A stretch of DNA of 64,000 bases from Mycolicibacterium nivoides (GTDB lineage: Bacteria > Actinomycetota > Actinomycetes > Mycobacteriales > Mycobacteriaceae), in assembly GCF_003855255.1 (NCBI RefSeq), contig NZ_CP034072.1, positions 2,348,430-2,412,429 of the forward strand. Direction: 5' to 3'. This document shows, in pieces, positions 1 through 64,000 of the stretch. The notes under the pieces are model-generated. The model did no database searches. It was not told the origin of the DNA and saw only the letters and a list, made by a program, of their open reading frames with translations. Position 1 is the stretch's first letter; each line of letters starts with the position of its first letter. The position numbers and the translations under genes are program-made.

Positions 1-530
1 GTGTCCTGGACACCCCCGACGGCTGGCACGTGACGGTGGCCGGCTCTAACGAGACCCTGCTGCCGGTGGCACCGCTGACCACCGCGATATCGTCGCGCGA
101 ATACCTCGTCGGAGGGACCTTCACCGGAAAGGTCTCGGGTGGCGGCAAGACCAAGCTCACCGGCGGCACGCTGGAGGCCGGCGCCCAGATCGGCTGCGGC
201 ATCATCAGCGATGAGGCCGAGATCAACCCGGGCCTCAGCTTCACTCCGGGTATCAAGATTCCGTTCACCGGTTCCGCGGGCGACGCCAGCCTCGGTACCG
301 GAATCAGCTTGCAGGGCAAGGTGTACCTGAAGCCGGGCACGGTCACCATCGTCCCGATCGACAAGAAGTCGTTCAAGGGCACAGGTACCCGCGTGACCAT
401 CACGGGCGTCCGCATCAAGTTCGATCAGTGCGCCGGTCAGTCGTTCATCCGCACCTACGCGACGCTGACCAGTTCCACCGACAACACCGATGACGTCATC
501 ACCTACCTCGGCGTCACCAAGGCCGTCTGA
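1..530 (+). CDS. MspA-family porin-like exported protein, 5' truncated by the window edge
   Basis: The reading frame is open from the first bases (codons from position 3) to a TGA at 528-530, so the true start lies upstream. The visible 175 residues align closely with the next gene: both carry TPDGW, then a stretch ending PLTTA.SSREYLVG, an EAGAQIGCGI-like segment and a C-terminus ending GVTKAV. The pattern of alternating short beta-strands and the QIGCGI segment resemble the MspA family (compare GYQIGF in MspA), octameric outer-membrane porins of fast-growing mycobacteria. The family call is made by eye. The protein is shorter and more diverged than true MspA, so porin activity is an inference. 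Confidence 0.75.
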   Translation, partial: VLDTPDGWHVTVAGSNETLLPVAPLTTAISSREYLVGGTFTGKVSGGGKTKLTGGTLEAGAQIGCGIISDEAEINPGLSFTPGIKIPFTGSAGDASLGTGISLQGKVYLKPGTVTIVPIDKKSFKGTGTRVTITGVRIKFDQCAGQSFIRTYATLTSSTDNTDDVITYLGVTKAV

Positions 531-617
531 CCCCGGCCCGGATACCACACCATGATTCGCCCTGATCACCACGCTGATCCCTCGGATTCGAACCCCACGA
601 GAGGCACAAGTTCCCGC

Positions 618-1307
618 ATGTTGAATCGTTTCGCCACCCTGGCTGCTGTCTGCCTGTTGGCCCCGGTTGCGCTGGCGCCCCTCGCGTCGGCGGACCCACC
701 GCCTCCGCCGCCGGACCCCGCCGCACCCGCCGTTGACGCCGGACCCCCGCCGGACAACGGGCTCGTCGCATCCGCCGAGCCGGGTGTCGTCAAGACCCCG
801 GACGGTTGGACACTCACCGTCTCCGCGAAAGACGAGAGCCAGCTGCCGGTCGCCCCACTGACCACCGCCGCGTCGTCGCGTGAGTACCTGGTGGGTGCCA
901 CCTTCACCGGCACCGTCACCGGCGGCGGGTCCACCACGCTGTCCGGCGGCACGCTGGACACCGGCTATCAGATCGGCTGCGGCATCGAACTCGGACAGGT
1001 TCGCCTCATCGGATCGATCGGTCTGAGCACGTCGGGCTCCACCCTGGCCGGCATCATCCCCACCGGTGTGAGCATGCCGATCTCGGGCACCATCGAGATC
1101 CATGCCAAGCCCGGCACTGTCACCAATGTCTCGGTGAACAAGAAGTCGTTCAAGGCCGCGCCCGTGCGCGTCACCGTGAAGGACGTTCACATCAAGATCG
1201 ACGGCTGCGTCGGCCAGTCCTTCCTGCGGTCGTACGCAACGCTGACCAGCTCCACCACCGATACCGACGATGTGGTCGCGTACTACGGCGTTACCAAGGC
1301 AGTCTGA
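618..1307 (+). CDS. MspA-family porin-like exported protein (tandem paralogue)
   Basis: The protein has 229 residues and begins MLNRFATLAAVCLLAPVALA, a clear Sec signal peptide ending near ASA-DP, followed by a proline-rich linker (about residues 27-50). The mature part matches the preceding gene almost position for position (TPDGW, LPVAPLTTA, SREYLVG, GYQIGCGI, GQSFLRSYATLTSS, YYGVTKAV). The ATG at 618 is chosen because it starts the signal peptide and has GAGAGG about 14 bases upstream; an in-frame upstream start at 552 would add an unlikely N-terminal extension. The gap to the first copy is only 87 bp, so the two are probably co-transcribed. MspA-like porins sit in the mycolic outer membrane and pass small hydrophilic solutes; for this diverged pair the function is inferred. 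Confidence 0.8.
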   Translation: MLNRFATLAAVCLLAPVALAPLASADPPPPPPDPAAPAVDAGPPPDNGLVASAEPGVVKTPDGWTLTVSAKDESQLPVAPLTTAASSREYLVGATFTGTVTGGGSTTLSGGTLDTGYQIGCGIELGQVRLIGSIGLSTSGSTLAGIIPTGVSMPISGTIEIHAKPGTVTNVSVNKKSFKAAPVRVTVKDVHIKIDGCVGQSFLRSYATLTSSTTDTDDVVAYYGVTKAV

Positions 1308-1338
1308 CGGGCTGGACGTGAAAGCGAAACACGAAGGC

Positions 1339-2046
1339 ATGAGCGAGAACTCGGACGGCGCGGTCGCGGTCAAGAACGCGATGGCCACCCTCGCCGCAGC
1401 CGGGCTGTTCGCGGTAGGCGCGGCGGTTGCCTGTTCGGCCACCGCCGCGGCCGACCCGGCACCGCCGGAGGTTCCAGGCGCGCCCGCGGTCGCCGCACCC
1501 GCACAGGAACCGGCTCCGCCACCCGGGCCGGAGGTACCCCTCATGGGGGCACCTCTCGGGCCGGGCGGGTTGTCGGTTCTGGGACAGACCGGCACAGAAA
1601 CGGCGCCCGGCCGGCTCGGCGTCCCGAACGGGGTCGACATGAGCCCGGGCGCGCTGCTCGGCCAGTATGCGGCTCCGTCTGCACCAGGCGGTCCGCCACC
1701 GACCGAGGCGCCCAACCTCAGGGCGTTCAACAACGGACACTTCTTCCCGCAGAACGAGAAACCGTCGGCGCCCGGCCAGGGCACCGTGGTCGGAGTTGAG
1801 CCGGGCCAGGAGAATGCGGACATCTCCGGGCTCGACTGGATGCGGCAGATGCACACCATGTACCGCAACGGGAACCTGCGTGGTGCAATGCTCGGCCAGT
1901 TGCCCAAAGAGCAACTCGGTGAGCCACTTCCGGGCACCGCTCCCCCACCCGGGACGAACATTCCGTCCGGTCTCGGGGAGAACCTTCCGGATCCGGCGGC
2001 GCCGGGAGTGCCGGTACCAGCCCCTCCCGCACCGCCTGCTCCATGA
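1339..2046 (+). CDS. Proline-rich exported protein of unknown function
   Basis: The protein has 235 residues from the ATG at 1339 (alternatives: GTG at 1318, ATG at 1381). Residues 15-38 form a hydrophobic export signal ending in ATAAADP. The rest is Pro/Gly/Ala-rich with two less biased islands, one around LGQYAAPS and one around DWMRQMHTMYRNGNLRGAML, the latter probably helical. It starts 31 bp after the second porin-like gene and is followed at once by a strong terminator, so it is the likely last gene of that transcription unit. I do not recognise a characterised family. The position suggests a cell-envelope partner of the porin-like proteins, which is inference. Confidence 0.7.
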   Translation: MSENSDGAVAVKNAMATLAAAGLFAVGAAVACSATAAADPAPPEVPGAPAVAAPAQEPAPPPGPEVPLMGAPLGPGGLSVLGQTGTETAPGRLGVPNGVDMSPGALLGQYAAPSAPGGPPPTEAPNLRAFNNGHFFPQNEKPSAPGQGTVVGVEPGQENADISGLDWMRQMHTMYRNGNLRGAMLGQLPKEQLGEPLPGTAPPPGTNIPSGLGENLPDPAAPGVPVPAPPAPPAP

Positions 2047-2053
2047 CACATTC

Positions 2054-2093
2054 GGGCAGCGTCCGGTAACCCCGGATGCTGCCCGATTTTTTT
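2054..2093 (+). terminator. Rho-independent terminator after the porin-like operon
   Basis: A 13-bp stem (GGGCAGCGTCCGG pairing with CCGGATGCTGCCC, one G-U pair) with a short loop is followed by GATTTTTTTG. It begins 8 bases after the stop codon at 2046. Textbook U-tract terminators are uncommon in mycobacteria, so this one is notable. Confidence 0.9.
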
Positions 2094-2124
2094 GCCCTCG
2101 ATACCGCCCGGCAGAGAATTCGTC

Positions 2125-2160
2125 ACTTCCTGTTAACTTCCTGTACACCCGGAATACACT
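2125..2160 (+). promoter_or_regulatory. Promoter with an 11-bp-period direct repeat upstream of the small secreted protein genes
   Basis: ACTTCCTGT occurs at 2125-2133 and again at 2136-2144, so the repeat period is 11 bp. Ten bases further on is TACACT (2155-2160), a good mycobacterial -10 (TANNNT). The repeat covers the -35 zone, the geometry used by OmpR/PhoB-type response regulators. The regulator is unknown. Confidence 0.5.
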
Positions 2161-2226
2161 GGTGGGTGACGGCCGGTGCTACCGGTGAGAGCGACAGCGT
2201 GAGATCCGACCGCCAGGAGGGTCGGG

Positions 2227-2544
2227 ATGCTGTTCCATGCGCGATGTAGGAAAATCACTGGACTGGCCATGCTCATGCCGGCCGTTGCAATCGGGGGTGC
2301 CCCGCTTGCCGCGGCGGAACCGACTGCGGGCAGCGGGCAGCGGGCCGACGAGACCATCTCAGCCCTGAGTGCCGAGGGCTACACCGTGGCGATCAACTGG
2401 GTCGGCGGCACCAGCACACTGCCGCTCGACAGATGCCGGGTGAATTCGATCCACAACCCCAACCGTGGGGTGCCTGCGCTGCCGAAGACCTCGGTGACGG
2501 TCTACGTGGATGTGCAGTGCCCGGACGAATCCGAAACATCCTGA
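2227..2544 (+). CDS. Small secreted protein, copy 1 of a tandem pair
   Basis: The protein has 105 residues. The ATG is preceded by AGGAGGG at an ideal distance. Residues 1-31 form a signal peptide ending in AAA-EP. The mature part has the pattern ADETIS.L...GYTVAINWVGG, one Cys at the CR position, a conserved IHNPNR and a second Cys in VDVQCP. The two cysteines probably make a disulfide outside the cell. The same layout recurs in the next gene. It resembles small conserved mycobacterial secreted proteins of unknown role; I cannot give a function. Confidence 0.75.
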   Translation: MLFHARCRKITGLAMLMPAVAIGGAPLAAAEPTAGSGQRADETISALSAEGYTVAINWVGGTSTLPLDRCRVNSIHNPNRGVPALPKTSVTVYVDVQCPDESETS

Positions 2545-2610
2545 ACCACGTCAACCCCCGTCCCGGCGGAATAGACTGACCAGACCGGTCCGGCCGCCGG
2601 GAGGGTGATC

Positions 2611-2976
2611 ATGCTGCGAGCAAAGCGGTGCGTAAAGACGTTCTCCCCCTTGATGTTGTGCTGCGCGTGGACTCTTGTCATCTGCACCCCTCACGCTGGA
2701 GCGGACCCCACGGCCGGCGAGCAATCGGCCGACACGGTCATCAGCGACCTCGAGGATCAGGGCTACAACGTCGAGATCAATTGGGTCGGGGGTGTCAGCA
2801 CGACCCCGTTGTCGGAGTGCTCGGTCAAAGGCATCCAAAACCCCGACCGGTCCTCGCCGCCTGCGCCGAAATCCTCGATCACGGTGTACGTCGACGTGTC
2901 CTGCCCCAACGAACCCGACGACTCCTCCGTGATCTTCGGTCCGATAGGGCCTTTCGGCCCGTTCGGTATCGGCTAG
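2611..2976 (+). CDS. Small secreted protein, copy 2 of a tandem pair
   Basis: The protein has 121 residues from the ATG at 2611, which has GGGAGGG 6 bases upstream; a GTG at 2605 would overlap that ribosome binding site. The signal peptide ends near HAGADP. The mature region repeats the motifs of the preceding gene (SADTVISDL, GYNVEINWVGG, SECSVKGIQNPDR, VYVDVSCPNEP) and adds a Gly/Pro/Phe-rich tail (GPIGPFGPFGIG). A TAGACT at 2572-2577 could be its own -10 element, so the copies may be transcribed separately. The stop overlaps the end of the convergent gene on the other strand by four bases. Function unknown. Confidence 0.75.
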   Translation: MLRAKRCVKTFSPLMLCCAWTLVICTPHAGADPTAGEQSADTVISDLEDQGYNVEINWVGGVSTTPLSECSVKGIQNPDRSSPPAPKSSITVYVDVSCPNEPDDSSVIFGPIGPFGPFGIG

Positions 2977-3374
2977 AACGCACCCGCATTGGGTACCGAC
3001 GTAGTGGCGTAGGGATTCGACATGGTCGTGGTCGGCGGCGCGGTCGTCTCCACCGGAACTTCTGGCGGCGGCGGTGGCGCACTTGATGTTCCGATGTCTT
3101 CGCTGGTGCTCACCGGTGTCCGCGGCGAGGTACTGGTACTGGTTGTCGTCGAACGCGACGACACCGGCTTCGTCGACGTCACCGGGGTGAGCCGCTCAGG
3201 CTGGGCCGGCAGCACCGAGTGGTGCGACGTCATGAGGATCGCGAACACCAGCGCACCGATGGCCACCACGCCACCGATCCCCGCGACCACGATCGCCGCG
3301 GTGGTCTCGTACCACGGAGTTCTCGGCGGACTCTCCTCTGAAGCGGCGTGGTGGTCCAGGTCAACTTCCGGCAT
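2973..3374 (-). CDS. Single-pass membrane protein with a Ser/Thr/Pro-rich extracellular tail
   Basis: The protein has 133 residues from the ATG at 3374. A short cytoplasmic head (MPEVDLDHHAA) is followed by one membrane helix (about residues 25-47, AAIVVAGIGGVVAIGALVFA) and then a long low-complexity tail rich in Ser, Thr and Pro (TTTSTSTSPRTP, APPPPPEVP). The start lies inside the end of lspA (14-base overlap), so the two are co-transcribed. The tail looks like a wall-spanning or glycosylated stalk. No family recognised. Confidence 0.6.
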   Translation of the reverse strand: MPEVDLDHHAASEESPPRTPWYETTAAIVVAGIGGVVAIGALVFAILMTSHHSVLPAQPERLTPVTSTKPVSSRSTTTSTSTSPRTPVSTSEDIGTSSAPPPPPEVPVETTAPPTTTMSNPYATTSVPNAGAF

Positions 3375-3915
3375 GCGGCCCCGGGTCCCTGGCGGCGCCA
3401 TTGAACGGAAAACCCGACAGCGACAACGCAATCAGCCAGACCACGCCCGCCAGCACGGCGAGATCCGCGATGTTGAAAACCGGCATCGGGCCGATGGCCA
3501 GGAAGTCGACTACATGACCCCGCAGCGGGCCCGGGGCGCGGAAGAACCGGTCGACGAGATTGCCTGCAGCGCCGCCCAGGATCGTCCCGAGGCCCAGCGC
3601 CCACCACGGTGAGCGGACATGCGCTCCGATCCAGGCGATGGCCGCGGCCACGGACAGGACGACAACGGTCAGCATCACGGTCCGGTCCGCGGCCATCGAC
3701 AATGCCGCACCGGAATTACGGGTGAGCTCGCACGCCAGCCAGTTGCCGAGCAACGGGACTGCGCGGCCGGGTTCGAGCATCCCGACAGCCAGGGCTTTGG
3801 TCGCGACGTCGAGCAGAAAGACCGCACCGGCGGCCAACAACAGCAGACGCCGCCGCGTCGGCCGCACCGACCCGGCGCCCGGAGCGCCAGAAATACCGGC
3901 AATGTCGGCCGTCAC
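3361..3915 (-). CDS. lspA: Lipoprotein signal peptidase (signal peptidase II)
   Basis: This membrane aspartic protease removes the signal peptide from prolipoproteins after lipidation of the lipobox cysteine. From the GTG at 3915 it has 184 residues, the usual length; the frame extends to 4017 but the extra N-terminus is charged and non-conserved. Four membrane helices are visible. The family motifs are present: LTRNSGAALS (residues 64-73), GNLVDR with the first catalytic Asp (D122) and FNIADLAV with the second (D151). It is transcribed away from the iron operon. Mycobacteria have another lspA elsewhere, so this may be a second copy; that cannot be tested here. Confidence 0.88.
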   Translation of the reverse strand: MTADIAGISGAPGAGSVRPTRRRLLLLAAGAVFLLDVATKALAVGMLEPGRAVPLLGNWLACELTRNSGAALSMAADRTVMLTVVVLSVAAAIAWIGAHVRSPWWALGLGTILGGAAGNLVDRFFRAPGPLRGHVVDFLAIGPMPVFNIADLAVLAGVVWLIALSLSGFPFNGAARDPGPHAGS

Positions 3916-4029
3916 CGAATCATTGTCCGCTCGCGAAAGCCGGATCGCTGGGCAACGCGGCTGACGTTTCGGTGAACATTTGTGGCGGATCAGGGATTCG
4001 CTCGGCCACCTCGGCACACAAACGACAAC

Positions 4030-4048
4030 GATCGTTAGGCTAACCTAA
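4030..4048 (+). promoter_or_regulatory. IdeR iron box upstream of the siderophore transport operon
   Basis: GATCGTTAGGCTAACCTAA matches the 19-bp IdeR consensus TTAGGTTAGSCTAACCTAA at 16 positions, with the right 14 bases perfect. IdeR with Fe(II) represses uptake genes by binding such boxes. TAACCT within it (4041-4046) can serve as the -10, so repressor and RNA polymerase would compete. Confidence 0.85.
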
Positions 4049-4052
4049 CGCA

Positions 4053-4106
4053 ATGACCCTCTTCGATGAAGCTGCGTACGGGACCGGTCAGCCGCAGCCG
4101 CGGTGA
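4053..4106 (+). CDS. Possible 17-residue leader peptide coupled to the first permease gene
   Basis: An ATG at 4053 opens a short frame, MTLFDEAAYGTGQPQPR, ending in a TGA that overlaps the GTG start of the permease gene as GTGA, the same coupling used at most junctions downstream. The ATG lies 6 bases after the probable -10 inside the IdeR box, where a transcript would begin, so it could be translated leaderless. There is no ribosome binding site in front of either the ATG or the GTG. No homology is recognised; that the peptide is made at all is inference. Confidence 0.4.
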   Translation: MTLFDEAAYGTGQPQPR

Positions 4107-5137
4107 TCACCTACCAGCCGGCGGCCCCACCGACCGGACCCGTCCGACGCCGCCGCGGTTTCGGGCTGGCGATCGCTGCCACGTTGCTGGCGGCAATGTG
4201 TTTGGCCAGCCTGGCAATCGGCACCGAGAACGTGTCCCTACCGACGGTCTGGCACGCGGTCACCGACTACCGCGACATCGGCGACCAGTGGATCGTGCGT
4301 GACCTGCGGATCCCCCGCACGGCGCTCGCACTTCTCGTCGGGCTCGCCCTGGGCCTGTCGGGCACACTCATCCAGGCGGTCGGACGGAATCCGTTGGCTG
4401 ACACCGAGATCCTCGGAATCAACGCCGGTGCGGCGTTGTTCGTCGTCAGCGCAATCGCCTTCTTCGGCCTGACCGGCATCTGGACCTACATCTGGTTCGC
4501 CTTTGCCGGAGCGCTTTTCGCGATGGTGGTCGTATATCTGGTCGGCATGACCGGCCGGGTCACCGTCGCCCCGGTGCGGGTTCTGCTCGCAGGCGTAGCA
4601 GTGGGCGCCGTGCTCGACGGCATCGGATTCGTCGTGCGGTTACGCAATCCCCGCGCCTTCGACAACATGCGCTTCTGGGATGCCGGGGCGCTCGACGGCC
4701 GGTCGCTTGAGGTGGCGGTGGCCATCAGCCCGTTCATCGCCCTCGGCGCGGCGCTGTGCGTCATCGTCAGCCGTTCACTCAATGTCACCGCCCTCGGTGA
4801 GGATCTGGCGAAGAGCATGGGCGGCAACGCCGCACGCACACAAGCCCTCAGTCTCATCGCCGTCACGCTCCTCGCCGGGGCCGCGACCGCGGGTGCGGGA
4901 CCGATCGGCTTTGTCGGCCTGATGGTTCCGCACGCCGTGCGGCGATTCACCGGCCCGGACTGGCGCTGGATCCTGGCGTATGCGTGCTTCGTAGCCCCTG
5001 CACTTCTGCTGGGGGCCGACATCGTCGGCCGCGTGATCATCCGGCCCGCCGAACTACCCGCAGGCATTGTCACCGCGTTTCTCGGTGCCCCGGTGCTGAT
5101 CTGGCTGATCCGTCGCCGTGGGACGGATCGCGGATGA
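4103..5137 (+). CDS. Iron-siderophore ABC transporter permease, FecCD family (first subunit)
   Basis: The 344-residue protein has about nine or ten hydrophobic helices after a short arginine-rich cytoplasmic N-terminus. The FecCD hallmark RNPLADTEILGINAGAAL is at about residues 93-110, and the coupling-loop region SLIAVTLLAGAATAGAGPIGFVGL is near residue 250. It should pair with the next gene to form the membrane channel for an Fe(III)-siderophore, like FxuA/FxuC or FepD/FepG. The start is the GTG overlapping the leader peptide stop; no other in-frame start has a better site. The gene heads a coupled operon controlled by the IdeR box at 4030-4048. Confidence 0.85.
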   Translation: MITYQPAAPPTGPVRRRRGFGLAIAATLLAAMCLASLAIGTENVSLPTVWHAVTDYRDIGDQWIVRDLRIPRTALALLVGLALGLSGTLIQAVGRNPLADTEILGINAGAALFVVSAIAFFGLTGIWTYIWFAFAGALFAMVVVYLVGMTGRVTVAPVRVLLAGVAVGAVLDGIGFVVRLRNPRAFDNMRFWDAGALDGRSLEVAVAISPFIALGAALCVIVSRSLNVTALGEDLAKSMGGNAARTQALSLIAVTLLAGAATAGAGPIGFVGLMVPHAVRRFTGPDWRWILAYACFVAPALLLGADIVGRVIIRPAELPAGIVTAFLGAPVLIWLIRRRGTDRG

Positions 5138-6177
5138 GCGTCGAGTTCGGTCACCGCCAGGTTGTCCTGCGCTGCCGCGGCATATCGGCCCGGGCATCGT
5201 GGCGCTCGATCCTCGTGGTGGTTTCGCTTGTGGCCACTGCCGTCGTCGTCGGTGTGATCGCCATCGGATTCGGCAAGTACACCGTCGCGCCGCTGGAGGT
5301 CGTGAAGGTTCTGCTCGGCGCCAACACCTCGTTCGACCGCGTGGTGGTGCTCGAATGGCGAATGCCACGGACCGTGATGGCGTTGCTGGTCGGTGCCGCG
5401 CTGGGTGTCTCGGGTGCGATTTTTCAAGCGCTGACCCGCAACCCGCTGGGCAGCCCCGACATCATCGGGGTGAACACCGGCGCCTACACGGGAGCCTTGA
5501 TCGTCATCGCCGGATTCGGCGGCGGGTACTACGCCGTCGCGGCCGGCGCGTTGGTGGGCGGCCTGATCACCGCACTCGCGGTGTATCTGCTGGCTTACCG
5601 CAACGGGCTGGCGGGATACCGGCTGATCGTGGTGGGTATCGCGCTGGGTGCGGTTCTGAGCTCGGTAAACCAGTGGATCGTCATCAAACTCGACTTTCAC
5701 GCTGCGGTGACCGCATCGGTGTGGCAGCAGGGCACCCTGAGTGGGTTGAGCTGGGTGCAGGTCGTTCCGATGACGATCTGCCTGCTGGCCATCACCGTCG
5801 GATTGGTGGCGCTTGGCCCGCAGCTTCCGATACTGCAGCTCGGCGATGACGCGGCAGGCGCCCTCGGGGTACATCCTGAGCGAGCGCGATTGGCCTATCT
5901 GGTCGCCGCGGTGGCACTGGTGGCACTGGCTTGTGCCGCCGCGGGACCGATCACGTTCATCGCACTGGCGGCGCCGCAACTCTCGCGCCGGCTGACTGCC
6001 AGTGCGGGCGTCGGCCTGATGCCGTCCGCGGCGATGGGCGCTGTCCTGCTGCTCGGCAGTGACGTCATCGCCCAACATCTGTTCGGCGGCAACGAACTCC
6101 CGGTCGGTGCGGTGACGGTGTCGCTGGGCGGCGCCTACCTGATCTATCTGCTTGTCACGCAGGCACGTAAACGGTGA
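5134..6177 (+). CDS. Iron-siderophore ABC transporter permease, FecCD family (second subunit)
   Basis: The start ATG overlaps the stop of the preceding permease as ATGA. The 347-residue protein has a longer N-terminal cytoplasmic segment, then hydrophobic helices. The family motif RNPLGSPDIIGVNTGAY is at about residues 101-117, and CAAAGPITFIALAAPQLSRRL near residue 267 is the segment that contacts the ATPase. In FecCD systems two different permeases usually form a heterodimer, as expected here. Which siderophore is carried (exochelin, carboxymycobactin or one made by another organism) cannot be told from sequence; no biosynthetic genes are in the window. Confidence 0.85.
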   Translation: MSVEFGHRQVVLRCRGISARASWRSILVVVSLVATAVVVGVIAIGFGKYTVAPLEVVKVLLGANTSFDRVVVLEWRMPRTVMALLVGAALGVSGAIFQALTRNPLGSPDIIGVNTGAYTGALIVIAGFGGGYYAVAAGALVGGLITALAVYLLAYRNGLAGYRLIVVGIALGAVLSSVNQWIVIKLDFHAAVTASVWQQGTLSGLSWVQVVPMTICLLAITVGLVALGPQLPILQLGDDAAGALGVHPERARLAYLVAAVALVALACAAAGPITFIALAAPQLSRRLTASAGVGLMPSAAMGAVLLLGSDVIAQHLFGGNELPVGAVTVSLGGAYLIYLLVTQARKR

Positions 6178-6184
6178 AGGGACA

Positions 6185-6997
6185 ATGCATATGGAGGGCA
6201 GTCGGCTACATGCCAGCCATCTGTCGATCGGCTACGAGGACAACACCGTCATCGCCGGCCTGTCGGTGCAGGTGCCCGACGGACAGGTCACCGCGATCGT
6301 CGGCCCCAACGCGTGTGGCAAGTCCACCCTGTTGCGAGGGCTGGCCCGGCTGATCAAACCGTCCGGCGGCCAGGTGGTTCTCGATGGCCAGGACATCGCG
6401 TCCCTGCACACCAAGGAGGTGGCCCGGAGACTGGGCCTGCTGCCTCAGACATCGATCGCCCCCGAGGGCATCACGGTGGCCGATCTCGTGTCCCGAGGCC
6501 GCTTCCCACATCAGAGGGTCATGCGACAGTGGTCGGCCGACGACGAAGCCGCGGTCGCCGATGCGATGGGTCAGACCGGGGTGACGGAGTTGGCCGGTCG
6601 GCTGGTCGACGAGCTGTCCGGCGGTCAGCGGCAACGTGTCTGGGTGGCGATGGTGCTCGCCCAGCAGACCCCACTGATCCTGCTCGACGAGCCAACCACC
6701 TACCTCGACATCGCCCACCAGGTGGAGTTGCTCGACTTGTTCGCCAAACTCAACCGCGAGCAGAGCCGCACGGTCGTCGCGGTCTTGCACGACCTCAACC
6801 ACGCGTGCCGCTACGCCGATCACATCGTCGCCATGAAGTCCGGGAAGATTGTCGCGCAGGGTGATCCGGCAGCAGTCATCACCGAAGAATTGGTCGAGGA
6901 CGTCTACGGCCTTGCCTGCCAGATCATCGAGGACCCTCAGACCGCGACACCGCTGGTCATCCCGCGGGCGTCTGCCTACACCAGGAGGCCGTCGTGA
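6185..6997 (+). CDS. Iron-siderophore ABC transporter ATP-binding protein (FepC/FecE-like)
   Basis: This 270-residue soluble ATPase energises the two permeases. The Walker A is GPNACGKST (about residues 40-48), the signature LSGGQRQRVWVAM is near 145, the Walker B LILLDEPTTYLD near 165 and the switch histidine lies in VLHDLNHA near 202, all intact. The DEPTTYLD and LNHACRYAD segments are typical of siderophore ATPases. The ATG at 6185 has AAGGGA just upstream; another ATG follows at 6191. It ends in a GTGA overlap with the first half-size transporter, which suggests that import through the FecCD channel and the action of the two half-transporters belong to one process. Confidence 0.88.
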   Translation: MHMEGSRLHASHLSIGYEDNTVIAGLSVQVPDGQVTAIVGPNACGKSTLLRGLARLIKPSGGQVVLDGQDIASLHTKEVARRLGLLPQTSIAPEGITVADLVSRGRFPHQRVMRQWSADDEAAVADAMGQTGVTELAGRLVDELSGGQRQRVWVAMVLAQQTPLILLDEPTTYLDIAHQVELLDLFAKLNREQSRTVVAVLHDLNHACRYADHIVAMKSGKIVAQGDPAAVITEELVEDVYGLACQIIEDPQTATPLVIPRASAYTRRPS

Positions 6998-8661
6998 GTT
7001 CCGGTGGGGCGGTGCTGCGCCGCACCGTAACCCGCAATCTGCGCTGGTTGATTCCTGGTACCGCACTGACGTCACTGCACCAGGTGTGTGAGGCCGCAGT
7101 GCCGGTGCTGATCGGGGTGATCGTCGACCGCGCGGTCGGCACCGGAAGCGTGCCGGCCATCGTCGCCTGGATCGTGGTGCTGGCCGCCCTTTTCCTCGTG
7201 CTGTCGGTTCTGTGGCGGTTCGGGTCCCGGCTGCTGATGTATGCGGTCGCGCGCGAATCGCACCTGTTGCGCATCGAGATCAGCGCCAAGCTCCTCGACC
7301 CGCTGGGCATCCAAACGGATTTCAAAGCCGGTGAACTACTCTCGATTTCGTCTACGGATGCCGATGAAACCGGCTACGTCATCGACTACCTGCCGCGCGT
7401 CGCCGGTGCGGTTGTCGCCACAGTCGTATGCGGCGTCGTGCTGCTGAGCATCGACCTGCCGCTGGGCCTGATCGTGCTCATCGGCATTCCCCTCGTAGTG
7501 TCCGCACTTCAGTTGACCGCACCGCTGATCGCCCGGCGTGTGGAGGAACAGCAGGCAGAGATGGGGCGGGCGACCGCGTTGGCCACGGATCTGGTCAGCG
7601 GGCATCGACCGTTGCAGGGCATCGGGGCGCAAGCCAATGCCGCGGCACGCTACCGCGTGGCCAGCCGCACATCGCTCGCCGCCACCTTGCGCGCCGCCCG
7701 GATCGAAAGCGTCCAGGAAGGTGTTGCGGCAGCAGCGGGAGCGCTGGCGGCCATGACCGTCGCCGTCGCAGCCGCCTACTTCGCACTGCACGGCGACCTG
7801 TCACTGGGCCAGTTGATCACCGTGATCGGTCTGGCACAGTTTCTGATCGAGCCGTTCTCCACACTTGCGATCGTGCCGAGTTGGGTGGCCGAGGCGCGGG
7901 CCTCGGCCAATCGTGTCGCGGCGGTGCTGAATTCCCCTACGGCCCATTCCCCCGATCCTGTGACCGCGGCGCCTGAGGAGGTACTCCCCGGTGCCCTGAC
8001 CGCGCAGCTCGACGGCTGGACCCTGCAGCTTCAGCCCGGCGAGTACGTGGCCGTGCTGACTGCTGACGCGCGCGACGCGACGACGCTGATCGACGTGCTT
8101 TCGGGCCGGGTGCGGTCAACCGCTTCGGTGCATGCCGGCGGGCACCCGATCGGCGCGATCAAGCACGGCGAGCGACGCCACAGACTGCTGGTCGAGCACC
8201 ACAACGGTGAACTGTTCACGGGCACCCTGGAATCCAACCTGCACGTCGGCGCGCAGGACCGAGACGCAGGGCCCGCGCTGGCAGCCTCGTGTGCGGTCGA
8301 TGTCGTCGAACTTCATCCCGACGGACTGTCGCACCCCGTCCTGGAGCGCGGAGCAAGCCTGTCCGGCGGTCAGCGACAGCGCTTGACGTTGGCCCGGGCA
8401 TTGGCCGCCGACCCCGACATCCTGGTCCTGCACGACCCGACCACCGCGGTCGACGCCGTCACCGAACAGGCCATCGCCGACGGCATCCGGCGGCTGCGGC
8501 CGCCCTCGGGTCGCACCACGCTGATCGTCACCAGCAGTCCTGCCCTGCTCGCCACCGCCGACCGCGTTGTCGTGGTGGCAGACGGCCGGGTGCGCGCCGA
8601 GGGAACGCATCGCGAGCTGGCCGACTCTGACCCCGTCTACCGAAAGTTGGTTTCCCGGTGA
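6994..8661 (+). CDS. ABC half-transporter (six-helix domain plus ATPase) with degenerate ATPase motifs
   Basis: The 555-residue protein has an exporter-type membrane domain (about residues 15-310) and a C-terminal nucleotide-binding domain. The start GTG is preceded by AGGAGG and overlaps the upstream stop. The ATPase domain lacks key residues. The Walker A position reads TADARDATT (356-364), with no glycines and no lysine. The Walker B ends HDPTT, with Pro482 where the catalytic Glu belongs, and the switch His is Ser514. The signature LSGGQ (456-460) is intact. It should therefore bind nucleotide only by contributing LSGGQ to its partner, encoded next. The pair resembles IrtA/IrtB and YbtP/YbtQ, exporter-fold siderophore transporters, but without the siderophore-reductase domain of IrtA. 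Confidence 0.85.
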   Translation: MSSGGAVLRRTVTRNLRWLIPGTALTSLHQVCEAAVPVLIGVIVDRAVGTGSVPAIVAWIVVLAALFLVLSVLWRFGSRLLMYAVARESHLLRIEISAKLLDPLGIQTDFKAGELLSISSTDADETGYVIDYLPRVAGAVVATVVCGVVLLSIDLPLGLIVLIGIPLVVSALQLTAPLIARRVEEQQAEMGRATALATDLVSGHRPLQGIGAQANAAARYRVASRTSLAATLRAARIESVQEGVAAAAGALAAMTVAVAAAYFALHGDLSLGQLITVIGLAQFLIEPFSTLAIVPSWVAEARASANRVAAVLNSPTAHSPDPVTAAPEEVLPGALTAQLDGWTLQLQPGEYVAVLTADARDATTLIDVLSGRVRSTASVHAGGHPIGAIKHGERRHRLLVEHHNGELFTGTLESNLHVGAQDRDAGPALAASCAVDVVELHPDGLSHPVLERGASLSGGQRQRLTLARALAADPDILVLHDPTTAVDAVTEQAIADGIRRLRPPSGRTTLIVTSSPALLATADRVVVVADGRVRAEGTHRELADSDPVYRKLVSR

Positions 8662-10424
8662 CGATCAGCGAATCGATCACCCCACCTGTCCTGCCGGTGG
8701 CCTCGGCCGCGCGCAGTCGTCGGTGGCTCGTAGCCGAACTGCGGACCAGGCCGGCCCGGACCACCGCAGCGTGCGCAATCGGACTTGCCGCGGCAGCCGT
8801 CGCCACGGTGCCGGTCTACCTGCTCGGTACGCTCGTCGATCGAATCCGAGACGGCGCCACCGTGGGCAGCCTCGCAGGCCTGGCGGCGTTGATCGGTGTG
8901 TCCGCGGTTCTCGGTGGCTTGGGCAGCGGACTGTCGGCGTACCTGATCAACCGGCTCGGCGAGCATACGGTCGCCGACCTCCGCGAGGACGTGCTCGCCC
9001 GAGCCTTGAACCTGCCCGCCACCACGATCGAGGAAAGCGGCCGAGGCGATCTGCTGTCGAGAGTCGGCCCAGACGTCGCCGCGGTGGCCAAGGCGGTGTC
9101 ACAGGTATTGCCCACCATGTTCAATGCCCTGTTTCTCGGTGTGGTCACGCTTTTCGCGATGGGAAGCCTGGACTGGCGGCTTGGTCTGGCCGGCGCGCTG
9201 TGCATCCCCGCCTATGCGGCGGGCCTGCGGTGGTTCCTACCGCGATCAGCACCGCTGTATGCCGAACAACGCATCGCGATGGCACAGCGCACGCAGCTCA
9301 CCATGGAGTCGGTCCAAGGTGTCAGAACCATCGACGCCTATGAGATCCACGCCCAGCAGCTGGCCGGAATCGAGGACGCGTCGAACCGCGTGCGGGACCT
9401 CTCGGTGACGGTCTTCACCCTGTTCACCCGCTTGGTCGGGCGCGTCAACCGTGCCGAGTTCATCGGATTGTCAGCGACATTGGTGGTCGGGTTTCTGCTG
9501 GTGCGGTCCGATTCGGTCACCATCGGCGCGACGACGGCGGCCGCCTTGATGTTTCATCGGTTGTTCAACCCGATCGGCATGCTCATGTACAACTTCGACG
9601 AGATCCAGGCCGCGGCAGCGTGCCTGGCGCGGCTCGTCGGAATCGTCGACCTGCCCGAGCCGGCCGGACGGCCCGGCTCGGCGACCCCGGCCGGATCCGA
9701 CGTCGAGATCCGCGCATTGTCGTTCCGCTACAACGCCGGACCCGAAGTCCTGCAGGATGTTTCCCTCAGCATTCCCGCCGGGACCCGCTGCGCGCTGGTC
9801 GGCTCCACCGGCGCGGGCAAGAGCACGCTGGCCGCCATCGTGTCAGGTCTGTACGGGGCCACCCGGGGGCGTGTCGAGATCGGCGGTGTCGCCGTGGGCG
9901 ACATCGATCCCCACCTGTTGCGTCGCTGCGTGGCCACCGTCACGCAGGAGATCCACGTTTTCTCCGGTCCGCTCATCGATGATCTGCGCCTGGTGGCACC
10001 GGAGGCCACGCGTGACGAGATCTGGGATGCCCTTCGCGTGGTCGGCGCGGACGACTGGGTCGATGCCCTCGACGCGGGGCTCGACACCCCCGTCGGGGAG
10101 CAAGGCGTATCCCTGACCGCCGCCCAGGCCCAGCACATCGCGTTGGCGCGACTGGTGCTGGCCGACCCCGCGGTGGTGGTTCTCGACGAAGCAACCGCCG
10201 AAGCGGGTTCGGCCCATGCCGTCGGGCTAGAACGCGCGGCCGCCGCGGCGACCGAGGGCCGAACGACGTTGATCGTCGCGCATCGGCTCACCCAGGCTGC
10301 CACGGCTGACCAGATCGCGGTGATGGAGGGAGGGCGCATCGTCGAAAACGGGACGCACACCGAACTTCTCGGGCACGGCGGCCGCTACGCGCAGCTGTGG
10401 GCCGCGTGGAGTGCGCCCGGGTAG
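8658..10424 (+). CDS. ABC half-transporter with intact Walker motifs but a degenerate signature
   Basis: The 588-residue protein is coupled to the previous gene by GTGA. The membrane domain covers about residues 30-320. In the ATPase domain, Walker A GSTGAGKST (382-390), Walker B with D510 and catalytic E511, and the switch H542 are all intact, but the signature is LTAAQ (486-490) instead of LSGGQ. Together with its partner this makes one complete composite ATP site (Walker motifs from here, LSGGQ from the partner) and one site in which every motif is degraded. This is the last gene of the iron operon; its stop lies two bases from that of the convergent lipoprotein gene. Probable role: moving or handling the Fe-siderophore at the inner membrane, by analogy with IrtAB. 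Confidence 0.86.
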   Translation: MTISESITPPVLPVASAARSRRWLVAELRTRPARTTAACAIGLAAAAVATVPVYLLGTLVDRIRDGATVGSLAGLAALIGVSAVLGGLGSGLSAYLINRLGEHTVADLREDVLARALNLPATTIEESGRGDLLSRVGPDVAAVAKAVSQVLPTMFNALFLGVVTLFAMGSLDWRLGLAGALCIPAYAAGLRWFLPRSAPLYAEQRIAMAQRTQLTMESVQGVRTIDAYEIHAQQLAGIEDASNRVRDLSVTVFTLFTRLVGRVNRAEFIGLSATLVVGFLLVRSDSVTIGATTAAALMFHRLFNPIGMLMYNFDEIQAAAACLARLVGIVDLPEPAGRPGSATPAGSDVEIRALSFRYNAGPEVLQDVSLSIPAGTRCALVGSTGAGKSTLAAIVSGLYGATRGRVEIGGVAVGDIDPHLLRRCVATVTQEIHVFSGPLIDDLRLVAPEATRDEIWDALRVVGADDWVDALDAGLDTPVGEQGVSLTAAQAQHIALARLVLADPAVVVLDEATAEAGSAHAVGLERAAAAATEGRTTLIVAHRLTQAATADQIAVMEGGRIVENGTHTELLGHGGRYAQLWAAWSAPG

Positions 10425-10425
10425 A

Positions 10426-11397
10426 TCAGCCGTTCGACAGGTCGGTCACCGGACGGCCGTTGAGCGCATTCGCCAGCTGTGGGGTGAGCACGTCGAGTGA
10501 GTACAGCAGGGCGCTGGGCCCGCCGTAGGTCAGCGCGCCGTTGAGGTTGGACTCGAAATTCGTGTACAGCGTGCGGCCGTCACGAACCACACCGAGGCGC
10601 GCGAAGGCCGGCGAGGCCAGCATCTGATCTTTGGTGGCGCCTGCGACGAACAGCACGTCGTGATCGAGCAAGTCGAGTTTCTCCTCGCTGACATCACCAT
10701 CGACATCCTGGGTCTTGAAACCGAGCGCGTTGAACACCGCGCGCCGAGGATCGTTCTGCGGCAACAGGTAATGCCCGCCGTTCTCGGGTCCCTGATCGAC
10801 CACCAGCGTCTTGCCGTCGAATTCCGGATTGGCCTTGCGTACGTCGTCGATCCGGCCCTGGACCTTCTCGACGAGCGCTGTGGCCTCGGCTTCCTTGCCC
10901 AACGCCGTACCCGTGGTCAGCAACTGCACGTTCCACGGAGTCTCCTCGTCGGCGTAGTCAGCGGACTGGATCACCGTGGGCGCGATCTGGGAGAGCCGGT
11001 CGTAGGTCGGCTGATCGATCGACTCGTAGATCGCGAAGATCAGGTCCGGCTTCTGCGCGGCGATCGCCTCGAAGTCGATCTCATCGCTACCCCATGTCGG
11101 GATTGCCTTGCCGCCAGTGGCCGAGGCAACCCACGGATAGTTGCTGTAGTTCTCCTCGAAGTCTCGCGTGCTCACCGGGATCACACCGAACGGCAGCACG
11201 AAGTCCTGATCGGTCCACCCGACGGTGACCACGCGTTGTGGAGCCGGAGGCACCTTCGTCTCGCCGAATTTGTGCGTGATGGTCACGGCATCTGCCTGCG
11301 GCATCTGGTTCTCGCCGGATCCACAGGCGGTCAGCAAGCCCACCGACATCGCGACTGCCGCAACGACGCGGCCCCAATGACCCAATTTCACCCGCAC
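10426..11397 (-). CDS. Iron-siderophore-binding lipoprotein (FecB/FepB-like)
   Basis: The protein has 323 residues. The first 25 form a lipoprotein signal with lipobox LLTAC and the lipidated Cys at position 25. The mature part is a type III periplasmic-binding fold: RVVTVGWTDQDFVLPFGVIPV in the first lobe and DHDVLFVAGATKDQML in the second, as in siderophore receptors such as FxuD or FecB. The GTG start has GGGGGAGA about 6 bases upstream. It converges on the transporter operon and has its own IdeR-like box. It should capture the ferric siderophore outside the membrane and hand it to the FecCD permeases. Confidence 0.87.
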   Translation of the reverse strand: MRVKLGHWGRVVAAVAMSVGLLTACGSGENQMPQADAVTITHKFGETKVPPAPQRVVTVGWTDQDFVLPFGVIPVSTRDFEENYSNYPWVASATGGKAIPTWGSDEIDFEAIAAQKPDLIFAIYESIDQPTYDRLSQIAPTVIQSADYADEETPWNVQLLTTGTALGKEAEATALVEKVQGRIDDVRKANPEFDGKTLVVDQGPENGGHYLLPQNDPRRAVFNALGFKTQDVDGDVSEEKLDLLDHDVLFVAGATKDQMLASPAFARLGVVRDGRTLYTNFESNLNGALTYGGPSALLYSLDVLTPQLANALNGRPVTDLSNG

Positions 11398-11434
11398 ATC
11401 TCCCCCTCGGCCGGACGACTCCGACGGAGCATAG

Positions 11435-11453
11435 CTTGGTTAGGCTAGGTTTA
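11435..11453 (-). promoter_or_regulatory. IdeR-like iron box upstream of the siderophore-binding lipoprotein gene
   Basis: On the minus strand the site reads TAAACCTAGCCTAACCAAG, 13 of 19 matches to the IdeR consensus with the central TAGCCTAACC perfect. It lies 38 bp upstream of the lipoprotein start codon. It could in principle also affect the divergent crotonase gene at 11528. Confidence 0.7.
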
Positions 11454-11527
11454 CCTGCCTTGCCGCAGTGCCGCCGGGCCTCACGTGACGCTCACGGGGC
11501 GATGCGCACGGAGGTTAGGGTGACAAC

Positions 11528-12280
11528 GTGTCCGATTCAGTGTTGGTCAGCGTCGACGATCACATCGCAGTCATCACCGTCAACGACCCGGATCGCCGCA
11601 ATGCGGTGACCTTCGAGATGTCGGCGGCCCTGCGCGCCGCGGTCGAGGCCGCCGAGGCCAACCCCGATGTGCACGCCGTGATCGTCACAGGGGCCGGCAA
11701 GGCGTTCTGCGCCGGTGCCGACCTCACCGCGCTGGGCGAGGCCACCGAAGACGGACTCCGCAAGATCTACGACGGGTTCCTGGCGGTCGCCAATTGCACG
11801 CTCCCGACGATCGCCGCGGTCAACGGCGCCGCCGTCGGCGCCGGCCTCAATCTGGCACTGGCCGCCGACGTCCGGATCGCCGGCCCGAGCGCGCTGTTCG
11901 ATCCACGGTTCCAGAAGCTGGGCATCCATCCCGGCGGCGGCGCCACCTGGATGCTGCAGCGAGGCGTCGGCCCGCAGGTGGCCCGGGCGGCATTGTTGTT
12001 CGGCATGCGCTTCGACGCCGAGTCCGCGGTGCGCCACGGGTTGGCGCTCTCGATCGCCGAGGATCCGGTGGGCGCCGCACGCATGCTCGCCGCGGGGCCC
12101 GCGAGCGCCCCGCGCGACGTGGTGATCGCGACGAAAGCCTCGATGCGGGCCACCGCCAATCCGGGGACGGTCGACATCGACCAGCACGGGACTGCCGTCG
12201 ACATCGAACTCGGCCCGCAGGCACGCTCCATCGAATCTCCGGAATTCGCAGAGCGTTTGGCCGCCGCCAAGCGCAAATAG
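11528..12280 (+). CDS. Crotonase-fold (enoyl-CoA hydratase/isomerase family) protein lacking both catalytic glutamates
   Basis: The protein has 250 residues. The fold markers are clear: [12 protein letters not shown] at the N-terminus, the first oxyanion-hole segment AFCAGADL (residues 59-66) and the second [11 protein letters not shown] (101-111). In rat enoyl-CoA hydratase the two catalytic glutamates sit in GGCEL and PEI. Here the matching residues are Asn108 and Phe128, so ordinary hydratase chemistry is unlikely. It could be an isomerase, a thioesterase-like member or an acyl-CoA-binding protein such as EchA6 is thought to be. The start is GTG with GGAGG 11 bases before. The gene ends 3 bp from convergent bkdC, so a link to branched-chain catabolism is possible but unproven. 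Confidence 0.82.
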
Positions 12281-12283
12281 CCA

Positions 12284-13471
12284 CTACAGGTCGATCAGAG
12301 CCAACTCCGGCGCCTCGATCAGCGAACGCAGGTCACGCAGGAACGCGGCCGTCATCGCGCCGTCGACGATGCGATGGTCGAAGGCACAGGTCAGTGACAT
12401 GGTGGGACGGGCCACCACAGCCCCGTCGACCACGACCGGCCGCGCTTTCATCGAGCCCATCCCCAGAATGGCCGCCTCCGGATAGTTGATCACCGGTACG
12501 CCGTCGTCCAGGCCGAGCGCACCGAAGTTCGACACCGTGAACGTCGATCCGCTCAGCTCGGCCGGGCTGAGCGTCCCGGCTCGCGCCTGTTCGATCAACC
12601 GGGCCACCGCTGCGGCCAACTCGCGGGTCGTCATCGATTGCGCGTCGCGGACCACCGGGACCAGCAGTCCGCGCGGCGCCGCCACACCGAAGCCCAGGTG
12701 TACGGCCGGATGCCGGTGAATCTGAGGACCTTCGGCGGTTTCGAGCCACGTGGAGTTCAGCATCTGATGGCGCCCGAGCGCCAGGACCAGCAGCCGCAGC
12801 GTCAGCACGAACGGCGTGGCAGGCAGTGCCGCATCGGCTGCCATGATGCGGTCACGCAGCTGCAGCAGCGCGGAGCAGTCCACCTCCACCCGGGCGTGCG
12901 CATCGGGAATTTCCTTACGTGACAATGACATCCGTCGCGCCATCGCGGCCTGAACGCCGCCGACGTCGACGATGTCCGAACTGCCCGCGGCGGCCAGCAC
13001 GTCGGCACGGGTGACGATCCCCTCGGGGCCGGATCCCGGTGCCAGCTTCTGGAGGTCGACGTGCAGATCGGCGGCCAGTTTGCGGACCGGCGGTTTGGCC
13101 CGCGCCCGCGTGCTGCCGGGCGTCGCCGTGCGCCTGCTGACATCCATGGTGTCGTCGGCGCCGTAACCGACCAGGACGGACTTACGCGGTGTACCGCCAT
13201 TTTTCGTGGTTGCGGCTGCGGCAGCGGCCGGCTCACGGGTGTCGATCCGGACCAACAGTGACCCGACGGTCAAGGTATCCCCCGCCGCACCGCCGAGTTC
13301 GAGCACCTGGCCGGCGAACGGGCTGGGGATCTCCACCTCGGCCTTGTTGGTCTCGACCGTGCACAGCGTCTGATTGAGCTCGACGGTGTCGCCCACGGCA
13401 ACGCTCCAACTCGTGATCGTGGCGTCCTGCAGCCCTTCACCGAGGTCAGGGACCAGGAACTCCCGGTTCAC
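12284..13471 (-). CDS. bkdC: Branched-chain alpha-keto acid dehydrogenase E2 (dihydrolipoyl acyltransferase)
   Basis: This E2 core transfers the acyl group from the E1-bound thiamine adduct to CoA in oxidation of keto acids from Leu, Ile and Val. The 395 residues are ordered as one lipoyl domain (lipoylated Lys43 in ETNKAE), a flexible linker, a peripheral-subunit-binding domain (about 125-170) and the catalytic domain with FDHRIVDG near residue 365, which holds the catalytic His and Asp. The GTG start overlaps the bkdB stop as GTGA. Orthologue by synteny of Rv2495c. No E3 gene is nearby; mycobacteria use a shared lipoamide dehydrogenase (Lpd). Confidence 0.92.
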
Positions 13472-14553
13472 GGCTGGCCCACCGAACGCTCGACGCAGTC
13501 GAGCAACCGGTCGACGCCCGGCAGCCACACCTTCTCCAGCCGGGCCGGCGGGTAGGGAGTGTCAAACCCGGTGGCACGCAACACCGGTGCCTCAAGATCG
13601 TAGAAGCACTCCTCGGAGATCCGGGCGGCCAGTTCGGCCCCGAAGCCCAACGTGCGAGGCCCCTCATGCATCACGACGGCCCGGCCGGTGCGCCGCACCG
13701 AAGCGGCGACCGTGTCGAAATCCAGCGGGTTCAGCGAACGCAGGTCGACAACCTCGAGGCTCCAACCGCGTTCGTCGGCCAGGTCCGCGGCGTTGAGCGC
13801 GGTGGCCACCAGGCCGCCGTAGGTGATCACGGTGACGTCGGTTCCGTCGCGCCGCACCAGTGCCCGGCCGATCGGCGGAGCGGGCGCACTGGTGTCGACG
13901 AGTTCGCATGCCCAGTAACGTCGTTTGGGCTCCAGGAAGATCACCGGGTCGGCGCTGCTGATCGAGTGCCGCAGCAGCCAGTACGCGTCGGACGGGGTGG
14001 ACGGTACGACCACCTTGAGCCCGGCCGTATGCAACCAGTACGACTCGGTGGACTCCGAGTGGTGCTCCACCGCGCCGATGCCGCCGAACGACGGGATCCT
14101 CACCGTCACCGGCATGTTGATGTCCCCGTGGGTGCGCATCCGGTATTTGGCCAGGTGACTGGCGATCTGGTCGAAGGCCGGATAGCTGAACCCGTCGAAC
14201 TGGATCTCGGGCACCGGGATGAACCCGCGGATCGCCAGACCGATCGCCACACCGATGATCGCCGATTCGGCCAGCGGGGTGTCGAAACACCTTTCGGCAC
14301 CGAAGGTCTCGGCCAGCCCCTCGGTGACCCGGAAGACGCCGCCCAAGGTGGCGACGTCTTCGCCGAACACGAGCACATGGTCGTCGGCGACCATCGCATC
14401 GTGCAGGGCCCGGTTGATCGCCGCCACCATGGACAGTTCGGTGGTCACCGGGAAGTCCGTCGGCGGTGCCGCCACGTCGGCAGAGGTGAAGTCCGGCTCC
14501 CACGGCTCCGGCGAATCACCTTGAGCGGCAGGCCGATCGATAATCAGGGTCAC
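13468..14553 (-). CDS. bkdB: Branched-chain alpha-keto acid dehydrogenase E1 beta subunit
   Basis: The 361-residue transketolase-type beta subunit binds the pyrimidine side of thiamine diphosphate and completes the E1 active site with BkdA. Recognisable segments are [55 protein letters not shown] and [16 protein letters not shown], all typical of the family. The GTG at 14553 is chosen because AAGGAGG is 10 bases upstream and the encoded start VTLIIDRP resembles MTQIADRP of Rv2496c; another GTG at 14562 overlaps the bkdA stop. It lies between bkdA and bkdC in one coupled unit. Confidence 0.92.
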
Positions 14554-14558
14554 TGGTC

Positions 14559-15650
14559 TCACGCCTCCTTCGCCAGTTCGGCCAACAACTGATCGCGTTG
14601 GCGTGCCAGATCCGGGGTGATCTCGGCGTACACGTTGTCGAACAGTTCGGCCGGATCGGGGTCTGCCGCCCCGACCAGCGAGTCGCGCACCTCGGCGCAC
14701 AGCCGCCGTGAGCGTGCGGCGACGCGCTGCTCAAGCCGCTCGTCGAGCACGCCGGCGTTCTGCAGGTAGGTGCGGTACCGCGCGATCGGGTCGCGGGCAA
14801 GCCACTCGTCGACCTCATCTGCCGACCGGTAGCGGGTGGGATCGTCGGAGGTGGTGTGCGGCCCCATCCGGTAGGTGATTGCCTCGATGAGCGTGGGGCC
14901 TGCGCCCGCGCGGGCCCGCTCGGCGGCCTCGGCCATCACCGCATAACAGGCCAGGACGTCGTTACCGTCGACGCGGATACCCGGCATGCCGTAGCCGATG
15001 GCCCGGTGCGCGATCGACGGCCCGGCATGCTGCTTGCTCACCGGCACCGAGATCGCCCACTGGTTGTTCTGCACGAAGAACACGCACGGCGCCTTGAACA
15101 CCGAGGCCAGGTTCAGCGCCTCGTGCACATCGCCCTCACTGGTGGCGCCGTCACCGAGGAACGCGACGGTGACCGAATCCTCGCCGAGGCGCTGCGCGGC
15201 CATCGCAGCGCCGACCGCGTGCAGTCCATGGGTGCCGATCGGAATCGCGATCGGGGCGACGCAGCGGCTGGTGAACTCCAGGCCACCGTGCCATTGACCG
15301 CGCCACACCGCACCCATCTGGGCCGGGGCGATCCCGCGCAGCAGGAACGCCCCGATCTCCCGGTACTGCGGGAACAGCCAATCGGTCTTCCGCAGGCAGG
15401 CGGCCGCCCCGATCTGGGCGGCCTCCTGGCCGCGGCACGACGCGTACAGCGCCAGCTCACCCTGACGCTGCAGATTGACGAACTCGACGTCCAGGTCACG
15501 GGCCACGACCATCGATTCGTAGAGCCAGGCCAGTGTCTCGTGGGGCAGATCGCGGCTGTAGCGCGTTTCGCTCGTGGGAGACCCTTCGGCGTCGACCAGA
15601 CGCATCGGATCGAGATCGACACTCAACGGTGCCGAGAGCCGCTCAGCCAT
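14559..15650 (-). CDS. bkdA: Branched-chain alpha-keto acid dehydrogenase E1 alpha subunit
   Basis: The 363-residue subunit decarboxylates the keto acid on thiamine diphosphate. The ThDP motif GDGATSEGDVHEALN (starting near residue 163) is followed by FFVQNN, and the phosphorylation-loop-like GPHTTSDDPTRYR lies near 265. The ATG at 15650 has GGAGG 6 bases upstream. Upstream of it is a 305-bp gap, the only large gap in this otherwise tightly coupled run from accD1 to bkdC, so bkdABC may have a separate promoter or be set apart by the hairpin at 15887-15948. Orthologue by synteny of Rv2497c. Confidence 0.92.
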   Translation of the reverse strand: MAERLSAPLSVDLDPMRLVDAEGSPTSETRYSRDLPHETLAWLYESMVVARDLDVEFVNLQRQGELALYASCRGQEAAQIGAAACLRKTDWLFPQYREIGAFLLRGIAPAQMGAVWRGQWHGGLEFTSRCVAPIAIPIGTHGLHAVGAAMAAQRLGEDSVTVAFLGDGATSEGDVHEALNLASVFKAPCVFFVQNNQWAISVPVSKQHAGPSIAHRAIGYGMPGIRVDGNDVLACYAVMAEAAERARAGAGPTLIEAITYRMGPHTTSDDPTRYRSADEVDEWLARDPIARYRTYLQNAGVLDERLEQRVAARSRRLCAEVRDSLVGAADPDPAELFDNVYAEITPDLARQRDQLLAELAKEA

Positions 15651-15748
15651 ACCGCCTCCTTCTCGGGTGACGGCATGTCGCGCCGCCAGTCCATGAGGTG
15701 CTCAGAGCAGCGGCGGTACGCGCAAAACCCCTGGTGAGAGGCCTCCGG

Positions 15749-15819
15749 CTAGATGCCTGGGTGTGGCGCTAGCTGGACGATCCGCTCGGCCCGTCGCAGC
15801 ACTGGGGCATATCGCCATT
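15749..15819 (-). pseudogene. Relic of a citE-like 3' end between citE and bkdA
   Basis: On the minus strand, 15808 down to 15749 reads APVLRRAERIVQLAPHPGI and then a stop. The intact citE just upstream ends APVLRRAERIVALAP and a stop. The similarity continues at the DNA level a little further 5' (to about 15819), then is lost, and an in-frame stop (TAA) lies just upstream, so this is not a gene. It looks like the tail of a duplicated and mostly deleted citE copy. Confidence 0.65.
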
Positions 15820-15886
15820 ATGCGCCCGAAACCGATGCGGCCACGCTCATCGCCGGTTACGGAACGGAGGCGTGTCGTTTTCCCGG

Positions 15887-15948
15887 CGCGAGCAGACGCG
15901 CAGGTACCCGAAATCAGTGGTTTTGGGGTACCTGCGCGTCTGTTCGCG
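15887..15948. repeat. Long inverted repeat just downstream of citE
   Basis: Two 23-bp arms (15887-15909 and 15926-15948) are complementary except for one position and flank a 16-base loop. The core includes GCGCAGGTACCC and its complement. The repeat starts 8 bases after the citE stop, within the 305-bp gap before bkdA. In RNA it would form a very stable hairpin with no U-tract, so it may terminate, slow or process the transcript between the two halves of the operon. Confidence 0.85.
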
Positions 15949-15955
15949 AGTGAAG

Positions 15956-16789
15956 CTACGGAGCCAGCGCGACGATGCGCTCGGCACGCCGCAGAACCGG
16001 AGCGTCGACCATCAGACCGTCGTGCTGGAAGACGCCACGCTCGGTCGCCACGCGGTCGAGCACCGCCCGCGCCCAGGCGATCTGCTCATCGGTCGGCGCA
16101 TAGGCCGAGCGGATGACGGCGACCTGAGTCGGGTGGATCGCCACCTTCGCGTCGAAGCCGACGGCAACGGCGTCATCGGACTCCGCCCGCAGGCCGTCGA
16201 GATCCTTGATGTCGAGGTACACCGAATCCAGGGCCAACTTCCCGTAGGCCTTGGCCGCCAGCAGGGTCTGCGACCGCACGTGCTGGGCGACGTCGCGGTA
16301 GGTGCCGTCGGGCCAGCGGTTGGCGGTGCCGCCGGTGACCGCGAACAGGTCCTCCGCGCCCCACATCACCGCCAAGGCGTTGTCGGGCGGCACCAACTCC
16401 GCCACCTTCAGCGCGGCGAGCGGGGTCTCGATCAACACCACGACATCCAGTGGGGCCAAGGCCGTCACCTGGTCGACAGCCTCGGTCTTGGCGAGCATCA
16501 CGGTGGTGTAGTCGGTGGCCGCGACCGCCTTCAGGTCGAGCTCGTGGTCGGCGGTGCTGGTCGGGTTGACCCGCACCACTGTGCGCGTCGGATCCAGCGG
16601 GGTGTCGATCAGCGCCTGACGCGCAGCCGGGCGGTCCTTGGCCGCGCACCCGTCCTCGAGGTCGAGGATCACCACATCGGCTGCTGCCGCGGCCTTTTCG
16701 AACCGCTCGGGACGGTCGGCCGGGCAGAACAGCCAGCCCGGGCCCGGCGCGCTCAAGCCAATTCGCTCCTCGCGTGCGCGGTGAGCCAT
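15956..16789 (-). CDS. citE: CitE-like beta-hydroxyacyl-CoA lyase (HMG-CoA / citramalyl-CoA lyase)
   Basis: The 277-residue TIM-barrel lyase of the HpcH/HpaI-CitE family carries FCPADRPERFEKA near the start, VILDLEDGC (metal-site acids), VVRVNPT, VVVLIETPLAAL, MWGAEDLFAVTGG and VAIHPTQVAVIRSAY. The M. tuberculosis orthologue Rv2498c acts on (R)-HMG-CoA in leucine breakdown and on (S)-citramalyl-CoA in itaconate breakdown. The reaction fits the neighbours: fadE19 makes methylcrotonyl-CoA, accA1/accD1 carboxylate it, the MaoC-like enzyme hydrates it and this lyase splits it to acetyl-CoA and acetoacetate. Start and upstream stop share one base. Confidence 0.9.
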   Translation of the reverse strand: MAHRAREERIGLSAPGPGWLFCPADRPERFEKAAAAADVVILDLEDGCAAKDRPAARQALIDTPLDPTRTVVRVNPTSTADHELDLKAVAATDYTTVMLAKTEAVDQVTALAPLDVVVLIETPLAALKVAELVPPDNALAVMWGAEDLFAVTGGTANRWPDGTYRDVAQHVRSQTLLAAKAYGKLALDSVYLDIKDLDGLRAESDDAVAVGFDAKVAIHPTQVAVIRSAYAPTDEQIAWARAVLDRVATERGVFQHDGLMVDAPVLRRAERIVALAP

Positions 16790-17292
16790 CAGGAATCCCC
16801 CTCCGGACGCATCCGCACCATGGTCTTGCGCGATGCCGTCGCCACGATGTCACCGTGCTGGTTGCGGCCAGTGTGGGCGAAGGTCACGATGCCCTCGCCC
16901 GGCCGGCTCTTGGATGCCCGCTTCTCGGTGATCTCGGTTTCGGCGTACAGCGTGTCACCGTGGAAAAGCGGCTTGGGGAAGGCGATCTCGGAGAATCCGA
17001 GGTTGCCGACGATGGTGCCCTGGGTCAGCTGCGCCACCGACAGGCCGACGAGCGTCGACAGGGTGAACATCGAGTTGACCAGCCGGGCGTTGAACGGCGG
17101 CAGGGCATCCGAGAACGCCGCATCCAGGTGCAGCGCCTGGGTGTTCATCGTCAGCGTGGTGAACAGCACGTTGTCGGCCTCGGTGATGGTGCGCCCGGGA
17201 CGGTGCAGGTAGCGCACCCCGATCTCGAACTCCTCGAACCACAGTCCGCGCTGCTCTATTACTTTCTGGGACGCTGCTTCCCCCGCACTCAC
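16789..17292 (-). CDS. MaoC-like hotdog hydratase of the leucine/itaconate pathway
   Basis: The 167-residue hotdog-fold protein has LWFEEFEIGVRYLHRPGRTITEAD at the N-terminus, the classic MaoC opening, then NTQALHLDAAF with the Asp-His hydratase pair replaced by the variant found in this subfamily, and FHGDTLYAETEI later. It corresponds to Rv2499c, an itaconyl-CoA/methylglutaconyl-CoA hydratase in M. tuberculosis. GTG start overlapping the fadE19 stop (GTGA). It supplies the substrate for the CitE-like lyase encoded immediately downstream. Confidence 0.88.
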   Translation of the reverse strand: MSAGEAASQKVIEQRGLWFEEFEIGVRYLHRPGRTITEADNVLFTTLTMNTQALHLDAAFSDALPPFNARLVNSMFTLSTLVGLSVAQLTQGTIVGNLGFSEIAFPKPLFHGDTLYAETEITEKRASKSRPGEGIVTFAHTGRNQHGDIVATASRKTMVRMRPEGDS

Positions 17293-18452
17293 AGGCCCGC
17301 CTCCCGCGCGATCAGCATCAGCTGCACTTCAGTTGTCCCCTCGCCGATTTCGAGAATCTTGCTGTCACGGTAATGCCGCGCCACCGGGTATTCGTTCATG
17401 AACCCGTAGCCGCCGAAGATCTGGGTGGCGTCACGGGCGTTGTCCATCGCGGCCTCGCTGGACACCAGCTTGGCCACCGATGCCGCTTTCTTGAACGGCT
17501 TGCCGGACAGCATCAGCGCCGCGGCGTCGTAGTACAAGGCGCGCGCCGTGTGGGCCCGGGCTTCCATCCGGGCGATCTTGAAGGCGATGGCCTGGTAGGT
17601 GCCGATCGCCGCCCCGAAGGCCTGACGTTCCTTGGCGTACTTCACACATTCGTCCACACAGCCCTGTGCGACACCGACCGACAGCGCCGCGATGGCGATG
17701 CGGCCCTCGTCGAGGATGCGCAGGAAGTTGGCGTAGCCGCGGCCACGCTCGCCGAGCAGGTTCTCGGCCGGCACCCGGACATCGTCGAAGCTCAGGGGGT
17801 GGGTATCGGAGGCGTTCCAGCCGACCTTGTTGTAGGCCGGTTCGGCGGTGAACCCTTCGATGGGCACCGGCACCAGGATCGACGAGATCTCCTTCTTGCC
17901 GCCTTCACGCTCACCGGTCACGGCGGTCACGGTCACCAGCTTGGTGATGTCGGTGCCGGAGTTGGTGATGAACTGCTTGGAGCCATTGATTATCCAATGA
18001 CCGTCGTCCATCTTCGCGGTGGTCTTGGTGGCACCCGCATCACTGCCACCGCCGGCCTCGGTCAGGCCGAACGCACCCAGCGCCTTGCCGCTGGCAAGCA
18101 GCGGTAGCCACTCCTGCTTCTGTGCTTCGTTGCCGAAGCGGTAGACCGGCATGGCGCCCAACGAGACGCCCGCCTCCAGCGTGATGGCCACGCTCTGGTC
18201 CACCTTGCCGAGTTCCTCCAAGGCCAGGCACAGCGCGAAGTAGTCGCCGCCCATGCCGCCGTACTCCTCAGGGAACGGCAGACCGAACAGCCCCATGTCG
18301 GCCATGCCGGAGACGACCTCGTAAGGGAACGAATGTTCCTCATCGTGCTTGGCGGCCACCGGAGCGACCACGCTCTGGGCGAAGTCGCGGACGGTCTTGG
18401 CCAGTTGCGCATAGTGATCCGGCAGGGTGCCGGTCGACAAGAAGTCGCTCAT
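17289..18452 (-). CDS. fadE19: Isovaleryl-CoA-type acyl-CoA dehydrogenase
   Basis: The 387-residue FAD enzyme oxidises isovaleryl-CoA to methylcrotonyl-CoA in leucine breakdown. The markers are [19 protein letters not shown] (flavin and substrate site, near residue 130), [40 protein letters not shown] and [19 protein letters not shown]. The catalytic base is probably the Glu of IGEGTTEVQ near residue 372, the position used by short- and medium-chain dehydrogenases rather than the one in mammalian isovaleryl-CoA dehydrogenase. Start ATG overlaps the accA1 stop as ATGA. Orthologue by synteny of Rv2500c. Confidence 0.9.
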
Positions 18453-20452
18453 TGTTCGTTCTCCTGTGTGTGAGCGGTGATTCGAGCCAGTGGCTGACCC
18501 ACCTTGACCTGGTCGCCGACGGCGACGAGTAGTTCGGCCACACCGTCGATCGGTGCGGTCAGGGCGTGCTCCATCTTCATCGCCTCCACGGTGACCACCG
18601 TGGTACCGGCCGTCACCTCGGCGCTGTTCGTGACGCCCACGGCGACAACCGATCCCGGCATCGGGCTGACGAGTTCGGCGTCGCCGCTGTGCTCGTCGTC
18701 GGGGCGCACCGGCGCCTCACGGACCTCCTCGACGACATAGCTGTGTCCCGTGCCCGCAAGCCAGAGCTGGCCTATCCCGCCGCTCAGCTGTGCGGCGATG
18801 AGATACTCGGTCCGCAGGCCGTCGAGCGTGACGGTGAACCGGTCGCCGACGAATGCGGCGCTGACAGTGTGGGTTTCGCCGTTCTCAACGGTGGCGGTGG
18901 CCTGCTCCGGGGTACCGGTCAGGTACACGTGATCGGTGCGATCCCCGGCCCGCAGCCGGAACGCCGCCGGGGCGCGCTCCCCGACCCGCCAGCCCGTCGG
19001 GCGGGCCCATAGGCAGTCACCGGCCTCTGACCAGTCGTTGATCCACTGGCAAGCCGCGGCGGCGATCAGCTCTACGTCGCCGACCACCTGGGGCGCGAAA
19101 TCCGGTGCGCGACGGTCCAGCAGGCCGGTGTCCAAGCGGCCCGCGGCCACATCGGGATCGGCCAGCAGGAAGCGCAGGAACTCGGTGTTGGTCGTCAGCC
19201 CCAGCACCGCGGTGTCGGCCAGCGCCCGATCCAGCTTGTGCAGCGCCGCCGTCCGGTCGGCGGCGTGGGCGATGACCTTCGAGAGCATCGGGTCGTAGTC
19301 GCTACCGACGACGGTGCCTGCGGCCAGGCCGGAGTCCACCCGCACGCCCGGTCCGCTGGGCTCACGCAGTCCGAGCACCGGGCCGCCGGTGGGCAGGAAG
19401 CCGTTGGCGGGATCCTCGGCATAGACCCGCGCTTCCACGGCATGGCCGGTCATGACGATGTCGTCCTGGCCGATGGCGAGCTTCTCACCGGCGGCGATCC
19501 GGACCTGCTGCTCCACCAGGTCGACTCCGGTGACCATCTCGGTGACCGGATGTTCGACCTGCAACCGGGTATTCATCTCCATGAAGAAGAACTCGTCGGG
19601 TGCATCGGCGGACACGATGAATTCCACGGTGCCCGCACCCGTGTAATCGACACTACGCGCGGTATCGCAGGCGGCCGCACCGATGCGCGCCCGGGTGGCC
19701 GGGTCGAGCAGCGGCGACGGCGCCTCCTCGATGACCTTCTGATGCCTGCGCTGCAGGCTGCATTCCCGCTCGCCAAGATGGATCACGTTGCCATGGCCGT
19801 CGGCCAGCACCTGCACCTCGATGTGCCGGGGCCGCAACACAAATCGTTCCAGGAACAGGGTGTCGTCGCCGAAGGCGGCGGCGGCCTCGCGGCGGGCACT
19901 CGCCAACGCCCCAGGCAGATCGGCGGCCTGCTCGACCACCCGCATGCCCTTGCCGCCGCCACCCGCCGACGGCTTGACCAGGACGGGGAAACCGACCTCG
20001 GGCGCCCCCGCGATGAGATCCTCATCGGTCAGGCCCGGACGCGATATGCCTGGCACAACCGGGACGCCGAATGCCGACACCGCGGCCTTGGCCGCGATCT
20101 TGTCGCCCATGGTGGCGATCGCCGATGCGGGCGGTCCGATGAAGGCGATGCCCGCGGCCTGCAGTGCGGCGGCGAACTCGGCGTTCTCGGAGAGGAATCC
20201 GTAGCCGGGGTGCACCGCCTGCGCACCGGTGCGCTGCGCGGCCGCGACGACCGCTTCGATGTTCAGATAGCTCTGCCGCGCCGCGGCCGGCCCGATGTTG
20301 ACCGCCACGTCGGCCTCGGCCACATGCCGGGCACCGGCGTCGGCGTCGCTGAACACCGCGACCGAGCGGATTCCCATCTCGTGCAGGGTGCGGATGACCC
20401 GCACCGCGATCTCGCCGCGGTTGGCGACGAGGACTGTGTTGAAAGTCGTCAT
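18449..20452 (-). CDS. accA1: Acyl-CoA carboxylase alpha chain (biotin carboxylase plus biotin carrier), methylcrotonyl-CoA type
   Basis: The 667 residues are ordered as biotin carboxylase (1 to about 450: [57 protein letters not shown]), a linking domain, and a C-terminal biotinyl domain with biotinylated Lys in VEAMKMEH near residue 627. It carboxylates biotin with ATP and bicarbonate; AccD1 moves the carboxyl to methylcrotonyl-CoA. The ATG at 20452 gives [14 protein letters not shown], close to the Rv2501c start; a GTG at 20458 is possible. Confidence 0.93.
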
Positions 20453-20459
20453 CTTCACA

Positions 20460-22058
<1,599 letters not shown>

Positions 22059-22084
22059 TGAGTTGTCTACCCTCCGGAGGCGCC

Positions 22085-22678
22085 ATGTCCGACAGCGCCG
22101 TCACCCGTCGCAGCAAGGCCAAGTCCGATCGCCGCGGCCAGCTGATCGCTGCCGCCGAACGGCTTGTGGCCGAACGCGGTTATCTCGCGGTGCGCCTGGA
22201 GGACATCGGCTCTGCCGTCGGAATCAGCGGACCGGCCATCTACCGGCACTTCCCCAACAAGGAAGCCCTGCTGGTCGAACTGCTCGTCGGGATCAGTACC
22301 CGCCTGCTCGCCGGGGCACAGGAAGTCACCGCGGCCGACGAAGATCCCGCCGACACCCTAAACAGCCTGGTGGACTTCCACCTCGACTTCGTCTTCGGCG
22401 AATCCGATCTGATCCGCATCCAGGATCGCGACCTGGCCCACCTGCCCGACGCGGCCCGGCGACAGGTGCGCCGCGCCCAGCGGCAGTACGTGGAGATCTG
22501 GGTGACGGTCCTGACGCGGCTCGACCCGGGCCTGGCCGAGGACGATGCCCGGGTAATGGCCCATGCCGCGTTCGGCCTGCTGAACTCGACCCCGTACAGC
22601 GTGAGACCCGCTGTGCCCAAGACACATTCACGCGCAGTGCTGCGCCGCATGACGCTGGCGGCGCTCACCTCGGGCTAG
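22085..22678 (+). CDS. bkaR: TetR-family repressor of the branched-chain keto-acid operon
   Basis: The 197-residue protein has an N-terminal TetR helix-turn-helix (about residues 15-62: GQLIAAAERLVAERGYLAVRLEDIG, then GISGPAIYRHFPNKEALLVEL) and a C-terminal ligand-binding helical domain. It is divergent from accD1 across the 41-bp palindrome. By synteny it is the Rv2506 orthologue, described in mycobacteria as BkaR, which represses the neighbouring operon. In M. tuberculosis scoA, scoB and fadD35 lie between accD1 and this regulator; here they are absent. The start has GGAGG 7 bases upstream. Confidence 0.9.
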   Translation: MSDSAVTRRSKAKSDRRGQLIAAAERLVAERGYLAVRLEDIGSAVGISGPAIYRHFPNKEALLVELLVGISTRLLAGAQEVTAADEDPADTLNSLVDFHLDFVFGESDLIRIQDRDLAHLPDAARRQVRRAQRQYVEIWVTVLTRLDPGLAEDDARVMAHAAFGLLNSTPYSVRPAVPKTHSRAVLRRMTLAALTSG

Positions 22679-22721
22679 TTCATCGATTGGCGGTAGCAGG
22701 CAGTCGAGCCTGGCCGAGCCC

Positions 22722-22740
22722 TCTTGACTATGAATCAAGA
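22722..22740. promoter_or_regulatory. TetR-type operator of the first catabolic operon
   Basis: TCTTGACTATGAATCAAGA is a 19-bp palindrome (arms TCTTGA and TCAAGA, 7-bp spacer) 53 bp upstream of the ring-cleavage dioxygenase-like gene. The identical 19 bp recur at 29042-29060 and a variant at 29019-29037, beside the cluster's own TetR gene. Confidence 0.85.
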
Positions 22741-22756
22741 CGGCTGGCAGACTGCC

Positions 22757-22775
22757 TGTTAACCGTCAGTTAACA
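22757..22775. promoter_or_regulatory. Second palindrome in the same promoter region
   Basis: TGTTAACCGTCAGTTAACA has perfect 7-bp arms (TGTTAAC and GTTAACA) around a 5-bp spacer and lies 18 bp before the first start codon of the operon. It differs from the TCTTGA-type operator, so it is either the site of another regulator or a structured 5' leader. Confidence 0.55.
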
Positions 22776-22793
22776 CATTTCCTAGGAGCCACG

Positions 22794-23309
22794 ATGGCCT
22801 CACCCGCCAAACTCGCCCACGTAGTACTGCGCACCGGGCAGCTGCAACCGATGCTCGATTGGTATCTCGAAGTTCTGGAGGGCACGGTGACCTTCGCCAA
22901 TGAGGCCATTGCCTTCCTGACCTACGACGACGAACACCATCGCATCGCGATCGCGAACACCGGAGCCAGCCAGAGGCCGGGAGACAGCCATACCGGCATG
23001 CATCACATTGCCTTCACCTATGCCAACCTCGCCGACCTGCTGGGAACTTACCAGCGACTGAATAACCAAGGGATCAAGCCTTTTTGGACCATCAACCATG
23101 GTCCAACCACATCGATGTACTACGCCGATCCGGACGGCAACAACATCGAACTGCAGATCGACAATTTCGAGACCGACGAGCAGCTTCAGCAGTTCTTCGA
23201 CTCCGGAGCCTTTGCGGCCAATCCGATCGGGGTGGAGTTCGATGCAGCGGAACTACGCGCGCGCTACGAATCCGGTGAGCCGATCGCGGAACTGGTGAAG
23301 CGGCCGTGA
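22794..23309 (+). CDS. Single-domain VOC protein, probable extradiol ring-cleavage dioxygenase
   Basis: The 171-residue vicinal-oxygen-chelate protein begins LAHVVLRT, with the first likely metal His9. The second His is in GMHHIAF (70/71) and the third ligand is Glu119. Residues 100-119 fit the extradiol dioxygenase signature as I recall it from PROSITE: a His two residues in (H102), then Tyr109, D112-P113, Gly115 and Glu119 at the required spacings. This points to meta-cleavage of a catechol rather than glyoxalase chemistry. AGGAG lies 8 bases before the ATG. The stop overlaps the next start (GTGA), tying it to a ring hydroxylase, the expected partner. Substrate unknown. Confidence 0.8.
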   Translation: MASPAKLAHVVLRTGQLQPMLDWYLEVLEGTVTFANEAIAFLTYDDEHHRIAIANTGASQRPGDSHTGMHHIAFTYANLADLLGTYQRLNNQGIKPFWTINHGPTTSMYYADPDGNNIELQIDNFETDEQLQQFFDSGAFAANPIGVEFDAAELRARYESGEPIAELVKRP

Positions 23310-24952
23310 CGGGCTCACTGAGAGCATCTGTCGTCATCGTGGGTGCCGGACCGGTCGGCATGGCAACGGCATTGTCTCTGGGGCGCCACGGCATCCGAAC
23401 CGTCCTGCTCGACAAGCACAAGGGCATAAATCCTCATCCCCGAGCTCATGTGGTGAACACACGTTCCATGGAGTTGTTTCGCCGGTGGGGAATCGTCGAC
23501 GGGATCGTCGAGGACGCCGTCAGCCAGGAGTCTGCCCGCAACATCGTCTGGCGCACGACTCTGACCGGAGAGGAACTCGGAAGAATCGACGTGTTCGGCG
23601 ATGCTGCCAGTGCTGCAACACGCCGACACTCATCTCCACAATCCATCGTCTCGTGTGCCCAGAATCGCGTTCAACAAAGATTGCTCCAGCAATTGATGGA
23701 GCTCGGTCACACCAACATCCGGTATGGAGCGCGCGCCGCGGGTGTCACGCAGGGGCCGTCGGGTGTCACGGTCGATATCAGCACCGATGCCGGGAGCGAA
23801 ACGATCGAGGCCGAGTATTTGGTCGTCGCCGACGGCGCGTCGGGGAGCATCAGTGCCACCATGGGCCTGGAAATGGAGGGCCTACCGCCCTTCGGCCATC
23901 AACTCAACATTTACTTCCACGCCGATCTGCGTCCGCTACTGGGAGACAACCCGGCGATGCTCGTATGGGTTCTCAACTCGACGGCACCAGGCGCGTTCAT
24001 CGGTATGGATGGCGCGCACCGGTGGACGTTCAACATCGGGTTCGACCCGGAAACCGAAACCGTGCAGGACTATCCACCAGCGCGATGCATCCAGCTGATC
24101 AGGGATGCGGCGGGGGTCAGGGACCTACACGTCGATATTCAATCGGTGGGCACCTGGAGCTTTGCGGCCCGCACTGCCAATCGCTACCGCCACGGCCGGG
24201 CATTCCTCGCCGGTGATGCGGCACATCAGTTTCCACCCACCGGCGGGCTGGGTATGAATACCGGATTGGCCGACGCCGACAATCTGGCGTGGAAGCTGGC
24301 TGCAGTTCTGCACGGTTGGGCCAGCGACAGTCTGCTCGACACTTACGAAGCAGAACGACGCCCGGTTGCTCTGTCGAGTGCACAACAAAGTGTCGCCAAT
24401 GCACTGAACATGTCCGAAGTTGGAATCGGACCTTCGGCGGTCGCTGTCGCCGGTCGACTGGAAAGCGCCGATGCCTCGGTTCGGGCCGCCGAGCGTGCGC
24501 ATCTCTCCGTGGCGATACCGCGTCAACGCGGGCACTTCGACGCCCTGGATCAGGAGATCGGCCACATCTATTTCCACGATGGTCCGCCCCGCGTCGTGGA
24601 CGTGGCGACCGTCGGCGCCCGGCTGCCACACGCCTGGATCCTACGAGATGGGACACCTTGTTCGACAATTGATTTGGCAGCATCTGGCTACATATTGGTA
24701 GTGGGGCGGTCCGGATCTGCATGGGCCGGGAAACTGGCCGACTCTGCGCTGGGACGGCGCATTCCGTGGACTGAGTTGACTATTGGCCGCGACATCGAAC
24801 TGCTGAACACCGATCCCTTCGACATCGGCGACGACGGTGCCGTATTGATTCGACCTGACGGGTATGTGGCATGGATCAGCGGTGAGTTAGCGGTCGGCAC
24901 CCGCTCCGGAGCATTCAGCGAAGACCTATGCGCAGGACCTTCGGTCGGGTGA
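23306..24952 (+). CDS. FAD-dependent aromatic ring hydroxylase (class A flavoprotein monooxygenase)
   Basis: The 548-residue enzyme of the phenol hydroxylase/MhpA/TfdB type carries the FAD-binding GAGPVGMATALSLGRHG (residues 12-28) and the second FAD motif GDAAHQFPPTGGLGMNTGLAD near 302-320. The C-terminal third looks like the thioredoxin-fold domain of this group. It would insert oxygen into a phenolic ring with NAD(P)H, giving a catechol for the dioxygenase encoded just upstream. GTG start coupled to the preceding stop. From neighbours alone the substrate cannot be named; a hydroxylated arylalkanoate or a phenol are both plausible. Confidence 0.85.
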   Translation: MTGSLRASVVIVGAGPVGMATALSLGRHGIRTVLLDKHKGINPHPRAHVVNTRSMELFRRWGIVDGIVEDAVSQESARNIVWRTTLTGEELGRIDVFGDAASAATRRHSSPQSIVSCAQNRVQQRLLQQLMELGHTNIRYGARAAGVTQGPSGVTVDISTDAGSETIEAEYLVVADGASGSISATMGLEMEGLPPFGHQLNIYFHADLRPLLGDNPAMLVWVLNSTAPGAFIGMDGAHRWTFNIGFDPETETVQDYPPARCIQLIRDAAGVRDLHVDIQSVGTWSFAARTANRYRHGRAFLAGDAAHQFPPTGGLGMNTGLADADNLAWKLAAVLHGWASDSLLDTYEAERRPVALSSAQQSVANALNMSEVGIGPSAVAVAGRLESADASVRAAERAHLSVAIPRQRGHFDALDQEIGHIYFHDGPPRVVDVATVGARLPHAWILRDGTPCSTIDLAASGYILVVGRSGSAWAGKLADSALGRRIPWTELTIGRDIELLNTDPFDIGDDGAVLIRPDGYVAWISGELAVGTRSGAFSEDLCAGPSVG

Positions 24953-27900
24953 AGCGCATGGACATCATGGAGGATGAATGCATCGTGCACTTGACGGGGA
25001 TCCAGGCGCTGGCCCGCATGGTCTTCGAGGTCCGGCGTGCAGATCTACGTGCTGGCATGGACACGGCCGGCTTCGTGTCGGGATATGAAGGATCGCCGCT
25101 GGCGGGTTTCGATACCGAGCTGAGCAGACACACCGATCTCCTTCATCATCTGGGGATCGTGTTCCAGCCCGCGGTGAACGAGGAACTGGCGGCCACAGCG
25201 GTCCAGGGCTCTCAATTGGCGGCGACGCAACCAGGCAGCCGGGTTTCGGGGGTCACCGGATTCTGGTACGGCAAATCTCCGGGCCTGGACCGCGCATCCG
25301 ACGCGATCCGGCACGCCAACCTGATGGGAACCCATCCCGACGGGGGCGTCGTAGCGCTGGTAGGCGACGACCCGGCCGCCAAATCGTCAACAGTGCCGGG
25401 CGCGTCAGAGTACCTGCTCGCCGACTTGGGCATCCCGACGCTCTATCCGGCAGACCCGCAGGAACTCATCGACTTCGGGATGCACGCCGTGGCGTTGTCA
25501 CGTGCTTCGGGACTGTGGACGGCACTCAAGGTCGTGACCAATGTCGCCGACGCCAGCGGGACCATCAATCCGGCTGGCTCCAGGATCGGTCTCGTTGAGC
25601 ATGCTGCGGGCGAATCGCCATACCGACACCGTGTCAGTGCGCACATGCTGCAACCGTCACTGGAGCAATACGAGATCACCCGCGACGGCATCCGCCGTGA
25701 CATCGCCACCCGCTACGCCGCGGCCAATGGCCTCAACCCGATAACTGGAGACCGCACCGAGGCCCGTATCGGTATTGCAGCAGCCGGCAAGACCTACCTT
25801 GACCTGATGGCTGCCCTGCGCATTCTCGGGTTGGACCAACAGGAGTGCGGCCAGCGTGGAATCCGACTGCTCCGCTTCGGAATGATCAATCCGCTCGACA
25901 GTCAGACGCTGTCGAGCTTTGCGGCCGGGCTGTCGGAGCTCATTGTGGTGGAGGACAAGCGGCCGTTTCTGGAGTCTGCCATCAAGGACGCGCTCTACGG
26001 TGTGGCCGGAGCACCCCGCGTCACCGGCAAGAAAGACATTGTCGGCCAACCGCTGTTCGCATTGCACGGCGAACTTGAGCCGGACACGATTGCACTTGGC
26101 CTGGCCCGTCGACTGCGCGACATCGGTGGATTCCCGTCGGTGGACGCCTGGTCGGAGCGTCCGAGGCCACGGCCCAGCATCTCGGCACTGCCTTTGATCA
26201 ACCGGACGCCTTACTTCTGCTCAGGGTGTCCGCATAACAGCTCCGCCAAGGTGCCCGACGGAACTCTGGTCGGTGCCGGGATCGGCTGCCACGGAATGGT
26301 GACATTGATGGACGAGGGCCAGGTCGGCCACGTCACGGGCATGACCCAGATGGGCGGCGAGGGAGCCCAGTGGATCGGGATAGCCCCGTTCGTCGAGCCC
26401 ACCCGCTATGTGCAGAACCTGGGCGACGGAACATTCCATCACTCCGGGAGCCTGGCGATCCGCGCAGCGGTGGCAGCTGGTATCACAATCACCTACAAAC
26501 TGCTTTACAACTCCGCGGTCGCAATGACAGGCGGGCAACAAGCCGTCGGTTTGATGACTGTCGCGCAGATCTGCCGAACGATGGCGGCCGAAGGGGTTGC
26601 GCGCATCATCATCACCACCGAGGACACCACCCGCTATCGCCGCACCGACCTGCCCGCCAATACCAGCGTCTGGGATCGCACCCGCCTCGACGAGGCGCAA
26701 CTGACACTGACCGACACCGCGGGTGTCACCCTACTGATCCACGACCAAGAGTGCGCAACGGAACTGCGGCGCAAGAGAAAACGCGGACTGACACCCGCAC
26801 CTTCCCAGCGGATCTTCATCAACGAACGGGTATGCGAGGGATGCGGTGACTGCGGGCAGAAGTCCAACTGCCTGTCGGTGATTCCGGTTGACACCGAATT
26901 CGGCCGCAAGACGCACATCGACCAGTCGTCGTGCAACCAGGATCTGGCATGCCTGGCCGGTGACTGCCCGTCGTTCATCTCGGTCACCACCTCGGGTTCC
27001 GGACGCCGCAGATTCGACGCGATTCCTGAAGTCGCCGCTGTCGCCGATCCGTCGGTTCCGGAGTGGTCCGTGCACACCACCCGCATCGCCGGAATCGGAG
27101 GATCCGGTGTAGTCACGCTGGCGCAAATCCTTGCCACCGCGGCAGCACAGTCAGGTATCCATGTCCGGGCTCTCGACCAGACCGGCTTGGCGCAGAAGGG
27201 CGGAGCGGTAATCTCCGACATCAAGCTCACCCGCCGGGAATCCGTGACCGCGCACAAGGCAGCGAGTGGTGAATGCGATCTATATCTGGGCTGTGACCTG
27301 CTGGTAGCCGCGGATCCGAAGCACTTGACGGCGGCAGATCCGCACCGGACCGTTGCCGTCGTCTCGAGCAGCGAGGTGCCCACCGGACGCATGGTCGTCG
27401 ACCCGACTGTCGGCTATCCAGACCACGATCTGCTGGAAGCCCCGATACGGGCTGCGTCCAGGCGCACCATGGTTCTCGACGCCCGACGCGCTTCCAACAC
27501 ATTGCTGGGTGACGAGCAATACGCAAACCTGCTCCTCGTCGGGGCCGCCTACCAAATCGGTGCTCTGCCACTGCCCGCATCAGCCATCGAGAACGCCATC
27601 GCCACAAACGGCGTCAAGGTCGAGGCCAACATTGCAGCACTGCGCTACGGGCGGTTCGCCGTCGCCGACCCAGGAGGTTTTGCCGAGATGTTGGCAGCTC
27701 GATCAGCCGCGCCGGCGTCGCCGCCACAGAGCCCCACCGCAGATCGGCTCATCGATCGTGTGGGACCCACAGCAGGATCGGAACTGTTGCGGCTCTTGCG
27801 GATACGGATACCGGAGTTGATCGCCTATCAGGACGTGCGCTATGCCGAACAGTACAGCGATTTCGTCTCCGGGGTGCTGCGTGCCGAAGCCGCCAAAGCG

Positions 27901-28410
27901 CCTGGTTCCACGGCGTTAACCGAGGCGGTCGCCGCCAACTTGTACAAGCTGATGGCATACAAAGACGAGTACGAGGTGGCGCGCCTGTCCCTTGACCCAG
28001 CCGTACATGCCGCGATTCGTGCGGAATTCGGTGCGGACGCTGCGGTGAGCTACCGCCTGCATCCGCCCGCGCTGAGAGCGATGGGGATGCAGCGCAAACT
28101 CGAACTCGGACCCTGGATCAGGCCGGCATTTCGGGTCCTGATCGCCATGCGCAGGCTCCGCGGTACCGCACTCGACCCCTTCGGCCATGCACGCGTGCGT
28201 CGACTCGAGCGCGCGCTCATCGGCGAGTACCGCCAGACAGTCGAGGCCGTCCTTCGCGGACTGTCACCGGCGAATATCCAACTGGCGGTGGAGATCGCCA
28301 GGCTGCCGGACGGTATCCGGGGTTACGAATCAATCAAGACCGAGTCGGTGCACCGCTACCGCGCAGAGCTTGCTGAAGCCCTGGCCCGGTACCCTGCCGG
28401 TCACGACTGA
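24949..28410 (+). CDS. Fused indolepyruvate:ferredoxin oxidoreductase-family enzyme (2-oxoacid to acyl-CoA)
   Basis: The 1153-residue fusion is ordered as the pyrimidine-binding transketolase-like domain (VSGYEGSPLAGFDTEL near the start), the thiamine diphosphate domain (YFCSGCPHNSSAKVPDG, then GIGCHGMV and MGGEGAQWIG), a cysteine-rich iron-sulfur segment (VCEGCGDCGQKSNC near 630 and three further Cys downstream), and the gamma domain (GIGGSGVVTLAQILATAAA near 716). This matches fused IorA-IorB enzymes, which decarboxylate arylpyruvates or related 2-oxoacids to acyl-CoA while reducing ferredoxin. The GTG at 24949 is chosen for its GTGA overlap with the hydroxylase stop; ATGs at 24928, 24958 and 24967 are alternatives. 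No ferredoxin gene is adjacent. Confidence 0.87.
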   Translation: MKRMDIMEDECIVHLTGIQALARMVFEVRRADLRAGMDTAGFVSGYEGSPLAGFDTELSRHTDLLHHLGIVFQPAVNEELAATAVQGSQLAATQPGSRVSGVTGFWYGKSPGLDRASDAIRHANLMGTHPDGGVVALVGDDPAAKSSTVPGASEYLLADLGIPTLYPADPQELIDFGMHAVALSRASGLWTALKVVTNVADASGTINPAGSRIGLVEHAAGESPYRHRVSAHMLQPSLEQYEITRDGIRRDIATRYAAANGLNPITGDRTEARIGIAAAGKTYLDLMAALRILGLDQQECGQRGIRLLRFGMINPLDSQTLSSFAAGLSELIVVEDKRPFLESAIKDALYGVAGAPRVTGKKDIVGQPLFALHGELEPDTIALGLARRLRDIGGFPSVDAWSERPRPRPSISALPLINRTPYFCSGCPHNSSAKVPDGTLVGAGIGCHGMVTLMDEGQVGHVTGMTQMGGEGAQWIGIAPFVEPTRYVQNLGDGTFHHSGSLAIRAAVAAGITITYKLLYNSAVAMTGGQQAVGLMTVAQICRTMAAEGVARIIITTEDTTRYRRTDLPANTSVWDRTRLDEAQLTLTDTAGVTLLIHDQECATELRRKRKRGLTPAPSQRIFINERVCEGCGDCGQKSNCLSVIPVDTEFGRKTHIDQSSCNQDLACLAGDCPSFISVTTSGSGRRRFDAIPEVAAVADPSVPEWSVHTTRIAGIGGSGVVTLAQILATAAAQSGIHVRALDQTGLAQKGGAVISDIKLTRRESVTAHKAASGECDLYLGCDLLVAADPKHLTAADPHRTVAVVSSSEVPTGRMVVDPTVGYPDHDLLEAPIRAASRRTMVLDARRASNTLLGDEQYANLLLVGAAYQIGALPLPASAIENAIATNGVKVEANIAALRYGRFAVADPGGFAEMLAARSAAPASPPQSPTADRLIDRVGPTAGSELLRLLRIRIPELIAYQDVRYAEQYSDFVSGVLRAEAAKAPGSTALTEAVAANLYKLMAYKDEYEVARLSLDPAVHAAIRAEFGADAAVSYRLHPPALRAMGMQRKLELGPWIRPAFRVLIAMRRLRGTALDPFGHARVRRLERALIGEYRQTVEAVLRGLSPANIQLAVEIARLPDGIRGYESIKTESVHRYRAELAEALARYPAGHD

Positions 28411-28412
28411 GC

Positions 28413-28991
28413 CTACCGTTCGGGGCTGACCGCGGATTCCGCCGTTGCCGAGGCCACCAACGCGTCGATCAGCAACCGCACGATCTCACCGATCGGGCGG
28501 TCCAGGTCGCGTTGGCTTACCAGCAGCCCCTCGAACAGCACGTGCGCAACGTCGGCAATCGCGGCCGTGTCGTACCCAGCAGGCAATCGCTGTTCCACCG
28601 ACAACAGCAGCTGGCACTCCAGCCACTCGGCCGTCTCGGAGTACACCGCGCGCAGCCCTTGGGATTCGGCCATTCTTTCGTACGCCTCGCGGTGAATGAT
28701 CCGGTAAGCCTTGGTGGCCTCAAGAAGCCTGACCAATTTCTCCTCGGGTGTGACGTCGAGATCCTCGACGTCAGCACGAGCCTCGTCGAAGATCTGGCCG
28801 AGCACGGCAGCGAAAAGATCGTCTTTGGTGGGGAAGTACCAATGCACGGCGGCGCTGGCAATGCCGGCGGCCTTGCCCACCTGGGTGACGCTGGTGGCGC
28901 GATAGCCCTTGGCCACGAACAGCTGTCGTGCATGGGAAAGCACTTCGGCCTGGCGGTCGGCCTTTGGTATCTGTTGGCGGTTCCGAGCCAT
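28413..28991 (-). CDS. TetR-family regulator of the catabolic cluster
   Basis: The 192-residue protein has the TetR DNA-binding domain at residues 10-57 (HARQLFVAKGYRATSVTQVG, then SAAVHWYFPTKDDLFAAVL) and a C-terminal effector domain resembling TetR_C families. It is divergent from the hydrolase operon, with two copies of the TCTTGA-N7-TCAAGA palindrome in the shared gap, and ends 2 bp after the big oxidoreductase gene of the other operon. The third copy lies before the dioxygenase gene. The layout makes it the likely repressor of both operons and of itself, relieved by a pathway intermediate, perhaps an acyl-CoA. The ATG at 28991 is preferred over an upstream in-frame start at 29015. Confidence 0.85.
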   Translation of the reverse strand: MARNRQQIPKADRQAEVLSHARQLFVAKGYRATSVTQVGKAAGIASAAVHWYFPTKDDLFAAVLGQIFDEARADVEDLDVTPEEKLVRLLEATKAYRIIHREAYERMAESQGLRAVYSETAEWLECQLLLSVEQRLPAGYDTAAIADVAHVLFEGLLVSQRDLDRPIGEIVRLLIDALVASATAESAVSPER

Positions 28992-29018
28992 GACCTCAAC
29001 CCTAGTCCCGCGCACCCC

Positions 29019-29060
29019 TCTTGACTAATGATCAAGATCCGTCTTGACTATGAATCAAGA
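29019..29060. promoter_or_regulatory. Two TetR-type operators in the divergent promoter region
   Basis: TCTTGACTAATGATCAAGA (29019-29037) and TCTTGACTATGAATCAAGA (29042-29060) have the same arms and a 7-bp spacer, with start positions 23 bp apart, close to two helical turns. The second is identical to the site at 22722-22740. They sit between the TetR gene and the hydrolase gene. Confidence 0.88.
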
Positions 29061-29088
29061 GACCTGGTTCGAACCGAGAGGTTGTTTC

Positions 29089-29940
29089 ATGCGGCTGTAC
29101 AACACGACGAGCGGTTGGGCTCGCGAGGACCAACCAGGAGTGCTCTCACTCCTGGCAGCCTCCGAGGGGACGGGGATCGATTCCGTCGAAACGCTGGCCA
29201 CATCGGCGGTGCGTTCCGAGATCCCACTGGATCAGGCTCATCTGCTGGCCCCAGTTCGGCGTCCGGGAAAGATCCTGATCATCGGTCTGAACTACCCCAG
29301 CCACGCCGAAGAGGCCCGCGCGGTACTCGCCGCACTCGGCAAGGCGGAGGCCGACCTGCCAACCGAACCGACCTTCTCGATCGTGGCCGGTAGCGCTGTG
29401 ACGAATCCCGGCGAGAGGATCCGACTGCCCGTGATCGCCGCCGAACAGGTTGACTACGAAGGCGAGTTGGCCGTTGTCATCGGACGGGAATGTGCCGACG
29501 TCTCTGCGGACGAAGGGTGGTCCTGCGTCGCCGGATTCACCATCGGCAATGACGTCTCGGCCCGCGACATCCAACGCCGCGCGATGCACGGTGACCCAGC
29601 AGCATCGATCGGACTTGCCAAGAGCCTAGACACCTTCAAACCGCTGGGGCCGTGCCTGGTCACAACTGACGAGTTCGATGGTCTACCCGATCTTTCCATT
29701 CAAACCCGAGTCAACGGCGAACTTCGCCAAGATGATCGGACCGGGACCATGCTGCATCCGATTCCGGAGTTGATCTCCCACCTCTCCCGCTATCTCACCT
29801 TGAATCCCGGTGACGTGATCTGTACGGGCACTCCAAAGGGGGCGGGATTCTTCTCAGGCCGGTTCCTGGCGCCCGGGGACGAGGTGACCGTCGCGATCGA
29901 GCGAATCGGCACACTGTCGAACCCGGTCGGTGCGGCATGA
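29089..29940 (+). CDS. Fumarylacetoacetate-hydrolase (FAH) family protein
   Basis: The 283-residue protein has the family's metal ligands: the Glu pair in VDYEGELAVVIGR (about residues 121-133) and the Asp in IGNDVSARD near 162, followed by KSLDTFKPLGPCLV and late GDVICTGTPKGAGFF. Such proteins are C-C hydrolases (acylpyruvate or fumarylpyruvate cleavage) or isomerases/decarboxylases of ring-cleavage products, which fits the dioxygenase in this cluster. The ATG at 29089 has GAGAGG 11 bases before and lies downstream of the operator; earlier in-frame starts fall inside the operator. It is coupled to the CoA ligase by ATGA. Confidence 0.85.
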   Translation: MRLYNTTSGWAREDQPGVLSLLAASEGTGIDSVETLATSAVRSEIPLDQAHLLAPVRRPGKILIIGLNYPSHAEEARAVLAALGKAEADLPTEPTFSIVAGSAVTNPGERIRLPVIAAEQVDYEGELAVVIGRECADVSADEGWSCVAGFTIGNDVSARDIQRRAMHGDPAASIGLAKSLDTFKPLGPCLVTTDEFDGLPDLSIQTRVNGELRQDDRTGTMLHPIPELISHLSRYLTLNPGDVICTGTPKGAGFFSGRFLAPGDEVTVAIERIGTLSNPVGAA

Positions 29941-31781
29941 TCTGCTCCACTGATCCGGTCGAATGGTTGAAACATGTTGAATCCGAACCACTGTCTGATC
30001 GAGATCTGCCGGAGAGCAGTTACGCACTACTGTGCGGTGCTGCAGCCAAATTTCCGGACCGTGATGCAGTTCACCACCTTCCACGCGGGTTGATCCCGGG
30101 GGCGCATTCCTGGACATACCGTCGGCTGCTCCACAACGTCCACCAAGGTGCCAACCTATTCTACGAACTCGGCGTCGAGCCGAACGGGGTCATCGCAACC
30201 CTGCTACCCAACGGACCAGCCACCTTTCAGGCGATCTTGGGCGCTCAACTGATCGGGGTCATCAACCCGGTGAACCCCGCGCTGCGCGCGGAGCACATTG
30301 CCGACATCGCCGAGCTGACCGGTGCCCGGGTACTCCTTTGCCCCGCACCGCAATCGGACATCGACCTATGGGGAAAGGCCAACGAGGTCGCGTGCCGCAT
30401 GCCCGGGCTTCGGCTCGTCACGGTCGGCGGTCCTGCCGGATTCGAGGAGATGGCATCCCGACAGCCGGGCGACCGACCGCGATTCGATCATCGTCCACAA
30501 CCCGACGATGTCGCGGCATACTTCCATACCGGTGGGACGACCGGCATTCCGAAAGTGGCTGTGCACACCCACGCCAACCAGATCTACACAAGTTGGGCGA
30601 TCGCACTCGCGTTGGGCTTCGACCAGGACAGCGTGCTGCTGTCCGGGCTGCCGCTGTTTCACGTCAACGCCTTGCACGTCGCCACATTGGCGCCCATGTT
30701 CGCCGGAGGCGCCTCAGTCAGCCTGGGACCGGACGGGTACCGCGACCCCGCCGCGATCGCCGGGTTCTGGGGCATTGTGCAGGATTACCGCGTTACGGCG
30801 TTTTCCGCAGTACCCACCGTCTATTCGACACTGCCTCCCCTGCCTGTCGATGTCGACGTGTCGTCTGTCCGCTACGGAATCGTCGGCGCTGCACCACTTC
30901 CCGACCGGGTCCGGACCAACTTCGAGCAGTCCACCGGCATCCCTATGATCGAGGGATACGGACTCACCGAGGGGACCTGTGCCAGCGTGATCGCTCCGCT
31001 CGCAGGGACACGTGTGGACAGGCTGGGACTGCGCCTGCCCTACCAGCAGATCAAGGCTGTGCGAATCGACGCGGATGGCGAGCGTTACGTCAACTGCAGA
31101 CCGGGCGAGACAGGGGTGCTCGCGATCGCCGGACCCAACGTGTTTCCCGGGTACCTTCGGCACGAGGACGAAGTGCGGTACCCAGACCCTAGCGGAACCG
31201 TGGACGATGGCTGGCTCATCACCGGTGACCTCGGCGCCGTGGATGAGGACGGGTTCGTCACGCTTATCGGCAGGAGTAAGGACGTCATCATCCGCGGTGG
31301 CCACAACATTGACCCTCGTCCGATCGAAGCGGTTCTCCTACAACACGACGACGTCACCGGCGCGGCAGTGGTGGCACGGCCGGACGCGCATTCCGGCGAG
31401 GTTCCGGCAGCCTACGTCACCGTACGGGAGGGCGCCGACAGTACCGAGGAGGAGCTGATGCGCTGGCTGCAATCGCGTTGCCCGGAGCCGGCCTCGGCGC
31501 CCAAGTTCGTCCATAAGATATCCGCGCTGCCGATGACGGCCGTGGGCAAGGTCAACAAGGCAGCTCTGGTTCGGGACTGTATCTTGCGGGTTGCCCGCAC
31601 CGAACTCGGCCGATTCGGCGATGAGGCATTAGTGGATATCGGCGATGAAGAGGGATCCGCCGGAACTGTACGGATCCGCTTGCCTGCGGGCACTTCTCGT
31701 GAACTGGCCGGAGATCTGCGCGACCGCATGAATCGGTACCCAGTGACCGTCCACGTAACGACGGACGAAGTGGGTTCCTAG
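29937..31781 (+). CDS. AMP-dependent acyl/aryl-CoA ligase
   Basis: The 614-residue member of the acyl-adenylate superfamily has the phosphate loop YFHTGGTTGIPKVAVHTH (near 197-214), GYGLTEGT near 340, the hinge-side motif GWLITGDLGAVDEDGFVTLIGRSKD and the catalytic Lys in MTAVGKVNKAAL near 538. It would activate a carboxylic acid, either the pathway substrate or a product of the FAH-family hydrolase, with ATP and CoA. After the usual domain there is an extension of about 70 residues with no motif I recognise. ATG start overlapping the hydrolase stop. Confidence 0.85.
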   Translation: MICSTDPVEWLKHVESEPLSDRDLPESSYALLCGAAAKFPDRDAVHHLPRGLIPGAHSWTYRRLLHNVHQGANLFYELGVEPNGVIATLLPNGPATFQAILGAQLIGVINPVNPALRAEHIADIAELTGARVLLCPAPQSDIDLWGKANEVACRMPGLRLVTVGGPAGFEEMASRQPGDRPRFDHRPQPDDVAAYFHTGGTTGIPKVAVHTHANQIYTSWAIALALGFDQDSVLLSGLPLFHVNALHVATLAPMFAGGASVSLGPDGYRDPAAIAGFWGIVQDYRVTAFSAVPTVYSTLPPLPVDVDVSSVRYGIVGAAPLPDRVRTNFEQSTGIPMIEGYGLTEGTCASVIAPLAGTRVDRLGLRLPYQQIKAVRIDADGERYVNCRPGETGVLAIAGPNVFPGYLRHEDEVRYPDPSGTVDDGWLITGDLGAVDEDGFVTLIGRSKDVIIRGGHNIDPRPIEAVLLQHDDVTGAAVVARPDAHSGEVPAAYVTVREGADSTEEELMRWLQSRCPEPASAPKFVHKISALPMTAVGKVNKAALVRDCILRVARTELGRFGDEALVDIGDEEGSAGTVRIRLPAGTSRELAGDLRDRMNRYPVTVHVTTDEVGS

Positions 31782-32149
31782 TGCCCGCCGAGTACGTGAC
31801 GTATGTGGGTAGGGCACTGTTCGCCATGCTGTTCGTGTTGGCAGGTACGGCTCAAGTGATCGCCCCCCATCGGGATGCTGAACTTGCCGCGGTCCGGCGT
31901 GTCCGTTTTGTCACGCCAGGACTAGTCAGGCTGGGCGGGGTCGTTCAAGCATTGGCAGGGATAGCTGTGATCCTGGGGATCCGGACCACCGTGGCAGCCG
32001 GGATGCTGGCTGTGTTCCTGGTGGTCGCGACACTCACGATGCACCGGTTTTGGGCCGCTGAAGATCCGGCGGAGCGAGCCTCCGAGCAGGCGCACTTCCT
32101 GAAGAACGTCGCCCTGATCGGCGGCGCACTGGTGGTGTCGGTTGCCTGA
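31781..32149 (+). CDS. DoxX-family small membrane protein
   Basis: The 122-residue protein has four hydrophobic helices (VGRALFAMLFVLAGTAQVIAP, a middle pair, and NVALIGGALVVSV at the end), the DoxX/DoxD layout. Some DoxX proteins belong to thiosulfate-quinone or redox complexes; in catabolic clusters their role is mostly unknown. The GTG start shares its first base with the ligase stop (TAGTG), so it is the last gene of the operon. No terminator is evident after it. Confidence 0.8.
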   Translation: MPAEYVTYVGRALFAMLFVLAGTAQVIAPHRDAELAAVRRVRFVTPGLVRLGGVVQALAGIAVILGIRTTVAAGMLAVFLVVATLTMHRFWAAEDPAERASEQAHFLKNVALIGGALVVSVA

Positions 32150-32168
32150 CAGCGAAGAGGAGAAAGCG

Positions 32169-32291
32169 GTCCATCGCTGCTACCGACGCCTCCATCGAGC
32201 GGGGGCCGGTAGCCCCACACAACTCGTCAGCGACGATGTCCACGATGCGGCCATCAATCGCATTACGCTGACCGATCAGCTCCAACAACCA
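32169..32291 (-). pseudogene. Decayed fragment resembling the N-terminus of 13E12/DUF222-family proteins
   Basis: On the minus strand this stretch reads WLLELIGQRNAIDGRIVDIV and then ADELCGATGPRSMEASVAAM. That resembles the DUF222 part of REP13E12-like HNH proteins (ERNAIDGRIVEIV, CGATGARS), which are multicopy in mycobacteria. Beyond about 32165 the similarity stops and no HNH motif follows. No start codon or ribosome binding site is credible. It is probably a remnant left by recombination at the right edge of the catabolic cluster. The family match is by memory, not by search. Confidence 0.45.
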
Positions 32292-32426
32292 ACTCCGTGA
32301 ACAACCCCTCCGCACGCTGCTCAGGACACACCTCAGCATCGAAAGATGCTGAGGGCGAAGACATAACGTCATTGCCTCAGGAGGGTACGACACGTTTCTG
32401 GACCTCACCCAGTCGGTAGCCGCCAG

Positions 32427-34292
32427 CTAGACGTCGAAGGCCTTGATCAGCCAGCGGGTCATGGCATCCACCAGGACCGCGCGGTTTTCGCGCTTGATGA
32501 TCTCGTGACCGTCGTCGGCGAACGTCAGCATCTCCACGGTGCGGCCCAGCGCACGCAACGCGTCGAACATCTGTTGCGATTCGCTCGGCGGCACGTTGGT
32601 GTCGTTGGCACCGTGCACCAGGAGCAGCGGCGCCGTCAGCGCGTGTGCCCGCAGCAGCGGCGACAGCCGCTCCAACAGCTCCCGGTCACCGACCGGATGA
32701 CCGTATTTCGGATAAGCCGCCGCCGCGATCCACGGCTCGGTGTTGCGGTAGAAGGTGTTCAGATCGCTCATGCCGCAGATGCTGATCCCTGCCGCGAACA
32801 GCTCCGGGTGAAATGTCAACGCCGCCTGGGTCAGATAGCCGCCATAGGACCACCCGCAACAGGCAATTCGGTCGGCGGCAGCGTAGCCGTTGTCGACGAG
32901 GTAGCTCACGCAGTCGGCGACGTCGTCGATGGCCGCGAACCGCAATTCCTTGTCGTCGGCGTGCATGAACGCGCGACCGAATCCACCGGATCCGCGCACA
33001 TTCGGTGTCAGCACGGTGATCCCGGCTTCCAGCAGCTGCGGATAGAACTCGTTGTAGTCGGGCCGCGACTGACCCTCCGGACCGCCGTGCAGAAAGATCA
33101 TCGCGCCGATCGGTTCGGCGTCAGGTTCGTACAACCAGGCGTTGAGTTCCAGCCCGTCGCGCGCGGTGATTCGCGCCAAAGTCGGTGTCCCGGTGAGCGG
33201 ACCGACGCTCGGATCGCGGTCGATCCGCTCCCATTCGCGGGTGCGTGGGTCGACGAGTTCGACCGTGGGAGGCAATGACGGCCCCTGGACCGTCATCGCC
33301 ACCATGGAGCCACCGGCACTGATGCTCAATTCGGTGGCGACCATGCCGGGTAACGGAATCGGCTCGGACAGCGTCCCGTCGGCGTACTGGAGGATCTGAA
33401 GTTCGCTGCAACCGTCGATGTTCCACAGCATCGCCACCGTCGACAGATCATCACTGACCACGAACTCGTCGAGCTCATAGCCAGGACGCTCGGCAACGAC
33501 GTAATAGCCGACCCCGTCGGCGGTGACGGTCACTTCGAGCAGCCGGGCATGCGACGCCCCGTTCTCGCTCCGAATCAGCGCCCGCACATAGCCATCCGTA
33601 CTGTCGGAACTGTAGGACTTGGCCGGTTCGACCAGTGACATCGCGTCCCCGTCGAACCCGGTGCGCAGCCGGCGGGGTTGGTGATCGTCGAGGATCACGC
33701 CGATGTCGGTGGTCGAGCCCGGATCGTAGGGCAGCAGACCGATTTCGGTGAGTCCCCACAGCATGATGAGCTCCCGGTAGCCGCGTGGGCCGACCCGCAC
33801 CAGCGAAGCGCCGGCCCATGAATCCACCAGGCGGCCACCCGAACGGCGGTCGAGAACGACGATGTCCCCCGAGGCGGGGTCGATCAGGCAGGAACTACCG
33901 ACGCCGTCCTCTCCGGTCAGGATCGCCGCCACCTGTGTCCCATCCCAACCGATCAGTTCCGCGGTGCCCTCGGCGACATCGGGCGACCAGTGATCGATGC
34001 GACGCGCGTCCCGGTCATCCGGGTCGGTGGTCACCACCCAGATCTGGGTGCGCGACGCACCGTCCGGAGCCACCTCGCAGGCCAGCCAATGGCCATCGGC
34101 GGAATGGATGACTTTCGTCACGGGACCGGCCACGGGCAGTTCGACGTCGCGCGAGGAGCTGGCGCGCCATCCCCGCAGGAAGCGCTGCACCGCCCGTGGA
34201 TAGCCGCCATCGTCGACCAAGTGGGCGAATGCCGTCGCATCCGGTGACAGCGACGCGCCGTAGTTCACCCGCACATGCCGATCCGCGGCCAC
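32427..34292 (-). CDS. Prolyl-oligopeptidase-family (S9) serine peptidase
   Basis: The protein has about 621 residues. The N-terminal 370 are a beta-propeller-like domain with repeated short strand motifs; the C-terminal 240 are an alpha/beta hydrolase. The catalytic triad is visible: the Ser in CCGWSYGGYLTQAA (near 482), the Asp in LLLVHGANDTNVPPSES and the His in FADDGHEIIKRENR. There is no signal peptide, so it is cytoplasmic. I prefer the GTG at 34292, with GGGAGG 7 bases upstream, over the GTG at 34310. It is the first gene right of the DUF222-like relic and is divergent from the MmpS-like gene. Substrate unknown; acylaminoacyl-peptidase activity is possible. Confidence 0.85.
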   Translation of the reverse strand: MAADRHVRVNYGASLSPDATAFAHLVDDGGYPRAVQRFLRGWRASSSRDVELPVAGPVTKVIHSADGHWLACEVAPDGASRTQIWVVTTDPDDRDARRIDHWSPDVAEGTAELIGWDGTQVAAILTGEDGVGSSCLIDPASGDIVVLDRRSGGRLVDSWAGASLVRVGPRGYRELIMLWGLTEIGLLPYDPGSTTDIGVILDDHQPRRLRTGFDGDAMSLVEPAKSYSSDSTDGYVRALIRSENGASHARLLEVTVTADGVGYYVVAERPGYELDEFVVSDDLSTVAMLWNIDGCSELQILQYADGTLSEPIPLPGMVATELSISAGGSMVAMTVQGPSLPPTVELVDPRTREWERIDRDPSVGPLTGTPTLARITARDGLELNAWLYEPDAEPIGAMIFLHGGPEGQSRPDYNEFYPQLLEAGITVLTPNVRGSGGFGRAFMHADDKELRFAAIDDVADCVSYLVDNGYAAADRIACCGWSYGGYLTQAALTFHPELFAAGISICGMSDLNTFYRNTEPWIAAAAYPKYGHPVGDRELLERLSPLLRAHALTAPLLLVHGANDTNVPPSESQQMFDALRALGRTVEMLTFADDGHEIIKRENRAVLVDAMTRWLIKAFDV

Positions 34293-34415
34293 CTCACGTC
34301 CTCCCGTCACTTATGCAGTCCTCTCCAGCATCTCTCATCATCACGCAATCGCCCGGGACCTCGGCCGCAGCGGACTGAGCATCCGCACAGGTACCCTCGC
34401 AGCCATGAGGTGGGC

Positions 34416-35198
34416 ATGACCGATTCACCACGCCGCGACGGGTCCGAACCGACCCAATCTTTCGGTAGCGGCTATCCCGTGGACTATCCAGATCCGGCGT
34501 ACTCGAACCAGCCGCCGTATCAGGGCTCGTACCCGGCTGTACCCCAAGCGGTGCCGCCGGCCGGCTCCTCGGTGTCCAATCCCACCCAACAGCTGCCGCC
34601 CTACCCTCCCTACGGATACGACCCCTACGCAACCGGCCAGCCGCCGGGCGGACCCACTCCGCCGCCGGGTGCGCCGACCCCGCCGGAGCCCGACGATCGC
34701 GAACCCCGGCTGTGGCTCTGGATCCTGGCCGCGGTGGCGGTCCTGGTGGTCCTGGGCCTCGTGGTCGCACTGGTGATCGCCAACGGGTCGAGCCAGGAGA
34801 CCGTGGTCGCACCGCAGATCACCCCGCAGCCGGGCTTCACGACGTCGCCGACGGCGCCCACGACAACCACGCGTGCGCCGCGGCCGCTCCCGCCGCCCAC
34901 TGCCACCTCGCCCACGGAGACCACACCGGGGCCCACCGAGACCGTCACCTACGAGGTCACCGGTGAGGGCAGGGCGATCAACATCACCTACCTGGATACC
35001 GGCAACATGCTGCAGACCGAGTTCAACGTCCCGCTGCCGTGGAGCAAGCAGGTCGAACTCGCCGCACCGGCGACGGAAACCGCCAGCGTGAGCGTCGTGA
35101 ACTTCGGCCCTGACGTCGCGTGCACGGTGACCGTCAACGGTGTGCAGACCCAACATCGCACCGGGTCGGGCATCACGATCTGCGTCGGCACTCCTTAG
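34416..35198 (+). CDS. Proline/tyrosine-rich membrane protein with an MmpS-like C-terminal domain (Rv2507 type)
   Basis: The 260-residue protein has an N-terminal 95 residues rich in Pro, Tyr, Gln and Gly (cytoplasmic), one membrane helix (about 100-123, LWLWILAAVAVLVVLGLVVA), a Thr/Pro-rich linker, and a C-terminal domain from about 170 (VTYEVTGEGRAINITYLDTG, then NVPLPWSKQVELA) that matches the fold pattern of MmpS accessory proteins. Two Cys near the end probably form a disulfide. MmpS proteins normally work with MmpL lipid or siderophore exporters, but no mmpL is adjacent. The ATG at 34416 has GAGGTGG 5 bases before. Orthologue by synteny of Rv2507. Confidence 0.8.
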   Translation: MTDSPRRDGSEPTQSFGSGYPVDYPDPAYSNQPPYQGSYPAVPQAVPPAGSSVSNPTQQLPPYPPYGYDPYATGQPPGGPTPPPGAPTPPEPDDREPRLWLWILAAVAVLVVLGLVVALVIANGSSQETVVAPQITPQPGFTTSPTAPTTTTRAPRPLPPPTATSPTETTPGPTETVTYEVTGEGRAINITYLDTGNMLQTEFNVPLPWSKQVELAAPATETASVSVVNFGPDVACTVTVNGVQTQHRTGSGITICVGTP

Positions 35199-35225
35199 CC
35201 GTCACGTCATCGCAGCGCGACCGAC

Positions 35226-36530
35226 TCATCCGGTCGCGGAGCTGACCGGCTGCCGCGAGGGTGTCCGCACGGCGATCATGCCTGCCAGTCCCACGACCAG
35301 CACCAGGACCAGGCCGCCCATCCCGGCACGGTCGGTGCCGAACAGGTCGATGAAGGTGAAGAACAGCCAGGGCGCCAGGAAGGACGCCGCACGTCCGACG
35401 GTCGTGTACAGCCCGAACGCCACGCCCTCTTTGCCGTCCGCGGTGATCCGCAGCATCAAGGTGCGTGCCGAGGACAACGTCGGCCCGATGAACAGGCACA
35501 GCAGCAATCCGCACACCCAGAACGACACGGGCCCCGACAGCACCAACAGCGCCAGGCCCACCACGATCAGGCAGACCAGCGATCCGACGATGACGGGCTT
35601 GGAGCCGACCCGATCATCGAGCTGGCCACCGGTGACAGCCCCGAACGCCGCGACCACACAGGCGCTGATGCCGAACAACAGCACGTCGGCCTCGGAGATC
35701 CCGTAGACGTTCACCCCCAGCACGGCTCCGAACGCGAACACTCCGGCCAGCCCGTCGCGGAACACCGCGCTCGCCACCAGGTAGTAGACGACGTTGTGGT
35801 CGCGTTTCCACTCCCCGCGGATCTCGGCCCACAGCTTGCGGTAGGCGCCGAAGAAGCCGACGCGTTCGACCGGGCCCGCGTCTGTCACCCGCGGCACCAT
35901 CACGAACACCGGCAGCGCGAACAACACGAACCAGACCGCGGTGAGCAACATCACCGCCCGCACGTTCTGTCCGTCCGCGGCCGGGATGCCCAGCAGCCCA
36001 CGAGTGTCCCCGTCACCGGCGATGAACCCGACGTAGGCCAGCAGCAACAACACGACACTGCCGGCGTAACCCAGCGCCAGGCCGAGGCCGGAGATCCGCC
36101 CGGACGTCGCGGGCGTGGACAGTTGTCGCAGCATGGCGTTGTAGGGCACCGTGGCCAGCTCGTTGCACGCGGCGGTGCATGCCAGCAGCACGAGCCCGGG
36201 CATCAGGTAGCGGTGGTCATCGCGGATCAGGCTCATCGCCGCGGTGAACACGACGGCCGCGCCGGTCATCACGGCCAGCACCCGGCGTCGCCGCTGTGGC
36301 GCGTCGACCCAGATACCGGTGACCGGCGCAAGCAGGGCCACCACGAGACCGGCGACGGTCATGGCCCGGCCCAGCCAGCTGGCCGGCGTGGTGTCCCCCG
36401 GCAGGTCCGAGCCGACGCTGCCGGTCAGGTAGACCGAGAACACAAAGGTGACGGCGATTGCATTCAGGCCCGTCGCGCCGCAGTCCCACAATGCCCACGC
36501 GAGCACCCTCGCCCGCCCGGGGTTAGTCAT
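35226..36530 (-). CDS. MFS-fold transporter, UMF1/Atg22-like (Rv2508c type)
   Basis: The 434-residue protein has about twelve membrane helices. The opening ARVLAWALWDCGATGLNAIAVTFVFSVYL resembles the W-D-x-A start of the UMF1/Atg22 group of the major facilitator superfamily, and RRRRVLA between helices 2 and 3 is the charged loop. The ATG at 36530 is chosen because the upstream extension to 36734 is non-hydrophobic and overlaps the divergent gene. Substrate unknown. By synteny the orthologue of Rv2508c, next to the mycolate reductase gene; any link with envelope lipids is speculation. Confidence 0.8.
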   Translation of the reverse strand: MTNPGRARVLAWALWDCGATGLNAIAVTFVFSVYLTGSVGSDLPGDTTPASWLGRAMTVAGLVVALLAPVTGIWVDAPQRRRRVLAVMTGAAVVFTAAMSLIRDDHRYLMPGLVLLACTAACNELATVPYNAMLRQLSTPATSGRISGLGLALGYAGSVVLLLLAYVGFIAGDGDTRGLLGIPAADGQNVRAVMLLTAVWFVLFALPVFVMVPRVTDAGPVERVGFFGAYRKLWAEIRGEWKRDHNVVYYLVASAVFRDGLAGVFAFGAVLGVNVYGISEADVLLFGISACVVAAFGAVTGGQLDDRVGSKPVIVGSLVCLIVVGLALLVLSGPVSFWVCGLLLCLFIGPTLSSARTLMLRITADGKEGVAFGLYTTVGRAASFLAPWLFFTFIDLFGTDRAGMGGLVLVLVVGLAGMIAVRTPSRQPVSSATG

Positions 36531-36573
36531 GACCGCCACCCTATGGGTTTCGGCTCCTTCTAGGATTGGCGCC

Positions 36574-37380
36574 ATGCCCGTACCCGCACCCAGTCCGGAT
36601 GCCCGTGCCGTCGTCACCGGCGCCTCGCAGAACATAGGCGAAGCGTTGGCCACCGAACTCGCTGCCCGTGGCCACCACCTGATCATCACCGCGCGACGCG
36701 AGGACGTACTGACGTCACTGGCGCAGCGCCTCACCGAGCGCTACGGGGTGACCGTCGAGGTGCGCGCCGTCGACCTCGCCGACCCCGCCGCCCGGGGCGT
36801 CCTGTGCGACGAACTGGCCCAACGCGAGATCTCGATCCTGTGCGCCAATGCGGGCACGGCGACCTTCGGCCCGGTCGCCGACCTGGACCCGGCCGGCGAG
36901 AAGGCCCAGGTGCAGCTGAACGTTCTCGGCGTGCACGATCTGGTGTTGGCGGTGCTGCCCGGAATGATCAAGCGTGGCTCTGGCGGGATCCTGACCTCCG
37001 GGTCGGCGGCAGGCAATTCACCGATCCCCAACAACGCCACCTACGCGGCGTCCAAAGCGTTCGCCAACACGTTCAGCGAGTCGCTGCGTGGTGAGCTCAA
37101 GGGCGCGGGCGTCCACGTCACGGTGCTCGCGCCGGGCCCGGTGCGCACCGACCTGCCCGACGAGTCCGAGCAGTCCCTGGTCGAGCGGCTGATCCCCGAC
37201 TTCCTGTGGATCTCAACCGAATACACCGCCAAGCTGTCGCTGGACGGCCTGGACAAGAACAAGATGCGCGTCGTGCCTGGCGTGACATCCAAGGCCATGT
37301 CGATGGCCAGCGGCTACGCGCCGCGCGCCATCGTCACCCCGATCGTGGGCGCCGTCTACAAGAAGCTCGGCGGCGGATAG
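36574..37380 (+). CDS. cmrA: Mycolate reductase (short-chain dehydrogenase), reduces the beta-keto ester of new mycolates
   Basis: The 268-residue classical SDR has the cofactor motif TGASQNIG (residues 15-22), LCANAGTA near 90, the catalytic Ser in LTSGSAAG near 147, and Tyr and Lys in TYAASKA near 157-161. It is the positional and sequence match of Rv2509/NCgl2385, which reduces the 3-oxo intermediate after mycolic condensation so that mature mycolic acids can be attached to the wall. Its presence with fas and acpS makes this stretch rich in mycolate functions. The gene ends before a 23-bp perfect inverted repeat. Confidence 0.88.
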   Translation: MPVPAPSPDARAVVTGASQNIGEALATELAARGHHLIITARREDVLTSLAQRLTERYGVTVEVRAVDLADPAARGVLCDELAQREISILCANAGTATFGPVADLDPAGEKAQVQLNVLGVHDLVLAVLPGMIKRGSGGILTSGSAAGNSPIPNNATYAASKAFANTFSESLRGELKGAGVHVTVLAPGPVRTDLPDESEQSLVERLIPDFLWISTEYTAKLSLDGLDKNKMRVVPGVTSKAMSMASGYAPRAIVTPIVGAVYKKLGGG

Positions 37381-37408
37381 TTTCGCCGGCGATTCTCTGG
37401 CGAGTTGC

Positions 37409-37459
37409 GATTGCACTGAGGGCTGTGGTTCTTGCCGAACCACAGCCCTCAGTGCAATC
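37409..37459. repeat. Perfect 23-bp inverted repeat between convergent genes
   Basis: Arms 37409-37431 and 37437-37459 are fully complementary (core CACTGAGGGCTGTGG) around the 5-base loop TTGCC. No U-tract follows on either strand. It lies 28 bp after cmrA and 64 bp after the end of the convergent ATPase gene, so it may stop transcription from both sides. Confidence 0.9.
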
Positions 37460-37479
37460 TCAGCGCCCGAACTAGCGGC

Positions 37480-37531
37480 TCCAGCCTGATTCGACGCTCA
37501 GCGGCGGCAGCCTGATTCGCCGCTCAGCGGC
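37480..37531 (-). repeat. Two tandem copies of a dispersed palindromic short repeat at the end of the ATPase gene
   Basis: Read on the minus strand, two 23-bp units, GCCGCTGAGCGGCGAATCA plus GGCT and a copy with GCGTCGAATCA, start 26 bp apart (37531 and 37505). The first overlaps the stop codon (TGA within GCTGAGC) of the ATPase gene. Related units lie at 47289-47365 and 60487-60505. The core GCCGCT-G-AGCGGC is self-complementary. Confidence 0.8.
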
Positions 37532-39095
37532 GGCGGCCCGTCCCGAAGATGCTGCGGGTAATCTCGCGGCCCAGGACGGTACCCGCCGAGCGCATGGCGC
37601 TCTTGAACGCCGAGCTCTTGAGCACCTGCTCGAGCATTCCCGGCTCTTGCGGTTGCGCCGGGGCCGGCATCGCCTCGATGTCACCCGAGGCCTCGACACC
37701 GCCGAAGCCGCCCGGATCGTCGGCGCTCGGCGGCGGGGCCAGCCTGGCGGCCAGCCGCTCGTAGGCGGAATCACGGTCCACGGTCTGGCCGTAGGTGGCC
37801 TGCAGCGGGCTGGCCTGCGCGGCGGTCTTGATGGCGTCGTCGCCGATCGCGGCCATCAGCGATCGCGGCGCCCGCATGCGAGTCCAGGCCACCGGCGTCG
37901 GGGCACCCTGCTCGGACAGCACCGTCACGATCGCCTCGCCGATACCCAACGAGGTCAGCGCCTTCTCCAGGTCATAGACGTCGGTCTTCGGGTAGGTCCG
38001 GACGGTCTTCGAGAGCGCCTTCTGATCGTCCGGGGTGAAGGCACGCAAGGCGTGCTGCACCCGGGCGCCCAGCTGCGACAGCACGTTGTTGGGGACGTCG
38101 GTGGGCAGCTGCGTGCAGAAGAACACGCCGACGCCCTTCGAGCGGATCAACTTCACCGTCTGCTCGACCTGCTCCAGGAACGCCTTGGACGCGTCGGCGA
38201 ACAGCAGATGCGCCTCGTCGAAGAAGAACACGAGCTTCGGCTTGTCGACGTCACCGACCTCGGGCAGCGTGGTGAACAGATCAGCCAGCACCCACATCAG
38301 GAACGTCGAGAACATCACCGGCCGCGCGGCCTGGGCTCCCAGCTCCAGCAGGCTGATGATGCCGCGGCCCTGCGCATCGGTACGCAGCAGATCCTTGGGC
38401 TCGAGCTCGGGTTCGCCGAAGAACGTGTCGGCGCCCTCGGCCTCCAGGTTCACCAGTGCGCGAAGGATCACCCCCGCCGTCGTCGCCGAGACCGCGCCCA
38501 GCGCCTTGAGCTCGGGCTTGCCTTCGTCGCTGGTGAGGAACTGGATCACCGACCGAAGGTCCTTGATGTCCAGCAGCGGCAGGCCCTTCTGATCGGCCCA
38601 ATGGAAGATCAGGCCGAGCGTGGACTCCTGAGTCGCGTTGAGGCCCAACACCTTCGACAGCAGAATCGGGCCGAAACTGGTGATGGTGGCGCGCACCGGG
38701 ACGCCGATGCCCTCGGTGCCCAGCGACAGGAACTCCACCGGGAAGGCGGTCGGCGTCCAGCTGTCGCCGGTGTCCTTGGCGCGCTGCTCGGTCTTCTCGT
38801 TCGACTCACCGGGCCTCGACAGCCCCGACAGGTCGCCCTTCACGTCGGCCATCACCACCGGGACGCCCGCCGCCGACAACTGCTCCGCGATTACCTGCAG
38901 CGACTTGGTCTTGCCGGTGCCCGTGGCACCCGCGATCAAGCCGTGCCGGTTGACGGTGGCCAACGGGATGCGGACCTGAGCAGTGGGATCGACGGTGCCG
39001 TCGACAACCACCGTTCCCAATTCCAGTGCCTGGCCTTCGACTGCGTAACCGGCAGCGATCTGCTGCGCGGGGGTGGCTGTCGATTCGGTGGTCAT
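37524..39095 (-). CDS. HerA/DUF853-type P-loop ATPase (Rv2510c type)
   Basis: The 523-residue ATPase has Walker A GATGTGKTKSLQ near residue 60, VVMADVKGDLSGLSRPG after it, Walker B LVFFFDEAHLLF near 292, and FFCTQLPTDVPNNVLSQLGARVQHALR, which is typical of the DUF853/YjgR helicase-like family related to HerA. The C-terminus is charged and ends GTGRRR. The ATG at 39095 has GGGAGGACC upstream; the longer frame to 39848 lies over orn and is not coding. The role is unknown; YjgR-type proteins are predicted cytoplasmic ATPases, perhaps acting on DNA. It is divergent from orn. Confidence 0.85.
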   Translation of the reverse strand: MTTESTATPAQQIAAGYAVEGQALELGTVVVDGTVDPTAQVRIPLATVNRHGLIAGATGTGKTKSLQVIAEQLSAAGVPVVMADVKGDLSGLSRPGESNEKTEQRAKDTGDSWTPTAFPVEFLSLGTEGIGVPVRATITSFGPILLSKVLGLNATQESTLGLIFHWADQKGLPLLDIKDLRSVIQFLTSDEGKPELKALGAVSATTAGVILRALVNLEAEGADTFFGEPELEPKDLLRTDAQGRGIISLLELGAQAARPVMFSTFLMWVLADLFTTLPEVGDVDKPKLVFFFDEAHLLFADASKAFLEQVEQTVKLIRSKGVGVFFCTQLPTDVPNNVLSQLGARVQHALRAFTPDDQKALSKTVRTYPKTDVYDLEKALTSLGIGEAIVTVLSEQGAPTPVAWTRMRAPRSLMAAIGDDAIKTAAQASPLQATYGQTVDRDSAYERLAARLAPPPSADDPGGFGGVEASGDIEAMPAPAQPQEPGMLEQVLKSSAFKSAMRSAGTVLGREITRSIFGTGRRR

Positions 39096-39212
39096 GCCGC
39101 GGTCCTCCCAGTTTTCGCGAACGAGCCAATCGGGGTCTGACACTACTTGCCGGACGGCACACGCGGTGGGTGTGGCGGCTCGACGCCCGGCATGGGAATA
39201 ATGTGGATCTTC

Positions 39213-39860
39213 GTGCGAGACGAACTTGTATGGATCGACTGCGAGATGACAGGCCTGGACCTCAAGTCCGACCGCCTGATCGAGATCGCGGTTCTGGTCA
39301 CCGACGCCGACCTGAACATCCTCGGGGACGGCCTGGACGTGGTCATTCACACCGACGATGAGGCGCTGTCGTCCATGGTCGACGTGGTCAAACAGATGCA
39401 CACCCGGTCCGGGCTGATCGAAGAAGTACGGCAGTCGACCGTCGATGTGGCCACCGCAGAAGAGATGGTGCTCGATTACATCCGCGGGCACGTCAAGACG
39501 GCCAAGGCCGCTCCCCTGGCGGGCAACTCGATCGCCACCGACCGCGGCTTCATCGCCCGCGACATGGCAAAACTCGACGATTACCTGCACTACCGGATGA
39601 TCGACGTCAGCTCGATCAAGGAGCTGTGCCGGCGCTGGTACCCCCGGATCTACTTCGGCCAGCCGGAAAAGGGTCTCGCACACCGCGCCCTGGCCGACAT
39701 CCACGAGTCGATCCGCGAACTCAAGTACTACCGCTCGACCGCGTTCGTCGCCCAGCCCGGCCCGTCTACCAGCGACATTGCCGCCATCGCGGCCGAGCTC
39801 GGCCCGCCGAAGGACGACGCGCCAGAAACCGATTCGGCTCTGGAGCACCCGAGCAGTTAG
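39213..39860 (+). CDS. orn: Oligoribonuclease
   Basis: This DEDDh exonuclease finishes RNA decay by degrading 2-5-nt RNAs and pGpG. From the GTG at 39213 it has 215 residues beginning [16 protein letters not shown], with the first Asp/Glu pair of the active site; the third acidic residue is in [15 protein letters not shown] and the final His-Asp in [11 protein letters not shown]. The upstream frame to 39147 shows no conservation pattern. Orthologue by synteny of Rv2511. A tRNA-His follows 40 bp downstream. Confidence 0.93.
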
Positions 39861-39900
39861 TATCTACGAGCCGCATACGCCGAAAGGCACCGCGGCGATG

Positions 39901-39973
39901 GTGGCTGTAGTTCAGTTGGTAGAGCACCAGGTTGTGATCCTGGCTGTCGCGGGTTCGAGTCCCGTCAGCCACC
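39901..39973 (+). tRNA. tRNA-His (GTG anticodon)
   Basis: The acceptor stem GTGGCTG pairs with CAGCCAC; the D-loop AGTTCAGTTGGTAGAGC, anticodon loop TTGTGAT and T-loop GTTCGAGTC are all present. The base before (39900) is G and the discriminator is C, the extra G-1:C73 pair expected of tRNA-His. CCA is not encoded. Confidence 0.97.
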
Positions 39974-39982
39974 CCGATATCG

Positions 39983-40020
39983 GGAACGCCGTCTGCGCAA
40001 GCAGGCGGCGTTCCTGTTTT
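39983..40020 (+). terminator. Terminator after tRNA-His
   Basis: A 14-bp stem (GGAACGCCGTCTGC with GCAGGCGGCGTTCC, one G-U pair) and GCAA loop is followed by TGTTTT. From its end to the PPE stop at 40258 I see no convincing gene. Confidence 0.88.
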
Positions 40021-40257
40021 CGGCGCTCTACCGGGTTTGCGATCATTCAGCTCGGGCTGCAGGACCAATCCCGAAGACGCTGCCCGCCAACCTGCTGGCC
40101 CACAGGCGGGAACATGAAAGCGCCTGTGGCCAAGCGCCCCTCAAGACCGCTGGCCGCCACCGACGCTGGTCTGCCACCGAAGGCGAGGTGTCGTCGCGCC
40201 CGGTGTGCATGACTTTGACGGCGCCGTGGCAGCTGGGGCTACCGACGGCAGGTCCGC

Positions 40258-41757
40258 TCAATCCTTGACGTCCGGATCCCAGGTCGAAGGCAACATCGGC
40301 ACCGTCGGACCGTCACCGAACCCGGCATCGCCCAACGTCGTCAATCCCGTCGTCGTGGCATCCGCCTTGTCCCGCACCCCAGAAAAGCCCAGCGGCCCCG
40401 CACCGCGATCCGACACCAACGGCGGCGCCTCCGGCGCGGCACCCCCTTGCAGGTCATCCTGCAGGTCCATGAATTCGTTGCCGTGGCCTCTGTCGCGCAT
40501 CCCGGCTCGGCGACGTCGGCGAGCCCGCGCCTCGCGGGCGTTGGCTCCGGCTCCGGTCGCGGCCATATCGGGCTCGGGGGCTTTCTTCTTGGCGGTGGTC
40601 GCCGCGGTGGCCCGTGTCGCGGCCGCGACGCCGACGCCGGGGGCGCCGATCAAGTACGGCGGGACGAATCCCGACCCACCACCCGGAGCGGCCGACGGCC
40701 CTGGCGCGGAGGCGACGGTTGCGGTCGCCGACGCCCCGGTAGCCGGGGCCGTGGGGGCCGAGGGAGCGGTCGGAGCCGGTGGGCTTCCGGACACCGTCGA
40801 CGCGCCCCCTGCGGCCGGCCATGACCCCGGTTCGGCGCCGGCCGGGATCTCCGCGGCACCGGGTGCGGGCGGCTGGATCGCGGCCAGGCCGGCTATCGCC
40901 CACCCCAGGTTCGCGGCCACAATGCCCAGAGCCGGCTGAATCAGCGCCGGGGACAACTGGACGACGACCTGCAGCAACTGGGCCGCGTGGAAAGCCATGT
41001 CGGCCAACACCATAGGGAGGTTGGTCAGCAAGGCAGCGGGGTCGTTGAGCAGATTGTCGATCAGTAGGTGAATGTTCTCGATCTGCTCTTGTCCGACTTC
41101 CAGCCACCATCGCGGGTCGAGTGGGCTCAAGTCTCCGTGGCCATGGTCGTCATGGTCATGATCGTGGTCATGGTCATGGTCATGGTCATGGTCATGGTCA
41201 TGGTCGTCGTGGTCGTGCTCGCTGTGCAGGATCCGCGGGGCCGCCGGGGTGGACGGGGTGGATGCCACGGCAGCCTCCGACACACCTTGATAGCCCTCCA
41301 TCGTGGTGGCGGCCTGGACCCACATCCGCACGTAATCGGCCTCGTTCAACGCGATCGGAATGGTGTTGATACCAAAGAAGTTGGTGGACACCAGGACTGC
41401 GTTCCGCGCATGGTTGGCGGCCAACTCGACCAGGGTGGGCATCACCGCCAAGGCACTGGCATAGGCCGCGGCTGCGGTTTCATGCCGGGCAGCGGCCGCA
41501 GCGCTGTCGGCGCCGGCCTGGTGTAACCACGCCAGATAGGGAAGATGAGCGGCGACGTACCGTTCCGCACTCGGCCCCTGCCACGCACCTGCCTGCACCC
41601 CACCGAGCACCGCTGCGAGTTCTTCTGCGACTGCGGCATATTCGACGCTCAAGGACGCCCATGCGCCGGCGGCAGCCAACATCGCGCCGGGCCCGGGGCC
41701 GCTGCTGAGCAACGCGGAATGCACCTCCGGTGGCGAGGCCATCCATACCGCGGCCAT
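40258..41757 (-). CDS. PPE-family protein with a His-Asp metal-binding repeat
   Basis: The 499-residue protein opens with the PPE domain ([20 protein letters not shown]) and has the WxG turn ([11 protein letters not shown], near 59), so it is a type VII secretion substrate candidate. About residues 174-204 are almost pure alternating His and Asp (HDHDHD), a strong zinc- or nickel-type chelating tract. After it come a hydrophobic helical region and an Ala/Pro-rich C-terminus with ARRRRR near 410. AAGGAGGG precedes the ATG. A Zur-like palindrome lies 45 bp upstream, so zinc acquisition under zinc limitation is the natural hypothesis, in line with Zur control of some esx-3-linked PPE genes in M. 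tuberculosis. No PE partner is next to it. Confidence 0.85.
41165..41206. repeat. Hexanucleotide tandem repeat encoding the His-Asp tract
   Basis: Six perfect TGGTCA units followed by TGGTCG (in the minus-strand gene, GACCAT/CATGAC codons) run without interruption. Gain or loss of units keeps the frame and changes the number of His-Asp pairs. Confidence 0.9.
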
Positions 41758-42098
41758 GAGAAACCCTCCTTGTAGACCGTCTACTCGAAGCGTCCAAATT
41801 ATTGAATATGATTGTCATTATCAATGAATCTGGTGAAACTCATAGAAAGCCCGCCGGAAGCAGCTTCAGGTTCTGCACGGTCGCCACAGCACCGCGCCGA
41901 GATGGAGCGGTGAAAGTTATTGTGGTTCAAAATATCTGGCGACGTACCGATGACATGTCGGCCGCGCCCAGAAGGCATACAGCGGTCACCAACGGCTCAC
42001 CGCCAACAGACAGGCAGTCAAAATGTGCCTGCCCGGACACCGGCCCATCCACAACGGCGGCCGGGAAATGATCGAGCCGGGACACCCCCGGCCGACCG
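41758..42098. other. 341-bp intergenic region upstream of the PPE gene
   Basis: It contains the PPE ribosome binding site and the Zur-like palindrome (41802-41824). From 41830 to 42098 I see no credible gene; the base composition is less GC-rich than coding DNA. A 6-bp GCCGGG/CCCGGC stem lies just after the dehydrogenase stop. Confidence 0.6.
41802..41824 (-). promoter_or_regulatory. Zur-like (Fur-family) operator of the PPE gene
   Basis: TTGAATATGA, three bases, TCATTATCAA forms a 23-bp palindrome with 8 of 10 arm matches; its centre reads TGATTGTCATTATCA, close to the mycobacterial Zur motif TGAAAATCATTATCA as I recall it. It lies 45-67 bp before the PPE start codon, in the promoter zone. 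Confidence 0.6.
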
Positions 42099-42872
42099 CT
42101 ACTTCGACGCGCGCCCTGCGCCCTTCTTGATCCGCGGGGCCAGCTGCACGACTTCGGGCACGACGGTCGGATTCTCGTATGCGGTGGTCACCAGCGACAC
42201 CAGGGTGTTGGCGACGTCGCGCAGGGCCGACATCCGGGCTGGAAGGGCACCTTGGGCCACCCACGTCGCGACCAACTGGTCCAGCAGGTCGCGGTCGGCG
42301 CCACGAAGGATCTCGGTGTCATCGGTGGGGCCGACGCCGACCCGGATGAGCGACAGCTCGGGATGCTCGATGCGCCACGAGTGCAGGATCTCGTCGAGGG
42401 CGGCCTTGCTTGCGCTGTACGCCGCCACGCCGGCCCGCGGGCGACCCACGTCGTAGCTGGACGCCACCAGGACCACACCGTTCTCGGCGAGTCGGGGCGC
42501 CGCGGCGCGCAGCACGTTGTTGGCGCCGACGGTGTTGACGCTGAATGCGTGCAACCAGGTGGCGACGTCGGTGTCCTCGATATAGGCGAACGGGATCACC
42601 GTGCTGGTGAACACCACGGCATCCAGGCCGCCCAGGGCGTCCGCCGCGTCGTTGACCACTCGGTTGATCGCCGCGGAGTCCTCGACGTCGAGTTCGAAGG
42701 CGTGTCCGCCGGTGACCTCCGCCAGGGAATTCAGCAGGTCGATGCGCCGTGCGGCCACCGCGACCTTGGCGCCGCGTTCGGTGGCACTGACCGCAACAGC
42801 GTGGCCGATGCCCGACGAGGCACCGACGACGAGGAGACGCAGACCGGCTGCATCGGCTCGCTGACTGCTCAT
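42099..42872 (-). CDS. Short-chain dehydrogenase/reductase
   Basis: The 257-residue SDR has VVGASSGIGHAVAVSA (cofactor loop, near residue 15), LDVEDSAAI near 60, the catalytic Ser in LVASSYDVGRPR near 138, and Tyr and Lys in AAYSASKAALDE near 151-155. GGAGG lies about 10 bases before the ATG. It stands alone between the PPE gene and the DUF899 gene. Substrate unknown. Confidence 0.82.
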   Translation of the reverse strand: MSSQRADAAGLRLLVVGASSGIGHAVAVSATERGAKVAVAARRIDLLNSLAEVTGGHAFELDVEDSAAINRVVNDAADALGGLDAVVFTSTVIPFAYIEDTDVATWLHAFSVNTVGANNVLRAAAPRLAENGVVLVASSYDVGRPRAGVAAYSASKAALDEILHSWRIEHPELSLIRVGVGPTDDTEILRGADRDLLDQLVATWVAQGALPARMSALRDVANTLVSLVTTAYENPTVVPEVVQLAPRIKKGAGRASK

Positions 42873-43014
42873 TCTGGATCAACCTCCATGGGGTCATCTC
42901 GAGGTGTTAGGTCACCCTTTGCTCGTCGGACATTACCGCGTGCGATGAGTTCCGGACGCGCGGCGGGTCCACTTAAGAGAACGAGATTCTCCGAACTTCG
43001 ATCAGGAGCCCTTC

Positions 43015-43701
43015 ATGACGACAGGAAAACCTCCGATAGTCGACCAGCAGGCCTGGCGCACCGCGCTGGACGACCTGCGGCGTCGGGAGAAGGCCGCCAC
43101 CCGGGAACTGGACGCGATCGCTGCGGCACGACGACGCCTACCGATGGTGGAGTTGCCGGACTACACGCTCATCGGCGCCGATGGGCCGGTGCGGCTGGCC
43201 GACGTATTCGACGGCCGCAGCCAGCTGATCACCTACCACCACATGTGGACCGACGGCGCCGAATGGCAGTGCGGCGGCTGCACGGGGTTCACGTCGCAGT
43301 TCACCCGCCTCGACTTCCTCGACAACTACGACGCCCGCTTCGTCATCGTCACCAACGGACCGATCGAAGAGGCACTGGCCTACCGCGACAAGGTCGGCAA
43401 CCGGATGGACTGGTACTCGTCGTCGGACAGCTCCTTCGGCGCCGACGTCGACGCCGCGCCGGGCGAAGGCTTCGCGGTCAATGTGTTCCTGCGTGACGGC
43501 GATACCGTGTACCGCACCTGGCACACCAATGGCCGTGGCACCGAACAGCTAAGCCACTCCTTCGCCCTGATCGACCTGCTGCCGTACGGCCGGCAGGAGG
43601 AATGGCTCGATTCCCCCGAAGGGTGGCCTTCGCGACCCACATACTCGGGCTGGCTCGACAGCCCGGACATTGCCCGCCTGTATGGAAAGGACCCTCGATG
43701 A
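43015..43701 (+). CDS. DUF899 thioredoxin-like protein
   Basis: The 228-residue protein matches the DUF899 pattern: VELPDYTLIGADGPVRLADVFDGR, then the CGGC motif in WQCGGCTGFTSQF (near 87) and WYSSSDSSFGADV later. These proteins have a thioredoxin-like fold; the CxxC suggests a redox role that has not been defined. AGGAG lies 6 bases before the ATG, and the stop overlaps the next start (ATGA). Confidence 0.82.
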   Translation: MTTGKPPIVDQQAWRTALDDLRRREKAATRELDAIAAARRRLPMVELPDYTLIGADGPVRLADVFDGRSQLITYHHMWTDGAEWQCGGCTGFTSQFTRLDFLDNYDARFVIVTNGPIEEALAYRDKVGNRMDWYSSSDSSFGADVDAAPGEGFAVNVFLRDGDTVYRTWHTNGRGTEQLSHSFALIDLLPYGRQEEWLDSPEGWPSRPTYSGWLDSPDIARLYGKDPR

Positions 43702-44177
43702 CCGCATCAACCGACCAGGAACGCTTTGTCGTCACCCGCACCATCTCCGCGTCCCCGGCCCGGGTGTTCGCCGTCCTGGCCGACCCGGCCCGGCATTGCG
43801 ACACCGAGCCGGGCGACTGGCTGCGCGACGCGATCGATCCCGAGCCGATCACCGGGACCGGCCAGATCTTCGCGATCAACATGTTCCTGCCGCAGGCCGG
43901 CGGGCACTACGTGATGCACAACCTGGTGACCGTCTTCGACAAGGACCGGACCATCGCCTGGCTGCCCGGCCAACTCGACGAGACCGGCCAGATTGCACCG
44001 GGCGGCTGGAGCTGGCGCTACGACCTGGCCCCCAACGGCGACCAGACCGACGTCACCATCACCTACGACTGGACCGACACCCCGCAGAGCTTCCGCGACC
44101 AGATCGGCGGGATGCCGCCGTTCGACAGCGACTTCCTCGCCGAATCGCTTGCGGCACTGGACCGCGCGGCGAAGTAA
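43698..44177 (+). CDS. SRPBCC-family (START/Bet v1-like) protein
   Basis: The 159-residue protein begins FVVTRTISASPARVFAVLADPARHC, the usual first strand and helix of polyketide cyclase/SRPBCC proteins that bind hydrophobic ligands, and ends in the long C-terminal helix (DSDFLAESLAALDRAAK). Translation is coupled to the DUF899 gene. Its stop codon abuts the stop of the convergent SnoaL-like gene with no gap. No ligand can be inferred. Confidence 0.8.
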   Translation: MTASTDQERFVVTRTISASPARVFAVLADPARHCDTEPGDWLRDAIDPEPITGTGQIFAINMFLPQAGGHYVMHNLVTVFDKDRTIAWLPGQLDETGQIAPGGWSWRYDLAPNGDQTDVTITYDWTDTPQSFRDQIGGMPPFDSDFLAESLAALDRAAK

Positions 44178-44540
44178 TCAGGCGGGCACCTGGTCCAGGA
44201 ACCCGAGCACGGTCTGTATCCGTCCTTCGGGGTCGGTGGAGAGCACGTCGAAACCGACCACCACCGGCTCGGCGTCGCGCGGACCGAGACCCCACTGGAA
44301 ACGCGCCTGCTGGTGGTGGGCGTCCGGCCCGCTGACGAGTGTGAACACATAGCCCGGGAACTGGGCCTGCACGGCCTCGACGGCGCCGGAAATACCGTCG
44401 TGCCCACTCACCTGAGCCAGCGGATCGGTGTAGGTGACGCTCTGCGCCCAATGCCGCTCGAGCAGCGCCCGCCGCTCGTTTGTATCGGTGGCATTCCAGG
44501 TGCGCAGGTACGCGGTGACGGTGTCGTCGAACTCGGCCAT
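44178..44540 (-). CDS. SnoaL/NTF2-like protein
   Basis: The 120-residue alpha-plus-beta barrel protein (TVTAYLRTWNATDTNERRALLERHWA at the N-terminus, VSGHDGISGAVEAVQAQFPG in the middle, VGFDVLSTDPEGRIQTVLGF at the end) follows the SnoaL-like pattern of small ligand-binding or isomerase proteins. AAAGAGGCG precedes the ATG at 44540. Function unknown. Confidence 0.8.
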   Translation of the reverse strand: MAEFDDTVTAYLRTWNATDTNERRALLERHWAQSVTYTDPLAQVSGHDGISGAVEAVQAQFPGYVFTLVSGPDAHHQQARFQWGLGPRDAEPVVVGFDVLSTDPEGRIQTVLGFLDQVPA

Positions 44541-44637
44541 GTCGCCTCTTTCACGGTAATCAACTGGGACCCAGTTAGATTCACCGATTCGAGAAGCGTT
44601 GTCGATTACCGCGCAGGTAATCGGGCGATGCCGAAAA

Positions 44638-45858
44638 TCAGGTGCTGGCGTTGCCGGTGCGCCACTGGTCCCAGGGGATGTTCCAGTCCCCCAGGCCCTC
44701 GGTGCCCGGCAGTATCGAGCCCACGGTGTTGACAACCTCGACGATGTCGCCACGCTTGGTGTTCTCGTAGAACCAGCGGGCGTTGGCTGTGCTGACATTG
44801 AGGCAGCCGTGGCTGACATTGCTGTAGCCCTGGCTGCCGACCGACCACGGCGCTCCGTGCACATAGATGCCGCTGTAGGACATCTGGGTCGCGAAGTCGA
44901 CCTCGGTGCGATAACCGTTGGGCGAGTTGACCGGTACCCCGTAGGTCGACGAATCCATGACCATGTGGTCGAAGCGGTCGCCGATGATGTAGACGCCGTT
45001 GTTGGTCGGAGAACTGTTCTTGCCCATCGAGATCGGCATCGCCTTGATGACCTCGCCGTTGCGCCGGATGGTCAGCGTCTTGGTGTTGTCATCGGCAGAG
45101 GCGATCACCTCGTCGCCCACGGTGAAGTGGGTGGACACGTCGCCCTGCCCGAACAGTCCGTCACCCAACGCGACGCCATAGGTGTTGACGGTCACGTCCA
45201 CCGAGGTGCCGGGCTTCCAGTATTTGGCTGGGCGCCAACGCACTTCGCGGTTGTTGAGCCAGTAGAAGGCCCCTTCGACCGGCGGGTTGGTCTTGACCGT
45301 GATGGCGCGCTGGGCGGCCAGCCGGTCGGTGATGTTCTCGTCGAAGCGGATTGCCACCGGCTGACCCACCCCGACCACTTCCCCGTCGTTGGGCAGGACG
45401 TAGGGCATCGTCAGGTTCGCCGGCGAGTGCGTCTCGAACCGCAGCCGGCGGTTGGCGACACCGCCGAGCCCCAGCGACTGCGCATTGAGGGTGTACTGCT
45501 CGTTGTAGTCGAGCGGGTCGGTGGTCGACCACGTCAGCCCGTCTGCGCTGAACTTGCCCGCAACGCTGCCACCCTCTTCGTTGGTCATGGTGACCCCGCC
45601 GAGCACACCGTTCTCTGCGCTCACCGTGACCGGTGCGTCGACGGTTACCCCGACCGCACCATCGGTCACCGAGGCGTTGACCCTGGGGACCAGCAAGTCG
45701 CCGTAAGGAGTGCCCTTGTCGGTGATCACCGGCGGCGGCCCCTGCGGATCTTCGCCCCCGCACGCCGTCAGGCCCAACATCATCGCCGGCACCATGGCAA
45801 CCACCGCTCGGCGGAGCGCACCCCGATACGGACGGGTCAGCGTCTGGGCCTGCCCCAT
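44638..45858 (-). CDS. ldtB: L,D-transpeptidase 2 (3-3 peptidoglycan cross-linking lipoprotein)
   Basis: The 406-residue lipoprotein (lipobox GLTAC, Cys33) has two Ig-like domains (about 50-250) and a C-terminal YkuD catalytic domain. The active-site motif is SHGCLNVS with nucleophile Cys352, and the conserved His is in [10 protein letters not shown]. It makes the 3-3 cross-links that dominate in mycobacterial peptidoglycan and resists most penicillins but not carbapenems. It matches Rv2518c (LdtMt2) in architecture and position. A TTAGAC-N17-TATCGA promoter lies just upstream. Confidence 0.93.
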
Positions 45859-45880
45859 GTTCGTCCTACCCCTCGCACGG

Positions 45881-45909
45881 TCGATAGCAAATTCTTGGCA
45901 ATAGTCTAA
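45881..45909 (-). promoter_or_regulatory. Probable ldtB promoter
   Basis: On the minus strand TTAGAC and TATCGA are separated by 17 bases, a SigA-like arrangement, with the -10 ending 22 bases before the ATG. Confidence 0.5.
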
Positions 45910-46005
45910 GGGTTCCAGCCGGATCGAGCCGACTTGAACATGTCTCCAAGCCTGCCACCAGCGGATTTCACTGTTGAGTGAAACTCCTGTTATTGTCTCT
46001 CACGC

Positions 46006-46081
<76 letters not shown>

Positions 46082-46084
46082 ACC

Positions 46085-46110
46085 AAAAACCCTGCCTCGG
46101 CAGGGTTTTT
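46085..46110 (+). terminator. Terminator after tRNA-Lys
   Basis: AAAAACCCTGCC pairs with GGCAGGGTTTTT around a 2-base loop, ending in five T. Its A-rich left side makes it usable in both directions, so it may also end the small gene on the minus strand at 46147. Confidence 0.9.
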
Positions 46111-46146
46111 GCGTTTCAGCGTTCGAGAGTTACTGCGGCGGTACAT

Positions 46147-46329
46147 CTATCTGGCTCGATACCTGTCGGCGAGCCTGTCGCCGATGCTGGGTTCGGCTTC
46201 TTCCAACAACATCTCCACCGCACCGGCCAGATGCGCGGCGGCGTAGCCGTTATCGCGGTACTGCACGGTTTTGAAGCGGTCGAGTTCCCTGCGTAGATCG
46301 CCGAGCGTTTCATCGCTCACATGCGCCAT
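46147..46329 (-). CDS. Small conserved-looking protein of unknown function
   Basis: The 60-residue protein MAHVSDETLGDLRRELDRFK... is charged and helical, with no membrane segment. GGAGGTAG sits 4-5 bases before the ATG at 46329, a strong ribosome binding site, and codon use is GC3-rich. It may begin at one of several upstream in-frame starts, but those lack a site. It ends next to the bidirectional terminator after tRNA-Lys. No family recognised. Confidence 0.65.
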   Translation of the reverse strand: MAHVSDETLGDLRRELDRFKTVQYRDNGYAAAHLAGAVEMLLEEAEPSIGDRLADRYRAR

Positions 46330-46992
46330 ATGGCTACCTCCAGTCGGTGTGACCACGGCCCACATCCCCACCTAGAGGTTCGACATGGGCCATCGGGTGT
46401 TGTCAGCGAATCCCGACGATGAGTCCGTCGGGACCGGCGCTACCGGCGAAGGCACACGCAGCAATCCTGGCAAACGGAAAATAAGTTAGCTGCAACGCAA
46501 TACCCCCTTGTCACACGTTCGTCGCGTGTTGCGGCCGAGATCAACACCCAGGTCCGACTCCCCTATCCTGACCCGACGTCGACCTTAGCTGGACACCTAT
46601 GCGCTAGCAACCGGTTCGACGAGAATGAGCCGTTCCCGCGGTGCAATGCAGCGGATTTCAGCTACGGCGACTCTCGAGCACAAAGTTGCACAGGGCACCT
46701 GGAGCTACCAGACGGTCACGCGTTTGCCAATCATTTTCCCCATCAAATCGGGGTAAACCGGCACGGAGCAGCCAAAGGCCCGTCGCGCGAAGCCGACACC
46801 TCAGCAAACATTTCAGCCGATCGCGCCAGTTTCTGCCGAAGCCACGGCGCCAATGCCGCACAAACCGCCTGAGATGCCGATCGACTTTGCCGTGAGCACC
46901 CCTACGGCTGCCGAGAATCCTCCCTGCGATATGCGCAGATAATGTGCTGATAATCCTGTCGTAACACAGCGAGTCGTGATAGAACTCTCAAG
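46330..46992. other. Long low-coding intergenic region
   Basis: No convincing gene is found. GC content falls towards the right end. A 43-codon frame (46625-46756) stops at TAA and the same frame then runs open for another 60 codons with proline-rich content; its third-position GC is only moderate and no ribosome binding site is clear, so it may be a broken gene or chance. GTTAGCTG occurs at 46485 and again at 47074 and 47130. Confidence 0.5.
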
Positions 46993-47022
46993 TTGACGTG
47001 ATCGTAAGTTACTCCTTAGTAT
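46993..47022 (+). promoter_or_regulatory. Probable promoter of the 52-codon gene
   Basis: TTGACG and TAGTAT are separated by 18 bases, a good SigA-type promoter. It lies 116 bp before the ATG at 47138, leaving a long 5' leader that contains GTTAGCTGAT at 47074-47083, repeated at 47130-47139 over the start codon. Confidence 0.55.
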
Positions 47023-47137
47023 TCGGCTTCAGCGCTTCCGCTGGTCAGACGCAAGAAACCGTGTTAATCTCGAGTTAGCTGATCCATTGCGATCCAGTAC
47101 CGCGTGGCGATTGCGCCAGGATAAGAGGTGTTAGCTG

Positions 47138-47296
47138 ATGGCTACCGCAGGTGGCGTAGACCCCACGGCTGCATCAACCTCCGCATTTGTTGCTACGAAT
47201 CAGCCTGTCATGGTGTATAGCTGCAACCGTCTCGGGCGCGTCGCCAATCCTCCGAGCTTCTCGTTGGCGGACTGGCTGCTGTTCCGCCGCCGCTGA
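47138..47296 (+). CDS. Possible small protein of 52 residues
   Basis: The ATG at 47138 follows AAGAGGTG by 8 bases and opens a frame of 52 residues beginning MATAGGVDPTAASTSAF and ending SFSLADWLLFRRR. The second half has strong GC3 codon use. The stop codon lies inside the first unit of a dispersed repeat (47289), exactly as at the end of the ATPase gene at 37524, whose product also ends RRR. A good promoter is upstream. No homology recognised; it lies where M. tuberculosis has PE26 but does not resemble a PE protein. Confidence 0.4.
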   Translation: MATAGGVDPTAASTSAFVATNQPVMVYSCNRLGRVANPPSFSLADWLLFRRR

Positions 47297-47365
47297 GCGG
47301 CGTATCAAACTTGGAGCCGCTGAGCGGCGTATCAAACCACAAAGGCCGCTGAGCAGCGCATCAAG
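47289..47365 (+). repeat. Three tandem copies of the dispersed palindromic short repeat
   Basis: GCCGCTGAGCGGCGTATCAAAC at 47289 and 47316 and a diverged unit with GCAGCGCATCAAGC at 47344 are spaced 27-28 bp. They are related to the units at 37480-37531 on the other strand and to 60487-60505. Confidence 0.85.
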
Positions 47366-47419
47366 CGTCGCCCAGCGGCCCGTGTATCACGTCAGGGCAC
47401 ACTCGCCCTGCAATTCAGC

Positions 47420-47647
47420 TCAGCGCCGTTTGATCCGTCGGACGACGACGAACACAACCAGCACACCCGCACCGGCCAATGATGCCGTCACTGCGGGTTT
47501 CTTGATGAAGCCGATCACCGCCGACTTGAAATCGTCGGCCAGACGCTGCGGGTTGGCCCGCTCGGCCAGGGAGTCGACCGTCACCGCCAGCTGATCGCGA
47601 GCCTGGTCGATGTCCCGCTTGATGCTCTCCGGATCCCGGTTCGCCAC
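47420..47647 (-). CDS. DUF3618-family small membrane protein (Rv2520c type)
   Basis: The 75-residue protein begins VANRDPESIKRDIDQARDQLAVTVDSLAERANP, a polar helix typical of DUF3618, and ends in one membrane helix (AVTASLAGAGVLVVFVVV) and a basic tail RRIKRR. The GTG at 47647 has GGAGGAGC 6 bases upstream, better than the upstream in-frame ATG at 47692. Orthologue by synteny of Rv2520c. Function unknown. Confidence 0.82.
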   Translation of the reverse strand: MANRDPESIKRDIDQARDQLAVTVDSLAERANPQRLADDFKSAVIGFIKKPAVTASLAGAGVLVVFVVVRRIKRR

Positions 47648-47752
47648 TGTTTGCTCCTCCAAGCCGCTCCACGTCGTGCTGCCCTGCCGCACTACCCTAG
47701 ATCAGCCGGCGCCGTGACGACGGAACCGGTCGACAAGAAGGGATACCCGCGC

Positions 47753-48226
47753 ATGCCGCCAACCCCGCGCCTCGAGGTGGGAGACACCGCCCCGGCTTTC
47801 AGCCTGCCCGACGCCGACGGCAACGTCGTCAAGCTCTCCGACTACAAGGGCCGCAAGGTCATCGTGTACTTCTACCCCGCAGCCTCGACACCCGGATGCA
47901 CCAAGCAGGCGTGCGATTTCCGGGACAGCCTCGCCGAACTGAACGGCGCCGGACTCGACGTCATCGGCATCTCCCCCGACAAGCCGGAGAAGCTCGCCAA
48001 GTTCCGCGACAAGGAAGAGCTGACCTTCCCGTTGCTGTCGGATCCCGACCGTGCGGTGCTGACAGCCTGGGGCGCCTTCGGCGAAAAGACCATGTACGGC
48101 AAGACGGTTCAGGGCGTCATCCGCTCGACGTTCGTCGTCGACGAAAAGGGCAAGATCGCCGTCGCGCAGTACAACGTGCGCGCCACCGGTCACGTCGCCA
48201 AGCTGCGCCGCGACCTGTCCCTCTGA
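47753..48226 (+). CDS. bcp: Bacterioferritin comigratory protein-type peroxiredoxin (PrxQ)
   Basis: The 157-residue thiol peroxidase reduces hydroperoxides. The peroxidatic Cys49 and resolving Cys54 are in AASTPGCTKQACDF, and Arg in VIRSTFVVDE completes the active site. The ATG at 47753 gives exactly the length of Rv2521 and aligns from the first residues; an upstream GTG at 47714 would add 13 poorly conserved residues. Stand-alone gene, divergent from the DUF3618 gene and convergent with the exchanger gene. Confidence 0.93.
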   Translation: MPPTPRLEVGDTAPAFSLPDADGNVVKLSDYKGRKVIVYFYPAASTPGCTKQACDFRDSLAELNGAGLDVIGISPDKPEKLAKFRDKEELTFPLLSDPDRAVLTAWGAFGEKTMYGKTVQGVIRSTFVVDEKGKIAVAQYNVRATGHVAKLRRDLSL

Positions 48227-48236
48227 CTCGACCCGG

Positions 48237-49226
48237 TCAGGACTGAGTCGTCAGCAGGAAAACCAGGAAACCGAGGTAGGCCGTGACCATCGCGGCCCCC
48301 TCGGCCCGGTGCACCCGCCGGCCCGAGACGAAGATCGGGATACAGGCCAGGCTTGCGGCCACCATGAGCGGGATGTCGATCCACACCAGGCTGTGTGTCA
48401 GCGCCAGCCCGTTCGCCGGCACCAGGCAGGTGATGCCGAGGATCAGCAGGATGTTGTAGACGCTGCTGCCGAGCAGATTGCCCACCGCGATGTCACGTTC
48501 GCCGCGCACCGTCGAGACGATCGTCGTCACCAACTCCGGGGCCGAGGTTCCGATCGCCACGACGGTCAGACCGATGAGCGCATCTGACACCCCGAATTCA
48601 CGGGCTATCCCCACCGCCCCGCCGACCAGCCACTCGGCGCCGAGAATCACCACCGCGATACCGGTGGCGGTCATGACGACGTGCTGAACCGTTGTGCCGC
48701 CAACGCGTTTGGTCGCCTCACCGCGTTCCGTTACAGCCGGAAACGCCTGGGTGTACTCGGCCACTGTGGCCTGGCTCTCGCGCCGCGACATGTGAATCAG
48801 CACCGCCGTGTAGACGATGGCGCTGCACACCAGGATCAGACCGTCCAGCCGGGACAGCACCCCGTTGACGGCCAACACCCACAGCAGTACCGCCGCGCCG
48901 GCCATCACCGGCAGGTCGAAGCGCAACGTCCGTCGCTCGATCGCCAGCGGACTGATCAGCGCGCTGAGGCCGAGGATGAACAGCATGTTGACCACGTTGG
49001 TGCCGGCGATATTGCCGACTGCCATCTCCCCGCTGCCTTCCAGTGCCGCGGTGACGCCGACCGCGAGCTCGGGCAGACTGGTGCCGATCGACACCACGGT
49101 CAGCCCGACCAGCATGGGGCTGATACCCAGCCTCGATGCCAGCTGTGCGCCGCCGCGGACCATCACCTCGGCACCGATCGCCAGGGCGACCAGGCCGACG
49201 ACGAACCAGCCGACGCTGCTGGCCAT
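48237..49226 (-). CDS. Na+/Ca2+ exchanger-family membrane protein (YrbG-like)
   Basis: The 329-residue protein consists of two homologous halves of about five helices. Each carries the ion-binding alpha repeat: VVSIGTSLPELAVGVTAAL (near 45) with GNIAGTNVVN, and VVAIGTSAPELVTTIVSTV (near 225) with GNLLGSSVYN. It probably exchanges Ca2+ or a related cation for Na+ or H+. It starts 6 bp after the M20 peptidase stop, so the two are likely co-transcribed. I do not recall an equivalent between Rv2521 and Rv2522c in M. tuberculosis, so it may be an insertion. Confidence 0.88.
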   Translation of the reverse strand: MASSVGWFVVGLVALAIGAEVMVRGGAQLASRLGISPMLVGLTVVSIGTSLPELAVGVTAALEGSGEMAVGNIAGTNVVNMLFILGLSALISPLAIERRTLRFDLPVMAGAAVLLWVLAVNGVLSRLDGLILVCSAIVYTAVLIHMSRRESQATVAEYTQAFPAVTERGEATKRVGGTTVQHVVMTATGIAVVILGAEWLVGGAVGIAREFGVSDALIGLTVVAIGTSAPELVTTIVSTVRGERDIAVGNLLGSSVYNILLILGITCLVPANGLALTHSLVWIDIPLMVAASLACIPIFVSGRRVHRAEGAAMVTAYLGFLVFLLTTQS

Positions 49227-49232
49227 CTCGGT

Positions 49233-50561
49233 TTAGCGGGCCAGCGCTTCGAGCAACAGCGCCTCGGCCGTCGCCGCCTTCTGCAGCACTCCCAGGTGCA
49301 GGCTTTCGTTCACGCTGTGCGCCTGGGTGCCGGGATCCTCGACACCGGTCACCAGGATCGTCGCGGCCGGGAATGCTTCGGCGAATTCGGCGATGAACGG
49401 GATCGATCCACCCATGCCCATGTCCACCGGATCGGTTCCCCAGGCGGTGCGGAACGCCGAACGGGCCGCGTCGTACACCGACCCCGAGGCATCGATCGCG
49501 TAGGGCTGGCCGACGTCGCCCGGGGTGACCGTGACCTGGGCGCCCCACGGGACATGGGCTTGGAGGTGACGGGTCAACGCCTCGAGATGCGCGTGGGCGT
49601 CGCCGCCGGGCGCGACCCGCATGCTGATCTTGGCGCGGGCGCGTGGAATCAGGGTGTTCGACGACTTGTCGATGGGTGTGGTGTCGATGCCGATGACGGT
49701 GATGGCGGGCTTGGCCCACATGCGTTGCACGACTGAGCCGGAACCGATTTCGGACACGCCGGCCAACAGGCCGGATTCCTGCCGGACCCAGTCGGGTCCG
49801 CGGTCCACGTCGGCTGCGGTCGCCTCGTGCAACCCGGCGACCGCGACATTGCCGTCGTCGTCGTGCAGGCTGGCCAGCAGTCGCACCAACACGCTCAACG
49901 CGTCCGGCACGACGCCGCCCCACAGGCCCGAATGCAGCCCGTGATCCAGGGTGGCCACCTCGACCACGCAATCGGCCAGGCCGCGCAGGGTCACGGTCAA
50001 CGCCGGGATCTCGGTGCTCCAGTTGTCCGAGTCGGCGATGACGATGACGTCGGCTGCCAGTGCATCTTTGTGCGCGGCCAGCAGTGCACCCAGTGACGGT
50101 GAACCGGATTCCTCCTCGCCTTCGACGAATACCGTGACGCCTACCGGAGGTTTGCCGTCGAAGGCCCGTATCGCGGCCAGATGTGTTGCGATACCGGCCT
50201 TGTCGTCGGCGGTGCCGCGGCCGTAGAGCCGGCCGTCACGTTCGGTGGGCTCGAACGGCGCGGAATCCCACTGCGTCGGATCCCCTTCGGGTTGCACGTC
50301 GTGGTGGGCGTACAGCAGCACCGTGGGTGCACCGGCCGGTGGTGGGTAGTGCGCGATGACCGCGGGCGCACCGCCCTCGCTGACGATCCGGACATCGGGA
50401 AAGCCCGCGTCCTTCAACAGCTTTGCGACCGCCTCGGCGCTGCGATGCACTTCGTCTCGCCGGGCCGGGTCGGCCCACACCGATTGGATGCGGACCAGGT
50501 CCTCCAGATCGGACCGCACCGAAGGCAACACCTGCTGGACCCGCGCCACCACGTCACTCAT
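49233..50561 (-). CDS. M20-family metallopeptidase (dipeptidase-like)
   Basis: The 442-residue enzyme has the two-metal site residues in LLYAHHDVQPEG (near 83), GRGTADDKAG (the bridging Asp), VEGEEESGS (catalytic and ligand Glu), IADSDN, and the last His in TQAHSVNESL near the end; the dimerisation domain lies about 190-300. It matches CNDP/ArgE-like dipeptidases and Rv2522c by position. The ATG at 50561 is preferred; the frame extends to 50744 without a plausible start site. It lies 121 bp downstream of acpS and is followed by the exchanger gene. Confidence 0.88.
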   Translation of the reverse strand: MSDVVARVQQVLPSVRSDLEDLVRIQSVWADPARRDEVHRSAEAVAKLLKDAGFPDVRIVSEGGAPAVIAHYPPPAGAPTVLLYAHHDVQPEGDPTQWDSAPFEPTERDGRLYGRGTADDKAGIATHLAAIRAFDGKPPVGVTVFVEGEEESGSPSLGALLAAHKDALAADVIVIADSDNWSTEIPALTVTLRGLADCVVEVATLDHGLHSGLWGGVVPDALSVLVRLLASLHDDDGNVAVAGLHEATAADVDRGPDWVRQESGLLAGVSEIGSGSVVQRMWAKPAITVIGIDTTPIDKSSNTLIPRARAKISMRVAPGGDAHAHLEALTRHLQAHVPWGAQVTVTPGDVGQPYAIDASGSVYDAARSAFRTAWGTDPVDMGMGGSIPFIAEFAEAFPAATILVTGVEDPGTQAHSVNESLHLGVLQKAATAEALLLEALAR

Positions 50562-50682
50562 GGTGACGAGCGTAGTAGGTCCGCCGTCCACCGCGAGCGA
50601 CCGCAAAATGCCATGAAATGCGGCGTGTCGGCGTACAGACACGGTCGCTCGCGGTGCAGAGCGGTGCACAGGGGTGCAGAGG

Positions 50683-51075
50683 CTAGGGCTCCTCGATGAT
50701 GGCCACCGCCGCGGCGGTATCGGCCTCATGGGTGAGCGAGACATGAATGGTCACGGTCTCAAGGTGCTTGGCGATCTCGCCGGACAGCCGCACCTTGGGC
50801 CGACCCCACATGTCGGTGACCACCTCGATGTCGCGGTGGATCCCCTCTGGCAGGGCCGGCCGCTTGGAGAAACGCGAGCTCGACCAGGCCTTGATCACGG
50901 CTTCCTTGGCCGCCCACCGGGCCGCCAGGTGCCGGGCCGCCGACGAACTCTTGTCCGCGGCGTCCCGGCGCTCACCTGGCGTGAACGTCTCGGCGAATAC
51001 GGTTCCCGGCCGGTCCACCTGCTCGGCGAAATCAGGTATGGAAACCAGATCGATGCCTACTCCCACTATCGCCAT
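50683..51075 (-). CDS. acpS: Holo-[acyl carrier protein] synthase
   Basis: The 130-residue enzyme moves 4'-phosphopantetheine from CoA to the ACP serine. The magnesium and CoA-binding motifs are VGIDLV (Asp9) and WAAKEAVIKAW (Glu58). It lies 35 bp after fas, so it is in the same transcript, and its main substrate is very likely the ACP domain of the fatty acid synthase it accompanies, as for Rv2523c and Rv2524c. Confidence 0.95.
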   Translation of the reverse strand: MAIVGVGIDLVSIPDFAEQVDRPGTVFAETFTPGERRDAADKSSSAARHLAARWAAKEAVIKAWSSSRFSKRPALPEGIHRDIEVVTDMWGRPKVRLSGEIAKHLETVTIHVSLTHEADTAAAVAIIEEP

Positions 51076-51110
51076 GGAAGCGAACCTAGCTCACCTGTCC
51101 GTGCGCGCAT

Positions 51111-54100
51111 TCACCGCACATAGAGATCGTCATCACCGAGTCGGGCGTCCGCGTTCAGCAACATCGCGGCCTCCTGACGCTTCTCCGGCACGTCGTGGTC
51201 GAACCGGCGGTCGGCGGGCTTCTCGTACATCGGACGTCCACCGGCGATCGCCCCAGCGAGTCGACGCTGACCGGCCAGCGTGCGCTGCTCGGCACGCTTG
51301 CGGTAGTCGTCGCGCTCGGCCGGATCCAGCGCCGCGATGAACGCCTCCGGGTGCACCAGGGCAACCAGACCCGACACGTGCCCGAACCCGAGGCTGGTGA
51401 CCAGACCGGCCTTGAGCGGGAACTTGCCGCGCAGGTCGAGGGTTTCGCGCACCCAGACGAAGTGGCCGGAGGTGGCCAGCTCGTCGTCGACGCAGTCCAG
51501 GCTGCGGTTCGGCGGGATGACGCCGTCGCGCAGGATCTGGCACAGACCCATCATCTGGAACACCGCCGCGCCGCCCTTGGCGTGCCCGGTCAGCGTCTTC
51601 TGGCTGACGATGAACAGCGGGGCACCCGACGAGCGACCCATCGAGTCGGCCAGCCGCTCGTGCAGCTCGGTCTCGTTGGGATCGTTGGCCAGCGTCGAGG
51701 TGTCGTGCTTGGAGATCACCGCGATGTCGTCGGCACCCACGCCCAGCTTGGCCAGCGAGCGGGCCAACTGCGAATCCTTGCCGCCACGCCCGGCGCCCAG
51801 GGCACCGAGGCCCGGAGCCGGGATCGAGGTGTGGACACCGTCGGCGAAGCTCTGCGCGTAGCCGACGACAGCCAGCACCGGCAGGCCCATCTTGGCGGCG
51901 AGGTCGCCGCGGGCCAGCAGGATGGTGCCACCGCCCTGGGCTTCCAGGAAGCCGAGACGACGACGATCGTTGGCGCGGGAGAACTTCGAGTCGCTGATGC
52001 CCTTGGCCCGCATCATCTCGGTGTCGGCGGTGGCCGCCATGTCACCGAAGCCGATGATGGCTTCCAGGGTCAGGTCGTCGAAGCCGCCGGCCACCACCAG
52101 GTCGGCCTTGCCGAGGCGGATCTTGTCGACCCCCTCCTCGACCGAGACGGCCGCGGTGGCGCAGGCGCCGACCGGGTGCACCATCGCGCCGTAGCCGCCG
52201 ACGTAGGACTGCATGACGTGTGCCGCAACGACGTTCGGCAGCACCTCCTGCAGGATGTCGTTCGGCTTGGACTTACCCAGCAGGTTGCCGTGGTACATCG
52301 TCTGCATCGAGGTCATGCCGCCCATGCCAGTGCCCTGCGTGGAGGCCACCAGGCTCGGGTGCACCCAACGCATCAGCTCGGTCGGGGTGAAGCCCGAGGA
52401 CAGGAACGCGTCCACGGTGGCGACGATGTTCCACAGCGCCACCCGGTCGATCGAGTTGGCCATGTCCGGGGTGATGCCCCACACCGTCGGGTCGAACCCG
52501 GTGGGGATCTGGGCACCGACCGTGCGCGACAACTTGGTCTTGCGCGGAACCCGAATCTCGGTGCCCGCCTTGCGGATCACCTGCCAGTCACCGGAATCCG
52601 GCACCGGCTGGGCCACGGTGTGCTCAGGGTCGAAGGACACGAACGCCCGGGCGTCGGCCTCGCTGGACACCACGAAGCTGAAGTCCTTGTCCAGGAACAC
52701 ACTGACCAGCAGCGGCGAGGCGTGATCGGGATCGATCGCACCGTCGTCGACGAACTCACGGATACCGCAGCGCTCCACCACGGCGTCGTGGTAACGCTCC
52801 ACGATCTCCGATTCGGGCACCAGTTCACCGGTCTGGGCGTCGTACCAGCCGGCCTTGGGATCGTCTTCCCACTTGACCAGACCGGTCGTCCAGGCCAGCT
52901 CCAGAACACCGGCCGCCGACAGCTCGCCGGAGACCTCCATCTCGAAGCGGGTCCGCGACGAGCCGTACGGCCCGAGTTCGGCGCCACCGACGATGACCAC
53001 CAGGTCCGCCGGGTCGACGTCGAGATCGGCCCACTCCGGCGCGGGGGCCGGGTTGTATCCACGCGGCGGGGACGGCAGCGCGGCAATCACACCCTCGTCC
53101 TCGTCGTCCTCGGATTCCCCTGCGGCACTGGCCATGTCCTCGCGAGCCTTGGCAGCCAGCTCGGCCATGTCGATCTTGATGTCGCCCAGTCCGCCGGTCA
53201 GGTCCGCCTTGACCGGAGCGTTGGCCGCGGCCACCTTGGCGTCCACCGTGCACAGGTTCAGCAGCATGGCTGCCATCTCCGCGGTGCTGTAGGTGGTGAC
53301 GCCGGCCTCCTCGACCGCGCTGACGATGGCATCGTTGTGCCCCATCAGCCCGGTGCCCTTGGTCCAGCCGATCAGCGCATGCGCCAGGCTGACCCGATCG
53401 GCCCACGAAGCTTCGGCGCTCCAGCGGTTCACCAACGCGTCGAGCGCGGACTTGGACTCGCCGTAGGCGCCGTCGCCACCGAACATGCCGCGGTTGGGCG
53501 AGCCCGGCAGCACCACGTGCAGTCGCGACGCGATGTCGCGCTCGGCACCGATCGTCGACAGCCCGCCGATGAGCCGCTGCACGGCCCACAGCAGCACCTT
53601 CATCTCCATCTCGGAGCGGGAACCCGCCTCCGACAGATCCCCGGCCACACGCGGTGCGGCGAACGGGAACAGCAGCGTCGGGGTCTGCGCATCCTTGAGG
53701 TGGATCGATTGCGGCCCAAGGCTTTCGATCTGCTCGCTACCGACCCACTCGACCAGCTTGTCGATGTCGGCGTAGGACGCCATGTTGGCCGGGACCACCC
53801 AAAGGGTGGCGCCGAAGCGGGCGTTCTCGCGGTAGAGCTCCTTGTAGAACGCCAACCGGTCGTCGTCCAGACGCGAGGTGGTGGCGATGACGGTCGCGCC
53901 GCCGTCGAGCAGCTGCCCGGCGACCGACGAGGCGATCGAGCCCTTCGACGCACCGGTCACCACCGCGATCTCATCGCTGTAGCGGCCCTTGCCCGGGTTC
54001 TCCGCACCGGCCGCGATGCGACCGAACAGCGAGGCGTGGATGGTGCGGCCGGCGGCCAGCGCCTTGCCCTGCCACCAATTCGCCTGGGTGGCAACGACAT

Positions 54101-57100
54101 GTCCGGCACCCTCGAAGCGCTCCGACAGGCGCGGCCACTCGGCGTCGATCTCGCCCTCGTCAGCCAGCCACAGCTTGACCAGGTCCTCACGGGCACTGGC
54201 CCAACGGTCGTCGAACACGACGGCCTTCTTGGCGTCGAACGCCGGAGCCACCAATCGCGGCCAGTCCGAACCGAGTTCGGTGGTGACCAGGTCGATCAGC
54301 TCGGCGTCGGTCGCAGCCTCGGGGGCACCGACCGGAGCGTCCAGCCCGAGCTGGCCCAGCACCAGGCGCGCGGCCGAGGCCAGCACGCCGTCGGGACCGG
54401 TGACCTTCTCGGCGAACTCGTTCAGCGCGGCCGAATCCACCACGCCGCCGCCACCGGCACCGCCGGCCGAGGGCAGGCTCACCGGCACACCCTGCCGGGC
54501 ACCCACCGCGACCACCGCGGCATCGATGACCTTGTCGACGTCGGCGGCACTCGCCAGCGCGCCCGGGTGCAGACCACCCAGGTCGCCGCCACGAACGCTG
54601 CTGCCCTCACGGGTGCCCAGCGCCACCTCGACGGTGACGTGCTTGGCCCAGCCCGGACCCAGCTCCCAGGTCTTGGTGACGCGCTCGGCGATGTAGGCCG
54701 GGCGCTTGCCCGACGGGCCGAACACGGTGCGCAGCTGATCGTTGATGGCGTCCGAGAGCACCGGGCCGAACGGCTTGTAGGTGCGGGCCAGCTTGCTGAC
54801 CTGTCCCTTGAGGGCGCCCAGATCCGCCTCGGCGGCACCGTCGATGGCACCCAGGTTCAGCTCGGAGCCCAGGTCGACCAGCAGCTGGTTACGGCGAGAG
54901 GACGCACCGTCGGTGATGGACTCGATGGAGTCCAGCCCCTCGATCTGGTCGATGCGCATCTTGGCGCTCAACGCGATCAGGCCGACAGTGGCATCGGCTG
55001 CGTCGAATCCGATGTCCTCGGGACGGGGCCCGCCCGACGGGGCAGCCGGGGCGGCCGCCGGTGCCGGGGCTGCCTCGGCGGCAGGCGCGGCTGCGGAACC
55101 GGAAGCCTCCACCGGTTCGTCAGCCTCGGGCTCCGGTTCCGGATCGGTGTCGCTGGCGAACAGCACCGCGGCATCGCGCTCGGCGTTGAGCACCTCGACG
55201 GTGCTGTGGGCGTACTCCGGCAGCTTCAGCGTGTTGGTGGCCAGGCCCGCGACCGTCGGCGCGTTCTTCACGCCGATCTCGACGAACCGCTCGACGCCGA
55301 GGCCTCCCGCAGCCTCTTCGATGAACAGCAGGTCCTGCGTCTCGATCCAGCGCACCGGGCTGGCGAACTGCCAGGCCAGCAGCTCGATGACGACCTTGCG
55401 GCACAACTCGATCGGGCGCTCGTTACGCCAGGTGTCGTAGTCGGCGAGGATCTCGTCGAGCGGCTCGGCCGGCACCAGATCGCGGATCTCCTGGATGAAA
55501 TCCCGGTCCAGCGTGAACGGCCGGGGCACCAGGTTCGGGATGTAGCGGCCGACGACCAGCTCCGGGTCACGATCGCGGGGCAGGACGCGCTCCAGGCTGC
55601 GCCGGAAGTCGTCCACACCCACCCGCAGCACGCTGGAGTGGAACGGCACGTCGATGCCGGGCACCAGGATGAACGACCGCTTGCCGCCGCTGATCTCGCG
55701 GCGACGCTCGACCTCTTCCTCCAGCGCCTCCAGACCGCGCACGGTGCCGGCGATCGCGTACTGCGAGCCGCGCAGATTGAAGTTGACGATCTGCAGGAAT
55801 TCACCTGTGCGCTCGGCGATCTCGGCGACGAAGTCCTCGACGTCGTCGTCGGCGAGGTCGATCTGCGACGGCCGGATCGCGGCCAGCCGGTAGTTTGAGC
55901 GGCCTCGCTCGTCGCGCGGCACGATGTCGTGCATCTTGGAGCCGCGGTGGAACACCGCCTCCAGCAGACCTTCGAGCTCGATGACACCGGACACGCAGGC
56001 CAGCGCGGTGTACTCACCGACGGAGTGACCGCAGGCGATCGCGCCCTCGACGAACGCGCCCTGCTCACGCATCTCGGCAACCTGGGCGGCAGCCGTCGTG
56101 GCCATCGCGACCTGGGTGAACTGGGTCAGGTACAGCACGCCCTCGGGGTGCTCGTAGTGCACACCGGAGGCGATCAGCGACGTCGGGTTGTCGCGGACCA
56201 CGTGCAGCACTGAGAAGCCCAGCGTGTCGCGGGTGAACTTGTCGGCCTTGTCCCACACCTTGCGGGCGGCCTTGGACCGGGCCCGGACCTCCATGCCCAT
56301 GCCCTTGGACTGGATGCCCTGGCCGGGGAACGCGTAGACGGTCTTGGGCGCCGCGAGTCGCGCGGTCGCGGCCATCACCAGTTCGGAGCCGATGCGGGCC
56401 TGAACCTCGACAACCTCTGCGCCGACGTCGATTCCGACCCGGTCAACGCGGAAATCGACCTCGTCGCCGGGCTTGACCATGCCCAGGAAGCGGGCGGTCC
56501 AGCCGACCAGGTTGGCCGGCGGAATCGGCTTGCCGTCGGTGGCGGTGACGACGTGCTGCGCTGCGGCCGACAGCCACATGCCGTGCACGATCGGCGATTC
56601 CAGACCGGCCAGTAGTGCGGCAGCCCGGTCGGTGTGGATCGGGTTGTGGTCGCCGGACACCACGGCGAACGGCCGCATGTCCACCGGCGCACCGATCGTG
56701 ACGTCGCGACGGCGACGACGCGGGGTGTCGGTGGCGTTGTCCGAGATCGCGCCGCCGGCCCGGACCGGGTCGGTCAGCTCGGCCTCGCCGGTGCGGCCGC
56801 GGATCGCGAACCGCTCTTCGAGCTTGGCCAGCTCGGTGCCATCGGCAGACCTGACGACGACCGAAACCGGCACAACGCGGCCGACCTCGGTGTCGTGGGC
56901 GGCCGAAGCCGTTGCGGTGACGGTCAATTCGGCAGGCTCGGCCGGCAGCGCGGCCAGCAGGTGCGCGGCGTGGTCCAGGTGGACCAGGCTCAGCAGACCT
57001 TCGACGACCGGGAAGCCGGAGTCGGTGACAGCCGACCCGATCGCGGCGAACACCGCGGGCCAGCAGCGGCCGACCAGGGCATCCGGCACGACGGTGAGCG

Positions 57101-60100
57101 TCGGCGCCAGCGGTGCGCCGAAGGTGGCGGTGACGCCGGTGTGATCGGCGACCTGCTCGGGGTTCCAGGTGACGGTGACCTTGGCGGTCCCATCCACCAC
57201 GGGCGGCAACGCGTCGGGTCCGTCGACGCCGGCGGCGATGGCGAGCACCGAACGCATCGCGGTCGCGGCATCGGAGACCTCGACGACCGGCGCACCACCG
57301 CTGCGGATGGCCTCGGTCAGGGTGAACCGGATGTCGATCCAGGTTCCCGACAGCGGCACCGACAGCACCACGTGCTGATCGTCGGCCACCTCAAGCCGGG
57401 CTCCGGTGGACGGATGATTGGCGGAACGGTTCGCAGAACCTTCACGCACCTGCCACTCGGCGGCCGGCGCGATCCGGTGCACCGGATTGACCGAGGTGCG
57501 ACCGGCCCACAACACGTCGGGGGCATCCAGCAGCACGGCCAGCGGACCGGTGACATCGCCGCGACCCTGACGGCGCGACAGCACGGGCTGCGGCTGGGCG
57601 CCGGCGGCCAGCACCTCGTCGACGGCGGCCTGCTCGAAGCGGTCCAGCAGCTCACCGACGGGCTCGTCGACCCGGGTGATGCCGGCGACCGCGGCGGTGC
57701 CGGGGATGACGCACACCTGATCGGCGGCGTAGCGCGCATCGTGGGCCTGCCACAGCGAGTCGCTGCGCCACCAACGGCGCACATCCTTGTCGATCACCGG
57801 GACGAAGTTGACCGGCTTGCCCAGCGTCTTGCACAGCTCGACGAAGAACGGCACATCGGCCGGGTGCAGCTGCACCGAAGCGGCATCCGGGTAAGCCGAG
57901 ACCAGCGCGGCCAGCGCGGCCTTCGGGTCCTCCAGCAGCGCCTCTCCGTCACCGGAAGCTTCGAACAGCGTCTCGATCGGACCGAAATCCTGTGCGTGCA
58001 AACGTGCTTCGGCACGCTTGAGCATCTGCTCGAAACGGTCGCGCCAGGTGATGTCCAGCCACGGCGAGTCGTCACGCTTGGTGTCGGCGGTGCTGTTGCC
58101 CTCGCCGATCGACAGTTCGAGATAGCGACGCAGCCACTGCAGGTAGGTCATGTCGGCGACATCGCCGAAGTACGGCTTGGCGGTGTTGGCCATCGCGGCG
58201 ATGATCTCGTCGCGGCGCGCGGCCACCGCGTCGGCGTCACCGGCCACCTCGTCGAGCAGCCGGCCGCAGCGCGACGCGGTGTTGTCGATCTCGTGGATGT
58301 CGGCGCCCAGCTGGCTGCGTCCGGAGGCCATGCCGCCCGAGGCCTTGCCCGCACCCACCCATGCCTCGGTGCCCTTGGTGTCCACCAGCAGCTGCTTGAC
58401 CTGCGGGCTCGTGGTGGCCTCGAGGGCGGCCATGGCGGCGGTGCCGACCAGGATGCCGTCGATCGGCATCAGCGGGTAGCCGTGGGTGGCCGACCAGCGG
58501 CCGGACAGGTAATCGGCGGACCGCTCCGGGGTGCCGATGCCACCGCCGACGCAGATGGTGATGTTGGACCGGCTGCGCAGCTCGGAGTAGGTGGCGAGCA
58601 GCAGGTCGTCGAGGTCCTCCCACGAGTGGTGGCCACCGGCGCGGCCGCCCTCGATGTGCACGATCACCGGCTTGGTGGGCACCTCGGCCGCGATCCGGAT
58701 GACCGAACGGATCTGCTCGACGGTGCCCGGCTTGAACACCACGTGGCTGATGCCGAGGTCATTGAGTTCGCCGATCAGCTCGACGGCCTCTTCCAGGTCC
58801 GGGATGCCGGCACTGACCACGACGCCGTCGATCGGCGCACCGGACTGACGGGCTCGCTGCACCAGCCGCTTGCCGCCGACCTGCAGCTTCCACAGGTACG
58901 GATCGAGGAACAGCGTGTTGAACTGGATCGCGCGGCCGGGCTCCAGCAGCTCGCCCAACTCGGCGATGCGATCGTTGAAGATCGGCTCGGTGACCTGCCC
59001 GCCACCGGCGAGTTCGGCCCAGTGGCCCGCGTTTGCTGCGGCCGCGACGATCTTGGCGTCCACTGTGGTGGGGGTCATACCCGCCAGCAGGATCGGCGAG
59101 CGTCCGGTGAGCCGGGTGAACTTGGTGGAGAGTTTGACCGATCCGTCGGGCAGGCTCACCACGGTCGGGGCGTAGCTCGACCACGGGCGGGCCACCTCGG
59201 GCACCGCGCCGATGGTGAACAGATTGCGCTGGCCACCGCGGGTCGCCGCGGGCACGATCCCGATGCCGAGGCCGCGCACCACCGGGGCGGTCAGGCGGGT
59301 GAGGATGTCGCCGGGGCCGAGGTCCAGGATCCAGCGGGCGCCGGCCTCGTGCAGGTCGGTGATCTCGTCGACCCAGTCCACCTGGCTGACGAGGATGGCC
59401 TCGGTCATCTCGCGGGCGAGCTTGACGTCGATTCCGACGGCCTCGGCCCAACGAGCGACGATGTCGACGCCATCGGCCAGGCGCGGGGTGTGGAAACCGA
59501 CCTCGACCTGCACCGGGTCGAAGACCGGGGCGAAGACCGCACCGCCGCGGACTTTGCTCTTGCGCTCGGCCTCTTCCTTCTCAGCGATCTGGTTGCAGTA
59601 GAGCTCGAACCGCGACAGCTGCTCAGGTGTGCCGGTGATCACAACGGAGCGACGGCCGTTGCGGATGGAGAGCACCGGGGGCAGCACGGTGCGAACGTCC
59701 TGGCTGAACTCTTCGAGCAGTTCGTAGATGCGCTCGGGCTCGGCGTTGGTGACCGACACCATCGGCGGGCGGTCGCCCAGCACAGTGATCCCGCGGCGAC
59801 GGGCCACCAGGGTGCCTGCCGCGCCGATCAGCTGCGCCAGCGCCAGCAGCTGCACATCCTTGGTCCCCTTGGCGGCCAGGGCCTCGACGGCCAGCACGCC
59901 CTGGGAATGCCCGGCGACGGCCACCGGCGGGGTGGCGGCGAGGTCCATGCCCTGACGGGCCAGTGCACGCCCTGCGGCGATCTGGGTGAGCAGGACACCC
60001 GGAACCGAGACGGCGGCCGACGTCAGCTGCTTGTCGGACGGCACCGGCTCCTCGGCGGCCAGCGCGCGGACCCACTGCAGCGGCTCGAACCCGATGGGCC

Positions 60101-60368
60101 GCACCACGACGAGCTCGGAGGCAACCGGCTCGAGCAGCAACTCGGCCTCGCCGGCCAGGGTCGCCAGTTCGGCCTCGATACCGGCCGAGGACACCAATTC
60201 CTCAAGAGTCTCCAGCCAGGCGCTGCCCTGGCCACCGAAGGCCACGGCGTAGGGCTCTCCGGCGCTCAGCCGGTCGACGAGCGCGTGGGTGGAGTCAGCC
60301 TGCCGACCGTCGGATCCTGAGTCGTCGTTGCGACCGGCGGACACCCGGTCGTGTTCGTAGATCGTCAC
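51111..60368 (-). CDS. fas: Type I fatty acid synthase (FAS-I)
   Basis: This 3085-residue multifunctional enzyme makes the C16-C26 acyl-CoAs that feed membrane lipids and mycolic acids. Order by motif: acetyltransferase (GHSQGVLAVEAL near 155), enoylreductase (CVGGGIGTPERSADYL near 604), dehydratase (GDHNPIHTDRAAALLAG near 1241), malonyl/palmitoyl transferase (CGHSVGEYTALAC near 1447), ACP (phosphopantetheine Ser in EGLDSIESI near 1811), ketoreductase (VVTGASKGSIASSVAG near 2138) and ketosynthase (active Cys in VGACATAAVS near 2734). Linkers of Ala/Pro flank the ACP, as in mycobacterial FAS-I. GTG start with GAGGAGATAG 6 bases before. No frameshift or missing domain seen. Confidence 0.98.
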   Translation of the reverse strand: MTIYEHDRVSAGRNDDSGSDGRQADSTHALVDRLSAGEPYAVAFGGQGSAWLETLEELVSSAGIEAELATLAGEAELLLEPVASELVVVRPIGFEPLQWVRALAAEEPVPSDKQLTSAAVSVPGVLLTQIAAGRALARQGMDLAATPPVAVAGHSQGVLAVEALAAKGTKDVQLLALAQLIGAAGTLVARRRGITVLGDRPPMVSVTNAEPERIYELLEEFSQDVRTVLPPVLSIRNGRRSVVITGTPEQLSRFELYCNQIAEKEEAERKSKVRGGAVFAPVFDPVQVEVGFHTPRLADGVDIVARWAEAVGIDVKLAREMTEAILVSQVDWVDEITDLHEAGARWILDLGPGDILTRLTAPVVRGLGIGIVPAATRGGQRNLFTIGAVPEVARPWSSYAPTVVSLPDGSVKLSTKFTRLTGRSPILLAGMTPTTVDAKIVAAAANAGHWAELAGGGQVTEPIFNDRIAELGELLEPGRAIQFNTLFLDPYLWKLQVGGKRLVQRARQSGAPIDGVVVSAGIPDLEEAVELIGELNDLGISHVVFKPGTVEQIRSVIRIAAEVPTKPVIVHIEGGRAGGHHSWEDLDDLLLATYSELRSRSNITICVGGGIGTPERSADYLSGRWSATHGYPLMPIDGILVGTAAMAALEATTSPQVKQLLVDTKGTEAWVGAGKASGGMASGRSQLGADIHEIDNTASRCGRLLDEVAGDADAVAARRDEIIAAMANTAKPYFGDVADMTYLQWLRRYLELSIGEGNSTADTKRDDSPWLDITWRDRFEQMLKRAEARLHAQDFGPIETLFEASGDGEALLEDPKAALAALVSAYPDAASVQLHPADVPFFVELCKTLGKPVNFVPVIDKDVRRWWRSDSLWQAHDARYAADQVCVIPGTAAVAGITRVDEPVGELLDRFEQAAVDEVLAAGAQPQPVLSRRQGRGDVTGPLAVLLDAPDVLWAGRTSVNPVHRIAPAAEWQVREGSANRSANHPSTGARLEVADDQHVVLSVPLSGTWIDIRFTLTEAIRSGGAPVVEVSDAATAMRSVLAIAAGVDGPDALPPVVDGTAKVTVTWNPEQVADHTGVTATFGAPLAPTLTVVPDALVGRCWPAVFAAIGSAVTDSGFPVVEGLLSLVHLDHAAHLLAALPAEPAELTVTATASAAHDTEVGRVVPVSVVVRSADGTELAKLEERFAIRGRTGEAELTDPVRAGGAISDNATDTPRRRRRDVTIGAPVDMRPFAVVSGDHNPIHTDRAAALLAGLESPIVHGMWLSAAAQHVVTATDGKPIPPANLVGWTARFLGMVKPGDEVDFRVDRVGIDVGAEVVEVQARIGSELVMAATARLAAPKTVYAFPGQGIQSKGMGMEVRARSKAARKVWDKADKFTRDTLGFSVLHVVRDNPTSLIASGVHYEHPEGVLYLTQFTQVAMATTAAAQVAEMREQGAFVEGAIACGHSVGEYTALACVSGVIELEGLLEAVFHRGSKMHDIVPRDERGRSNYRLAAIRPSQIDLADDDVEDFVAEIAERTGEFLQIVNFNLRGSQYAIAGTVRGLEALEEEVERRREISGGKRSFILVPGIDVPFHSSVLRVGVDDFRRSLERVLPRDRDPELVVGRYIPNLVPRPFTLDRDFIQEIRDLVPAEPLDEILADYDTWRNERPIELCRKVVIELLAWQFASPVRWIETQDLLFIEEAAGGLGVERFVEIGVKNAPTVAGLATNTLKLPEYAHSTVEVLNAERDAAVLFASDTDPEPEPEADEPVEASGSAAAPAAEAAPAPAAAPAAPSGGPRPEDIGFDAADATVGLIALSAKMRIDQIEGLDSIESITDGASSRRNQLLVDLGSELNLGAIDGAAEADLGALKGQVSKLARTYKPFGPVLSDAINDQLRTVFGPSGKRPAYIAERVTKTWELGPGWAKHVTVEVALGTREGSSVRGGDLGGLHPGALASAADVDKVIDAAVVAVGARQGVPVSLPSAGGAGGGGVVDSAALNEFAEKVTGPDGVLASAARLVLGQLGLDAPVGAPEAATDAELIDLVTTELGSDWPRLVAPAFDAKKAVVFDDRWASAREDLVKLWLADEGEIDAEWPRLSERFEGAGHVVATQANWWQGKALAAGRTIHASLFGRIAAGAENPGKGRYSDEIAVVTGASKGSIASSVAGQLLDGGATVIATTSRLDDDRLAFYKELYRENARFGATLWVVPANMASYADIDKLVEWVGSEQIESLGPQSIHLKDAQTPTLLFPFAAPRVAGDLSEAGSRSEMEMKVLLWAVQRLIGGLSTIGAERDIASRLHVVLPGSPNRGMFGGDGAYGESKSALDALVNRWSAEASWADRVSLAHALIGWTKGTGLMGHNDAIVSAVEEAGVTTYSTAEMAAMLLNLCTVDAKVAAANAPVKADLTGGLGDIKIDMAELAAKAREDMASAAGESEDDEDEGVIAALPSPPRGYNPAPAPEWADLDVDPADLVVIVGGAELGPYGSSRTRFEMEVSGELSAAGVLELAWTTGLVKWEDDPKAGWYDAQTGELVPESEIVERYHDAVVERCGIREFVDDGAIDPDHASPLLVSVFLDKDFSFVVSSEADARAFVSFDPEHTVAQPVPDSGDWQVIRKAGTEIRVPRKTKLSRTVGAQIPTGFDPTVWGITPDMANSIDRVALWNIVATVDAFLSSGFTPTELMRWVHPSLVASTQGTGMGGMTSMQTMYHGNLLGKSKPNDILQEVLPNVVAAHVMQSYVGGYGAMVHPVGACATAAVSVEEGVDKIRLGKADLVVAGGFDDLTLEAIIGFGDMAATADTEMMRAKGISDSKFSRANDRRRLGFLEAQGGGTILLARGDLAAKMGLPVLAVVGYAQSFADGVHTSIPAPGLGALGAGRGGKDSQLARSLAKLGVGADDIAVISKHDTSTLANDPNETELHERLADSMGRSSGAPLFIVSQKTLTGHAKGGAAVFQMMGLCQILRDGVIPPNRSLDCVDDELATSGHFVWVRETLDLRGKFPLKAGLVTSLGFGHVSGLVALVHPEAFIAALDPAERDDYRKRAEQRTLAGQRRLAGAIAGGRPMYEKPADRRFDHDVPEKRQEAAMLLNADARLGDDDLYVR

Positions 60369-60886
60369 TGGCGCTATCTCCTCGTGCTGCTCTGGTGTTG
60401 TCGCGTGTGGCTGTCGCGTGCGGTTAGGTATCTGTCTGCATGTCTGGGGCGGTGTGGCTGCCCGGGCGACAGGCCAACGGCGATTCAGCGTCGAATCAGG
60501 CTGGAACGCCGGCCGCCGGAGCTATCCGGACGGTGTCACTCGCGTTCCCGCCGTACTAAGAGTGTCATAAGAGCGGATGGGCTTTTTCCGCCCAGATTGG
60601 TTACTGGCGAGTTCTACGCATGGGTAACCGCCGGTAACGTAACGCGGCATCGACCGGCGGCCAAAGCCATTCGGGACAAACGTCCTGTTGGCAGGTGGTT
60701 ACGGTCGAGTAGCCACAACTGCGCAGATCAAGGCAGTATTGTTATCGAATCGTTATCTAAATTTTCCGCCACATCGAAGGCCCTGAAGCGGTCGCGAACC
60801 AGCAGACAATCAGGCCGATTCCGTCTAGCGAATCCGGCGCGTCCGAGCAAAAAGTTTGCTGGAATATCTTACTCGTCGGTAACTAT
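60369..60886. other. 518-bp upstream region of fas
   Basis: No gene is credible here. On the minus strand, 240 to 290 bp before the fas start, GTTAC occurs three times within 16 bases (60619-60642) with an inverted GTAACC at about 60602, and nearer the gene TGACACTC and GAGTGACA form an imperfect inverted pair (60535-60568). FasR, a TetR-family activator, is known to bind inverted repeats upstream of fas in mycobacteria; which of these it would use I cannot say. One copy of the dispersed repeat is at 60487-60505. Confidence 0.5.
60487..60505 (+). repeat. Copy of the dispersed short repeat upstream of fas
   Basis: AGCGTCGAATCAGGCTGGA is identical over 19 bp to the complement of 37480-37498, 23 kb away. 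Only the right half of the longer unit is conserved here. Confidence 0.75.
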
Positions 60887-61621
60887 TCAGTCCCACTGGC
60901 CGAATCGCGGCTTGAGGATGTGGTTGACGTCCACCCCGATACCACCGACATTGCGCTGGTCGATCTCCACCTGATGCAGGTGTGCCGCGGGATGGGCGAC
61001 CCGCCCCGGCGAGCCCCAGTTGTGCTGCCAGAAGTACGAGCCGAGCCCGTCCTGCACCGCCCATTCGATCGTCTTGGAGTTGGCGTACACACCGACCCGT
61101 TGATGGCCGAGCACGGCCTCCCAGCCGCGCAGATACGGCGCCACCTGCTGTTTGTATTGCTCGAAGCTCGGATCGTCGTCGATCGACGCGTAGATCGGGG
61201 CGCCCACCGAACCGCCCGCCGAGGAGTGCAATTGCCAGCCACGCTTGGCGTGCTGAATCCCGGCGTTCTGCCCGCCCAGCCAGTCGGCGGTGTGCTCCTT
61301 GCCGTACTGGTAGCAGGACACGATCTTCAGGCCGTTCTGGTACAGATCGCGGGTTTCGGGCAACTGAATCGGCTTACCGAGCATCCACGCGCCTCCGGGC
61401 CGGCGGTCCGAGACGTAGCGAATTGCTCCGATGGCTCCTGACGTGCGGATATCAGCGGCACGGATGACGCCGGCGGCGTAATCGAGCAGCACGCCGAGCG
61501 GTGCGGCCCCGGCCGACGGCGCGGTCACGCCGGCGCCGACGGACACAGCGCCCGTACCCAGCCCGATCAGCGCGGGTGCAGCGGCCGCGTATTTGAGCAG
61601 TTCGCGTCGGGATATCGACAC
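60887..61621 (-). CDS. Tat-exported DUF1906 (glycoside-hydrolase-like) protein, Rv2525c type
   Basis: The 244-residue protein begins with a twin-arginine signal (SRRELLKYAAAAPALIG, residues 4-20) ending near AGAAP. The mature part is the DUF1906 TIM-barrel-like domain: LLDYAAGVIRAADIR, AIRYVSDRRPGGAWM, GLKIVSCYQYGKEH, APIYASIDDDP with likely catalytic acids, and FWQHNWGS. It acts outside the cytoplasmic membrane, probably on wall polysaccharide, and matches Rv2525c next to fas. GTG start directly before the Tat motif. Confidence 0.9.
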   Translation of the reverse strand: MSISRRELLKYAAAAPALIGLGTGAVSVGAGVTAPSAGAAPLGVLLDYAAGVIRAADIRTSGAIGAIRYVSDRRPGGAWMLGKPIQLPETRDLYQNGLKIVSCYQYGKEHTADWLGGQNAGIQHAKRGWQLHSSAGGSVGAPIYASIDDDPSFEQYKQQVAPYLRGWEAVLGHQRVGVYANSKTIEWAVQDGLGSYFWQHNWGSPGRVAHPAAHLHQVEIDQRNVGGIGVDVNHILKPRFGQWD

Positions 61622-61721
61622 GTGCCTCAGATTACGACACGTACCTCAATAATCACTTCAACGCCACTGGTCACAGGCATATCCAGATTCACATCCGCAC
61701 CGCTCGGCGATCGAGCGGGCC

Positions 61722-62336
61722 TCAATCGGCCGGGGTCAACCCCGCCCGCAGGGCCCGGTCCACCCCCGCCGACACCACGGCCCGGGTCAGCTCACGCAGA
61801 CGGTCGTCGGAGGGCGCGCCTTCATGTTCGGCGACCGCGGCGGCGGTCGATTCGGCCAGCCGATCGATCGCGGTGTCCGTCGACCGGGCGAGCTCGGCCA
61901 TCGTCCGGATGCAAAGCCGCTGATCCTCGGCGCCGCTGAGGAACGTGACCAATGCAGGATCGGTCACCTCGACGGATCCCTCGGCGATGCGCACCAACCC
62001 GAACTCCACGAGTGTGCAGACATCGTCGTCGGCCGGATCCACGTTCAGTGTCAGCGCCTTCGGCCGGCACCAGCCCGAACTTTGGATTCCCAACGTGTCC
62101 GGTAGGTCCTTGCCACTGCGCAAGCCTGCGAAGAACTCGGCGATGTGCGCAGAGTTGAAACCCTTGGCGAGTAGCTGGCTGATCGCCGTCAATTGAGCCA
62201 GGTGTCGCTCGCCGTAATACGCCGAGCGCCCGACGCGCCGTGGCGAATCCAAGAGGCCGCGCTCACGATAAGCGCGGATATTGCGAGCGCTGACGCCGGA
62301 AATGCGCGCCAGGTCTTCCAGGCGATACTCAACCAA
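61722..62336 (-). CDS. MerR-family transcriptional regulator
   Basis: The 204-residue protein has an N-terminal MerR winged helix (YRLEDLARISGVSARNIRAY near 4-23, RGLLDSPRRVGRSAYYGERH after it), a helical linker and a C-terminal helical domain of about 110 residues without cysteine metal sites, so the effector is probably organic. It is divergent from the MFS transporter gene across 318 bp, and the transporter is its likely target. Confidence 0.82.
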   Translation of the reverse strand: MVEYRLEDLARISGVSARNIRAYRERGLLDSPRRVGRSAYYGERHLAQLTAISQLLAKGFNSAHIAEFFAGLRSGKDLPDTLGIQSSGWCRPKALTLNVDPADDDVCTLVEFGLVRIAEGSVEVTDPALVTFLSGAEDQRLCIRTMAELARSTDTAIDRLAESTAAAVAEHEGAPSDDRLRELTRAVVSAGVDRALRAGLTPAD

Positions 62337-62654
62337 GCCGACGTCCTCCGCGTCGGTTTGAACAGCGATTCATGCCGACACCCTACCTTCCGATTAATAC
62401 CGCGAGCGAATTTACACCTGGATGTCTCGATCATCGATGGACTCGGCACGCACGCCGCTTATCAGCGCATATATCGCAACACTGGTCACAAGCCTTACGC
62501 GAGACTGCATTTTCAGCCAACTCCGCGAATCGGGGGAAAGCCGGCCGCGGGACCATATTCACAGCCGCCACAAAGAAGTCCGTTCGCTTCGGCGCCCGCG
62601 GTGCGAGAGCATGTACGTCTGCCCCGAGAAACACATTTGGCGAAAGGTGCCCGC
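62337..62654. other. 318-bp divergent region between the MerR gene and the MFS gene
   Basis: No gene is seen on either strand. The half nearer the MerR gene is less GC-rich. No clear 19- or 20-bp MerR spacer promoter could be picked out by eye. Confidence 0.5.
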
Positions 62655-63923
62655 GTGCGTCCCTGGATCGTTTGGGCCACCGGACTACTCGCCTACATCA
62701 TCGCCGTCCTCGACCGCACAACCCTCGGCGTCTCGGGTCTCCAGGCCGCAGACAGATTTGCCGCGAGCCCGGGGGTGCTGTCCACGTTCGTCGTGCTGCA
62801 GGTGGTCGTGTACGCCGCGGCTCAGGTTCCGGCCGGATTGCTGTTGGACCGCTTCGGTTCCCGTGTGCTCATCGTCTGCGGGGCCGCGCTGATGACCGCC
62901 GGCCAGCTCGTCCTCGCACTCAGCGAGTCGCTGCCCGCGGCGATCGGCGCACGGGCGATCGTCGGCTTGGGTGACGCGCTGACCTTCATCTCGGTTCTCC
63001 GCCTGGTGCCGTACTGGTTCGAGCCGGCTCGCGTACCGCTGGTGGCCCAGTTGACCGGGATCTGCGGCCAGCTCGGCCAGGTCCTGTCGGCAGTCCCGTT
63101 CCTCGCGATCCTCACCGGCTCAGGGTGGACGCCGGCGTATCTGTCGGTCGCCGCGTTCGGACTTGTCGTGATCGTGTTGGCACTGGCCCTGATCCGCAAC
63201 ACCCCACCCGGTTCGGCGAAGACATCCGAGCCGATCTCCCTGCACACCACGCTGTCTCGTATCAAGACCGTCTGGCTGCGGCCCGGCACGAGGCTCGGAT
63301 TCTTCACCCATATGGGCACCCAGTTCTCGGTCACGGTGTTCGCGCTGATGTGGGGAGTGCCTTATCTGACCGTGGCGCAGGGACTTTCGGAGACGGCGGC
63401 GGGGACCCTGCTGACCGTCTCGGTGGTGGCAGCCATCACTGCCGGAATCATGATCGGCGTGTTCACGGGCCGCCATCCGCACCGTAGGTCGCGCCTGGTG
63501 CTGTGGATCATCGCCAGTAACGCCCTGGTGTGGACCGTGGTCCTGGCCCTCCCCGGCCCGGCGCCGGTGTGGTTGTTGGTGGTACTCATCGTCGTCATCT
63601 CGGTCGGCGGTCCCGGTTCGATGGTCGGCTTCGACTTCGCCCGCACCTTCAACCCGAGCCACACTCTCGGTACCGCCCAGGGCATGGTGAACATGGGTGG
63701 CTTCGTGGCGGCACTACTGGTGATGCAGGCCATGGGCCTGATCCTGTCCGGTACCGACAGCTACTCGTTCGCGTCGTTCCGCCTGGCGTGGTCGGTGCAG
63801 TACGTGGTGTGGATCCTTGCCACGATCGGAATCCTGATCACCCGCAGCAAGACCCGCCGGCTGCTGGCGGCCGAACAGGAACGAATGCTGTTGGAGAGCT
63901 TCGAAACTCACCCCGGGCGGTGA
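62655..63923 (+). CDS. Major facilitator superfamily transporter
   Basis: The 422-residue protein has twelve predicted membrane helices. VPAGLLLDRFGSRVLIVCGAALM carries the MFS loop 2-3 motif (D-R-x-G-x-R) near residue 65, and GARAIVGLGDALTFISVLRLV lies in helix 4. The GTG at 62655 has AAAGG about 8 bases upstream and starts right before the first helix; the longer frame to 62193 covers the intergenic region. The substrate is unknown; the divergent MerR gene suggests it is inducible, perhaps a drug exporter. Confidence 0.82.
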   Translation: MRPWIVWATGLLAYIIAVLDRTTLGVSGLQAADRFAASPGVLSTFVVLQVVVYAAAQVPAGLLLDRFGSRVLIVCGAALMTAGQLVLALSESLPAAIGARAIVGLGDALTFISVLRLVPYWFEPARVPLVAQLTGICGQLGQVLSAVPFLAILTGSGWTPAYLSVAAFGLVVIVLALALIRNTPPGSAKTSEPISLHTTLSRIKTVWLRPGTRLGFFTHMGTQFSVTVFALMWGVPYLTVAQGLSETAAGTLLTVSVVAAITAGIMIGVFTGRHPHRRSRLVLWIIASNALVWTVVLALPGPAPVWLLVVLIVVISVGGPGSMVGFDFARTFNPSHTLGTAQGMVNMGGFVAALLVMQAMGLILSGTDSYSFASFRLAWSVQYVVWILATIGILITRSKTRRLLAAEQERMLLESFETHPGR

Positions 63924-64000
63924 ACGTCCAGACGCCGACCGACGATCTCGGCGGCGTGCCGGTGCCCGACCGCCTCGAACCCGACGACCACCACCACAGG
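63908..64000. other. Edge of a further gene, strand undecided
   Basis: Two readings are possible. On the plus strand a GTG at 63920 overlaps the MFS stop (GTGA) and stays open to the window end (VNVQTPTDDLGGVPVPDRLE...). On the minus strand a frame from the edge ends at 63908 with the protein-like VVVVVGFEAVGHRHAAEIVG. Both have high third-position GC, so the window is too short to decide. Confidence 0.35.

Follow-up and report, generated by a model that had tools for sequence, protein, structure and literature searches.

Do the seven genes found together in this stretch of the Mycolicibacterium nivoides genome constitute one catabolic unit, and if so, for what kind of compound? Domain and subfamily profile searches of the window (here the whole stretch of 64,000 nucleotides analysed, on contig NZ_CP034072.1) placed the seven genes and assigned their families as a preliminary description had done, in two operons. 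The first comprises the genes for a VOC protein, an FAD hydroxylase (FMO) and a fused 2-oxoacid:ferredoxin oxidoreductase (IOR), and the second those for an FAH-family hydrolase, an acyl-CoA ligase and a DoxX protein, with a TetR gene divergent from the latter (Table 1). Adjacent frames inside each operon, as listed, share 1-25 bases. The cluster is probably an acquired and TetR-controlled set of catabolic genes for a phenol, in which hydroxylation would be followed by extradiol cleavage, hydrolysis by the FAH enzyme, and the action of the IOR and the ligase.

Table 1. Coordinates of the cluster, its predicted operator sites and its flanking genes in the window
Feature	Position	Strand	Remarks
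'bkaR'	22085-22678		TetR gene; name from the preliminary description
Segment, presumably acquired	22679..32426	.	9,748 bp, flanked by bkaR and the S9 peptidase gene
Operator site 1, CTTGACTATGAATCAAG	22723..22739	.	Upstream of VOC-FMO-IOR; predicted
Single-domain VOC protein, putative extradiol ring-cleavage dioxygenase	22794-23309	+	PF00903
FAD-dependent ring hydroxylase, FMO	23306-24952	+	PF01494 + PF21274
Fused 2-oxoacid:ferredoxin oxidoreductase, IOR type	24928-28410	+	PRK13030; start codon uncertain
TetR-family regulator	28413-29015	-	PF00440; start could also be the ATG at 28991; divergent from the FAH operon
Operator site 2, CTTGACTAATGATCAAG	29020..29036	.	Predicted, genome pattern search
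Operator site 3, CTTGACTATGAATCAAG	29043..29059	.	23 bp after site 2; predicted
FAH-family hydrolase	29089-29940	+	PF01557; probable start 29089, set by alignment
Acyl-CoA ligase, PRK07529 subfamily	29937-31781	+	648.4 bits, cut-off 632
Small DoxX-family membrane protein	31781-32149	+	PF07681, 29.3 bits, cut-off 23.6
S9 peptidase gene	32427-34310		Immediate right neighbour of the cluster

Horizontal acquisition is the best explanation for the presence of the cluster. The bkaR and S9 peptidase genes directly adjoin in all five relatives opened (L233-L237), where the insertion site is empty, and the GC content of the segment is 62.8% as against 64.8-69.5% in 66 overlapping tiles of the same size from the rest of the window. 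The cluster had been placed between bkaR and the Rv2507 orthologue; the bkaR side of this placement holds, and the gene directly on the right is that of the S9 peptidase. A check for mobile-element borders found no direct repeat of at least 9 bases between 22651-22790 and 32141-32440. The right end of the segment also contains a minus-strand open frame (32151-32426), which may resemble a mycobacterial repeat protein but has no Pfam match over the cut-off.

The two operons share an operator. Across the 6.9 Mb genome, three places match its 17-base palindrome exactly, and each of them precedes one of the two operons of this cluster; the co-regulation proposed earlier is therefore well supported at the level of sequence. 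Similar arrangements are found in other genomes. For example, tandem palindromes with the same 23 bp spacing occur in the sister cluster L093, and a shorter form, CTTGA-N7-TCAAG, is present in L093 and L090. Likewise, this form has two matches in 2.95 Mb of other loci, both within VOC cassettes (L202 and L025). Relatives of the TetR protein, 35-58% identical, were aligned from nine sister clusters. The TetR protein would repress both operons via the three palindromes, and the substrate or an intermediate would release it from the DNA; with a small operator and a single regulator, the inducer, and hence the substrate, should be directly findable. The listed open frame of the FAH gene, 29044-29940, opens inside operator site 3. 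A sigma-70 promoter scan found none and is uninformative for this organism.

The VOC protein retains the residues of a metal-dependent dioxygenase. In an alignment of 30 sequences H9, H71, H102 and E119 are invariant and Y109 is nearly so; we take these to form the 2-His-1-Glu metal site and the second-shell His and Tyr, and their conservation agrees with the initial remark that the protein fits the extradiol signature. The extradiol signature is present in 13/18 and 25/30 aligned VOCs. The structure model (pLDDT 88) has the VOC fold, and this fold leaves the reaction unsettled; the sequence matches include fosfomycin-resistance and glyoxalase chains besides dioxygenases. The protein falls outside the named dioxygenase family models, the best NCBIfam one scoring 26.7 bits against a cut-off of 320.2. 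Its best PDB sequence match is 9u42 (E = 2.9e-8), titled homogentisate 1,2-dioxygenase of Acinetobacter. This match, together with the acetoacetate-CoA ligases of sister clusters, would suit a hydroquinone or homogentisate-like route, in which the VOC protein cleaves a para-diol, the FAH enzyme yields acetoacetate and a C4 acid, and the IOR acts on an upstream arylpyruvate. Such a route is improbable, however, as the match is weak and level in fold with many other VOC chains, and profile searches of the cluster detected no arylpyruvate-forming or isomerase gene.

Both the GxGxxG glycines and the GD motif of the FMO are invariant in eight sequences. Its clade is rare, occurring in 6/297 genomes of the genus, and FAH and VOC genes lie near the clade member in all six. 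The IOR accompanies it in four of the six, as against 65/291 of the remaining same-genus sample, a modest enrichment (p = 0.028). A hydroxylase of 43% identity in L026 has no VOC or FAH gene in the preceding 10 kb, and its contig stops just after the gene.

The IOR exceeds the NCBIfam subfamily cut-off of PRK13030 (1413.6 bits over residues 16-1155, cut-off 816) and contains POR, TPP_enzyme_C and DUF6537 domains, while it falls below the cut-offs of the IOR_alpha and IOR_beta models. Its description as a fused enzyme of IOR type thus stands for the subfamily and not for these two models, and because the latter cut-offs are missed, 'indolepyruvate' should not be taken as the probable substrate. 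Other IORs adjoin mandelate-type genes, which implies that the substrates of these enzymes vary. In the IOR tree, the enzymes linked to cassettes fall in scattered positions, with at least six changes of state; L183 is labelled non-cassette there despite its FAH and ligase genes, and the non-cassette rows were chosen by hand from a larger number found. The IOR is dispensable for the core module, as it occurs in 2/16 unbiased regions and two genomes with the cassette, G120 and G190, lack it.

The FAH-family hydrolase has an FAA_hydrolase domain in which H87, E90, E139, E141 and D170, presumably the metal triad and the His/Glu pair, are invariant in 19/19 sequences; the alignment consensus starts MRLYxT. 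Its best profile, 2,4-didehydro-3-deoxy-L-rhamnonate hydrolase, reaches 150 bits under a cut-off of 500, which lies far above, and the HpaG isomerase/decarboxylase profile is level with it at 147 bits. Ligases of the PRK07529 subfamily above the cut-off are also found in L188 and L190.

A search with the VOC protein returned 16 further regions, and the core set of FAH, VOC and FMO genes recurs among them in other taxa, an outcome that the preliminary description had named as the check on its reading. FAH genes are present in 15/16 of these regions as against 2/59 controls (p = 9e-13), and FAD hydroxylases in 14/16. A thiamine-dependent 2-oxoacid enzyme is encoded in 9/16 regions, being an IOR in two and an AceE-like E1 in seven, and in 0/59 controls (p = 9e-8). 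The enrichment of CoA ligases is non-significant (4/16 versus 5/59, p = 0.09). Two unrelated kinds of 2-oxoacid enzyme occupy one slot; an E2 gene next to E1 was found in L135 only. Acetoacetate-CoA ligase (TIGR01217 above cut-off) is encoded in three of five sister clusters (L089, L090 and L092) and is annotated in L133 and L136.

The controls were the L005-L082 loci of at least 15 kb (61/78) minus L025 and L028, themselves VOC cassettes; they contained 0/59 VOC matches, were not taxonomically matched, and many are polyketide-type neighbourhoods. The scored regions span 11-20 kb, except contig 28 of G246, one count of about 32 kb from L188 and L175; omitting L175 lowers the 2-oxoacid enzyme count to 8/16. 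The IOR model was built from a single protein, the IOR of the window, and the E1 model from proteins of the scored L191, L198, L199 and L200 plus L133 and L135; sequences from L115 and L175 went into the FAH and VOC models. The E1 count leaves out two weak matches, one of 170 bits, at the edge, in L193 and one of 114 bits in L115. The p-values do not cover L003, L004, L089-L093, L173 and the plasmid loci, which were found via author-chosen FMO, IOR and VOC matches; 6/61 plasmid records were opened for VOC and 5/212 for IOR.

That the cluster is real and beyond chance is confirmed by the three exact operator sites, all within it, by the gene set in other taxa, and by the empty insertion site in the relatives. 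Its recurrence also bears on whether the FMO, VOC and DoxX proteins merely detoxify or modify an antibiotic or quinone, with unrelated metabolic genes alongside. The VOC protein is indeed like the fosfomycin-resistance and glyoxalase families, the FMO is similar to monooxygenases of the polyketide and rifampin types, and DoxX adjoins extradiol genes in quinone operons of Bacillus. This explanation is nonetheless very unlikely, as all the listed VOC and FMO models remain below their cut-offs, and the FAH and 2-oxoacid enzymes, needless for a resistance gene, are strongly tied to VOC.

In the catabolic pathway preferred here, the FMO would hydroxylate the phenol ring to a catechol-type diol, which the VOC protein would open by extradiol cleavage. 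Hydrolysis of the resulting 2,4-dioxo acid by the FAH-family enzyme would then yield two acids, one a short 2-oxoacid and the other probably a 3-oxo acid. The IOR would oxidatively decarboxylate the 2-oxoacid to acyl-CoA with reduction of ferredoxin, the ligase would activate the other acid, and DoxX may reduce, or protect against, quinones of the diol. This order, essentially that first suggested (hydroxylation, meta-cleavage, hydrolysis, CoA entry), draws its support from the comparative data, above all the recurring IOR or AceE-like E1. An estrogen-type logic, with the IOR acting directly on the 2-oxoacid of a larger phenol's meta-cleavage product, like EdcC, and the FAH enzyme acting later, is unlikely. 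The hydroxylase, VOC enzyme and IOR do stand together in the cluster, and YceI proteins, which bind lipids, are encoded in L089, L091 and L173. Yet FAH is present in nearly all cassettes and the IOR is not, the slot of the latter being filled by AceE-like E1, a type of enzyme that acts on small 2-oxoacids.

The succession of ring hydroxylase, extradiol dioxygenase and IOR is nevertheless already known from estrogen catabolism (PMC7793797). In N. tardaugens, EdcC, of the IOR family, is required after ring-A cleavage of 4-hydroxyestrone, and a VOC-domain gene adjoins (PMC7793797). By description, the edc system and this cluster share a ring hydroxylase, a VOC-superfamily extradiol dioxygenase and a fused IOR, but edc has a P450 hydroxylase and beta-oxidation genes, and FAH is not named in the excerpts of its text (PMC7793797; PMC12507874). 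Also against the estrogen-type logic, profile searches of the insertion detected no beta-oxidation gene, a component of the edc type. EdcC-type IORs are reported from Pseudomonadota (PMC7793797; PMC12507874), and estrogen degraders among the actinobacteria reportedly lack EdcC (PMC12507874), which likewise speaks against it.

What, then, might the phenol be? A resorcinol-type substrate, such as orcinol or an alkylresorcinol, is the best-fitting though tentative candidate. It fits since the resorcinol-type route gives a 2,4,6-trioxo acid, which is split into pyruvate and acetoacetate or a longer 3-oxoacid; orcinol itself is degraded through trihydroxytoluene and 2,4,6-trioxoheptanoate. The orcinol/methylhydroquinone route is alike by description in its flavoprotein hydroxylase and extradiol dioxygenase, and its cleavage product would split into pyruvate and acetoacetate (PMC8571283; PMC4572682). 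No orcinol gene cluster was found for comparison. It is conceivable, somewhat short of an even chance, that the cluster is one form of a widespread unnamed VOC + FAH + FMO ring-cleavage module of Actinobacteria and Proteobacteria. Its hydroxylases would vary with the resorcinol-type natural product, and a thiamine enzyme (IOR or AceE-like E1) would be repeatedly recruited for the 2-oxoacid released by FAH, and kept because this acid is often other than pyruvate. If so, a family of phenol catabolic pathways in two phyla would have a recognisable gene signature, and a ferredoxin-linked 2-oxoacid enzyme would serve aerobic catabolism beyond amino acid and estrogen metabolism.

In open-licence PMC papers, no account of this FAH-based combination with an assigned substrate was found, in keeping with the earlier statement that the set is no named pathway. 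The acetosyringone asd cluster likewise joins an FAD monooxygenase and a VOC gene, but it has two alpha/beta hydrolases, and 'fumarylacetoacetate' and 'CoA ligase' are absent from its text (PMC12911418). Riboflavin/lumichrome catabolism similarly ends in acetoacetate and pyruvate; it was rejected as it needs Rieske, P450 and xanthine oxidase genes, none of which is in the cluster (PMC12746152, in part). The mhqO-type dioxygenases were also set aside, with alpha/beta hydrolases there and FAH unmentioned in the excerpts (PMC12673573). The fde/ifc pathways for the A-ring of flavonoids and isoflavones share an FAD monooxygenase and, acting after it, a small dioxygenase of glyoxalase type (PMC11069340; PMC11303751), but for ifc an alpha/beta hydrolase and cupins are named, and 'ferredoxin oxidoreductase' and 'fumarylacetoacetate' are absent from that text (PMC11069340). 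Plain fde/ifc homology was rejected, as the FMO relatives in Variovorax loci lack a cluster-type VOC gene in the DNA covered. One Variovorax locus (L073) has a weak FAH match, and a Variovorax plasmid (L131) carries FMO, VOC and FAH.

The seven genes found by domain and family profile searches of the window form a real cluster that is acquired and jointly controlled, and that is most likely catabolic; inside each of its two operons the listed frames overlap by 1-25 bases. The segment is an insertion. A bkaR search of 117 other genomes was followed up in five relatives (L233-L237) out of its six top matches, and in all five bkaR directly adjoins the S9 peptidase gene, whereas in the window the stop codons of these two genes are 9,748 bp apart. 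The GC content of this segment (62.8%) is lower than that of all 66 overlapping equal-sized tiles from the rest of the window (64.8-69.5%). No repeats and no integrase gene were seen at the insertion ends. The FAH-family hydrolase (FAH) probably starts at ATG 29089, as the MRLYxT that opens the consensus of 19 homologues fits this Met and a longer frame would open inside an operator site.

Features of the window and of the fetched loci
Feature	Coordinates	Description
bkaR	22085-22678	TetR gene
Cluster	22794-32149	seven genes
Operon 1		VOC (proposed extradiol enzyme, single-domain), FMO (FAD ring hydroxylase), IOR (fused 2-oxoacid:ferredoxin oxidoreductase, 1160 residues)
TetR gene		opposite orientation, between the operons
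Operon 2	29089 (probable FAH start)	FAH, acyl-CoA ligase (PRK07529-type), DoxX protein
Open frame	32151-32426	minus strand, 92 residues, right end of insertion; no Pfam match over cut-off
S9 peptidase gene	32427-34310	
Short VOC paralogue, G246	L175:3987-4487	beside FAH
Second cassette, G183	L240:9477-18259	VOC, FAH, FMO, AMP ligase, AceE-like E1
Rhodococcus opacus plasmid	L183:4946-18103	IOR 65% identical to window IOR; ligase, FAH, alpha-hydroxyacid oxidase, benzoylformate decarboxylase
Variovorax boronicumulans plasmid	L131:1106-17710	FMO and VOC with ABC transporter, FAH, xanthine dehydrogenase-type gene set
YceI-like proteins, three IOR-bearing cassettes	L089:14098-14679; L091:8761-9294; L173:11655-12245	

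The preliminary description placed both operons under a single regulator, and the distribution of operator sites agrees with it. The palindrome CTTGACTA-N3-ATCAAG has three exact matches in the 6.9 Mb genome, one 5' of operon 1 and two, spaced 23 bp, between the TetR and FAH genes, and the operons are predicted from these sites to be one regulon. Allowing two mismatches added four sites, and a reversed-pattern control likewise gave four. The shorter form CTTGA-N7-TCAAG is present in the sister cluster L090 and, twice at the same 23 bp spacing, in L093, while L092 has TTGA-N7-TCAA only. In the other fetched DNA (2.95 Mb, loci partly overlapping) the shorter form occurs twice, each time within another VOC cassette (L202, L025). 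Of nine sister clusters searched, six (L089, L091, L003, L004, L115, L132) have neither form, and hence the operator there has diverged or lies elsewhere.

The FMO clade of the window is rare: of the 297 genomes sampled in the genus, six have it (the other five at 48-52% identity), and scores above 800 bits were reached only in G635 among 393 other genomes of the class sample and in none of 297 other genomes of the order sample. The proposed gene set does recur, as FAH and a TetR relative are close to FMO in all six genus members, and so is VOC (adjacent or at most two genes off in five, 12 kb off in G245). IOR is linked in four (window, G179, G183, G245) and no copy was found in the G120 and G190 genomes. 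A CoA ligase is likewise linked in four of the six; the window has one of the PRK07529 type, and G179, G190 and G245 have an acetoacetate-CoA ligase that scores over the equivalog cut-off. The identical order FAH, TetR, VOC, FMO, IOR is seen in Streptomyces TSRI0281 (L004), G635 (L115) and a Streptomyces NBC_00984 plasmid (L132). A Fodinicola FMO relative (43% identity, L026) counts against recurrence, with no VOC or FAH in the preceding 10 kb and a contig that ends just after FMO. Besides G183, second VOC copies occur in G179 and G120. Weaker YceI matches lie near hydroxylases without VOC (L121, L124, L125).

A VOC profile search of 384 genomes of the class gave 18 places in 16 genomes; with the window omitted and two places on one contig merged, the open frames of 16 regions were searched with profiles, and 59 regions around related hydroxylases without VOC served as controls. 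FAH was found in 15 of the 16 VOC regions vs two controls (Fisher p = 9e-13), and an FAD hydroxylase of the FMO superfamily in 14 (in all 59 controls by choice). Nine VOC regions had a 2-oxoacid enzyme, IOR in two and the AceE-like thiamine-dependent E1 in seven, vs neither in any control (Fisher p = 9e-8); IOR is therefore the rarer of the two. AMP ligase was present in 4/16 vs 5/59 (Fisher p = 0.09), so that the ligase is frequent in the window's own clade, with no significant enrichment in this wider survey. The short VOC paralogue of G246 is without the stretch that elsewhere bears the second-shell His and metal-binding Glu, and a full-length VOC, 53% identical to that of the window, lies 6 kb from it.

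Four cassette E1 proteins have transketolase-type domains; that of L200, the sole one run against NCBIfam, scored 224 bits with the model for homodimeric pyruvate dehydrogenase E1, whose cut-off is 860. A Paraburkholderia of lichen origin carries an mdeB-annotated E1 and an E2 next to VOC and FAH, and two Rhodococcus plasmids bear VOC, FAH, FMO and acetoacetate-CoA ligase. The window VOC groups with those of eight sister clusters (support 94/90, slightly below the starred level). In a tree of 24 IORs, nine of them cassette-linked, linkage must have changed state at least six times, each change being either a gain or a loss, and label shuffling gave a count this low in 233 of 500 trials, which means no more clustering than by chance. 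This scatter, with an unrelated E1 in the equivalent place, suggests that 2-oxoacid enzymes were recruited repeatedly to the cassettes, which is the strongest argument for a 2-oxoacid as intermediate. The neighbours of the R. opacus plasmid IOR suggest that it may serve a mandelate-like pathway.

The cluster belongs to a broader cassette family, for which no name was found. Estrogen catabolism likewise combines a hydroxylase, an extradiol enzyme and an IOR, whose gene deletion halts the pathway past ring cleavage, according to the relevant part of PMC7793797; according to a review (PMC12507874), EdcC, the IOR-family enzyme, is lacking in actinobacterial estrogen degraders. The flavonoid fde and ifc pathways work with an FAD monooxygenase together with a small dioxygenase of the glyoxalase type (PMC11069340). 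Among open-licence PMC papers, FMO, VOC and FAH with IOR or acetoacetate-CoA ligase were not found in one description, in keeping with the preliminary description, which did not recognise the combination as a named pathway; the cluster is a probable meta-cleavage pathway variant, new as such.

Most likely, FMO would form a ring diol, VOC would cleave it, FAH would split a 2,4-dioxo acid, and IOR and the ligase would carry both fragments to CoA esters. This order of hydroxylation, meta-cleavage, hydrolysis and CoA entry, proposed earlier, is retained as the likeliest scheme, backed chiefly by the recurring 2-oxoacid enzymes (IOR or AceE-like E1), with the non-significant ligase enrichment and the presence of IOR in just two survey regions as limits. 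The top profile of FAH is 2,4-diketoacid hydrolase, with HpaG isomerase/decarboxylase almost equal and both far below cut-off, and its matching solved structures include both HpaG-type and diketorhamnonate hydrolases. The acetoacetate-CoA ligase of sister clusters points to a 3-oxoacid as one probable product. The orcinol route, via 2,4,6-trioxoheptanoate, gives such products. The same trioxoheptanoate is named as a fenitrothion-pathway intermediate in a portion of PMC8571283. Hence, the substrate may be of the orcinol/alkylresorcinol type, and a longer 3-oxoacid, such as an alkylresorcinol would give, would fit the PRK07529 ligase found in the window. Elsewhere in the source genome, a gene scores over the acetoacetate-CoA ligase cut-off.
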